Shown here one piece after another: positions 1-35,672 of a stretch of DNA of 35,672 nt. The DNA is from a virus. Every line of letters starts with the position of its first letter. The stretch's first letter is position 1. The stretch covers positions 1 to 35,672 of IMG/VR virus record IMGVR_UViG_3300042806_000042. One strand, 5' to 3'. The position numbers and the translations under genes are program-made. Below the pieces are notes generated by a model. It did not search any database and was not told where the DNA came from. It saw only the letters and a list, made by a program, of their open reading frames with translations.

Positions 1-2
1 GC

Positions 3-1901
3 TATATGGCCGAGATTTATTTCATTGACGGTCAAGCCCTAATACCATCCTCATTCGGCGAAACTGATTCTGCCACAGGTGTATGGAAGCCCAAGGCTTA
101 CTCTGGCACATACGGTACTAACGGCTTTTACCTCAACTTCTCAGACAACTCTGGCACGACATCCACAACGCTAGGCAAGGACAGTTCAGGCAATAGTAAC
201 AACTGGACACCTAACAACTTCTCGGTGACTGCGGGTGTTAACAATGACTCGCTAGTAGATTCACCTACGGCATACGGTACAGACACAGGCGTTGGTGGTG
301 AGGTGCGTGGGAATTACTGTACTTGGAACCCTCTGGACAAACAAACAAGCGTCACCATAGCAAACGGGAACCTTGACGCAACCTATACTGGAACCACAGA
401 TGTCTATGGGTGTTTTTCCACTTTCTCAGTATCAAGTGGAAAATGGTATTGCGAGTTTACGGCAACTGGGCTTGGGGGTTCTGCTTATCCGCAGATTGGT
501 ATACGAAGAAGTAACAACTATGTTGCACAATATATTACAGAAACTTATGTAGACATAAAAGCTGGAACTTCTAATAATCGTGGTTCTGCTGGCCCAACAT
601 TTACGGCATTTATTGATAGTGATGTTTTGGGTATTGCGTTCAATGCTGATACTGGAGAGATATTCTTTTCCAAAAATGGTACTTGGTTAAATAGTGGAAA
701 CCCAGCCGCAGGAACGGGAGAATTCTTTTCTGGCTTAACTGATGGCCCATTTAAGTTTGGTATTGGTATGTACTCAAGCAGGACTGCCTTTGCCAACTTC
801 GGTCAACGTGCCTTTGCCTACACAGCCCCCTCTGGCTTTAAGGCATTGTGTACAACTAATCTGCCTACGCCGACCATCGGTGCTACTAGCACTACACAGG
901 CGAATGATTACTTTAATGCGGTAACTTATACAGGTAATGGAACTAGCCTTAGCGTAACTGGTGTTGGCTTCCAGCCTGATTTAATCTGGATTAAAGACAG
1001 AAGCAATGCAAGGGCGCACGTTTTACAAAATGCTATTGCTGGCTTTTCCCAATATCTACAATCTAATGCTACAGATGCAGAGACAACAGCATCTTCTGGC
1101 GTAACTGCGGTTGGGTCTGATGGATTTACGGTTGGAACTCAGTTGGCATGGAATAGTAATACTGAAACCTATGTCGCATGGAACTGGAACGCTGGCGGCT
1201 CAACTGTAACCAACACTAGCGGCACAATATCGGCACAGGTCAGGGCGAATACAACTAGCGGGTTCTCGATTGTTACTTATACGGGTAACGGAACAAACGG
1301 TGCAACTGTTGGTCATGGTCTTGGCATTGCTCCATCTTTAATTTTTATCAAAAACCGTGGTGCAGTAGCATCTTGGCTTGTTTATAGCTCAAGCATTGGT
1401 GCGTCTAACTTTTTAGTTTTAAATACCACAGATGCTTCTGCCGCTTCTGCGCTTCCTTTTAATAATACAGCGCCAACTTCGTCTGTATTTTCTTTGGGAA
1501 CTTCTGGTGGTACAAATACAAATGGGGGAACTTTTGTAGCCTACTGCTTCGCACCAGTAGCGGGGTATAGCGCTTTTGGAAGTTACACGGGCAATGCAGC
1601 CGCTGACGGCCCATTTATCTACACGGGCTTTAGACCTAGGTTTGTTATTAGAAAATGCTCTAGCGCAACAAGCAACTGGTTTATAAATGATGCAGCAAGA
1701 AACCCTTCTAATGTTGTTTTATTAAGATTGAATGCTGACCTTTCTGATGCAGAAAGTTCTGGTGCTAATTCTGATATTGATTTTCTATCTAACGGATTCA
1801 AAATTAGAGCAACATCTACTGCGGGTGTAAATCAATCTGGACAAACACACATATATATGGCTTTTGCCGAGACTCCCGCAAAATTTTCGCTTGCCCGTTA
1901 G
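3..1901 (+). CDS. SPRY-domain tail/receptor-binding protein, 5' truncated by the window edge
   Basis: The protein has a SPRY/concanavalin-like domain at about residues 125-270 of the visible part, recognisable by GKWYCEF, LGIAFNADTGEIFFSKNGTW (split here as LGIAFNADTG and EIFFSKNGTW) and FANFGQRAF. After it come three repeats of about 75-110 residues, starting near 306, 423 and 527. Each opens with YTGN and carries a 'GF/G.P.LIWIK' strand. The opening AEIYFIDGQAL is normally internal in this family, following a LamG-like segment, and the frame stays open to the window edge. The ATG at 6 is therefore probably not the true start. It is likely a distal tail or host-recognition protein. The tail-module position and low-complexity beta-rich sequence agree; the exact receptor role is inference. 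Confidence 0.8.
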   Translation, partial: YMAEIYFIDGQALIPSSFGETDSATGVWKPKAYSGTYGTNGFYLNFSDNSGTTSTTLGKDSSGNSNNWTPNNFSVTAGVNNDSLVDSPTAYGTDTGVGGEVRGNYCTWNPLDKQTSVTIANGNLDATYTGTTDVYGCFSTFSVSSGKWYCEFTATGLGGSAYPQIGIRRSNNYVAQYITETYVDIKAGTSNNRGSAGPTFTAFIDSDVLGIAFNADTGEIFFSKNGTWLNSGNPAAGTGEFFSGLTDGPFKFGIGMYSSRTAFANFGQRAFAYTAPSGFKALCTTNLPTPTIGATSTTQANDYFNAVTYTGNGTSLSVTGVGFQPDLIWIKDRSNARAHVLQNAIAGFSQYLQSNATDAETTASSGVTAVGSDGFTVGTQLAWNSNTETYVAWNWNAGGSTVTNTSGTISAQVRANTTSGFSIVTYTGNGTNGATVGHGLGIAPSLIFIKNRGAVASWLVYSSSIGASNFLVLNTTDASAASALPFNNTAPTSSVFSLGTSGGTNTNGGTFVAYCFAPVAGYSAFGSYTGNAAADGPFIYTGFRPRFVIRKCSSATSNWFINDAARNPSNVVLLRLNADLSDAESSGANSDIDFLSNGFKIRATSTAGVNQSGQTHIYMAFAETPAKFSLAR

Positions 1902-1910
1902 GTAAACAAA

Positions 1911-2432
1911 ATGCCACAAGGAAGATTCCATCAAGACCAAAGCGGGACAAAGATAAATATGCTAACTCTTTTGTTTCGAACCAATGAGCAATCTAAAAAC
2001 GGAAGTTATAAATATATGACCCGTTGCGATTGCGGAACAGAAAAGATTGTTGCTTACAATCAAATGACCCGTGGTAGCACTAAGTCTTGTGGTTGCTTGC
2101 AATTCAGAAAAGGCGAAGATAGTCCGAACTTCAAACACGGTTTAGCGTTGAAATCGCACCCAGAATACAAGCGTTATCAGCGTGAGTGTTTTGACCGTCA
2201 CCGCTATAACCTTGAGCCTCAACACAAAGCCGCATTACTAGACGCACAAAACGGTGGTTGTGCTATCTGCGGGTACAAATTTGAGCAGAAAATAGGCGAT
2301 ATGAAAGTTGACCACAACCATTCAACGGGCGAGGTCAGAGGTTTATTATGCGATTTATGCAATCGAGGGCTTGGTATGTTTAGGGACAATCAAGACAATC
2401 TGACCAAAGCAATATCTTATTTAGCGAGGTAA
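1911..2432 (+). CDS. Endonuclease VII-like HNH nuclease with N-terminal zinc finger
   Basis: 173 aa. The N-terminal part has a small Cys cluster (C39, C41, C60, C62), as in DNA-binding zinc fingers of free-standing phage HNH genes. The C-terminal domain carries CAIC (117-120), DHNHSTGEVRGLLC (134-147) and CDLCNRGLGMF, the recombination endonuclease VII signature: a zinc-bound His-Me finger nuclease that cuts branched DNA in T4. Here it sits between a tail gene and its likely chaperone, which is typical of a mobile homing-type gene rather than a dedicated resolvase. The start ATG follows AGGTAAACAAA. It could instead serve as the phage Holliday-junction resolvase. Confidence 0.85.
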   Translation: MPQGRFHQDQSGTKINMLTLLFRTNEQSKNGSYKYMTRCDCGTEKIVAYNQMTRGSTKSCGCLQFRKGEDSPNFKHGLALKSHPEYKRYQRECFDRHRYNLEPQHKAALLDAQNGGCAICGYKFEQKIGDMKVDHNHSTGEVRGLLCDLCNRGLGMFRDNQDNLTKAISYLAR

Positions 2433-2435
2433 CAA

Positions 2436-2957
2436 ATGTTTCAACTCAATGGCAACCCAATCTCAATAGATTCTGAAGTAACCATCAATGGTATCCGCTA
2501 CCCACACCTGCGTGACCCTGCTCTGCGTGAGCAACTAGGTATCGTAGAGGTAGCAGACCCAGAGCAGTATGACCAGCGTTTCTATTGGTCTCCTACATTG
2601 CCTAAGCTGCTTGATGACCGTGAAGAAGTAGACGAAGACGGTAATCCCATGTATGTCAAAGTCTTGGGTGTGGTCAACGGAGAACCTGCAATGGTTGACT
2701 CCACAGAGCGTCTGGTGACCAAAGGACTCAAGAGCCAATGGACTTCTCAGGTTAAGCAGACTGCTGGTTCTATGCTTGCCCAAACTGACTGGATGGTAGT
2801 CCGCAAGGCAGAGCGCAATGTAGACATCCCCGCAACGGTGGTCGCAAAGCGTGCGGCGATTGTGGCTGAGTGCGACAGGCTAGAGGCTGCGATTGCGGCT
2901 TGCACGACTGTCGAGGCTCTGATTGCGGTAGTTGGCAACCAAGGATGGCCTGCATAA
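2436..2957 (+). CDS. Tail fibre assembly chaperone-like protein
   Basis: 173 aa, no signal peptide or membrane span. The C-terminal half has the pattern common in phage tail fibre assembly proteins: a LAQTDWMVVRKAE segment (about 113-125), then VDIPATVVAKRAAI and a helical tail rich in Ala/Glu (CDRLEAAIAAC). Such proteins help fold or trimerise fibres and usually lie directly after the fibre gene. Here only the EndoVII-like gene separates it from the SPRY tail gene. Its stop TAA overlaps the ATG of the next gene (TAATG), so the two are translationally coupled. The role is inferred from family pattern and position. Confidence 0.65.
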   Translation: MFQLNGNPISIDSEVTINGIRYPHLRDPALREQLGIVEVADPEQYDQRFYWSPTLPKLLDDREEVDEDGNPMYVKVLGVVNGEPAMVDSTERLVTKGLKSQWTSQVKQTAGSMLAQTDWMVVRKAERNVDIPATVVAKRAAIVAECDRLEAAIAACTTVEALIAVVGNQGWPA

Positions 2958-3118
2958 TGGCTACAATCGTAGAGGTCAAAGGCCAACTTGACACCCACGA
3001 AGCCGTCTGTGCCGAACGCTATCTTGGGATAAACGCTAGACTAAAGCGCCTAGAGCAAATCCTGATTGGCTCTGCTGGATTCATAATCGCCCTACTGCTA
3101 AGCCTAGTCGTTAAATGA
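2957..3118 (+). CDS. Small single-span membrane protein at the head of the lysis cassette
   Basis: 53 aa. It has an amphipathic N-terminal helix (residues 5-35, charged, ending in INARLKRLEQI) and one C-terminal transmembrane segment (about 37-52, IGSAGFIIALLLSLVV). The architecture resembles XhlA-type haemolysin/holin accessory proteins, but I cannot assign a family. The ATG at 2957 overlaps the previous stop, and its own TGA overlaps the next ATG (ATGA). Its position shortly before holin and lysozyme supports a lysis or membrane role. An in-frame upstream start at 2870 would lie inside the chaperone gene and is unlikely. Confidence 0.7.
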   Translation: MATIVEVKGQLDTHEAVCAERYLGINARLKRLEQILIGSAGFIIALLLSLVVK

Positions 3119-3585
3119 CCACCATCGCTGCCAGAGCGTCTACGGGAGAAATTGCCGCAGATTCGATGGTCAGCGGTGATGACTCCTTCTACCTCGTAGA
3201 GAAGCTCCGTAAGGGACAAGAGAGCATCTACGGGGGTTGCGGAGATTGGGATAAACTATTAAAGTTCTACAATTCGTTGGAGTCTGGGGCAGACCTAGAC
3301 TCGGATACGGATGTGACCGTTCTCGAACTCAGAAGTGATGGCATTTGGATTTACGAGAGTACCATCATTCCTGCGAAGATAAAGAACGACTTTTGGGCAA
3401 TTGGAACTGGGGCAAACTTTGCTATCGCTGCCATGCACTTAGGCTTAACTCCGGCAGAAGCAGTAAAGCTGGCGTGTCTGTACGACACATCCTCCCACGA
3501 GCCAATTGACGTAATGTCTCTAAGCGGGAGGAAGCGTGGTAGCACTAAAAAAGGTATCGGACGAGGAACTAATAGCGGCGTTTAA
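3115..3585 (+). CDS. Proteasome-like Ntn-hydrolase family protein
   Basis: 156 aa. The start MTTIAARASTGEIAADSM matches the beginning of proteasome beta/HslV subunits. After Met removal, T2 would be the catalytic nucleophile, with D16 and K30 at about the spacing of Asp17/Lys33 in HslV. The later AIGTGANFAIAAMHLG (about 113-128) and the following helix with SSHEPIDVMSL are also typical. Known family members are self-processing peptidases, and phage versions of unknown substrate exist. It has no AAA+ partner in the window. ATGA coupling to the preceding gene and a 50-base overlap with the next indicate co-translation. Activity is inferred from motifs only. Confidence 0.75.
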   Translation: MTTIAARASTGEIAADSMVSGDDSFYLVEKLRKGQESIYGGCGDWDKLLKFYNSLESGADLDSDTDVTVLELRSDGIWIYESTIIPAKIKNDFWAIGTGANFAIAAMHLGLTPAEAVKLACLYDTSSHEPIDVMSLSGRKRGSTKKGIGRGTNSGV

Positions 3586-4474
3586 GACCTACGGGAGTCC
3601 ACAGAAGGTCTCTCAGGTTCTAGGCATAGACGTAGGAACGGTTTACCGAAGGCGGTCGGCACTAAAAGACGTATCCCTGCCCTCCTTTGCCGCAAGACAG
3701 CACAGCATCGCCAACACATACATCCCCGATAACCGTAGGGTTATCTCCCACACCGTAGATAACGGTCATGTCTTTATAGCCTCGGACTGCCACTACTGGC
3801 CTGGCGAGGAAACCGTAGCACACAAGGCGTTTGTTTCCCTGCTGACAGAATTTAAGCCCAAGACCATCATCCTAAACGGGGATGTGTTTGACGGGGCTAG
3901 AATCAGCCGCCACGCCGCCCTCATGGGTACTAACCCCCCTACCCCAAAGCAAGAGATAGAAGCCTGCCAAGACCGTCTACACGAGATTGCAAACGCTTCT
4001 AAGAACGCTACTAAGCTTTTCACCTACGGTAACCATGACGTAAGGTTGTTTAATTACATTGCAACCCACGCCCCAGAGTTATCTGAGTTCAGCGACTTGT
4101 TTTCGTACTTTCCAGGTTGGCATACGGGGTGGCGGGTGGACATAAACAACTCTGTTGTGGTCAAGCATCGGTGGCACAACGGGCAACACGCGACATATAA
4201 CAACGCCCTGAAGTCTGGCAGAAGTATCGTCACAGGACACCTGCATAAACTGATGGTTACCCCGTGGACGGACTACAATGGGCGCAGATACGGTGTAGAC
4301 ACAGGAACGCTTGCGGAGCCAGGTGGCGACCAATTTGTGTATGTAGAAGAAAACCCCGTGAACTGGTGTTCTGGGTTCTGCGTTCTGACATTTAAGAATG
4401 GTATGTTATTACCACCAGAGTTATGCGAAGTAATAAACGGCGTGGCTTACTTTCGAGGAGAGAAAGTGGGATAA
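3536..4474 (+). CDS. Metallophosphoesterase with N-terminal helix-turn-helix
   Basis: 312 aa from a GTG start inside the preceding gene. Residues about 9-42 look like a small HTH (SPQKVSQVLGIDVGTVYRRR). The rest is a calcineurin-like phosphoesterase carrying all metal-binding blocks: D84xH86 in ASDCHYW, GDVFDG (115-120), GNHD (165-168), KHRWHNG (His 211/214) and GHLH (234-237). Such phage enzymes hydrolyse phosphodiesters or phosphomonoesters with two metals; the substrate is unknown. It sits in a lysis-type cassette, directly followed by a coupled membrane-protein gene with no intergenic bases. The HTH could tether it to DNA, or could be a relic of a replaced partner. Confidence 0.85.
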   Translation: MVALKKVSDEELIAAFKTYGSPQKVSQVLGIDVGTVYRRRSALKDVSLPSFAARQHSIANTYIPDNRRVISHTVDNGHVFIASDCHYWPGEETVAHKAFVSLLTEFKPKTIILNGDVFDGARISRHAALMGTNPPTPKQEIEACQDRLHEIANASKNATKLFTYGNHDVRLFNYIATHAPELSEFSDLFSYFPGWHTGWRVDINNSVVVKHRWHNGQHATYNNALKSGRSIVTGHLHKLMVTPWTDYNGRRYGVDTGTLAEPGGDQFVYVEENPVNWCSGFCVLTFKNGMLLPPELCEVINGVAYFRGEKVG

Positions 4475-4924
4475 ATGAGTGATTTAGTAGCCTCGGCAAA
4501 GAGTGCCGCGCAGGGAATAAAAAGCGCGATAGCCGCAGGGAAAGAGATTGAAGCAGTAGTCAACGATATTCAAAAACTTGGGGTCGCAGAACTCCAAGCC
4601 AAGCAACAGTTCCAAAAAAAGCAACGGGTAGTTAAGGGCGATACCACCATCCTCACAGCCTTTGCGGAGTGGCGCAGACTTAAAGAAATCAAGGAAGCCG
4701 AGGACGACTTATTCCAGCAGCTTGTTGAGCGTTACGGCAAGGACAAGGCTGAGTTTGAGTGGAAGGACATCCAAGCCATCAAAGAGCGCCAGATAAAGGA
4801 AGTCAAGGACGGGCGTGACGAGATGGGGCGTGACCTAAAGAAACTCCGAGAACTCAAGGTTATGTGCTTCATAGCCTCGCTAATCATAGTCACCACTTAC
4901 TACATCTTCAAAGGACACCTGTAA
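4475..4924 (+). CDS. Coiled-coil protein with C-terminal membrane anchor
   Basis: 149 aa. Residues 1-125 are highly charged and helical (KEIEAVVNDIQ, RRLKEIKEAEDDLF, KDIQAIKERQIKEVKD), a likely coiled coil. A single transmembrane segment lies at about 129-145, followed by KGHL. The ATG directly follows the preceding TAA, and the stop TAA overlaps the holin ATG. Topology would put the coiled coil on one side of the inner membrane. By position it could be a holin partner, an antiholin or a spanin-like factor, but it lacks a signal peptide or lipobox, so I do not call it a spanin. Confidence 0.65.
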   Translation: MSDLVASAKSAAQGIKSAIAAGKEIEAVVNDIQKLGVAELQAKQQFQKKQRVVKGDTTILTAFAEWRRLKEIKEAEDDLFQQLVERYGKDKAEFEWKDIQAIKERQIKEVKDGRDEMGRDLKKLRELKVMCFIASLIIVTTYYIFKGHL

Positions 4925-5427
4925 TGCTATCCCTAATATCTTCCGCTATTGGCTTTTTTGCCTCTGGTCTACCTCAAGTACTAAATTTCTTCCAAGACAA
5001 GGCTGACAAGGCGCAAGAGTTGAAGTTAGCGCAGATGCAGACCGAGCGCGAGTTAGCCCTTGCAGAACGCGGTTTCCTAGCCCAACAAAGGGTCGAGGAG
5101 ATTAGGACTGACCAGATTGCCCTTCAGACCGACGCAGACCGCCAGAACGCCGCTTTAGACCACGACAAGGCTATCATGGCTCGCGCCTCTAGTTGGGTCG
5201 TGAACTTGAACGGCATAGTTCGCCCTGCGGTCACCTTTATCTTTGTCTTAGAGTTGGTGCTAATTAACATGGGGCTGACTTACTTCTTGCTAAAGGGCGG
5301 TCTTGGAGACATGAGCGTGGAGCAGTTTATCGCCGCCACAGACGTAATCTTCTCCGAAGACGAGATGGCCCTGCTCTCTGGGATTATTGCTTTCTGGTTC
5401 GGGAGCCGCCAATGGGGTAAGAAGTGA
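4924..5427 (+). CDS. Three-transmembrane holin
   Basis: 167 aa. It has a hydrophobic N-terminus (residues 3-20), a long charged helical middle (22-85), then WVVNLNGIVRPAVTFIFVLE leading into a second span (100-122), and a third near 148-160 (LSGIIAFWFGSRQWGKK). The arrangement and the RPAVTF and FWFGSRQWGKK blocks match the 3TM holin family first described for gene-transfer-agent release. It would form inner-membrane lesions that let the lysozyme out. The start ATG at 4924 overlaps the preceding TAA; a longer reading from 4864 lies in the neighbour and is not supported. The stop overlaps the lysozyme GTG (GTGA). Confidence 0.85.
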   Translation: MLSLISSAIGFFASGLPQVLNFFQDKADKAQELKLAQMQTERELALAERGFLAQQRVEEIRTDQIALQTDADRQNAALDHDKAIMARASSWVVNLNGIVRPAVTFIFVLELVLINMGLTYFLLKGGLGDMSVEQFIAATDVIFSEDEMALLSGIIAFWFGSRQWGKK

Positions 5428-5903
5428 AAGTCAGCAAGGAAGCAATAGAGGGGATTAAGAAAGACGAGGGGGTAAGGACAAAACCTTACCGCTGCCCAGC
5501 CCTGCTGTGGACTGTTGGGGTTGGACACGTTATCGACCAGAACCACATAAGGGTAAAGTTTGATGACCGCAAAAATCTACCAATTCCCGACGGATGGGAC
5601 AGAGTTCTTAGCATGGCAGAAGTTGATGCTATCTTGGCTCAGGACTTGGCTACATTCGAACGAGGTGTTCTGCGCCTCTGTCCAGGTGGACTTACTCAAG
5701 GCCGCTTTGACGCTCTGGTTTCCTTCTCCTTCAACGTCGGGCTTGGCAACCTCCAAAGGTCAACCATCCGCATGAAGCACAATCGTGGAGACTTTGAGGG
5801 CGCGGCAGAGTCCTTCATGGCGTGGACTAAAGCGGGCGGGAAAGAACTGCCTGGCTTAGTTAAACGTCGGAAGCACGAACGCGCTCTCTATGAATCTGAG
5901 TAA
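5424..5903 (+). CDS. Endolysin, GH24 T4-type lysozyme
   Basis: 159 aa. It cleaves the MurNAc-GlcNAc bond of peptidoglycan. The catalytic block is E15-x8-C24-x5-T30 (DEGVRTKPYRC then LLWTVGVGH). E15 is the general acid and T30 corresponds to T4 T26. Position 24 is Cys where T4 has Asp20. The downstream helices LTQGRFDALVSFSFNVG and the C-terminal LPGLVKRRKHERALY are classic for the family. There is no signal peptide or SAR anchor, so export depends on the holin just upstream. The GTG start at 5424 overlaps the holin stop. The 3' end overlaps the convergent minus-strand gene by 44 bases. Confidence 0.95.
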   Translation: MKVSKEAIEGIKKDEGVRTKPYRCPALLWTVGVGHVIDQNHIRVKFDDRKNLPIPDGWDRVLSMAEVDAILAQDLATFERGVLRLCPGGLTQGRFDALVSFSFNVGLGNLQRSTIRMKHNRGDFEGAAESFMAWTKAGGKELPGLVKRRKHERALYESE

Positions 5904-6042
5904 TTCTTTCCTTTAGTTCCTCGGCTATTGTCAAATTGTGCTTGGCCTCAAACTGGTCAAGCCACTTCCTCCTCGCCTCCCTTGTTGGGAGCGTCAACAC
6001 ATACCTTGCCAGCCCTTCTATCTTCGCCTCATGTTCGCTCAT
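5860..6042 (-). CDS. Small hypothetical phage protein (last gene of the leftward operon)
   Basis: 60 aa, charged and all-helical, with a TREARRKWLDQFEAKHNL segment and a following helix ending in RVRASDV. I recognise this only as a type of short phage protein found near replication genes; no function can be given. The ATG at 6042 (MSEHEAKIEG) is preceded about 15 bases upstream by AGAGGAG. A GTG one codon earlier gives better spacing. It ends convergently inside the end of the lysozyme gene. Confidence 0.65.
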   Translation of the reverse strand: MSEHEAKIEGLARYVLTLPTREARRKWLDQFEAKHNLTIAEELKERITQIHRERVRASDV

Positions 6043-6088
6043 CACGATTTGATAGAACTCCTCTTTGGTGGCGGTAAAGGTTCCTCTG

Positions 6089-6550
6089 TTAACCAGCCCT
6101 AGCAAATGTTTTATGCAACGCTTTTCTGGCGGTGGTGACGGCTCTGATTGCGTCAGATTTTCGAACAAATCTCCCAAGATAATACCTCTTATAGTTGGCA
6201 CAAACGTGTGCCTCGTAAAACTTTTCCTTCCTCTTGTAGACCCCTTTCACATTAGACTTGGTTTTCTCCCGCAACTTGGAGTTCCACCTGTTTTCCATCT
6301 GCGTGGCAACTCTGAGATTGCTTAGTCTATTGTCGGCAAACTTGCAGTTCTTGTGGTCAACGGTCTCAGGCCACCACCCGTGGTGATAAGCCCAGATAAT
6401 CCTGTGAGCAAAGTAAGGCTTTTTGAATATAGCAATTTTGCGATAACCGCGAGGGGTTATGTGTCCTGCGATTGTGTTGGCGTACCTAGCGTTCCACATG
6501 ACATACGCGGAATACTTGGCGAAAGCCTCAATGGGTCGAGGCTTCCACAC
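6089..6550 (-). CDS. HNH homing endonuclease with AP2 DNA-binding domain
   Basis: 153 aa from a GTG. The HNH core is AHRIIWAYHHGWWP, TVDHKNCKFADNRLSNLR, with H49, D65-H66 and N74. A C-terminal AP2-type module (about 100-150) begins VKGVYKRKEKFYEAHV. Such genes are free-standing mobile elements that nick phage DNA. The normal N-terminal 'LRALFVYRKGELVW' of the family is encoded in the same frame upstream of the GTG, as far as the end of the SSB-like gene, but no ATG/GTG/TTG is there. The true start is probably non-canonical (CTG or ATT near 6575-6602) or the gene is damaged at its start. Confidence 0.8.
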   Translation of the reverse strand: MWKPRPIEAFAKYSAYVMWNARYANTIAGHITPRGYRKIAIFKKPYFAHRIIWAYHHGWWPETVDHKNCKFADNRLSNLRVATQMENRWNSKLREKTKSNVKGVYKRKEKFYEAHVCANYKRYYLGRFVRKSDAIRAVTTARKALHKTFARAG

Positions 6551-6597
6551 AAGTTCCCCTTTCCTGTAAACAAACAGGGCGCGTAGCTGTTGCTTGC

Positions 6598-6825
6598 TTA
6601 GAATGGAATGTCGTCCTCTAAGGCTTGTTGCTTTGGCTCTGCCTTGGGCTTGGGTAGTTCAACCTTGAGACTCATAAACTTCTGCCCAGACTTGCCTGTT
6701 TTAATCCATGCGGCTAGGTTGTACTCAGTCCCGTCTACGTTTAACTTGCCCTTGTAGGCAGGAGCCTTCTCGTTGTCCGACTCGTTCTTAAACAACACAC
6801 CGCTATTGGTATTATCGTATTCCAT
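6598..6825 (-). CDS. Small single-stranded-DNA-binding-like protein
   Basis: 75 aa. The core (GVLFKNESDNEKAPAYKG then LNVDGTEYNLAAWIKTGKSG and FMSLKVE) resembles the compact DUF736-type beta domain found in plasmids and phages. The end LEDDIPF is almost the same as the acidic C-terminal tip of bacterial SSB (DDDIPF), which docks repair and replication proteins. I infer a mini-SSB serving the recombination genes nearby. The ATG at 6825 has a good ribosome site (AGGAGA, 4-5 bases before ATG). Confidence 0.7.
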   Translation of the reverse strand: MEYDNTNSGVLFKNESDNEKAPAYKGKLNVDGTEYNLAAWIKTGKSGQKFMSLKVELPKPKAEPKQQALEDDIPF

Positions 6826-6833
6826 AACTTCTC

Positions 6834-7028
6834 CTATTTGGCTGCTATATAAAGACCAACATTGCCAAGGCTATAACCCAAGAAGGCTACGCCCAGACCC
6901 ACCTTACCCTCTAGTAGCAACTGCACCGCTACCACAAGGTATACAACACCGATTCCGGCTATTAACCACGCCGCCACTCTGTCCACCCCGCTAGAACAAT
7001 CACCCCCAGCATAAACAACACAAACCAC
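6834..7028 (-). CDS. Small two-span membrane protein
   Basis: 64 aa from the GTG at 7028 (AGGA six bases upstream), or about 50 aa from the GTG at 6986. Two hydrophobic segments, WLIAGIGVVYLVVAVQLLL and VAFLGYSLGNVGLYIAAK, predict a hairpin in the inner membrane. The first 14 residues overlap the transmembrane part of the preceding 37-aa gene in another frame and look less natural, so the shorter start is a real option. Function unknown; superinfection or host-membrane control is a guess. Confidence 0.6.
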   Translation of the reverse strand: MVCVVYAGGDCSSGVDRVAAWLIAGIGVVYLVVAVQLLLEGKVGLGVAFLGYSLGNVGLYIAAK

Positions 7029-7075
7029 GCCGCGTCCTGCGCGTAGAGGTGTGCAGATATAAGTCCGTCTTTCAT
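6962..7075 (-). CDS. 37-aa single-span membrane protein
   Basis: Read directly from the sequence: MKDGLISAHLYAQDAAW, a hydrophobic stretch FVLFMLGVIVLAG, then WTEWRRG and stop. The ATG at 7075 has an excellent ribosome site (GGAGG, seven bases before) and overlaps the stop of the 44-aa gene upstream (ATGA). The charge pattern predicts one span with a basic C-terminus. It overlaps the next gene downstream by 25 or 67 bases, depending on that gene's start. Function unknown. Confidence 0.6.
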   Translation of the reverse strand: MKDGLISAHLYAQDAAWFVLFMLGVIVLAGWTEWRRG

Positions 7076-7206
7076 TCTTCGTCCTCCGTGTTCATTAGTA
7101 ATTGATACTTAATCACCTCTAAAACCCCCACCACCGAGGCTAGAGGTAGTGCCTCGTCAAACTTCTCCACAGCCCCCACAATCTCTTGGTAGAGGGCTTC
7201 TATCAT
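7072..7206 (-). CDS. 44-aa hypothetical protein
   Basis: The frame reads MIEALYQEIVGAVEKFDEAL, continues with a hydrophobic helix (PLASVVGVLEVIKYQLLM) and ends acidic (NTEDEE). It is amphipathic and helical with no recognisable domain. The ATG at 7206 has weak spacing. An in-frame TTG at 7221 overlaps the previous stop (TTGA) and has AGGAG eight bases upstream, so it may be the real start, adding five residues. The stop overlaps the next ATG (ATGA). Confidence 0.6.
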   Translation of the reverse strand: MIEALYQEIVGAVEKFDEALPLASVVGVLEVIKYQLLMNTEDEE

Positions 7207-7217
7207 CACCTGCTGAC

Positions 7218-7412
7218 TCAACCCCGCATCTCCTGGGCCAAAGTCTTAAATCCCCAATCCTCTGCCATCCTCGCGCACCGCAACATCTCCTCCTCGCGCA
7301 CAATATCCGCAAACCTCTGCAACTGGGTACGAGAGTCCTCGTGGAAGTTGAACAATATCTCGCCCTCCTTCAAGAACAATCCCGCTTCTACCGCTAGGTC
7401 GTCAATCGTCAC
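7218..7412 (-). CDS. Small hypothetical protein downstream of the exonuclease
   Basis: 64 aa from a GTG that overlaps the end of the YqaJ gene by 11 bases. It is helical and acidic; the C-terminal half (LQRFADIVREEEMLRCARMA then EDWGFKTLAQEMRG) resembles short phage proteins with an 'RxxARxAE' helix often found in early operons. No catalytic motif is visible. It is part of the continuous leftward chain. Confidence 0.6.
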   Translation of the reverse strand: MTIDDLAVEAGLFLKEGEILFNFHEDSRTQLQRFADIVREEEMLRCARMAEDWGFKTLAQEMRG

Positions 7413-8007
7413 ACTCAGCCTCCACTTCCTTTAGAAATAACTGCACCTTTTCTAACATCTCGTCCATGTCCTTTTGCTCCGGCTCAAACCGCACGATAAA
7501 GAGCATCTTGCTCACCGGAAGCCTAGAGTCGAAGCTTACAAAGTCGCACCACTTCCTACCCGTACAGGCTAGTTGGAGCATCATCTGGTTTTTATACTTT
7601 GTGGGAACCTTGCCCGCCTTCCTGTATTGCAGGTGCGTAGCCGTGTTCGGATTCTTAATCTCTACTAGACCATCCTCCCCAACAAGCCCGTCAGGAGAGG
7701 CTCCTAGCCATTGTATTGTCGGGTGGGGTACGAAGCCTACTTGGTCTACGAAAACGCCCGTGTGAGCCTCGTATGCGGCTCTGGCGATGGGTTCCTGCTC
7801 GGTTCCGCGAATCATAGCCGCGTTGGGCGCAAAACCCGCCTGTGGGGTCTTGGTAAGTCTTTCGGCTACGAGCTGCCAGAGGTAGTTCTTGCGGGTCTCT
7901 GTGTCCTTACCCGCTAAAGCGTCGCTAACCCTGCTGGCCGTTACAAACCCCAACCTCGCTAGTAGCCATTCCTCTGTGCCCTGGACTATTTCTTTGTAAT
8001 CGGTCAT
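7402..8007 (-). CDS. YqaJ-type viral recombinase / lambda-exonuclease-like nuclease
   Basis: 201 aa. It degrades the 5' strand of double-stranded ends to load an annealing protein. The motifs are QGTEEWLLARLGFVTAS (9-25), RGTEQEPIAR (67-76), GASPDGLVGEDGLVEIK (102-118) and NQMMLQLACTGRKWCDF (140-156). Catalytic residues of the PD-(D/E)XK fold are D106, E116 and K118; E72 and Q144 are supporting candidates. The natural partner is the Sak-type annealing protein encoded on the other strand at 13591. A strong AGGAGG lies just before the ATG, inside the end of the upstream gene. Confidence 0.93.
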   Translation of the reverse strand: MTDYKEIVQGTEEWLLARLGFVTASRVSDALAGKDTETRKNYLWQLVAERLTKTPQAGFAPNAAMIRGTEQEPIARAAYEAHTGVFVDQVGFVPHPTIQWLGASPDGLVGEDGLVEIKNPNTATHLQYRKAGKVPTKYKNQMMLQLACTGRKWCDFVSFDSRLPVSKMLFIVRFEPEQKDMDEMLEKVQLFLKEVEAECDD

Positions 8008-8335
8008 TGAGCCTCCTTTTGGCTATGTGTAGTTCTGCCTCTAACTTATCCGTACTCATCCGCAACCTTTGGGCTACATTGTGGCTCAAGTTATACGGGT
8101 ACTGGATATATCTTGCCTTCAAAACCCTGCGCGATATATCAGGTAATTCCCTAACCGCGTCCTCCACCATCTGCCCGTCAATCATGTCGGGTTCTATTCT
8201 CGGTTCTTCTCCTTCAAAGACATCCTCGGACTCGTAGTTGCCCTCTGCGCTCGCACATTGGGTACGGTGTTCTGGGCCAACATGACCCCAAGCACAATAA
8301 AACGCCCAGTTCCGAAGACGGTCTTCGCTAATCAT
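7925..8335 (-). CDS. Sigma-region-4/antiterminator-like transcription factor
   Basis: 136 aa. The N-terminal MISEDRLRNWAFYCAWG is followed by a linker and a helical HTH-like C-terminal part: VEDAVRELPDISRRVLKARY (62-81 region), then VAQRLRMSTDKLEAELHIAK, which looks like a recognition helix. This pattern is shared by ArpU/Q-like phage transcription factors with a sigma-70 region 4 fold. It may control late transcription, but no target site is identified. The ATG at 8335 overlaps the HNH stop (ATGA); another ATG lies nine bases upstream. The last 83 bases overlap the exonuclease start. Confidence 0.6.
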   Translation of the reverse strand: MISEDRLRNWAFYCAWGHVGPEHRTQCASAEGNYESEDVFEGEEPRIEPDMIDGQMVEDAVRELPDISRRVLKARYIQYPYNLSHNVAQRLRMSTDKLEAELHIAKRRLNDRLQRNSPGHRGMATSEVGVCNGQQG

Positions 8336-8820
8336 ATTGTGCATCCAGCGTGGTATTTCCTTTTTGCAACTAGATACGCTTGATGAGCCAAGTCTGGAGT
8401 TTCAAAATAACCTAATTTTTTAACTTTCCCCAAAATCCTAATTTGAGAAATCCATTTGCTAGATTTTTTATGTTTGGTTACTCCCAAAAACCCAGATGTA
8501 TTTCTAGCTGTCGGTTTTCTTAAGTTTTCTAAATTTTGTCTCCTAGAAACAGACCTTAAGTTACACAGTCTATTGTCAGTTTTTATTCCATTTATGTGGT
8601 CAATATCTTCTGTGGGCCATTCTCCATAAACATAAAACCAAACAAGCCTGTGCGCTCGATATGTTTTACCCAAAACCCTTATGTCAATGTACCCGTGCTT
8701 GCTGTTTACAGTTCCGGCATGAAGATTTCTTTGGCGAACCTTCCTAACAAACAACCCCGTTTCTGGGTTGTAATCCATGAGTTTTATAAGTTCTGTTTGG
8801 TCTAATTTTTTTTGAACCAT
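8332..8820 (-). CDS. HNH homing endonuclease with AP2 domain
   Basis: 162 aa, full-length. The N-terminal MDYNPETGLFVRKVRQRN is the usual opening of this family. The HNH core is YRAHRLVWFYVYGEWP then DIDHINGIKTDNRLCNLR (H57, D74-H75, N83). The AP2 DNA-binding module runs from about 108 (TSGFLGVTKHKKSSKW) to 158. The gene is visibly more A/T-rich than its neighbours, a sign of recent arrival. It lies between the glycosyltransferase and sigma-like genes, with its start inside the former's last codons and its stop overlapping the latter's ATG. Confidence 0.9.
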   Translation of the reverse strand: MVQKKLDQTELIKLMDYNPETGLFVRKVRQRNLHAGTVNSKHGYIDIRVLGKTYRAHRLVWFYVYGEWPTEDIDHINGIKTDNRLCNLRSVSRRQNLENLRKPTARNTSGFLGVTKHKKSSKWISQIRILGKVKKLGYFETPDLAHQAYLVAKRKYHAGCTI

Positions 8821-9482
8821 AAGTCGTATAACTCCGGTCTGTTGGCTTTAATCCAAGGTTGGGCAGATTGTATAAGTTCTTTGGCATTAAATCCACACGT
8901 TTGAGAACCGACGTGGTGGACGTAAGCCCTGCTGATGGCGTGCTGAAAGCCCTTCTTCTGAATGTCTAAGCATTGCACATCGTCCGAGTACCAATTCAAG
9001 GGTGGGAAGTCCACCCATGCGTCCTTGTGAATGTAACTACAAATCGGGGCTATAACATCGGTAATGTTAATAAGATTCTCGGTCTCGTACCTGAACCACT
9101 CCATTTTTCCCTGACCAAGCCGAATGTTCTGCAAACCTCGGGCATAATCAGACCTAGCGGATACCCATCCGAGGGGGATTCTTTTGTCTCGCAAAAACGT
9201 AACGTCCTCGCCAAGCAGCTTCCAGGTGCTAGGGTTAAACACAATATCGTCGTTACAGACCACCACCTCGTCAAACTCCTCAAACGCCCGCTTGACCACG
9301 GCGTTGTAAGCGTCACCAAAGTTATCCGCGTCGTTGGGTAGGTTTATCGTCCTGTGGCGGGGGAGAATAATCTCGCTACCCTCTAGGAACACGGTCACGT
9401 CTTGCGGGACGTAGAAGGTTATGGAGGCCGCTAGGACAGGTAGGCAAGCCCCCTTAGTTGTTGCTATCGCTATTGCTTTCAT
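8802..9482 (-). CDS. Glycosyltransferase-like protein (GT-A fold)
   Basis: 226 aa. The start KAIAIATTKG and NDADNFGDAYNAVVKRAF (50-67) lead to VVVCNDDIVFNPSTW (73-87), where N77-D78-D79 is a DxD-like metal/nucleotide-sugar site. The C-terminal half has the acceptor-domain pattern DVIAPICSYIHKDAW and WYSDDVQCLDIQKKGF, ending with a conserved His (AYVHHVGSQT). Phage GT2-like enzymes modify DNA, virion proteins or host glycans; which one applies here is unknown. Its place among DNA-metabolism genes and near a cytosine methylase makes a DNA substrate possible. The ATG overlaps the stop of the Ref-like gene. Confidence 0.75.
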   Translation of the reverse strand: MKAIAIATTKGACLPVLAASITFYVPQDVTVFLEGSEIILPRHRTINLPNDADNFGDAYNAVVKRAFEEFDEVVVCNDDIVFNPSTWKLLGEDVTFLRDKRIPLGWVSARSDYARGLQNIRLGQGKMEWFRYETENLINITDVIAPICSYIHKDAWVDFPPLNWYSDDVQCLDIQKKGFQHAISRAYVHHVGSQTCGFNAKELIQSAQPWIKANRPELYDLWFKKN

Positions 9483-9778
9483 TTATTCCCTACCGGTAAA
9501 GTTTTGCCCAAAAGACGGTACACATCCTCTAATAATTCCTGCTCGGTAAATCCGTAGTGCTTTGGGAAGCCTTTGGTTCCGAGTCCGTGGATTCCTTCAT
9601 CTCCACGATGATGTCGAGGGCAGAGGGGGATGACGAAATAATTACTCGGTCTACCCCACCCTTGTCCACTCCGAATATGGTGTAACTCAGCAGGCGTGCC
9701 CTCATGGCCCAATCTGCGACAGACAGCGCATCCCAATTCTGCAACCGCAGACATATGCTTCTTTTCATCTTTGGTCAT
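9479..9778 (-). CDS. Ref-like (P1 RecA-dependent nuclease family) HNH protein
   Basis: 99 aa from the ATG at 9778, which overlaps the methylase stop (ATGA) and has GAGAGG upstream. The core shows CAVCRRLGHEGTPAELHHIR, then VIPLCPRHHRGDEGIHGLG. The two Cys, the HH pair and the CPRHH block match the zinc-binding His-Me finger of phage P1 Ref. Ref family proteins nick DNA near RecA filaments and stimulate recombination. A longer reading from 9814 overlaps the methylase and is not needed. It fits the recombination theme of this operon. Confidence 0.8.
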   Translation of the reverse strand: MTKDEKKHMSAVAELGCAVCRRLGHEGTPAELHHIRSGQGWGRPSNYFVIPLCPRHHRGDEGIHGLGTKGFPKHYGFTEQELLEDVYRLLGKTLPVGNK

Positions 9779-11184
9779 ATCCTCTCTACCGCCTGAATTC
9801 TTTCCCCAATCCACCGCATCACGGGAACCGCCATGCTATTGCCCAATGCCTTGTACCTTGGCCCATCAGGGCAGTTCTCACGGATGTTGGTGTAGTTGTC
9901 AGGGAACCCTTGTAGACGTTCGCACTCTACTGGTGTCAGGCGGCGAACTGCCATCTTTTGCATGACAGCCATAACACCATCTGCATTTCCACCAGTTCTA
10001 ATAGTTGGAGACAAATTTTTTGTTGCATCCCTACCATTATCAATTCTTGAAAAAGCAATCGGTTGCGCCACTCCATGTATGTCTGCTTTGGTTAGCGTAT
10101 ACATAACACCATCATCTGATGCGCCAACTCCTTGCGGGCCACCAGAATCCCTTCCAATTAGGTTTCCTTGAATAGCAACAACCGCAGACCCGCAAGCATT
10201 TTCTTTGGCTAGGGTATGACAAGGGTCTCCTACTTTGCGACTTAACTGATGGTTTTCTTTAGAAGTCACTTGTTTTAAGTCGTATGGAATAACCTGAACT
10301 AGATTTCCCTCTCTCCCCTCTGCATTGCAACTAAGAGTTGTAGCAACTTCTGATGGCTTTATCCGACTATCTTGGTTGTGCCACTCATAGGTTAATGAAG
10401 CAGGAACAAACATTGGAGCTCCCTCATTTATGTGTTGGTTTTCTAAACCAAGTTTTGAGCCAAAGTTTGCATTTAATGTTGAGCAGATTTCTGCCGGCCA
10501 GGTTACAAAGGTTTCGCTTCCTCCGGCTAAGACTCCTCCGCTTGCTTTGAGGGTTCCTCCAATTTTGTCTGGGCGATATTGAGCAAGGCTACTTTCAGCG
10601 TATGCGGTAATTCCTTTTCCCTTTTCTCTGCTCGGCGCAGGATTCCCGCACAAGCTGTCGCGCTCAAAAAGTACCGCTGCGGCATTTCTCCAGTTTCCAA
10701 GACATCCGACAACAAACACACGTCTGCGTCGCTGGGCCACTCCGAAGTACTGAGCGTCAAGAACTCTGTAGGCGAACCCATACCCGAGTTCTGCCAACAT
10801 TCCAAGGAAGGTTCCAAAGTCCCTTCCTCCGTTGCTCGACAAGACACCGGGGACATTCTCCCAAACCAACCACTTGGGCTTAAATCGTTTAGCAATTGCA
10901 CCGTAGGTAAGCATGAGGTTGCCACGCGGGTCATCCAATCCTTTTCGCAGACCTGCAACTGAGAATGATTGGCAAGGTGTTCCTCCGACCAAAAGTTCAA
11001 CTGACTCAAGATTCCACTCCTCAAATTTAGTCATATCCCCCACATTGGGAACAGATGGGTAATGATGTTTTAAAACTTGGCCAGGAAACTTTTCAATTTC
11101 CGAAAATGCCACAGGCTCCCAACCCATGTGATGCCAAGCAACCGTTGCGGCTTCGATGCCAGAACAAACAGATAGGTATCTCAT
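9775..11184 (-). CDS. DNA (cytosine-5-) methyltransferase
   Basis: 469 aa. All main C5-methylase motifs are present: I (YLSVCSGIEAATVAW), IV (GGTPCQSFSVAG, catalytic C71), VI (ENVPG), VIII (AQRRRRVFVVG), IX (RRLTPVECERLQGFP) and X (RYKALGNSMAVPV). A long target-recognition region of about 230 residues separates VIII and IX. It transfers methyl from SAM to C5 of cytosine, probably shielding phage DNA from host restriction. The ATG at 11184 overlaps the stop of a 35-aa gene (ATGA); a TTG at 11208 in the same frame is the alternative. No cognate restriction enzyme is obvious. Confidence 0.95.
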   Translation of the reverse strand: MRYLSVCSGIEAATVAWHHMGWEPVAFSEIEKFPGQVLKHHYPSVPNVGDMTKFEEWNLESVELLVGGTPCQSFSVAGLRKGLDDPRGNLMLTYGAIAKRFKPKWLVWENVPGVLSSNGGRDFGTFLGMLAELGYGFAYRVLDAQYFGVAQRRRRVFVVGCLGNWRNAAAVLFERDSLCGNPAPSREKGKGITAYAESSLAQYRPDKIGGTLKASGGVLAGGSETFVTWPAEICSTLNANFGSKLGLENQHINEGAPMFVPASLTYEWHNQDSRIKPSEVATTLSCNAEGREGNLVQVIPYDLKQVTSKENHQLSRKVGDPCHTLAKENACGSAVVAIQGNLIGRDSGGPQGVGASDDGVMYTLTKADIHGVAQPIAFSRIDNGRDATKNLSPTIRTGGNADGVMAVMQKMAVRRLTPVECERLQGFPDNYTNIRENCPDGPRYKALGNSMAVPVMRWIGERIQAVERI

Positions 11185-11288
11185 TGTTCGTTTTTGATTC
11201 GTAACCAAACCAAGACTTCTTCCCAGCTCAACGGGGTTTCCAAAAAGTCAGGTTCCCGTAGTCCAAACAACGAATAATCTATCTTCAT
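11181..11288 (-). CDS. 35-aa hypothetical protein between ninB and the methylase
   Basis: The frame reads MKIDYSLFGLREPDFLETPL, then SWEEVLVWLRIKNEQ and stop. Its ATG overlaps the ninB stop and its stop overlaps the methylase ATG, both as ATGA, which is the best evidence that it is translated. It is acidic at the start and amphipathic at the end. No function recognised. Confidence 0.55.
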   Translation of the reverse strand: MKIDYSLFGLREPDFLETPLSWEEVLVWLRIKNEQ

Positions 11289-11656
11289 TTAAGCCCCCTC
11301 GTATTTTCACTAAATGTTACATCGTGTTCCAAAGCCCATTTCACCACCTTCTCTACATACTCCGAGAACAAGGCTTGGTTTAACTCGCTCGTACTCGGTT
11401 CTAGCATTTTTATGCTTCCGTCTGGCAACTCAATCATCCGTTCAGGTAGGAACAAGGCGCGTAGGTATTCGTGCCAGATACTAGGCTCGTAGGCTTTACC
11501 TGGCACAACCTGCTCGGATATATCACCCAAGACCGCCCAGTAGTATCTGTTGCTATCCAAACTGCGTTTAGGAGGACGGACTTCTAGGATATGCCCATCA
11601 GGTGCGTTATCCACCATCTCACGGGCTAGGTTCCTGTTGTGTGGTGAGAGAATCAC
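11285..11656 (-). CDS. ninB: NinB-like recombination protein
   Basis: 123 aa. It has the NinB pattern RPPKRSLDSNRYYWAVLGDI (28-47), WHEYLRALFLP (61-71) and a C-terminal helix FSEYVEKVVKWALEHDV. Lambda NinB (Orf) binds single-stranded DNA and SSB and substitutes for RecFOR mediator functions. It sits upstream of the methylase and overlaps the replication-type gene by four bases. A partner for the SSB-like protein at 6598 and the annealing protein at 13591 is a reasonable inference. Confidence 0.9.
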   Translation of the reverse strand: MILSPHNRNLAREMVDNAPDGHILEVRPPKRSLDSNRYYWAVLGDISEQVVPGKAYEPSIWHEYLRALFLPERMIELPDGSIKMLEPSTSELNQALFSEYVEKVVKWALEHDVTFSENTRGLK

Positions 11657-12033
11657 GCAGACTTGAGCGCGGCTCTCATTACCGCAACCTTAAAGTGTTG
11701 CCACGACTCGAACTGGCTAGGGTCTAATCCTAGTTCCTTGCCCTTGACTTCTATGCCTGTGGCGGTTTCGTGCCAAGGCTTTTCGTTAACTACGTTTGGC
11801 AACTTCACTTCCAGCTCATCTTCCCAACGCTCTCCGCGAAGCCAGGTGGCTGGATACGGGATAAAAGCCCCGCCAGACTTCATCCAACTCTCGGTCTTGC
11901 AGTTAGCGGTTATGGCAGTTAACAAATTTGTTAATTCAGGCCGTATATCTTTTGTCTGCGCCCACGCTTTTCTAGCGTCTGCCTTGGCTACTTTCTTAGG
12001 GTAAGCAGCCCAAAACTTATCGAAGTCATCCAT
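11653..12033 (-). CDS. Replisome-organizer/DnaT-like C-terminal domain protein
   Basis: 126 aa. It opens with DDFDKFWAAYPKKVAKADAR and continues to AFIPYPATWLRGERWEDE (about 73-90). This is the C-terminal domain of phage O-type or DnaT-like replication proteins that load the helicase. Here it stands alone without the DNA-binding N-terminal domain, so initiation must use another factor, or this is a helicase-loader module. The ATG at 12033 lies eight bases after AGGAGG; the codons up to 12042 would put the ribosome site inside the gene. The C-terminal tail ends VAVMRAALKSA. Confidence 0.75.
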   Translation of the reverse strand: MDDFDKFWAAYPKKVAKADARKAWAQTKDIRPELTNLLTAITANCKTESWMKSGGAFIPYPATWLRGERWEDELEVKLPNVVNEKPWHETATGIEVKGKELGLDPSQFESWQHFKVAVMRAALKSA

Positions 12034-12078
12034 GTTTACCACCTCCTCGTGGCGTATTGTAATCGGTTATGTAACATT

Positions 12079-12453
12079 CTATCCTAGGTACTTACCCCTA
12101 TAAATATCTACCGCCTCGCGCAGAGTAATTTCTGGGATTTCTGTTAGCCAACTGCAATTCTCGCGGACTTGTGTAACCGTGGTCAACCCCATGTCTATAT
12201 CCCCAGACGACTCATGCGAGGTCAGGAGAATCAAGCAATGTTTATGCGGGGGGTCGTTTATTGCATCGCAGACCCGTTCTAGGGCTAGAAGCTGTCCGCG
12301 AGGGATGGGCGAGTTTTTGTACTTAGTCTCGACAATGATAAACAGGCGGTTAGAGAACTCTAGCAGGGCATCTACATCTGTCGGGGATATTGCACCCCAC
12401 CTTAACCCTGAGAAGTTCTTTAGCTGACTACCGTACTCTCTATTCCTATACAT
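12079..12453 (-). CDS. PD-(D/E)XK nuclease-like phage protein
   Basis: 124 aa. GLRWGAISPTDVDALLEF contains D26 and D28, followed by FIIVETKY with E42 and K44, then GQLLALER (53-60). This D...ExK...Q order matches PD-(D/E)XK nuclease or VRR-NUC-like folds, though the protein is short. The second half (HCLILLTSHESSGDIDMG) continues the alpha/beta core. A strong site GGGAGGATT precedes the ATG. It could process recombination intermediates. The family name is uncertain. Confidence 0.65.
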   Translation of the reverse strand: MYRNREYGSQLKNFSGLRWGAISPTDVDALLEFSNRLFIIVETKYKNSPIPRGQLLALERVCDAINDPPHKHCLILLTSHESSGDIDMGLTTVTQVRENCSWLTEIPEITLREAVDIYRGKYLG

Positions 12454-12490
12454 AATCCTCCCTTACTATGTATATATCTGCACTTTTGGT

Positions 12491-12519
12491 GGACGGACTT
12501 AGCCTTAGCCTATCCGTCC
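12491..12519 (-). other. Hairpin over the stop of the 41-aa ORF
   Basis: GGACGGA (12491-12497) pairs with TCCGTCC (12513-12519), 7 bp with a 15-base loop that carries a tandem GGCTAA on the minus strand. No T-run follows, so it is not a standard terminator. It spans the stop codon of the small ORF ending at 12505 and lies 38 bases before the next gene. Confidence 0.45.
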
Positions 12520-12630
12520 TTTACCTGCACTTTCGGAGCCACAGGACTCGTTAGCCTTTTCGCGTTCTGGTGCTAACTTCGCCGCCAGGTTAGGGTATTC
12601 CAACGCTGCCCACAGTACCCCTATCGCCAT
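12505..12630 (-). CDS. 41-aa hypothetical protein
   Basis: The frame reads MAIGVLWAALEYPNLAAKLA, then PEREKANESCGSESAGKGRIG. It is helical and hydrophobic first, polar later. The ATG directly follows the stop of the upstream 44-aa ORF, with an AGGG four bases before. Amino-acid composition looks natural and it fills an otherwise long gap in a dense operon. No function recognised. Confidence 0.45.
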   Translation of the reverse strand: MAIGVLWAALEYPNLAAKLAPEREKANESCGSESAGKGRIG

Positions 12631-12765
12631 CTAGCCCTGCCGTCTTTCGCCGACGACTAGGTAGCGGTCAGCGCCAAAGAAAAACCCCAAGAACTTAGCG
12701 GGTGTGACCCTGGCATGGGCAACTTCGGAATCAGGCGAGATAACCCAATTTTTGAAATTACGCAC
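12631..12765 (-). CDS. 44-aa hypothetical protein, GTG start inside a long stem
   Basis: From the GTG at 12765 the frame reads VRNFKNWVISPDSEVAHARV, then TPAKFLGFFFGADRYLVVGE and RRQG. The residue mix is protein-like, and the frame runs straight up to the ATG of the 41-aa ORF. The upstream in-frame TGA limits it to this GTG, which has only a weak ribosome site (GCGGG). The GTG lies within the 5' arm of the inverted repeat at 12682-12787 and the other arm is coding. It may instead be a chance frame within a structured RNA or origin. Confidence 0.35.
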   Translation of the reverse strand: MRNFKNWVISPDSEVAHARVTPAKFLGFFFGADRYLVVGERRQG

Positions 12766-12787
12766 ACCCGCTAAATACTCGGGGTTT
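12682..12787 (-). repeat. Long imperfect inverted repeat followed by a T-tract (minus strand)
   Basis: Arms 12682-12706 and 12763-12787 pair over 25 positions on the minus-strand RNA. The inner 11 bp are perfect (TAGCGGGTGTG with CACACCCGCTA), the middle seven include two or three G-U pairs and one mismatch, and the outer AAACCCC/GGGGTTT is perfect. The loop is 56 bases. On the minus strand the 3' arm runs into TTTTTCTTT. It could act as an attenuator or terminator, a structured RNA, or an origin element next to the replication-type gene. Nothing in the sequence decides among these. Confidence 0.6.
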
Positions 12788-12798
12788 GCATCTCATTC

Positions 12799-12820
12799 CG
12801 GTGTTGCCGCACCGACACCG
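12799..12820. other. Short GC-rich hairpin upstream of the inverted repeat
   Basis: CGGTGT (12799-12804) and ACACCG (12815-12820) form a 6-bp stem with a 10-base GC-rich loop, just after the stop at 12837 in the leftward direction. With the larger repeat it makes a compact structured stretch of about 140 bases. No T-run follows. Confidence 0.35.
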
Positions 12821-12836
12821 CTAAGATACCACAGAT

Positions 12837-13145
12837 TTAGTTAAGTTCAACCAATTTTATTGTCCAACCCGCTTTTAATTTCCCCCACCCGTGGACATGG
12901 ACTTTCCACCCAGACCGAACCAACTCTGGGAAGTACTCGTTTTCCGCGATTTTCTTGACCCTAGCCGAGACATTGCCCCTGCTGGTGGTCTGCACTCCTA
13001 TGGTCTCCCCGTTGCCCACCGCCAAGATGTCTATACAGTTCCACAGGTCTATCCGCTTGCGGGAGTAGGGACACCACCTCTCCACAATCCAGCACCGGTA
13101 ACCTTGGTCGCGTAGGTACTTGAGGCTTCTTTGGGTAGGGGACAT
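12837..13145 (-). CDS. PD-(D/E)XK-like protein with an altered ExK motif, first gene of the leftward operon
   Basis: 102 aa. It opens SPTQRSLKYLRDQGYRCWIV, then RKRIDLWNCIDILAVGNGET (30-48 region) and IGVQTTSRGNVSARVKKI. The order of D33/D39 then Q52-T-T-S looks like a PD-(D/E)XK core in which ExK has become QxT. The family is common in phage early regions as an uncharacterised protein, possibly a nuclease or DNA-binding remnant. The ATG at 13145 has almost no ribosome site (GTAAGA) and lies inside the control region, so it may be translated from a very short leader. Confidence 0.7.
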   Translation of the reverse strand: MSPTQRSLKYLRDQGYRCWIVERWCPYSRKRIDLWNCIDILAVGNGETIGVQTTSRGNVSARVKKIAENEYFPELVRSGWKVHVHGWGKLKAGWTIKLVELN

Positions 13146-13266
13146 TCTTACATTCTACTGTATAACCATACATTAGGGTTAGTCCCTAGTATATTTCTTA
13201 CACAACCCCTAAAAGTGGTGTAAGATTCTGTTCATGGCATCCCGCCATATACGCCGAGGAGGGCAT
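13145..13266. promoter_or_regulatory. Divergent early control region with repeated TTCTTACA half-sites
   Basis: The 121 bases between the two early operons hold TTCTTACA at 13145-13152 and again at 13195-13202, plus its inverse TGTAAGA at 13219-13225. The last two form a dyad: TCTTACAC, 14 bases, GTGTAAGA (13196-13225). A minus-strand -10 candidate TATACT lies at 13193-13188 but lacks a clear -35. GAGGAGGGC just before 13267 is the ribosome site of the rightward operon. No repressor gene is visible in the window that would obviously bind here. Confidence 0.55.
13198..13226 (+). promoter_or_regulatory. Putative sigma-70-like promoter for the rightward early operon
   Basis: TTACAC (13198-13203) and TAAGAT (13221-13226) are separated by exactly 17 bases and lie about 40 bases before the first rightward gene. 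Both boxes differ from consensus by about two bases. The dyad at 13196-13225 covers the whole promoter, so a bound protein would block it. Confidence 0.5.
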
Positions 13267-13380
13267 ATGAAATACGACGAAGATTGGTACTACACACCCC
13301 CAGAGTTCGAGTCCGAGGAGGACGAGGAAGAGGATTCTTACTGGGAAGAACGGGCATGGGAGGCAAGCCAATATGACTGA
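13267..13380 (+). CDS. 37-aa very acidic protein
   Basis: Read from the ATG at 13267: MKYDEDWYYTPPEFESEEDE, then EEDSYWEERAWEASQYD. About half of the residues are Asp or Glu, with many Trp/Tyr and only two basic residues. GGAGGGCAT directly before the start is a strong ribosome site. As the first gene after the early promoter it would be made first. The composition recalls DNA-mimic or inhibitor peptides, but this is inference. The stop overlaps the next gene by eight bases. Confidence 0.7.
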   Translation: MKYDEDWYYTPPEFESEEDEEEDSYWEERAWEASQYD

Positions 13381-13594
13381 TGCAGAACACCACCAGCAAG
13401 AGTTGGAGCAACAGGAGCAAGAGGACTCAATCTGGGAACGCGCAAGACTGATGGCTAAGAACCACGGCAAGATGATTGGGTGCGCTCAGACCATACGGGA
13501 CTCTAGCGGTGACGAGGACTATGTAAGAATTGCAGTAAAATACTTACTAGAAGCTTTGAAGGAACACGAAGATATTATGAGGAGATACGGATGA
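13373..13594 (+). CDS. Small hypothetical early protein
   Basis: 73 aa, helical and charged: a Gln/Glu-rich N-terminus (AEHHQQELEQQEQEDSIWER) and a C-terminal helix pair (YVRIAVKYLLEALKEHEDIM). No motif is recognised. The ATG overlaps the end of the acidic-protein gene, and its own stop overlaps the ATG of the annealing-protein gene (ATGA). Confidence 0.65.
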   Translation: MTDAEHHQQELEQQEQEDSIWERARLMAKNHGKMIGCAQTIRDSSGDEDYVRIAVKYLLEALKEHEDIMRRYG

Positions 13595-14142
13595 ACTCAG
13601 TAGATTTACTAAAGATTAACGTCAACGACCACACGGAGAAGAAGGGCAACCTTACATACCTGTCGTGGGCATGGGCTTGGCAAGAGGCAATCAAGGCAGA
13701 CCCGCAAGCAGAGTGGACTGTCAAGATGTTCGGCGAAACGTACGATAAACCGTACGTTAGCATCGGGGACACCAAGATGGTGTTCGTAGACGTAACCATG
13801 TTCGGCAAGACCCTGACCTGCCAACTGCCCGTCCTTGACCACAAGAACAAGGCTATCCCTAACCCAGACGCTTTTCAGGTCAACACGGCAATCATGCGTT
13901 GCCTGGCAAAGGGGATTGCAATGCATGGCCTAGGCTTATACATCTACGCAGGTGAGGACTTACCGGAAGATGGCTCAAAACCTGAGCCAGCAGAATTCGT
14001 CAAACTAATCGAGGAGAGTAAAAATGTCGCAGATTTACAATCAAATTGGAAAGCAGCGTACAGCGCGTCTCAATCAGATGCGGGGTTTATCGCAGCTATC
14101 ACGGTTGCCAAGGACAGAAGAAAAGCAGAACTGGCTGCTTGA
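13591..14142 (+). CDS. Sak/DUF1071-type single-strand annealing protein
   Basis: 183 aa. LTYLSWAWAWQEAIKADPQA (21-40), FVDVTMFGKT, LPVLDHKNKAIPNPDAF and VNTAIMRCLAKGIAMHGLGL (97-116) with YIYAGED are the signature of DUF1071/Sak annealing proteins. These bind single strands and promote RecA-independent annealing, usually paired with a 5' exonuclease. The YqaJ gene on the opposite strand at 7402 is the likely partner. The last 119 bases also encode a membrane protein in another frame (14024-14200). The C-terminal tail after about residue 145 is low in conserved blocks. Confidence 0.9.
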   Translation: MNSVDLLKINVNDHTEKKGNLTYLSWAWAWQEAIKADPQAEWTVKMFGETYDKPYVSIGDTKMVFVDVTMFGKTLTCQLPVLDHKNKAIPNPDAFQVNTAIMRCLAKGIAMHGLGLYIYAGEDLPEDGSKPEPAEFVKLIEESKNVADLQSNWKAAYSASQSDAGFIAAITVAKDRRKAELAA

Positions 14143-14200
14143 CACCCTAGCCTTTGTAGCGTGTTGCGTTACAGGCTACACGGTACTGGTGATGCTATGA
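14024..14200 (+). CDS. 58-aa membrane protein overlapping the annealing-protein gene in another frame
   Basis: The ATG at 14024 has GAGGAGAGTAAAA upstream (AGGAG, about seven bases before). The frame reads MSQIYNQIGKQRTARLNQMR, a polar stretch, then WLLDTLAFVACCVTGYTVLV with a final ML, which is one transmembrane segment. The stop overlaps the ATG of the next gene (ATGA at 14197). The basic N-terminus suggests it faces the cytoplasm. Two thirds of it lie inside the annealing-protein gene. An internal ATG at codon 19 is an alternative start. Confidence 0.55.
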   Translation: MSQIYNQIGKQRTARLNQMRGLSQLSRLPRTEEKQNWLLDTLAFVACCVTGYTVLVML

Positions 14201-14400
14201 ACCAAGAGCAAATCAACAGCCTTTCTGACAAGCGGCGGGTCTTAGACTTGTCGCCCCAAAGACCGTGGCAGGAGTTAGACATCCTAGAACTCAAGTCGAT
14301 TGCGGAGTCTTGCAATCTCTGGGGTTCGGATGTTTACAGCGACGTAGAGGAACTAGCGGCTGAGATTAACAAACGACTGAAAAGGAAGAACCATGTATGA
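14197..14400 (+). CDS. Small hypothetical early protein
   Basis: 67 aa from the ATG at 14197, which overlaps the stop of the 58-aa membrane protein. The sequence is polar and helical: LDLSPQRPWQELDILELKSI, ESCNLWGSDVYSDVEELAAE, ending in a basic tail (NKRLKRKNHV). An earlier in-frame ATG at 14161 lacks a ribosome site and lies in the preceding gene. No function recognised. Confidence 0.6.
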   Translation: MNQEQINSLSDKRRVLDLSPQRPWQELDILELKSIAESCNLWGSDVYSDVEELAAEINKRLKRKNHV

Positions 14401-14560
14401 GAGTGAACACGCGGTTAAGATTATTAGTCTGGGCAATCGCCTCCAGCATGAGATGGCTAACTCGTATGCTCCCGACAGAGACACCATCACGACGCTATGT
14501 CAGGAAATTGAGAACTCAGCACACGAAATCTACAAGTGGGCGCGAGGGATAGATGAGTAG
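14393..14560 (+). CDS. 55-aa hypothetical early protein
   Basis: The ATG at 14393 overlaps the end of the preceding gene and has AAGGAAG five bases upstream. The frame reads MYESEHAVKIISLGNRLQHE, MANSYAPDRDTITTLCQEIE and NSAHEIYKWARGIDE. It is all-helical and charged, with no known motif. It overlaps the next ATG (14553) by eight bases. Confidence 0.6.
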   Translation: MYESEHAVKIISLGNRLQHEMANSYAPDRDTITTLCQEIENSAHEIYKWARGIDE

Positions 14561-14762
14561 GTTTACCTACATTCCCGCAGACAAAACAGACTTAAGAGAG
14601 TCCATGAAAAGATATAGAAAGATGGTAGAAGATGAAAATCGAAGATTACATTCTGGCGAGCGTGAAGCCAGTTCACCCAACCCACCTGGCAGAGAGATTT
14701 TCGGTCAGCAAAAGCAAGGCTTACAACGCTTGCGTGTCGTTACTACTGGAGGGCAAAGTTGA
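14553..14762 (+). CDS. Small hypothetical protein overlapping a winged-helix gene
   Basis: 69 aa. The first 30 residues (SRFTYIPADKTDLRESMKRY then RKMVEDENRRLH) look like a normal charged protein. The rest, read over the next gene in another frame, is Pro/Gly/Gln-rich and less natural. The start overlaps the previous stop region and has GAGGGATAG upstream. Either the C-terminal part is tolerated overlap or the natural gene is short and the overlap arose by loss of a stop. Confidence 0.45.
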   Translation: MSRFTYIPADKTDLRESMKRYRKMVEDENRRLHSGEREASSPNPPGREIFGQQKQGLQRLRVVTTGGQS

Positions 14763-14841
14763 AGAAGTCAGAGTCGGTGCGCGAACCTTTTATAGGGTTC
14801 GTAGAGATGAACCTAAAGATGGACAACGTGCTGAAGACTAA
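14632..14841 (+). CDS. Winged-helix DNA-binding-like small protein
   Basis: 69 aa. MKIEDYILASVKPVHPTHLA then ERFSVSKSKAYNACVSLLLE (18-40) forms a helix-turn-helix. The following GKVEEVRVGARTFYRVRRDE would be the wing. It resembles MarR-like or DprA-type wHTH mini-proteins and the product of the gene at 14997. GGTAGAAG lies upstream of the ATG. It may regulate early transcription or bind the dyad at 13196, which is inference. Confidence 0.65.
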   Translation: MKIEDYILASVKPVHPTHLAERFSVSKSKAYNACVSLLLEGKVEEVRVGARTFYRVRRDEPKDGQRAED

Positions 14842-15013
14842 GTTTTGCTTCTCATGCCAACGGGACAGGAACAAGGAAAACGGAAGTTACATAATTAGAA
14901 AGGGAAACAAACAATGGAAATGTATGGACTGTCAACAGAAACGCTGGTTCTCTACGCAACCATCGCCCTCGCAATCGCCGGTTACAGGACGAGATAATGA
15001 AAAACACGACTAG
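14807..15013 (+). CDS. Zinc-ribbon-like small protein
   Basis: 68 aa from the ATG at 14807; ATG 14819 and TTG 14759 are possible starts. Two CxxC pairs, FCFSCQRDR and KCMDCQQKRW, 20 residues apart with basic residues between, form a zinc-ribbon pattern. The C-terminus is Ser/Pro/Gln-rich. The TTG start has the best ribosome site (GGAGGGCAAAG) but would overlap the wHTH gene almost twice as far. A DNA- or RNA-binding role is inferred from the zinc knuckle only. Confidence 0.55.
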   Translation: MNLKMDNVLKTKFCFSCQRDRNKENGSYIIRKGNKQWKCMDCQQKRWFSTQPSPSQSPVTGRDNEKHD

Positions 15014-15215
15014 AATCTACGAGGTAATCTTCAACTCGAAGGAACCCGTAACCCTGAACGCAATCAAGACGGCGTTGGACATGAAGCCAGGTATCTGTTC
15101 CGGCTCCCTTGCAAGCCTTCTCAAGTCTGGGCAGATAGAACGGGTGCAACTAACCGCAGAAAAAGGGCGAAAAAATATCTGGGGATATGTTGCAAAAAGT
15201 CAACAAAAAGAGTAG
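14997..15215 (+). CDS. Small winged-helix DNA-binding protein
   Basis: 72 aa. IYEVIFNSKEPVTLNAIKTA then LDMKPGICSGSLASLLKSGQ is a helix-turn-helix with a recognition helix, followed by IERVQLTAEKGRKNIWGYV as the wing. This is the common fold of small phage regulators. AGGACGAGATA lies before the ATG. It is the last gene before the terminator and has the same general architecture as the product of 14632, so the two may be an old duplication. Confidence 0.7.
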   Translation: MKNTTRIYEVIFNSKEPVTLNAIKTALDMKPGICSGSLASLLKSGQIERVQLTAEKGRKNIWGYVAKSQQKE

Positions 15216-15225
15216 CATTGTCGGT

Positions 15226-15256
15226 GGAGTAGTGCGCCTCCTCCTCAGCCTACTCC
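15226..15256 (+). other. Hairpin upstream of the terminator
   Basis: GGAGTAG (15226-15232) and CTACTCC (15250-15256) form a perfect 7-bp stem with a 17-base pyrimidine-rich loop. It starts ten bases after the wHTH stop. It may protect the 3' end of the early transcript or be part of a tandem terminator; no T-run follows it. Confidence 0.4.
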
Positions 15257-15268
15257 TTCAAGCCCTCA

Positions 15269-15302
15269 AACCCCCTCAGTCAAAAGCTGGGGGGGTTTTC
15301 TT
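15269..15302 (+). terminator. Strong rho-independent terminator ending the rightward early operon
   Basis: AACCCCCTCAG (15269-15279) pairs with CTGGGGGGGTT (15287-15297) over 11 positions including one G-U, with a 7-base loop, and TTTTCTTAT follows. It stands between the early operon and the next set of genes. Confidence 0.9.
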
Positions 15303-15316
15303 ATAAGGTGATAACC

Positions 15317-15391
15317 ATGTACGGAAAAAAGCCAATGAAGCCCGCCAAGCCCGCTAAAAAAGCACCTGGCAAGTACGCTCCCAAGAAATGA
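15317..15391 (+). CDS. 24-aa Lys/Pro/Ala-rich basic peptide
   Basis: The frame reads MYGKKPMKPAKPAKKAPGKY then APKK and stop. It starts 14 bases after the end of the terminator with AAGGTGATAACC upstream, and its stop overlaps the next ATG (ATGA). About 40 percent of the residues are Lys. Similar short basic peptides often precede phage structural genes. A nucleic-acid-condensing role is possible but not shown. Confidence 0.55.
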   Translation: MYGKKPMKPAKPAKKAPGKYAPKK

Positions 15392-15723
15392 AGGGGCCGA
15401 CAATAATGATTGGGCTACTTGGGAAGCCAAGGGAGTCCAAGGAGATGGAAGGCGGTCTGCTAGACGAAAGCGGCGAGTGTCCGCTTGCGACGCAGGACGA
15501 GACCATCAACAAGGGCAACAAGCAAAAAGCCATCCTGACCGCCAGATACGGCCCTAGCGAGGGCGAAGAAAAGTGCGGGAACTGCGAGTACGGCATGAAG
15601 TTAAAGGGCTGTGGACTCGGCAAGGACGAAGTTTTCTGCGACGTTTATCAATTTAAGTGCTCCAAGGAAAACGTCTGCGACGCTTGGGAAAGCATGGAAG
15701 AAGACGAAGAAGAATCGGATTAA
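15388..15723 (+). CDS. Cys-rich small protein, possible metal or Fe-S binder
   Basis: 111 aa. The second half holds Cys at 63, 66, 75, 84, 91 and 97 (KCGNCEYGMKLKGCG, then FCDVYQFKCSKENVCDAW), plus C31 earlier. The pattern recalls high-potential iron-sulfur or zinc-knuckle mini-domains in aquatic phages. The end is strongly acidic (ESMEEDEEESD). The ATG at 15388 overlaps the preceding stop; ATG 15406 after AAGGGG is an alternative. The bound metal, if any, is unknown. Confidence 0.6.
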   Translation: MKGPTIMIGLLGKPRESKEMEGGLLDESGECPLATQDETINKGNKQKAILTARYGPSEGEEKCGNCEYGMKLKGCGLGKDEVFCDVYQFKCSKENVCDAWESMEEDEEESD

Positions 15724-15755
15724 CGACTTCTTTAACTGCCCAACAGGAGATTAAA

Positions 15756-15914
15756 ATGCCCTTTCGCTCGAAGCAGCAAGCCAAACTAATGTTTGCCGCA
15801 GCCGCGTCCCCAAAGGTCGCCAAGGCTACGGGTGTCCCCCAGAAGGTAGCCAAGAAGATGGTCAAGGAAGGGCAGTCTAGCCTGAAGAAACTACCGAAAA
15901 GGGTAAAGAAATGA
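15756..15914 (+). CDS. Small basic protein, DUF3008-like
   Basis: 52 aa. PFRSKQQAKLMFAAAASPKV resembles the 'KSKAQQRLMGAA' opening of DUF3008 mini-proteins, followed by a basic tail (VAKKMVKEGQSSLKKLPKRV). CAGGAGATTAAA gives a strong ribosome site for the ATG at 15756. The stop overlaps the next ATG. Function unknown; the net charge is strongly positive. Confidence 0.65.
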   Translation: MPFRSKQQAKLMFAAAASPKVAKATGVPQKVAKKMVKEGQSSLKKLPKRVKK

Positions 15915-16069
15915 AAGAAGTCTACGAGAAGGCTAGACCCAAGAAGTTAGGCAAGCCCAAGGCTCTCAGCCCCAACCAGAAGGCTGCCGCCAAGCGGTTC
16001 GCCAAGTCCACGGGTACTAAATACCCCTCCCTGCTCGCCAATATGCGCGGGGCGCAAGCCAAGAAATGA
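15911..16069 (+). CDS. 52-aa basic hypothetical protein
   Basis: The frame reads MKEVYEKARPKKLGKPKALS, PNQKAAAKRFAKSTGTKYPS and LLANMRGAQAKK. It is Lys-rich and helical. Coupling is by ATGA on both sides. It has the same composition as its two neighbours (15317 and 15756), so this run may be an expanded set of nucleic-acid-binding peptides. No family recognised. Confidence 0.55.
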   Translation: MKEVYEKARPKKLGKPKALSPNQKAAAKRFAKSTGTKYPSLLANMRGAQAKK

Positions 16070-16404
16070 AGATAAAGGACGCTGCCAAGCGGTTCGAAGC
16101 CTATGACAGAGCAACTACGAAGAAAATGGCCGAACATAATCGGTCTGGTGGAGATGTTCGCGCACCTGTTAGGTCGCTCAAAGGAGCCTCAACGGGCGAC
16201 AAGTACGACCGCGCCAAGTTCATCTACCGCAAAGCAGCCCAAGCTCTCAGCGCAGGTCACCCTCTTAAAGACGAAAAAGGCAGAGCCACGCCAGCCGCGC
16301 TCCAGTTCAAACGCTGGGCAGCCAAAGTCCCGCAAAACCAAGCCGACCTCCAAGACCTCAAAGCGCTCGGCACAAGGCTAAAAGAGAGATATAAGCCTAA
16401 GTGA
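16066..16404 (+). CDS. Conserved phage protein of unknown function
   Basis: 112 aa. The C-terminal half (KYDRAKFIYRKAAQALSAGH, then PLKDEKGRATPAALQFKRWA) matches a small uncharacterised phage domain I have seen near structural genes (a DUF6321-like pattern; the number is from memory). It is basic, helical, with no Cys and no membrane span. The ATG overlaps the previous stop, and its own stop overlaps the GTG of the methyltransferase gene. Confidence 0.6.
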   Translation: MKIKDAAKRFEAYDRATTKKMAEHNRSGGDVRAPVRSLKGASTGDKYDRAKFIYRKAAQALSAGHPLKDEKGRATPAALQFKRWAAKVPQNQADLQDLKALGTRLKERYKPK

Positions 16405-16922
16405 AACTCAACCTTGGCTCAGGCAAGGATTGGCGCAAGGACTGCATAAACGCTGACATCCAACCGGAGAAGAAACCCGATTGGGTGCTAGACATTACAC
16501 AAGTCCCGTGGGGCGAGGTGATAGACACCCGTCTAGGGAGGTTCCCCGTAGAAAAGGGAATGTTTACCGAGATTATCGCCAACGATGTCTTGGAACACAT
16601 CCCAGACCTAGTATCCGCGATGACTAACTGCCGAGACCTGCTAAAGCGGGGAGGCGAGATGCACATCCATGTGCCTTATGACCTAAGTCTAGGGGCATGG
16701 CAAGACCCGACTCATGTGCGGGCGTTCAACGAAAACTCATTCTTATATTACACAGATTGGCATTGGTATCTAAACTGGGAGGAGAAGTTCACCTGCACGC
16801 AGATGGGGTTTGAACTCTCAGACCTAGGACACGAATTGAGGGAGGAAAAGATTCCCTTAGAGAGAATTATCCGCACCCCTCGTGCCGTAGATGCCCTGCA
16901 AGTCATACTCAAGAAGGATTGA
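16401..16922 (+). CDS. SAM-dependent methyltransferase
   Basis: 173 aa. MKLNLGSGKDWRKDCINADI is motif I (GSG loop) of class I methyltransferases, and IIANDVLEHIPDLVSAMTNC (58-77) is the DVLEHI block of the methyltransf_11 type. The GGEMHIHVPYD strand follows. The substrate is unknown: a small molecule, protein or sugar. The GTG start overlaps the preceding stop (GTGA). It lies just before the packaging genes, so a virion or cell-surface target is possible. Confidence 0.85.
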   Translation: MKLNLGSGKDWRKDCINADIQPEKKPDWVLDITQVPWGEVIDTRLGRFPVEKGMFTEIIANDVLEHIPDLVSAMTNCRDLLKRGGEMHIHVPYDLSLGAWQDPTHVRAFNENSFLYYTDWHWYLNWEEKFTCTQMGFELSDLGHELREEKIPLERIIRTPRAVDALQVILKKD

Positions 16923-16923
16923 T

Positions 16924-16992
16924 ATGTTACATACCCTGTGGTCAGACATAAAATTATTAGCCAAGCGTATTCTTGCAAAGCTAGGACTGTAA
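16924..16992 (+). CDS. 22-aa amphipathic peptide
   Basis: The frame reads MLHTLWSDIKLLAKRILAKL then GL and stop. It is a basic amphipathic helix. AAGGATTGAT is six to seven bases upstream, and the stop is followed at once by the GTG of the next gene. It could be a leader or coupling peptide, or a tiny membrane-active protein. It is too short to be certain. Confidence 0.35.
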   Translation: MLHTLWSDIKLLAKRILAKLGL

Positions 16993-18759
16993 GTGGCATA
17001 CCCGTATGATGGGATGTTCTATCCCACCCTCCCCGAGGACACGCAGGACTTTCCGGCGGTCTTATCCGGCGTAGGCAGAAGCCTCAGAGAGATAGGGCGC
17101 TCGACCCAATACCTGCCGTATGACGTTCTTGGCGCACCCGTAGACATAGCCACACTTGTTGCTCGCCCGTTTGGGTATCAGACCCAGACCCCGGTAGGCG
17201 GTAGTGATTGGCTCATAGACTTAGCAAGACAGTATGGGATTGCTGACAAACCCACGGGGTCGGGAACAGAGACTCTTACCCGCCTAGCGGTAGGTGTGCC
17301 TAGTCCCGTAGCTGTACCTCGCGCCATTGGTGCGTTTGCACAGGGATTAGAGCGTGCAAGCGACATCACCACAGAACAGGCTAACAGGGCGGCAGACGCT
17401 CTAGTACGGGCAGTAACAGGCAACCCACAGGCAACGGCTCCACAGGTCTTACAAGAGACCGCTATGCCGTTTATGCAAGCCGTAGCACCAAAAGCACCAA
17501 GCCTATTAGAGTCCGCGCCACGAGAGTCATTTGTCCCTGGCGTTGAAGCAGGAAAAGAATTGATTGTGCATCACAACATTACGCCAGAGAAGTTGGCGAA
17601 AGTTGAAAAGATTGGCGGTATGCCGGTTCCGTCAATTGCCATTTCAAACGTAGAAAACCCTTTAAGTGGGTTTGGTGAGATTTCGCTTATTGGCAATCCG
17701 TCAATGGCTAACCCATCGGCAAAAAATCCGGTATTTGGTTTTGATGCTTATACGGCTCGCGCCCCAAGAGTTGATTACAAAATTGACGACAAGTCTGCCA
17801 AAAAATTAGAAGACGTTTTTGCAGATGTCAAAGAAAATTTAAGCGACTACGACGCAAAAACTAGCGTTTATAGGCTTGTTGACAACTGGGGAGACAGAGA
17901 ATACTCAGAAATTATGAAGGTAAAATTCCTCAAAGAAAAAGGAATGTTGCCAAACAAAGAGGATTTTAACGAAAAGTATAAGTATTCCCAGGCAATACAA
18001 GACAGCGTCTACAACGCAAAATCAGAGTACGCAGATTGGTTAAACGACTTTGACAAAAAACTACCCGGATTAGGGGTAAACGTCGAGGAGCGCATATTTA
18101 AGGGTTACACGGATGCAGGAAACCGTAGGTACGCCGCTGTAACCTTAGAAAACCTAGTAAAAGAAATGAAGGGTGGCGCTGGGTCAGAAAATTTCAATTA
18201 CGGAATTGGCAACCTTCGTGCTGTTGCCAGCCCAAAGTTTAGAAAATTAGACGATATTAAAACCTCAAGGGATAAAATTGTTCCGTCAGAGGAATTCAAA
18301 AAAGTCAAAGAAGAAATCAATGATGCTTATGATGCTTTGACACACAGAATTTATAAGTTAAGCGATAAAGAAGGTTATGGTTATAGTCCAACAGATGTTT
18401 TATATGACATTGGGCAGGCAAGAAACGTCAATTTATTGGACAGATTCAAGTCTGGCGCAGATGACCAGTTAAAGGCAGACATTGGGATTTTCATTAAAAA
18501 ACTGCAACAACTACCAACCGAATACTTTGAAATTAAGCCTCAACGTGCGGTTAGCGTTTCTGAGTTTGAGGGCGCTATTGTTCCGGCTAACGCTCCTAAA
18601 AGGTCTATCGAATACCTAAGAAGTCAGGGCATAAACGACATTTATTTTTACGAAACCCCAGAAGAACGCAAGGCGCTGTTTAAGAAGTTTGGGAACCAAA
18701 TGTTCGGCGCTGCTCCCGCTTTACCCGCACTAGGACTACTAGGCAGCGAAGAAGAATAG
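16993..18759 (+). CDS. Large mosaic phage protein with a polyvalent-protein-type domain
   Basis: 588 aa from a GTG. Residues 1-185 (FYPTLPEDTQDFPAVLSGVG, YLPYDVLGAPVDIATLVARP, GGSDWLIDLARQYGI) resemble N-termini of virion ejection proteins. From about 190, ELIVHHNITPEKLAKVEKIG, MPVPSIAISNVENPLSGFGE and FDAYTARAPRVDYKI match a domain known to me from large phage 'polyvalent' proteins that enter the cell with DNA. The DNA there (about 17560-18660) is clearly A/T-richer. The last 20 residues return to the original style (FGAAPALPALGLLGSEEE). A co-injected protein is the best guess; the activity of the middle domain is unknown. Confidence 0.6.
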   Translation: MAYPYDGMFYPTLPEDTQDFPAVLSGVGRSLREIGRSTQYLPYDVLGAPVDIATLVARPFGYQTQTPVGGSDWLIDLARQYGIADKPTGSGTETLTRLAVGVPSPVAVPRAIGAFAQGLERASDITTEQANRAADALVRAVTGNPQATAPQVLQETAMPFMQAVAPKAPSLLESAPRESFVPGVEAGKELIVHHNITPEKLAKVEKIGGMPVPSIAISNVENPLSGFGEISLIGNPSMANPSAKNPVFGFDAYTARAPRVDYKIDDKSAKKLEDVFADVKENLSDYDAKTSVYRLVDNWGDREYSEIMKVKFLKEKGMLPNKEDFNEKYKYSQAIQDSVYNAKSEYADWLNDFDKKLPGLGVNVEERIFKGYTDAGNRRYAAVTLENLVKEMKGGAGSENFNYGIGNLRAVASPKFRKLDDIKTSRDKIVPSEEFKKVKEEINDAYDALTHRIYKLSDKEGYGYSPTDVLYDIGQARNVNLLDRFKSGADDQLKADIGIFIKKLQQLPTEYFEIKPQRAVSVSEFEGAIVPANAPKRSIEYLRSQGINDIYFYETPEERKALFKKFGNQMFGAAPALPALGLLGSEEE

Positions 18760-18760
18760 T

Positions 18761-18788
18761 TGTATAATTACCACAGTTATACCGAACA
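18761..18788 (+). promoter_or_regulatory. Weak candidate promoter before the terminase genes
   Basis: A perfect TATAAT lies at 18763-18768, about 40 bases before the small terminase ATG. There is no matching -35 at 16-18 bases upstream (TAGGCA or similar). A second TTATACC follows at about 18778. It is the only 47-base gap in this part of the operon. Confidence 0.3.
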
Positions 18789-18806
18789 ACCACCAAGGAT
18801 TCGGAC

Positions 18807-19109
18807 ATGGAAATCAGTAAAGTAGGGGAAATTACAGAACGCAAGCTCCCGCCTAACGCTGGCAAGGGAAGGCCACCAGGAACGCCTAATAAGTCCACAG
18901 CGGCGGTCAGAGAGGCCATTGCTAGGATGGCAGAGGACAACGCAGAGAACTTCGCTGAGTGGCTCACAAAGGTCGCCAAGGAGAGTCCTGAAAAGGCGTG
19001 CGACATCTACCTAAAGGCGATTGAGTACCACATCCCCAAACTAGCGAGAACAGAAGTAACAGGCGCAGAGAACGGCCCGCTGACCATTAAGGTGGTCACG
19101 GGAATATGA
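18807..19109 (+). CDS. Terminase small subunit-like protein
   Basis: 100 aa. KGRPPGTPNKSTAAVREAIA (20-39) is the basic, flexible opening of DUF5681-like and small-terminase-like proteins. It is followed by helices (NAENFAEWLTKVAKESPEKA, DIYLKAIEYHIPKLARTEV). It sits directly before the large terminase and overlaps its ATG by four bases, so a role in recognising packaging DNA is likely. It is shorter than most small terminases and has no clear HTH, so an accessory role remains possible. Confidence 0.7.
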   Translation: MEISKVGEITERKLPPNAGKGRPPGTPNKSTAAVREAIARMAEDNAENFAEWLTKVAKESPEKACDIYLKAIEYHIPKLARTEVTGAENGPLTIKVVTGI

Positions 19110-20377
19110 CCGAAGCGGTAATTGAGACCGGATACAAGCCAAGGGCAGAGCAAAGACAGATTCACGATGCCGTGGAGAGTCACCGCTTTGTTGTGGTTGT
19201 GGCTCACCGCCGGATGGGAAAGACTGTGGCTGCGCTTAACCAACTCATCCACGCCTCCTTGCAATGCGACAAGCCAGACCCAAGATTTGCCTACATTGCT
19301 CCGACTTACGGACAGGCCAAGCGGGTTGCGTGGGACTACTTATGCAACTTCACGAGACCGCTCAAAGCCGAGGCAAACATCTCGGAGTTGCGTGTAGACT
19401 TCTACGGCAGGAGAATACAGTTATATGGCTCAGACAACCCCGATTCTTTGCGAGGCCAATACTTCGACGGCGTTATTCTGGACGAGATTGGTGACCAGAA
19501 CCCAAAGATATGGAACGAGATTATTCGCCCTGCTCTCACGGATAGGCATACAGACCAGCAACCTACTTGGGCGCTATTTCTAGGAACGCCAAAGGGTGCA
19601 AACCACTTTAAAGATTTTAGAGACCGGGCAGAGAAAGAGCCAGAGTGGAAGTTACTGGAGTTCAGGGCTTCGCAGACGAACATACTTGCAAAAGAGGAAC
19701 TGCTCGCTGCTAAGAAAGAAATGGGTGATGATAAGTATGCCCAAGAGTTCGAGTGTTCCTTTGACAGTCCGGTTGAGGGCGCGTATTACGCTGCTACGCT
19801 TAACGGCTTGCCAGCGGAGAGATTCAAGGAATTTGCGCGGGATGATTTATGCAAGACTTATACCGCATGGGACTTGGGCGTTGGTGATTCGACGGCTATC
19901 TGGGTCTGCCAAATTGCGGGGCAAGAGCGTAGGCTACTTGATTTCGTGGAGAACCACGGAGTCGGCTTAGATTGGTATGTGAACTGGATACGCAACAATG
20001 AATACACAAATGCCGAGCATATTCTTCCCCATGATGTCGAGGTACGCGAGTTGGGGACAGGAAAGAGCCGAAAGGAAGCCCTGCAAAACCTCGGACTCAA
20101 CATTACCGTCTGCCCCCGAATGTCAGTCGATGATGGGATACAAGCCGTTAGAAGGTTTCTACCTAATTGCTACTTCCATCCACGAGTTAAACAAGGCACA
20201 GATGCACTACGCAACTACCGCCGAGAGTACGATGAGAAGCGCAATGTTTTCTACGACAAGCCCCTGCATGATTGGTCAAGCCACGCTTCGGATGCCTTTA
20301 GGTATCTCGCTGTGGGCTTAAATACGACCTCGACTTGGGCTAAACCGCTTAACGTGAACACGAAATGGATTGTCTAA
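19106..20377 (+). CDS. terL: Terminase large subunit
   Basis: 423 aa. ATPase part: VVVAHRRMGKT (Walker A, 30-40) and DGVILDEIGD (Walker B, 121-130), with the LFLGTPKG coupling motif (157-164). Nuclease part: TAWDLGVGDSTAIW (D256), LPHDVE (D310 region) and HDWSSHASDAFRYLA (D396), the three acidic positions of the RNase H-like fold. It pumps DNA into the prohead and cuts the concatemer. The start ATG overlaps the small-subunit gene and the stop is followed at once by the portal ATG. Confidence 0.96.
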   Translation: MTEAVIETGYKPRAEQRQIHDAVESHRFVVVVAHRRMGKTVAALNQLIHASLQCDKPDPRFAYIAPTYGQAKRVAWDYLCNFTRPLKAEANISELRVDFYGRRIQLYGSDNPDSLRGQYFDGVILDEIGDQNPKIWNEIIRPALTDRHTDQQPTWALFLGTPKGANHFKDFRDRAEKEPEWKLLEFRASQTNILAKEELLAAKKEMGDDKYAQEFECSFDSPVEGAYYAATLNGLPAERFKEFARDDLCKTYTAWDLGVGDSTAIWVCQIAGQERRLLDFVENHGVGLDWYVNWIRNNEYTNAEHILPHDVEVRELGTGKSRKEALQNLGLNITVCPRMSVDDGIQAVRRFLPNCYFHPRVKQGTDALRNYRREYDEKRNVFYDKPLHDWSSHASDAFRYLAVGLNTTSTWAKPLNVNTKWIV

Positions 20378-22444
20378 ATGCAAGAATTTGACCTACAAGC
20401 CATCATAGAGAACGAGATAGACAACGCTCTCGGCTATATCAATACCGAGACCGTAGAGGAACGCCGCGACTCGCTCATGGCGTACAACCGCGAACCCTAC
20501 GGTAACGAGGTAGAGGGACGCTCCACCATCGTTACAGGCGAGGTAGCAGAGGCCGTAGATGGTGCATTGCCACAACTCCTGCGTGTATTTACACAGTCCG
20601 ACGACGTTGTACGGTTCGAGCCAAAGGCTCCCGGCGACGAGGAGAAGGCTAAGCAAGCCACCGAGTATTGCAACTGGGTGTTGATGAACGACAACCCAGG
20701 CTTTGAGGTATTCCAGACTTGGTTCAAGGACGCGCTCCTGCAAAAGAACGGCGTAATCAAGGTCTGGTGGAACGACGAGACCTCGGTTGACAAAGAGAAG
20801 TATCAGAACCTCTCCGAGGAAGAACTGACCATGTTGCTCTCTGACGGGCAGATGGAAGTGGTCAAGCAAAAGCAGACTCAGATTGGGGAAGTCCCGATGC
20901 CTGTTGACCCGATGGCGGTTCAGCAAGCGATGGCTCAAGGTCTGCCCCCACCGGCTCCCATGATGCAGCCCGTGTTCGCCTACGATGTCACGGTCAAGAA
21001 GATAGACAAGAAGGGTTCGGTCAAGGTCGAGAACGTACCGCCCGAGGAGTTCCTAATCTCCAAGAAGGCCCGCCGGATAGCAGATGCCCCGTTTGTGGCT
21101 CACCGTAGGCTCACGACCCGCTCTGAGTTAATCAGCATGGGGTTCGATGCAGACGAGATTGACGCTCTGCCAGCCTATGACGACCTGACGTTCACCCCTG
21201 AGAGGGTTGCAAGATTCCCTAACGGCGAGCAACCAGACGACCCTAGCCTTGATACCAGCATGGACGAGATTGAGACGTTCGAGTGCTATATCAGGACGGA
21301 CTACGACGAGGACGGTATTGCCGAACTCCGCAGGGTGTTCTACGCTGGCGGCACAATCCTAGAGAACGAGGAAGCAGACTTCATCCCGTTCTGCTCCGTC
21401 TGCCCAATCCCCATGCCCCACAAGTTCTTCGGGCATAGCCTTGCAGACAGGGTTGTGGACATCCAGAAGATTAAGACTACGATTACCCGTCAGATGTTGG
21501 ATAACCTGTATCTTTCTAACAACGCTCGTATGGCGGTGGTAGATGGTCAGGTCAACCTAGACGATATGCTCACGGTCACACCTGGCGGCATAGTTCGGGT
21601 CAAGAACAACGCAGCTATCACTCCCCTCGCCGTCCCCTTGGTCGCCGGTCAAGCCTTCCCAATGCTTGCCTACATGGACGAGGTACAGCAGAAGCGCACA
21701 GGCGTTACAAACGCTTCTCAGGGCTTAGACCCCAACATCCTGCAAAACGCTACCGCTACCGCCGTGGCTATGGTTCAGAACGCAGGTGCGGCAAAGGTAG
21801 AGTTGATTGCTCGGATATTTGCCGAAACAGGGGTAAAAGACCTGTTCAAGCACATCCTGCACTTGGTCTGCAAGTATCAGGACAAGGAAAGAATTGTGCG
21901 GATGCGTGGCAAGTTTGTGTCCATCGACCCCCGCGAGTGGAGCAACGAGTACGACCTGACGGTAAACGTTGGTCTCGGCACAGGAAACAGAGAGCAACAG
22001 ATGGCGATGGTAGCCGCAATCCTGCAAAAGCAAGAGCAGATTCTAACTACCGCAGGAATCAATAACCCGTTCGTCTCGCCCGCCCAATACCGCAATACTC
22101 TTGGTCGCTTCATCGAGTCCGCAGGGTTTAAGGACACCAACGAGTTCTTCCGCGAGATTACGCCTGAGATGGAGCAGCAGATGATGGCTCCACAACAGCC
22201 TCAAGGAAACCCTGCTCTTGACGCGGCAATTGCTCAAGCTCAAGCCCAGATTCAGATTGACCAAGCAAAAGCCCAAAACGATATTCAGTTGGCTCGGGAG
22301 AAGGCTCAAGCACAGATTCAGTTAGAGCGCGAAAAAGCAATTGCTAACTTACAGCTTAAGACCGCAGAGTTCCAAGCGGAAGCCCAACTAAAAGCGGCTA
22401 AAGTTGGGGCAGAAATTACTGGAAACGTGGAGATACCAGGATGA
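20378..22444 (+). CDS. Portal protein, P22-like
   Basis: 688 aa. The N-terminal part (NREPYGNEVEGRSTIVTGEV, AVDGALPQLLRVFTQSDDVV) is the core of P22/SU10-type portals. The middle stem region has LADRVVDIQKIKTTITRQML, and TGVTNASQGLDPNIL is also typical. The C-terminal 100 residues form a long Ala/Gln-rich helix with a heptad-like repeat (IQLAREKAQAQIQLEREKA), a barrel-like end. It forms the dodecameric DNA channel at one vertex. The stop overlaps the next ATG (ATGA). Confidence 0.93.
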   Translation: MQEFDLQAIIENEIDNALGYINTETVEERRDSLMAYNREPYGNEVEGRSTIVTGEVAEAVDGALPQLLRVFTQSDDVVRFEPKAPGDEEKAKQATEYCNWVLMNDNPGFEVFQTWFKDALLQKNGVIKVWWNDETSVDKEKYQNLSEEELTMLLSDGQMEVVKQKQTQIGEVPMPVDPMAVQQAMAQGLPPPAPMMQPVFAYDVTVKKIDKKGSVKVENVPPEEFLISKKARRIADAPFVAHRRLTTRSELISMGFDADEIDALPAYDDLTFTPERVARFPNGEQPDDPSLDTSMDEIETFECYIRTDYDEDGIAELRRVFYAGGTILENEEADFIPFCSVCPIPMPHKFFGHSLADRVVDIQKIKTTITRQMLDNLYLSNNARMAVVDGQVNLDDMLTVTPGGIVRVKNNAAITPLAVPLVAGQAFPMLAYMDEVQQKRTGVTNASQGLDPNILQNATATAVAMVQNAGAAKVELIARIFAETGVKDLFKHILHLVCKYQDKERIVRMRGKFVSIDPREWSNEYDLTVNVGLGTGNREQQMAMVAAILQKQEQILTTAGINNPFVSPAQYRNTLGRFIESAGFKDTNEFFREITPEMEQQMMAPQQPQGNPALDAAIAQAQAQIQIDQAKAQNDIQLAREKAQAQIQLEREKAIANLQLKTAEFQAEAQLKAAKVGAEITGNVEIPG

Positions 22445-22812
22445 GTGGAAGCAATAGTTCAACCGTAACGTCTGGCGGCTCTGTTACGCCATACGGGGGG
22501 ATAACCCCAATTGGGCAATTATTTCAAGAAGCCTTTACCAAAATCAGGATTGCTGAAAACCCACGGATGTGGGACTTAAACCCGCAGGTTAATTATGTTG
22601 CACCGCCCACAACACAAGACCTTTTCCCATATATCGTCCAAGGGCTACAACAGGCTCGACTAAACCAGTTTGCTGGGCAACTTCCTAACTACTCGTTTGG
22701 GGCGGCAAGGTTTGTACCAACTGGAGCAAACCAGTTCCTAGTTGGGCAAATACCGCAATTAAACTATTCTTTGCCACAGGCCAGCGCAACACAAAGTCAA
22801 GCGACTAAATGA
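22441..22812 (+). CDS. Small structural-region protein of unknown function
   Basis: 123 aa, rich in Ser, Asn, Gln, Pro and Tyr, with no charged core: SNSSTVTSGGSVTPYGGITP and NQFAGQLPNYSFGAARFVPT. It looks like an extended, possibly virion-associated protein. It lies between the portal and scaffold genes with ATGA overlaps on both sides. No family recognised. Confidence 0.65.
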   Translation: MSGSNSSTVTSGGSVTPYGGITPIGQLFQEAFTKIRIAENPRMWDLNPQVNYVAPPTTQDLFPYIVQGLQQARLNQFAGQLPNYSFGAARFVPTGANQFLVGQIPQLNYSLPQASATQSQATK

Positions 22813-23042
22813 ACGAAACAGAACGGGCAATAGCCCTCCTGAACGACGAGTTCTTTATGGGTGTTGTAGAAAAGCAACGCCTGATGTATATTTCCAACAT
22901 ATTAGATAGTTCTGACGAGGACGTAGATGTTCGTGAACGCGAGCGTCTAAAACTCAAGGGGCTAGAAGAATTTATTGCGTCACTCCGGTCTATCTCTGCC
23001 AACAAGGAGATAGACAAGAAACGCAAATTTATGGTTTTTTAA
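22809..23042 (+). CDS. Small helical protein between portal and scaffold
   Basis: 77 aa: NETERAIALLNDEFFMGVVE, KQRLMYISNILDSSDEDVDV, then RERERLKLKGLEEFIASLRS and a basic end. It is all-helical with a central acidic loop. Similar short proteins are found at this place in related podovirus genomes, but I know no function. The start overlaps the previous stop. Confidence 0.65.
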   Translation: MNETERAIALLNDEFFMGVVEKQRLMYISNILDSSDEDVDVRERERLKLKGLEEFIASLRSISANKEIDKKRKFMVF

Positions 23043-23060
23043 CCACAGTAGGAGTTCCAA

Positions 23061-24008
23061 ATGGAAGACACCAACCCGCAAGGGAGTGCAAAAACAGTAG
23101 ACGATGCAGCAGCTCAAATCTTTGGGATGCTTGAACCAGAGCAGCCGGAAGGCCAAGCCGAGGCACAAGCCGAAGAAGTGACCGAGGAGTACGAGGCGCA
23201 AGCCGAGGAATCTGAGGATGAGCCAAGCGAGGAAGTCCAAGAAGAAGTCCAAGAACCACAAAGGTTTCGGGTCAAAGTTGACAACGAAGAACTGGAAGTG
23301 GACTTAGACGAACTGATTAAGGGCTATTCACGCACATCTGACTACACTAAAAAGACGCAGAATCTAGCCGAGCAGCGCAAGGCAGTCGAATCCGAGCGCA
23401 CGAAGATAGAGGAAGCCGCCAAACTTCGGGACACTTACGCCCAGCGGTTGCAAGTCATCGAGCAGATGTTGACACAACCAACGGAAGACCTGACCGCCCT
23501 AAAAGATAACGACCCCGTGGGGTACGCAATCAAGGTGGCAGAGAATATGGAACGAGAAAAGCAACTCGCCGCTGTCCGCGCCGAACGCGAATCCGTCCAA
23601 GCCAAGCAGGTCGCAGAGAATCAAGAGCGACTGAAAGCCCATATCGCACAGGAAGCCGAGCGTCTACGTTCTGCCATCCCTGACTTTAGCGACGAGGTAA
23701 AAGGCGAGGTTATCCGCAAGGAGATACGGGATTACGCAAAATCGGTAGGCTGGTCAGACCAAGAGTTGTCGCAGGTGTACGACCACCGCGCCGTCTTAAC
23801 TCTGTACCGGGCGATGCAATTCGAGAAATTGCAGAAGTCAAAACCTGCTGTCCAGAAACGGGTAGCAGAGGCTCCCAAGTCATTAGCACCTGGGGTCGGC
23901 TCTCAGCGCCTTGATAAGGACGGAGAGATGGTCAAGAAATTGACCAAGCAACTTAAACAAACTGGTCGCCCGCGAGACGCGGCGGCCTTATTCGAACGAT
24001 TCCTCTAA
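23061..24008 (+). CDS. Scaffolding protein
   Basis: 315 aa, almost wholly helical. An acidic N-terminus with long Glu/Ala runs (residues 26-66, EPEQPEGQAEAQAEEVTEEY) is followed by a coiled-coil middle (QNLAEQRKAVESERTKIEEA) and a basic C-terminal tail (GEMVKKLTKQLKQTGRPRDA). This layout, and the place right before the capsid gene, is that of prohead scaffolds whose basic end binds capsid protein. AGGAG lies eight bases before the ATG. Confidence 0.85.
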   Translation: MEDTNPQGSAKTVDDAAAQIFGMLEPEQPEGQAEAQAEEVTEEYEAQAEESEDEPSEEVQEEVQEPQRFRVKVDNEELEVDLDELIKGYSRTSDYTKKTQNLAEQRKAVESERTKIEEAAKLRDTYAQRLQVIEQMLTQPTEDLTALKDNDPVGYAIKVAENMEREKQLAAVRAERESVQAKQVAENQERLKAHIAQEAERLRSAIPDFSDEVKGEVIRKEIRDYAKSVGWSDQELSQVYDHRAVLTLYRAMQFEKLQKSKPAVQKRVAEAPKSLAPGVGSQRLDKDGEMVKKLTKQLKQTGRPRDAAALFERFL

Positions 24009-24020
24009 GGAGATTAGAAA

Positions 24021-24974
24021 ATGTCAGTCCCATCAAATACCTACCTGCGCTACACCTCGATTGGTGTACGCGAGGACTTAGCAAATGTTATTTACTCAAT
24101 CAGCCCCACCGACACGCCCATCATGTCGTCCATTGGCAAGTCCAAGGCTACCCAGACCAACCACGAGTGGCAGACTGATGCTCTCGCCGCCGCAACCACG
24201 GCTAACGCCCTGATTGAAGGTGACGACGCAGCAGCCGCTTCGCTCTCGCCCACGACCCGTGTTGGCAACTTCACGCAAATCGTTGGTAAGACCGTTCAGG
24301 TTTCTGGCACTTTGGAAGCAGTAGACAAGGCCGGTCGTAAGTCTGAGAAGGCTTACCAGTTGGCTAAAGCCGCTTCCGAAATCAAGCGCGACATTGAGAC
24401 CATCATTACGGCTAACCAAGCCAAGACCAACGGTACGGCTACTTCTGGCGCTCGTAAGTTAGGTTCGCTCCTTTCTTACATCACCAGCAACGTATCCAAG
24501 GGTTCGGCTGGTACAAATCCAACTGGCGACGGTTCGGACATCCGTTCCGACACCACGACCCGCACGTTCCTTGAGTCCATGCTCAAGACCGTGGCACAGG
24601 AAATCTTTGAAGAAGGCGGCACACCCAAGATTTTGGTTGTTCCTCCAGGCTTGAAGGCAACTGTGTCTGGCTTTACTGGTGTTGCAGAGCAGCGTTATGT
24701 GACCGGCGCAGAGCCAACGACTATCGTTGCCGCAGCAGGTGCTTACCTCTCGGACTTCGGTCTCATCAGCATCGTTCCTGACCGCTTCATGCGTTCTACG
24801 GATGCCCTGATGCTTGACCCCGAGTACGCAGCCCTTGCTTATCTCCGTCCTTTCCAAACGAATGACCTGGCAAAGACCGGCGACTCTGACAAGACTCAGA
24901 TTCTTGCCGAACTGACCCTCGAAGTTCGTAACGAGAAAGCACACGGCGGTATCTTTGACATCAAAGCAGCGTAA
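24021..24974 (+). CDS. Major capsid protein, SU10/DUF5309-like
   Basis: 317 aa, HK97-type fold expected. The N-terminal SIGVREDLANVIYSISPTDT, PIMSSIGKSKATQTNHEWQT and VGNFTQIVGKTVQVSGTLEA are typical of the SU10-like capsid family. TPKILVVPPGLKATVSGFTG and DFGLISIVPDRFMRSTDALM continue the core. A strong ribosome site (AAGGAGATTAGAAA) suits the most abundant virion protein. Codon use is biased to G/C-ending codons compared with the late ejection genes. A terminator lies right after it. Confidence 0.94.
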   Translation: MSVPSNTYLRYTSIGVREDLANVIYSISPTDTPIMSSIGKSKATQTNHEWQTDALAAATTANALIEGDDAAAASLSPTTRVGNFTQIVGKTVQVSGTLEAVDKAGRKSEKAYQLAKAASEIKRDIETIITANQAKTNGTATSGARKLGSLLSYITSNVSKGSAGTNPTGDGSDIRSDTTTRTFLESMLKTVAQEIFEEGGTPKILVVPPGLKATVSGFTGVAEQRYVTGAEPTTIVAAAGAYLSDFGLISIVPDRFMRSTDALMLDPEYAALAYLRPFQTNDLAKTGDSDKTQILAELTLEVRNEKAHGGIFDIKAA

Positions 24975-24987
24975 CTTGTGATAGAAT

Positions 24988-25017
24988 CGGCGGTGGGGTA
25001 TTCCCACCGTCGGTTTT
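24988..25017 (+). terminator. Rho-independent terminator after the capsid gene
   Basis: CGGCGGTGGG (24988-24997) pairs with CCCACCGTCG (25003-25012) over ten positions with one G-U, 5-base loop, then GTTTTATGG. The T-run is short, so it may be partly leaky and serve to keep capsid mRNA in excess of downstream tail mRNA. Confidence 0.8.
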
Positions 25018-25029
25018 ATGGGATTAGAG

Positions 25030-25347
25030 ATGCGAAAACTGGCTGAAGAACAGACGATAGAGGGAAAGCGTACTTGGTTTGCGGACGGAGATGGCGGGCT
25101 TGTCATCAGGGACGAACAAAACGTCGCACCAATCCTAGAGGCCAACAAGGCTTCTTATAACCAGATAGACGAACGCGCACGTTGGGGTGATGGTGCGCGG
25201 GTAGCGGAGATTCCCAATTCGGTCATTGCAGACCTGAATGTGAAGGGAATTATGAGGGGGTTCGCGGTGGTAGACCAGAAACGAATGAAAGCCTTTCTGA
25301 ACGACCCGGAGAACCGTTTTTTACGGACGAGACCGGGGAGAATTTAG
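25030..25347 (+). CDS. Conserved phage head-region protein of unknown function
   Basis: 105 aa from the ATG at 25030, with GGGATTAGAG directly upstream. An ATG at 25018 touches the terminator and lacks a free ribosome site. VAPILEANKASYNQIDERAR, RVAEIPNSVIADLNVKGIMR and MKAFLNDPENRFLRTRPGRI match a short protein seen next to capsid genes in related phages. It may be a head-completion or decoration factor. Neither the domain nor the activity is known. Confidence 0.65.
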   Translation: MRKLAEEQTIEGKRTWFADGDGGLVIRDEQNVAPILEANKASYNQIDERARWGDGARVAEIPNSVIADLNVKGIMRGFAVVDQKRMKAFLNDPENRFLRTRPGRI

Positions 25348-26087
25348 TGGGCAAGGTTCACGACAAGATTAAAGCAAAGCAGCAAAAAACACCGTGGGAA
25401 GATAAGAAAGTCGCCATTTGTATCCCTTCTCGTGGAGAGATGGAGATAGGAACGGCGTTTGACTTGGCGGTGATGTGTGCCTACGACGCACGCAACCGTA
25501 GCGGACACCAAGCGGTGTACACGGTAGCGGGAACCCTGATATTTGACCAACGAGAGAAGCTGGCAGCCGAAGCCATAAAAGAGGGCGCGGACTACATTCT
25601 GTGGATTGACGCAGATATGCGGTTTCCGAAGAACACGATAGAAATACTGCTCGCGCACGACAAGCCCATCGTTGGGGTGAACGCTACAACGAGAACCTCG
25701 CCGGTAAGACCTACGGCAAAGAACCTAGAAATAGACTTTGAGAAGAAAGAGAATCATTGGATTCCAATCGTCTCTAAAGACAAGACCCACCTAGAGTGTG
25801 TGACCGCTATTGGTTGCGGGGTGATGATGGTCAAGCGGGAGGTGTTTGAGAACACGCCGAGACCTTGGTTCTGGTTTGAGAAGATACCTGGCGACAAGTT
25901 GCTAGGCGAGGATGTGTACTTCTGCATCAAGGCAAAGGACGCAGGATTCGATACTTATTTAGACCACAACCTGTCCAACGCAATTGGGCACGTTGGGTCT
26001 TACACTTATTCATGGAACGACTACAATGGCCCTAGCGACTTTCAGCGACCTCCAGACATCGGTAGCCAACTACCTAGGACGGAGTGA
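25347..26087 (+). CDS. Glycosyltransferase family 2-like protein in the structural operon
   Basis: 246 aa from a GTG. KVAICIPSRGEMEIGTAFDL (21-40) starts the GT-A fold, ADYILWIDADMRFP (81-94) holds the DxD at D88/D90, and KLLGEDVYFCIKAKDAGFDT holds the acceptor-site ED. The C-terminal NAIGHVGSYTYSW may bind metal through His. Lying between capsid and tail genes, it may glycosylate a virion protein, though a DNA or host-surface target is possible. Its stop is about 60 bases inside the next gene. Confidence 0.8.
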   Translation: MGKVHDKIKAKQQKTPWEDKKVAICIPSRGEMEIGTAFDLAVMCAYDARNRSGHQAVYTVAGTLIFDQREKLAAEAIKEGADYILWIDADMRFPKNTIEILLAHDKPIVGVNATTRTSPVRPTAKNLEIDFEKKENHWIPIVSKDKTHLECVTAIGCGVMMVKREVFENTPRPWFWFEKIPGDKLLGEDVYFCIKAKDAGFDTYLDHNLSNAIGHVGSYTYSWNDYNGPSDFQRPPDIGSQLPRTE

Positions 26088-26646
26088 CCTTACCAGCCAG
26101 ATTCCTGACTTTATCTCCCTAGCGGAGTTGCGCCTATCCCGCGACATTCGTACCCGCAGGATGCTCAAGACCTCTACGGCTACCATGACCGTAGGCGACC
26201 CAACGGTAGGACTGCCAAGCGACTTTCTGTCCATCCGCGATGTGTTTATCCAAGGCTTGCCGAGAACGGTAGTGACCTACCTATCCCCAAGTGCTTTCTC
26301 TAGCAACTCCCGCGCAGACCAACAAGGTCTGCCTGTGTTCTACACCATGCGTGGCAACGAGTTAGAGTTCGCGCCAAAGCCTGACAGCGCCTACGTCTTG
26401 CAGATGCTTTACTACTACAAGCCAGCAGAGTTGTCGTCAGGCAATACTAGCAACGAGTTCTTGGCTAACTACCCAGACGCGCTTCTCTATGCTTCTTTAG
26501 TAGAGGCAGAGCCGTACCTTATGAACGACCAACGCACGCTTACATGGGCAAATCTGTACAACCAAGCAATTGCACGAATCAACACCTCCGACGAGGAGAG
26601 TGAGTTTTCTGGTGTTCCCTTAGTTATGACCGTTACAACGAGGTAA
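26026..26646 (+). CDS. Head-tail adaptor protein, P22 gp4/SU10-like
   Basis: 206 aa. MALATFSDLQTSVANYLGRS, IPDFISLAELRLSRDIRTRR (24-43 region) and PSDFLSIRDVFIQG are the pattern of phage adaptor proteins that extend the portal. LLYASLVEAEPYLMNDQRTL is the conserved late helix. The ATG at 26026 lies inside the end of the glycosyltransferase gene; the in-frame ATG at 25984 gives an unnatural N-terminus. The ribosome site is weak, so coupling is likely. Confidence 0.8.
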   Translation: MALATFSDLQTSVANYLGRSDLTSQIPDFISLAELRLSRDIRTRRMLKTSTATMTVGDPTVGLPSDFLSIRDVFIQGLPRTVVTYLSPSAFSSNSRADQQGLPVFYTMRGNELEFAPKPDSAYVLQMLYYYKPAELSSGNTSNEFLANYPDALLYASLVEAEPYLMNDQRTLTWANLYNQAIARINTSDEESEFSGVPLVMTVTTR

Positions 26647-26650
26647 TAAA

Positions 26651-27037
26651 ATGGCAGAATTTAGCAACTACTTAGAGAACAAAGTCCTAGACCATGTTCT
26701 CCGCAACACTTCTTACACCTCACCTACGACGGTGTACGTTGGACTATACACATCTGACCCAACGGACGCTGGTTCGGGTACGGAAGTCTCTGGTGGCTCC
26801 TATGCTCGCCAAGTCCTGTCCGTGACCACGGCTTCGGGTGGAATCGTTACCTCTAGCGCAGACGTTACCTTCCCGCAATGTACGGCTTCGTGGGGTTCCG
26901 TGGGCTACATCGGGATTCTGGACGCAGTTACTAGCGGCAACCTGCTCATGCACACAGCCTTGACGACTGCTAAGACAATCGACACGGGTGACATTCTCAA
27001 GATTACTTCTGGCAACCTGACCGTTACGCTGGACTAA
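26651..27037 (+). CDS. Conserved tail/fibre-like beta-rich protein
   Basis: 128 aa: AEFSNYLENKVLDHVLRNTS, YTSPTTVYVGLYTSDPTDAG, TEVSGGSYARQVLSVTTASG, then VTFPQCTASWGSVGYIGILD. This is a well-populated phage family found as a small tail component. It is beta-rich with no Cys cluster. It lies between adaptor and tail genes, and its TAA is followed at once by the next ATG. Confidence 0.75.
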   Translation: MAEFSNYLENKVLDHVLRNTSYTSPTTVYVGLYTSDPTDAGSGTEVSGGSYARQVLSVTTASGGIVTSSADVTFPQCTASWGSVGYIGILDAVTSGNLLMHTALTTAKTIDTGDILKITSGNLTVTLD

Positions 27038-28009
27038 ATGGCATTACTGACCCTTGAAGAACTAGACCGCTTCGGGAGTCTGGACGATTTACCGTTCACG
27101 CTAGACGCGAACTGGATGGATTGCGGGATTCAAGGCCCGTTTACGCTAGAAGAACTAGATTACTTCAGCACTAGCATTGACGCACTAGCGTTTAGCCTAG
27201 ATAGCCCCATCTGGACTTCGCCTGACACGGAAATCTGCTTGGTCTACCAGCCCCAAGTCATTACTGGCGTGGGTACGGTCAACGGAATACCTCAGTTCTC
27301 CAAGACCGCGCAGGCAATTATTACCGCCAACGGTCAGGTGGTAGTTGCAGGGGTGCGTGAGCGTACTGTTAACGGTGCGATTGATAGTGCTGGTGCGGTA
27401 TCCGCAGACGGAACGGCAACCAGAACTGCCGCCGGTGCGATTTCAGGCGTGGCAAGTGTGGTGTCAGACGCTACACGGACAAGAACCGTTGTCGGAGACA
27501 TAGCCTCCGCAGGGTTTGTGAACGCCTCTGCTAACACCGTTGTAAGCCCCTCTGCGACGATTACTGCGGCGGGAAGTGCCATGGCACTAGCCACGAGATT
27601 GCGTACGGTTGTAGGCGATATTACGGCCTCTGGGACGGCTTCTGCGGACGCAGTAAGGCTCAGAATAGTAGACGGTGCGATTACGGCAGAGGGATTCCTA
27701 ACCGCAAACGCTGGATTTGAGTTTGATGTCCACGCGGATGTCGTGGCTACCGGCACATTAGATGTGCTAGCAGGAATTCTTTACACAGTTTCAGGGCAGG
27801 TGGCGAGCAACGCACAGCTTACTTGCACGCTTTACAAGTTTGGCGAGGAATGGGTTTTAGTCCCAGACCAGCCAAATACATGGTCTGCCGCTAGTGTTCA
27901 AAGCGACACATGGACACAGGCATCGACCAGTTCGGACACATGGACACCAATACCCGCACAAAGCGACGTTTGGACACAACAATCTTCGGGAAGTAACACA
28001 TGGCAATAA
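27038..28009 (+). CDS. Repeat-rich tail structural protein
   Basis: 323 aa. The N-terminus holds two copies of a motif of about 25 residues (LEELDRFGSLDDLPFTLD and LEELDYFSTSIDALAFSLDS). The middle (about 95-260) is made of repeats of about 20-23 residues with a 'G.I...G...A..R.RTV' pattern, seven to eight copies. The end (280-323) has repeats of about ten residues carrying W and SDTWT. A third copy of the N-terminal motif lies in the next protein (28000). It is likely an extended beta-structured tail part. No enzymatic motif. Confidence 0.6.
   Translation: MALLTLEELDRFGSLDDLPFTLDANWMDCGIQGPFTLEELDYFSTSIDALAFSLDSPIWTSPDTEICLVYQPQVITGVGTVNGIPQFSKTAQAIITANGQVVVAGVRERTVNGAIDSAGAVSADGTATRTAAGAISGVASVVSDATRTRTVVGDIASAGFVNASANTVVSPSATITAAGSAMALATRLRTVVGDITASGTASADAVRLRIVDGAITAEGFLTANAGFEFDVHADVVATGTLDVLAGILYTVSGQVASNAQLTCTLYKFGEEWVLVPDQPNTWSAASVQSDTWTQASTSSDTWTPIPAQSDVWTQQSSGSNTWQ
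27875..28006 (+). repeat. Tandem repeats encoding (x)SDTWT units
   Basis: Five direct repeats of about 27-30 bases with the core GACACATGGACAC or its variants (GACGTTTGGACAC, AACACATGGCA). They code for Trp-containing decapeptides at the C-terminus of the tail protein. Copy-number change by slippage would be easy. Confidence 0.7.
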
Positions 28010-29427
28010 CAAGAGTTACCTTTGGAGAGTGGCTACCTGACCAACCAGGGGTTATCGGTGCGCTGACCACGGCTAAGAACTGTTTTCCAAAGGCGGTGGG
28101 CTATGGCCCGTTTCCACAGGAAGTGGATTATTCTGAGGACGCGCCACAGGCTCTTACTGCTGCGGCTGCCGCTAAAGACTCAAATAGCATCACCACAATT
28201 TACGCGGCTGGTACGACTAGGCTTTTTAAGTTGGACACTTCAGACTTCTCGTGGGACGACATTTCTGCGACCACATACTCTGGGACAAGCGGGTGGAAGT
28301 TTACGCAGTTCGGGAACTCCCTGATTGCGGCTAACGAGTCCAATACCATGCAGTACATAGACGTTATGTCGGGGACTACCTTTGCAAACCTAGCGGTAGA
28401 CGCTCCAAAGGCTAAGTTTGTGACCGTGGTGCGGGACTTTGTGGTATCTGGCTACCAATCGGCAAACAAAAACCGAGTTCAATGGTCTGGAATTAACAAC
28501 GAAGCAACATGGGCGACATCAGCGGTTACCCAAGCAGACTTCCAAGACCTACCTGACGGTGGGTTTGTACAGGGCATAACTGGCGGTGAGTTTGGAATAG
28601 TCTTGTTAGAACGCAGTATCGTGCGGATGTCCTACGTTGGAACCCCGCTTATATTCCAGTTTGACAACATTGCTAGGAACCGTGGGTGCTTTGAGCCAAA
28701 CTCGGTCATCCAATGGCAGGGGATTACCTACTTCTTGGGCGACGACGGATTCTACGCTTGCGACGGGCAGAACCTAAAGAACATAGGCGCGGAGAAGGTC
28801 AATCGGTACTTCTTTAACACGCTAAAAGAGTCGGATTTGGGGAACATGAGTGCCGCCATTGACCCCATTAACAACTTGGTGGTCTGGGGCTACCCAAGCG
28901 TGGATACTGACTATCGCGCCCTGATTTACCATATTGCTACTGGCAGGTGGTCTTACGCTGATTCCTCTGCAACCCGCGTTGCGCCGGTTTCTACCCCATC
29001 TATTGCATTAGAGGGGCTAGACGCTTTCTCGGCGAGCATAGACGCGCTTGGCATTTCTTTGGATAGCCGTACTTGGCTTGGCGGGAAGTTGCTTTTGTTG
29101 GGGCTTAAAGGGTCAAAGTTAATTACCTTTACCGGCGCTCCCAAGACTGCGACAATCGAGACTTCTGACATTGAAACAGACTCAAATCAGTCAATGATTA
29201 CGATGGTCAAGCCGATAGTAGACAACGGGACGGGTAGTGCTTCTGTGGCTTCTAGGCTACAACTGAACCAGACCGTGTCATTCCCTACGGTTTCCGCAGC
29301 CAACAGCGAGAACCGCATAGGAACTAGGTCTTACGGCAGATACCACAGGGTAAAACTCCAGCCTTCTGGAGATTGGACGACAGCTATCGGCATGGATGTA
29401 GAGATTCAACAAGCAGGGACTAGATAA
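28000..29427 (+). CDS. P22 gp10-like packaged-DNA stabilization / tail hub protein
   Basis: 475 aa. ITRVTFGEWLPDQPGVIGAL opens the family, and a beta-propeller-like series follows: TIYAAGTTRLFKLDTSDFSW, WKFTQFGNSLIAANESNTMQ, VVRDFVVSGYQSANKNRVQW, VLLERSIVRMSYVGTPLIFQ and YFLGDDGFYACDGQNLKNIG. This is the typical layout of P22 gp10/T7 gp12-type nozzle proteins below the adaptor. A copy of the SIDALGISLDS motif from the previous gene sits at about 345-356, breaking the propeller. It overlaps the preceding gene by ten bases. Confidence 0.85.
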   Translation: MAITRVTFGEWLPDQPGVIGALTTAKNCFPKAVGYGPFPQEVDYSEDAPQALTAAAAAKDSNSITTIYAAGTTRLFKLDTSDFSWDDISATTYSGTSGWKFTQFGNSLIAANESNTMQYIDVMSGTTFANLAVDAPKAKFVTVVRDFVVSGYQSANKNRVQWSGINNEATWATSAVTQADFQDLPDGGFVQGITGGEFGIVLLERSIVRMSYVGTPLIFQFDNIARNRGCFEPNSVIQWQGITYFLGDDGFYACDGQNLKNIGAEKVNRYFFNTLKESDLGNMSAAIDPINNLVVWGYPSVDTDYRALIYHIATGRWSYADSSATRVAPVSTPSIALEGLDAFSASIDALGISLDSRTWLGGKLLLLGLKGSKLITFTGAPKTATIETSDIETDSNQSMITMVKPIVDNGTGSASVASRLQLNQTVSFPTVSAANSENRIGTRSYGRYHRVKLQPSGDWTTAIGMDVEIQQAGTR

Positions 29428-30221
29428 TGTTTCGTGTTCTACCGTACCAAGGTGGAGACCCACGGCAGATTTCCGAGGTGGTCAACAACCTGATGAACGG
29501 CAAGTCCAATAATACTGGGACGATTACGCTTGCCACGGGCAATGCAACCACGACCACCCTGTACGACGAGCGTATTTCCGTAGATACAAAAATTGTCCTG
29601 ATTCCGTTCTCAAACGCGGCAGAAGCGGACTCTGCGCCCTACGGTGCGTTTCAGGACACGACAGACCAGAACGCGACCACAACCTCGAACGAGTACATCA
29701 TCAGTTGTGATACGACTGATTACAGCAACGGGGTAGTTTTAGAGAACACCAACAAGTTCCGTGTGCGTAATTACGGGATTTATAACATTCAATTTAGCAT
29801 CCAGTTTGCCAACGCGGATGTGCAGATTCAAGACGTAGATGTGTGGTTTAAGAAGGGTAGCGGAAGCGGGGCTGCTTCCAACATTGCGGGAAGTAACAGC
29901 AAGTTCTCAGTCCCAGAGAGCCACGGCGGTACAGACGGACACTTGATTGCGGCGCTTAACTTTTTCTTAGAATTACAGGCAGACGACTACGTTCAGATTG
30001 CTTGGTCATCAACCGACACAGACTGCGGAATCGAGCATCTACCAACGCAGACAAGCCCAACAAGACCGTCAACCCCGTCTGTAATCGTTACTGTGAACTA
30101 CATTGCTCCGGCGGCGTACTCAAACATTTACGTCTCTGCCCAACAGCAGGGACAGGCAACCATAAGCCACTATGCCAACTCTACGGCAGACAAGACTTAT
30201 GCTTATATACTTGTAGGATGA
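29427..30221 (+). CDS. Tail-associated jelly-roll-like protein
   Basis: 264 aa. The N-terminal helix (PYQGGDPRQISEVVNNLMNG) and GTITLATGNATTTTLYDERI, then KIVLIPFSNAAEADSAPYGA, form a module common at the start of phage tail fibres. The C-terminal half (FRVRNYGIYNIQFSIQFANA, LIAALNFFLELQADDYVQIA) resembles a C1q/TNF-like jelly roll. A baseplate or fibre-anchor role is plausible. The ATG overlaps the preceding TAA (TAATG) and the TGA overlaps the next ATG. Confidence 0.7.
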   Translation: MFRVLPYQGGDPRQISEVVNNLMNGKSNNTGTITLATGNATTTTLYDERISVDTKIVLIPFSNAAEADSAPYGAFQDTTDQNATTTSNEYIISCDTTDYSNGVVLENTNKFRVRNYGIYNIQFSIQFANADVQIQDVDVWFKKGSGSGAASNIAGSNSKFSVPESHGGTDGHLIAALNFFLELQADDYVQIAWSSTDTDCGIEHLPTQTSPTRPSTPSVIVTVNYIAPAAYSNIYVSAQQQGQATISHYANSTADKTYAYILVG

Positions 30222-30613
30222 TTACAAGAAGATTTATACAACCGCAGGAAATAAGGTCTTGGTGGGATTTTGTAAGACCTGGGTTAGACGTTATTCGCGT
30301 CAAGTCCCCAGAGTATTGGATAAGCGAAGATGTTTATGCTGAGTGTTATTTTGGCAAGGCAATGTTGTGGGTCTTCTTAGAAGATAACCGCCCATTTGGG
30401 TTTGTTGTGTTGCAACCAAAGCCAGAAACACTACACATCTGGTGTGCATGGACACAAGAGGCAAGATTTACAGACACCTGCTTTGAGCAGGTAAAAGAGA
30501 TAGCAAAGATTGGAAACGCTAAACGAGTGACCTTTGATTCTTGGCGAAAAGGCTGGGAAAAAAGGGCAAGGCAGTTGAACTTTAAGCCCCGTAGTTGGGT
30601 AATGGAGATTTAA
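30218..30613 (+). CDS. GNAT-like internal protein (T7 gp13-like)
   Basis: 131 aa from the ATG at 30218 (ATGATTAC), overlapping the preceding stop. The layout EDVYAECYFGKAMLWVFLED, RPFGFVVLQPKPETLHIWCA and CFEQVKEIAKIGNAKRVTFD resembles the GNAT acetyltransferase core as found in T7 gp13-like virion-assembly proteins. There is no clear acetyl-CoA loop, so it may not be an enzyme. It ends RQLNFKPRSWVMEI, the typical last strand. The in-frame upstream reading from 30002 is spurious. Confidence 0.7.
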   Translation: MITRRFIQPQEIRSWWDFVRPGLDVIRVKSPEYWISEDVYAECYFGKAMLWVFLEDNRPFGFVVLQPKPETLHIWCAWTQEARFTDTCFEQVKEIAKIGNAKRVTFDSWRKGWEKRARQLNFKPRSWVMEI

Positions 30614-30614
30614 T

Positions 30615-31454
30615 ATGAGTATGGGTGGCAATAGTGGCGGGCAAAATACAGTAACCCGCACAGAATTAGACCCAGCAGTTCGTCCTTATGTTGAGTACGG
30701 ATTGTCTGAGGCGCAGAAGTTATACCAAACTCCTGGCCCATCATACTTTCCTGGGCAAACTTATGTGAGCCCGTCTGGAACCACGCAGTTGGGTCTACAA
30801 GCCGCGCAAAACCGCGCTCTTGTGGGCAATCCATTAGTCCCTGCTGCACAGGCACAGACGCTTGCAAATATACAGGGTGGGTATTTGGGTGGAAGCCCGT
30901 TCTTTCAGGGGGCGTTTCAACCAGCCGCCCAAGCAGCCCAACAGTCTTTCTACGACACGATGGGTAACATTGCTTCTACTGCTTCTCGTGCAGGGCGGTA
31001 TGGCTCACCAGCCATGCAAAACCTTGAGAATCGCGCCTTAGGGCAGTTCTCTCAGGCTCTAACAAACACGGCAGGACAGTTGGCTTACCAGAACTACGAG
31101 GCTGAACGCGCCCGCCAGATGGCTGCAACGGGAGCCGCCCCAACAATGGCTCAAGCCGACTATCAAGACATTCAGCAGTTGTTAAATGTCGGTCAGGCTC
31201 AAGAGGGTTATCAGGAAATGGCATTGCAGGATGCTGTTAACCGCTTTAACTTCCAACAAAACCTACCTGCCGCCAAGTTGCAGCAGTACCTTTCTGCCGC
31301 TTACGGTTCTCCGCAAGGCGGGATTAGCACACAGCCGGTCTACCGCAACACAGGGGCCAATGTCCTTGGCGGCGCAATTGGCGGTTACGCTTTGTCAGGC
31401 GGTAATCCTTATGCTACGGCAGGGGGCGCAGCCCTCGGAGGGTTGTTAGGATGA
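30615..31454 (+). CDS. Internal virion/DNA-ejection protein
   Basis: 279 aa. TRTELDPAVRPYVEYGLSEA and YFPGQTYVSPSGTTQLGLQA are conserved openings of a podovirus family near the ejection genes. The long middle is Gln/Ala-rich and helical (FQPAAQAAQQSFYDTMGNIA, LGQFSQALTNTAGQLAYQNY). The end is Gly/Ala-rich and hydrophobic (LGGAIGGYALSGG, AGGAALGGLLG), suited to membrane insertion. It is likely part of the trans-envelope channel. The stop overlaps the next ATG. Confidence 0.7.
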   Translation: MSMGGNSGGQNTVTRTELDPAVRPYVEYGLSEAQKLYQTPGPSYFPGQTYVSPSGTTQLGLQAAQNRALVGNPLVPAAQAQTLANIQGGYLGGSPFFQGAFQPAAQAAQQSFYDTMGNIASTASRAGRYGSPAMQNLENRALGQFSQALTNTAGQLAYQNYEAERARQMAATGAAPTMAQADYQDIQQLLNVGQAQEGYQEMALQDAVNRFNFQQNLPAAKLQQYLSAAYGSPQGGISTQPVYRNTGANVLGGAIGGYALSGGNPYATAGGAALGGLLG

Positions 31455-32059
31455 GCGGGCCAGAACTTCTTGCCGCAGAAACGGTAGCCGCGACTGCAAC
31501 GGCAGCAGAAACCGCAGCGGCAGCAGAGGCAATCAGCGCCGCCATTGCCGCAGCAGAAGCAGAGGCAGCAATACTTGCCGCAGAAGCAGCCGCAGCAGAA
31601 GGAGCAACGGCAGCAAGCGCAGAGTTGTTTGGTGGTGGCGCTCTTGACCCACTACAAGCTGCAATAAGCGCAGCAGAACAAGAAGCCGCCGCAATCAACA
31701 TGGCTCAGGCTTATACAGGTCAAGGGTTAGCAGACCCCTTTGAGAAGTTTTTGCAATACGGGGTTGACGCAGATGCGCCTGGAGCGGCTATGCGGTCTCT
31801 ACAATCTGGGTTTGCCAACGACCCGTTAAACACGCTAAAGAGCCTTCCGCAATACTTGGGTATGCCAGCAGGAGGCCCGTCTGCTATACAAACAATGTAC
31901 GGTGCAAACATTGCCAAACAAATGCTTGGTGGCTCTGGCAGGCCGCAATCTACAACGTCTACAACGCAAATTAGACCCGGACAGCAAGTAAATATGTCGC
32001 AACCCATGTCTTTGCTTGCGCCGCAAATTCGCCGCCGACGGGGAATTTCTTTACTCTGA
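31451..32059 (+). CDS. Alanine-rich internal virion protein
   Basis: 202 aa. Residues 7-60 are almost pure Ala/Glu/Thr/Ile (for example AETVAATATAAETAAAAEAI), predicted as one long helix. The C-terminal part is more ordinary (ADPFEKFLQYGVDADAPGAA, PLNTLKSLPQYLGMPAGGPS) and ends basic (QIRRRRGISLL). It is located in the ejection-protein cluster and coupled by ATGA upstream. No family recognised. Confidence 0.65.
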   Translation: MSGPELLAAETVAATATAAETAAAAEAISAAIAAAEAEAAILAAEAAAAEGATAASAELFGGGALDPLQAAISAAEQEAAAINMAQAYTGQGLADPFEKFLQYGVDADAPGAAMRSLQSGFANDPLNTLKSLPQYLGMPAGGPSAIQTMYGANIAKQMLGGSGRPQSTTSTTQIRPGQQVNMSQPMSLLAPQIRRRRGISLL

Positions 32060-32066
32060 GGATACT

Positions 32067-33320
32067 ATGCTGAACATTACCAATCCGTATGCGGGACTTT
32101 TGAGTTCCGAAGAAGAAAAGAAACTTGGGCAACAAGCGCAAACAATGGGCTTGCTTAACCTCGCCTCCGCTTTGTTCTCCGCTGGTGCGCCATCTCCTGT
32201 TCGGCAGGGACTTGGTACTGCTTTTGCACAAGGTTTGCCAGCATATATGCAAGGCGTGCAAGGAACGTACGAGCAGGGAATAAACGCCATGCTTACGCGT
32301 GAAAAGATTCAGGAAATGCAGAGAAAGCGCAACGAAGAAGAACAAATTCGCAAACTTGCACCACAGTTATTTCAAACAACCCGCGCACCAGCCCAAACAA
32401 TTTATGACGTAGAGGGTGAGACAACTATTCCCGGAGCTGTTACAGGTGTTCGGGTAAACCGTGAACTTTTGCCCGCGCTTGGCGCTCTTGGCCCAGCCGG
32501 TATGCAATACGCAACACAGATTTCGGAATTTTCAAAGTCACTTCAACCCAAAACTAGCGTTCAAAGCATATTTAACGACAAAGGGCAAGAAGTTAAGGTT
32601 CGATACAACGAAGAAACCGGCGAGTATTCCCCAATTGGGGGCGCAAAAGCTGAATCGTTAGTTCAAATTGACCTCGGTAATATGGTTGAATTAAGAACTC
32701 CGACGGGCGCTGTTGTTGGAAGAATAGCAAAAGGCGCAGCACCAAAAGGCCCGTCTTTCTCTTTCAACGAATCAACTGGGTTGGTAATTGACCAGAATAC
32801 TGGAGCCGTTTCACAACCAAGAGACACACAAGGAAACTTGGTTGATATTAGCCAATTTAGAAAACCGTCGGAATCTCAAGAGAAACAAGTTATTGGCGTA
32901 CAAAATACTAGAAACGCCATTGGCGAGTTTAGAAATGAATTGTCTAACTTTACACGTTTAGACACTCTCAAGCCAACAGAACGCGCTCGCATTGAAACAA
33001 AGTATCGGAATATGCTAATGCAAGCCAAAGAAGCCTACAATTTGGGTGTTTTAAACGGCCCAGACTTGGCAATTTTAGAACAAATTATTTATAACCCAAC
33101 ATCAATGAAGGGCGTTGTTGTAGGGAAAGAAGCTATTGACGCTCAAGCCTCTGAACTTGACAGAATTATGGGGAATATAAAATCCACAGTTCAAGCAAGA
33201 GGGGGCGCGGTTCCGCAAACCACAAGTGTAATTTCTAAAACAGCACCTCCTGGCGTTCGTCAAGAACTGTGGGACATTATGTCACCGGAGAGTAAAAAAT
33301 TATGGTCAACCCAGAAATGA
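32067..33320 (+). CDS. Ejection-cluster protein, likely internal virion component
   Basis: 417 aa from the ATG at 32067 with GAGGATACT upstream; the reading from 32016 lies in the preceding gene. It is helical at the start (LLNLASALFSAGAPSPVRQG, FAQGLPAYMQGVQGTYEQGI), charged in REKIQEMQRKRNEEEQIRKL, and has a beta-rich middle (VRYNEETGEYSPIGGAKAES). The C-terminus (KYRNMLMQAKEAYNLGVLNG, PDLAILEQIIYNPTSMKGVV) resembles internal proteins of aquatic podoviruses. A/T-rich codon choice is shared with the next gene. Confidence 0.65.
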   Translation: MLNITNPYAGLLSSEEEKKLGQQAQTMGLLNLASALFSAGAPSPVRQGLGTAFAQGLPAYMQGVQGTYEQGINAMLTREKIQEMQRKRNEEEQIRKLAPQLFQTTRAPAQTIYDVEGETTIPGAVTGVRVNRELLPALGALGPAGMQYATQISEFSKSLQPKTSVQSIFNDKGQEVKVRYNEETGEYSPIGGAKAESLVQIDLGNMVELRTPTGAVVGRIAKGAAPKGPSFSFNESTGLVIDQNTGAVSQPRDTQGNLVDISQFRKPSESQEKQVIGVQNTRNAIGEFRNELSNFTRLDTLKPTERARIETKYRNMLMQAKEAYNLGVLNGPDLAILEQIIYNPTSMKGVVVGKEAIDAQASELDRIMGNIKSTVQARGGAVPQTTSVISKTAPPGVRQELWDIMSPESKKLWSTQK

Positions 33321-34978
33321 ATTTAGAGCAACAACGTGCGCTTGCGCTTGCTGAGGCCGAATTAAAACTTCGTCAACAGTCACAACCGAAGCAAGAAACA
33401 AGTTTTGGTCAGGATGTTATGCGAGGCTTTCGAGACCCAATTGATGCAGCCGCGCAACTTTTACCACGGTTTTTGGAAGTTGTTACATCTGCTGGCGGGA
33501 CTTTGCCAAACGAAGTATCTGATTGGTTTGCCAAAGAATCTAATCGGGTAGATGCGCTAAACAAATCTGTTGAACAACAGTATCGTGCAGCCGGTGGAGA
33601 AGATATTAGCGCCGGTCGGTTTATTGGAAACATTGTTAGTCCAGCAAGCATTGTTCCTGCCGCTCGCGCTGGTCAGTTAGTAAGTAGCGGATTGCAGGTT
33701 GGTCGGCAAGCTGTTCGTGGCGCAGGGTTTGGCCCAACGGCTACTGCGGCAACAGTTGGAGCTGTTGGCGGCGCATTAACGCCAGTATCTGATACGGAAA
33801 AATTTGCCGAGTCTAAACTTTTGCAAACAGGATTAGGCGCGGCTCTTGGCCCAGTAGCAGAAAAGGTAGTTGGTGTTGTGTCCCCAAGAATTACCGAAAG
33901 CGCCCAAAAACTTCGTGAAGCGGGAATTTCAAACCTTACGCCAGGTCAGGCGTTTGGTGGGATTACACAAAAAATAGAACAGGCCGCAGAAAGCGTTCCG
34001 TTAGTTGGCGATGTTATTGCTGGCGCAAGAATGAGGAACATTGAAGAATTTAGTAGAACCGCAATTAACCAATCCTTAAAAAATATTGACGCAGAGTTGC
34101 CAAGAGGTTTGTCTGGTAACGCGGCAATTAAGTTTGCAGAAGACAAGATTGGGAAGGCGTACAATCAAATTGTTCCAAAGTTATCAGTATCATCGGACAC
34201 AGTATTAACTTATGCCGGAGAGTCACCCGTAACGCTAATCAACAATATTGACAATATTGTGGCTGGCGCTTCTGCAAATCTTGATGACAAAGCAGCGTCG
34301 CAACTATCTAAGATTATTGAAAGCAACTTAACCAATAAATTTAAAAACAATGTTCTTTCTGGCAAGGACTTAAAAACGGCAGAAAGCGCATTAGGAAACT
34401 TTGCCGTTCGGTTTAAAAAAGCGCAAGACCCAAACCAAAATTTAATGGGCGACGCATTGTTTGATGTGCAACTTACTTTGCGTCAAGCAGTAGAAGAAGC
34501 CAATCCAGATTACAAGGGGCAGTTGCAAAAAATTAACGCTGCGTTTGCAGACTTTATTCGAGTTCAACGCGCCGCAGCTTCAACAGGAGCAAAAGAAGGG
34601 GTATTTACACCGGCACAATTAAGTGCCGCCGCCAAAGCCACGGACATTTCTAAACGTAAAGGTGCGTTTGCACGCGGTGAGGCAAGGATGCAGGATATTG
34701 CACAAGCCGGAGAACAAGTTTTAGGTTCTAAATTGCCCGATTCTGGAACACCGTATCGACTAGGTGTTGGGGCTGCCGGATTGGGCGCGTTGGGCGGTAT
34801 TGACCCGTTGGCTGCCGCTTTAGGCGCTGGAACGATGGCTGCATATACACAACCTGGGATTCGTGCTTTGTCTGCGTTGTTATATGAGAGGCCAGAAGTT
34901 CTTCGTAGAATCGGAGAACCACTTCGTCGCACCGCACCATTTGTAACACCAGGATTGCTCGGCCCATTTCAAGAATAA
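33302..34978 (+). CDS. Large DNA-ejection (pore) protein
   Basis: 558 aa. QDVMRGFRDPIDAAAQLLPR and RFIGNIVSPASIVPAARAGQ are typical openings of podovirus injection proteins. Gly/Ala-rich hydrophobic stretches (GFGPTATAATVGAVGGAL, LLQTGLGAALGPVAEKVVGV, LGVGAAGLGALGGIDPLAAA) suit insertion into membranes. Between them are long amphipathic helices with NLTPGQAFGGITQKIEQAAE. It ends RRTAPFVTPGLLGPFQE. It overlaps the preceding gene by 19 bases. It likely forms the channel that carries DNA across the envelope. Confidence 0.75.
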   Translation: MVNPEMNLEQQRALALAEAELKLRQQSQPKQETSFGQDVMRGFRDPIDAAAQLLPRFLEVVTSAGGTLPNEVSDWFAKESNRVDALNKSVEQQYRAAGGEDISAGRFIGNIVSPASIVPAARAGQLVSSGLQVGRQAVRGAGFGPTATAATVGAVGGALTPVSDTEKFAESKLLQTGLGAALGPVAEKVVGVVSPRITESAQKLREAGISNLTPGQAFGGITQKIEQAAESVPLVGDVIAGARMRNIEEFSRTAINQSLKNIDAELPRGLSGNAAIKFAEDKIGKAYNQIVPKLSVSSDTVLTYAGESPVTLINNIDNIVAGASANLDDKAASQLSKIIESNLTNKFKNNVLSGKDLKTAESALGNFAVRFKKAQDPNQNLMGDALFDVQLTLRQAVEEANPDYKGQLQKINAAFADFIRVQRAAASTGAKEGVFTPAQLSAAAKATDISKRKGAFARGEARMQDIAQAGEQVLGSKLPDSGTPYRLGVGAAGLGALGGIDPLAAALGAGTMAAYTQPGIRALSALLYERPEVLRRIGEPLRRTAPFVTPGLLGPFQE

Positions 34979-34992
34979 TCAGGAGTAATTAA

Positions 34993-35672
34993 ATGCCTAA
35001 AACCAAGATTTCAGAATACTCAACGACCAACTCCTCTAACACAGACATAGAAAGCATTAATATCGACGAGGGCTGTGCGCCCTCTGGGATAAACAATGCT
35101 ATCCGTGAGCTGATGGTTCACCTAAAGGAGTTCCAGACAGGCTCATCTGGTGACCCTCTGACGGTCGCTGGCGGGATGTTCATATCTGGGGGTGGGTCGG
35201 CTAACACCTTGACCGTGACGGGGATTCTGACGGCTTCTGGGGGCACGATTCTGTCCTCTACGAACACCTTGTCCGGCTCCAACATCATTTCTGGCAATAT
35301 CAACTCGTCGGGAACCACAAATACGTTCTCTGGCGGCAACATCCTGTCGGGTATGAATACGATTTCCGGGTCTGCGATTATCTCTGGGAACATCAACTCT
35401 AGCGGGACAAACACCTTCTCGGGGACGCAGGTTATCTCTGGTGGGTCTACCTTCTCAGGCGCAGCCAAGGGAACCCTGGTAACGGACAACGACGGCAGCT
35501 TTGACATGACCGCAGGAAACAACTTCACCTGTACGCCTACGGGAACGATTACGCTTACATTTACTAACATAACTAGCGGACAATCGGGTAACATTCTGCT
35601 AGTAAATGGTAGCAATTACACGGTATCTGCCCACGCCAACACGAAGGTTGGAACTGGCGTGCTTACGGCACT
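34993..35672 (+). CDS. Tail fibre/needle protein, 3' truncated by the window edge
   Basis: At least 226 codons with no stop. KTKISEYSTTNSSNTDIESI and NIDEGCAPSGINNAIRELMV are the standard N-terminal of phage tail fibres that bind the particle. After it come Ser/Gly/Asn/Thr repeats (SGNINSSGTNTFSG occurs as a near-perfect pair) typical of a trimeric beta-helix shaft. Then SFDMTAGNNFTCTPTGTITL begins a globular module. AGGAGTAATTAA provides a strong ribosome site. The SPRY tail gene at the other end of the window may follow it in the full genome. Confidence 0.85.
   Translation, partial: MPKTKISEYSTTNSSNTDIESINIDEGCAPSGINNAIRELMVHLKEFQTGSSGDPLTVAGGMFISGGGSANTLTVTGILTASGGTILSSTNTLSGSNIISGNINSSGTTNTFSGGNILSGMNTISGSAIISGNINSSGTNTFSGTQVISGGSTFSGAAKGTLVTDNDGSFDMTAGNNFTCTPTGTITLTFTNITSGQSGNILLVNGSNYTVSAHANTKVGTGVLTA
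35260..35460 (+). repeat. Degenerate tandem repeats in the fibre shaft
   Basis: Units of about 30-45 bases coding 'SG.NI.SSGTNTFSG' style strands repeat four to five times. Two copies encode almost identical peptides while codons differ (AACTCGTCGGG against AACTCTAGCGG), so selection acts on the protein repeats rather than on recent DNA slippage. Confidence 0.6.

Follow-up and report, generated by a model that had tools for sequence, protein, structure and literature searches.

Superinfection-exclusion and host-takeover membrane peptides of the T4 Imm type are tiny membrane proteins that are probably made early, and those known to us are all products of stand-alone genes, unlike the overlapped open-reading frame (ORF) described here. 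Well-supported overprinted genes are rarely documented in dsDNA tailed phages, and gene finders tend to drop such ORFs. The phi29 membrane proteins p1 and p16.7 anchor replication (PMC4974454). MS2 L and the embedded sgl genes of ssRNA phages are small ORFs that arose by overprinting and lie in another frame over the end of a longer gene (PMC7693330, PMC10688784). Here we analyze a window of 35,672 nucleotides (the whole stretch of viral DNA under study) in which a putative membrane-protein gene crosses the end of a gene for a Sak-family single-strand annealing protein; a literature search found no paper on such an overlap with Sak. The locus contains the following features.

13591 to 14142, plus strand: gene for a Sak-family single-strand annealing protein of 183 aa, host of the overlap (PF06378 SSAP_Sak, E 3.6e-45; phrog_659, E 4e-52)
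14012 to 14016, plus strand: AGGAG Shine-Dalgarno (SD) sequence of the overlapping ORF, 7 nt before the ATG at 14024 (from the sequence)
14024 to 14200, plus strand: overprinted gene for a predicted 58-aa membrane microprotein, C-tail-anchored, read in frame +1 with respect to the annealing gene (from comparative and simulation tests)
14024 to 14132, plus strand: N-terminal basic segment, overlapped by the annealing gene (residues 1-34 include 7 K/R and 2 D/E)
14135 to 14194, plus strand: single predicted transmembrane segment, about residues 38-57, mostly past the annealing-gene stop (from hydropathy, pN/pS and a model)
14188 to 14193, plus strand: GGTGAT, perhaps a weak ribosome-binding element of the next gene (suggested by sequence inspection)
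14197 to 14200, plus strand: ATGA, in which the stop of the membrane ORF overlaps the start of the next gene (from the sequence)
14197 to 14400, plus strand: next gene, 67 aa, no family, with its ATG at 14197; a position of variable cargo in relatives

The signals listed in a first-pass annotation of this DNA, namely a well-spaced AGGAG, an ATG, one hydrophobic segment, an ATGA link and a different frame over 119 nt, are all found in the sequence. The 58-codon ORF starts within the last 40 codons of the annealing gene, and its first two thirds or so lie inside that gene. The annealing protein is a member of the Sak family, scoring 153.7 bits against PF06378 where the cut-off is 22.3. The overlapping ORF encodes a microprotein without a recognized family: the 58-aa peptide has no Pfam match at the cut-off, only chance-level matches in PHROGs, no match among annotated phage proteins and, for five alleles, none in PADLOC at E<=1. 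A Pfam hit to PF09941 (DUF2173; E 0.13, below the cut-off) was rejected as chance. GTDB genomes scanned with a degenerate DNA pattern for the membrane segment gave no match. The terminase of the window is nearest to those of Methylophilales phage Venkman, a Manatee Spring phage and Pelagibacter phages; a host of Methylophilales type would be our guess. The window also encodes a C-5 cytosine DNA methylase (PF00145; 9775-11208, minus strand).

Viral contigs scanned with the annealing protein yielded 80 loci. Two groups of relatives, L002-L019 (93-100% identity) and L021-L038 (69-74%), keep the start and the open frame, and also the hydrophobic end wherever the contig reaches it. At 53-61% annealing-protein identity the loci lack the ORF, and the next gene, by inspection often a YqaJ-like exonuclease, begins at or near the end of the annealing gene. 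The gene ends that we read in Sak phages of Vibrio, Weissella, Methylophilales and Manatee Spring are also without the membrane ORF. The window has a YqaJ exonuclease gene of its own (PF09588; 7402-8007, minus strand), on the opposite strand to the annealing gene and separated from it by more than 5 kb, unlike many relatives without the membrane ORF, where a YqaJ-like gene lies directly 3' of the annealing gene. The lone close relative without the ORF is L020, in which a deletion takes out the annealing tail and the membrane ORF together and the annealing core (about residues 1-140) is joined in frame to the next gene (L020:5001-5645). This single contig is possibly a natural knock-out or possibly an assembly error. 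Because this genome lost tail and ORF together, the membrane gene may be dispensable.

The comparative set comprises 54 sequences (the window and 53 viral contigs), 45 of them distinct over the overlap and membrane segment; all ORF-bearing loci are metagenomic viral contigs, which come from many waters and some of which could be misassembled. Each of the 54 sequences has an open +1 frame, and so do 16 of 16 lineages, defined by less than 90% nucleotide identity in the overlap, down to 69% annealing-protein identity and also behind a second, different annealing core. The ATG is kept in 53 of 54, the exception being L215, which has TTG one codon later and an unchanged AGGAG. The first-pass annotation had named frame-breaking stops and loss of the hydrophobic segment as the changes that would count against the ORF, and neither is seen among the relatives that retain the annealing tail. 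When each tail was randomly recoded at synonymous sites, given its protein and codon usage, the probability of an open frame was 0.05-0.32 per lineage, values whose product overstates significance since lineages and pairs are related. In simulations along a FastTree tree only the annealing protein was constrained: over 3600 runs, a mean of about 3 and a maximum of 11 of 16 lineages were open, no run reached 16 of 16, and at most 1% of runs retained the ATG in at least 15 of 16 lineages. Relatives that have no membrane segment fall into 21 and 16 lineages, of which 1 and 0, respectively, are open in this frame, leaving 36 of 37 closed. The Asn before Val is encoded by AAT (or replaced by Asp GAT) in 15 of 16 lineages, though AAC is the commoner codon in these genes (107 versus 59).

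Selection on the frame points the same way. For the codons that follow the annealing stop, pN/pS in the ORF frame is 0.50 (bootstrap 0.34-0.66), versus 1.02 and 1.00 in the other two, and the mean Kyte-Doolittle value over 17 residues is 1.93-2.47 in all 37 distinct membrane segments. A purine-rich SD core is present in all lineages, although the annealing-protein residues that it encodes vary (EES, RGA, EGS, EQA, EEA). The synonymous constraint that the first-pass annotation had proposed as a check was seen in two of four sets: diversity at synonymous sites of the annealing gene is lower in the overlap than in every upstream window in the far core-A clade (0 of 105 windows as low) and in core B (0 of 93), while the signal is weak in pooled core A (ratio 0.96; 25 of 105) and reaches significance neither there nor in the close clade (8 of 105). 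In favor of a fortuitous ORF, the window by itself would, given the annealing protein, have this frame open with a probability of about 0.3. The 16 open lineages, the simulations, the frame-specific purifying selection and the conserved SD effectively refute that reading. The ORF is thus a real overprinted gene, on the same strand as its host, in another frame and under selection as a protein. It is almost certainly translated and selected, and this comparative evidence lends strong support to the earlier proposal that the ORF is a real gene for a translated membrane protein.

The product is very probably a single-pass inner-membrane protein with its N-terminus inside, a tail-anchored topology suggested by the basic leader and by the lack of positive charge after the helix. 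An AlphaFold model of the peptide gives a confident helix in the membrane segment (pLDDT about 90) and a weak helix in the leader (pLDDT about 60). The +1 frame is also open for a few codons 5' of the ATG, which would suit a +1 ribosomal frameshift that fused the annealing protein to the membrane helix and so produced a membrane-bound recombinase isoform. The sequences next to the ATG (aaaaATG, agcaATG, aacgATG, gaaaATG) include no conserved slippery site, it is the SD and ATG that are conserved instead, and we rejected such a fusion as extremely improbable.

The first-pass annotation had also held that the next gene, having no other good start, is coupled to the membrane ORF. The ATGA layout is consistent with coupling, but the GGTGAT element is similar to the 3' portion of an extended SD, and the next gene of several relatives is preceded by an AGGAGG of its own. 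The same ATGA junction precedes many unrelated next genes. What follows the membrane ORF in relatives is either cargo that varies and is attached through ATGA, or a common 'MYES' gene, often with its own AGGAGG. Unrelated small genes between the membrane ORF and the conserved 'MYES' gene mark a cargo-insertion site, and the cargo genes of L025, L029 and L030 have signal-peptide-like starts. Since ATGA stands before many cargo genes that lack a strong SD, one could envision an inert peptide whose open frame merely delivers ribosomes to the next gene. This is very improbable: several lineages (among them L022, L028, L032, L033, L215, L217, L218, L222, L260 and L265) keep the frame and the hydrophobic helix despite an AGGAGG-type SD in front of the next gene, and hydrophobicity, which coupling does not need, is present in 37 of 37 distinct sequences.

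The two parts of the peptide behave differently. The leader, its first 34 or so residues, is basic in every lineage examined, and its sequence is set by the annealing tail and unlike between lineages. The helix sequences are diverse (FVACCVTGY, FTGCITMLY, FLAVCVLGY, FAATIVLGF, FPAFLGMLY) and are hydrophobic and of helix length in all. It is the membrane helix, not the leader, that carries the protein-level selection signal. Membrane DNA is 100% identical between L008 and L220, whose tails are 61% identical; L223 and L262 have tails that are 98% identical and membrane DNA that is 43% identical. To judge from these comparisons, the tail half and the membrane half reassort, and the helix is exchanged as alleles.

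An alignment-based search for loci with the peptide failed, no stretch being conserved enough. The degenerate DNA pattern for the membrane segment uncovered loci at the same genomic position in which another protein lies upstream of this tail and ORF. That second-core protein belongs to no Pfam family and matches phrog_11717, and a PDB sequence search with it returned chance-level matches only. Its AlphaFold model (pLDDT 84) has 80-alpha Sak as its top two Foldseek matches (E 2.3e-3 and 1.4e-2), and in VIA-align the top rows are human RAD52, yeast Mgm101 and Sak, with Z of 7.4-8.2 over 80-104 residues; these fold scores are middling, and the top rows are mostly of one functional class. Because the structural matches are to Sak, RAD52 and Mgm101, the second core is most likely another annealing protein with a Rad52 fold. 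Thus the phrog_11717-like proteins at L214, L221 and related loci appear to be Rad52-fold proteins that stand in for Sak at the same locus. A scan with the second core gave about 20 further loci with the membrane ORF and many without, and queries with the junction pattern and the tail for more cores found two ORF-bearing cores only, plus two distant tails without the ORF. The tail and ORF would thus move as a unit between different annealing cores.

Of the roles proposed in the first-pass annotation, a membrane partner or regulator of the recombinase or an exclusion or defence peptide, this movement bears on the first. Since a change of core leaves the ORF with its tail, a partner of the annealing core itself seems less likely, though the peptide may yet be a partner of the tail. 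A broader proposal, the main rival to the reading that we favor, is a membrane tether or regulator of replication and recombination, in which the machinery would be held at the membrane through contacts of the basic cytoplasmic leader with DNA or with the annealing tail. The ORF is always encoded with an annealing tail, its leader is always basic, and phi29 p1 and p16.7 provide a precedent (PMC4974454). Persistence of the ORF behind a replaced core, an unconserved and interchangeable leader, and a selection signal that lies in the membrane segment instead of the leader argue the other way, and we consider a tether rather unlikely.

The origin of the overprint may be visible in a distant Sak-like gene (L329:554-694). 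Its tail has the motif STNVEELK, in which the Asn-Val codons contain a +1-frame ATG, and the +1 frame there has no SD, no helix and an early stop. This gene likely represents a pre-overprint state. Since the frame is closed in nearly all lineages without the membrane segment, and in this outgroup lacks an SD and stops early, the overprinted gene appears younger and narrower in distribution than its host annealing gene.

On balance, we favor an overprinted phage gene that encodes an early membrane-acting factor, with exclusion or host takeover as its presumed function. Ribosomes would initiate at the SD and ATG inside annealing-tail codons and read the +1 frame to yield a basic cytoplasmic leader followed by one C-terminal membrane helix, and termination at ATGA would help start the next gene. 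The overlapped leader would need openness and basic charge only, leaving the helix as the selected part. The peptide would then act early, through contacts of the helix with a membrane target, in superinfection exclusion or another host-takeover role. This role is a tentative guess, to which we give somewhat less than even weight, made from the small size of the peptide and its exchangeable helix alleles; allele exchange at a membrane helix would be expected of an exclusion determinant in an arms race. Alternatively, the helices may be diverse because few demands are made on their sequence and because phage genomes are ordinarily mosaic. If the peptide does act in exclusion or takeover, the recombinase C-terminal tail and the peptide could form a cassette on the same DNA, in which recombination at the tail spreads helix alleles among phages with recombination machinery, a scheme that we regard as possible but doubtful.

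A role in lysis, as a modulator or as a single-gene-lysis-like peptide, would fit the layout, which is that of MS2 L: an overlapping frame across a gene end, a soluble N-terminal part and a C-terminal membrane domain (PMC7693330, PMC10688784). However, MS2 L-like genes are the sole lysis function of phages without an endolysin, and here a lysozyme gene (Phage_lysozyme, PF00959; 5424-5903; E 1.1e-36) lies about 8 kb away, and the block of small genes that holds the ORF contains the annealing gene, not the lysozyme gene. Lysis, like coupling alone, is an unlikely role, and we judge it improbable. Just 5' of the lysozyme gene and a predicted membrane protein, the window encodes a 149-aa protein with a hydrophobic C-terminal end (4475-4924, plus strand).

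With its many lineages, an outgroup that apparently predates the overprint, alleles exchanged inside the overlapping gene and two recombinase cores between which it is swapped, this locus is a good natural case for the birth and carriage of a new membrane protein on an existing gene. Should the peptide prove to act in exclusion, phage recombination modules would be tied directly to competition between phages.

Among the systems described, MS2 L and the sgl proteins share with the window ORF an SD, a predicted membrane helix at the C-terminal end of a soluble part, and overlap with a larger gene. Unlike them, the window ORF belongs to a dsDNA tailed phage with a lysozyme and overlaps a recombinase gene; the likeness is one of layout, and we claim no sequence relation. 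The phi29 proteins p1 and p16.7 are similarly phage membrane proteins made with replication functions, and a cytoplasm-facing segment is predicted here too; they are tied to terminal-protein replication (PMC4974454) and stand in another gene context, and the comparison does not extend to homology. The host gene belongs to the same PF06378 family as 80-alpha Sak and has the same general fold as the second core. In size, predicted membrane location and probable early expression, the window ORF resembles the T4 Imm-type peptides.
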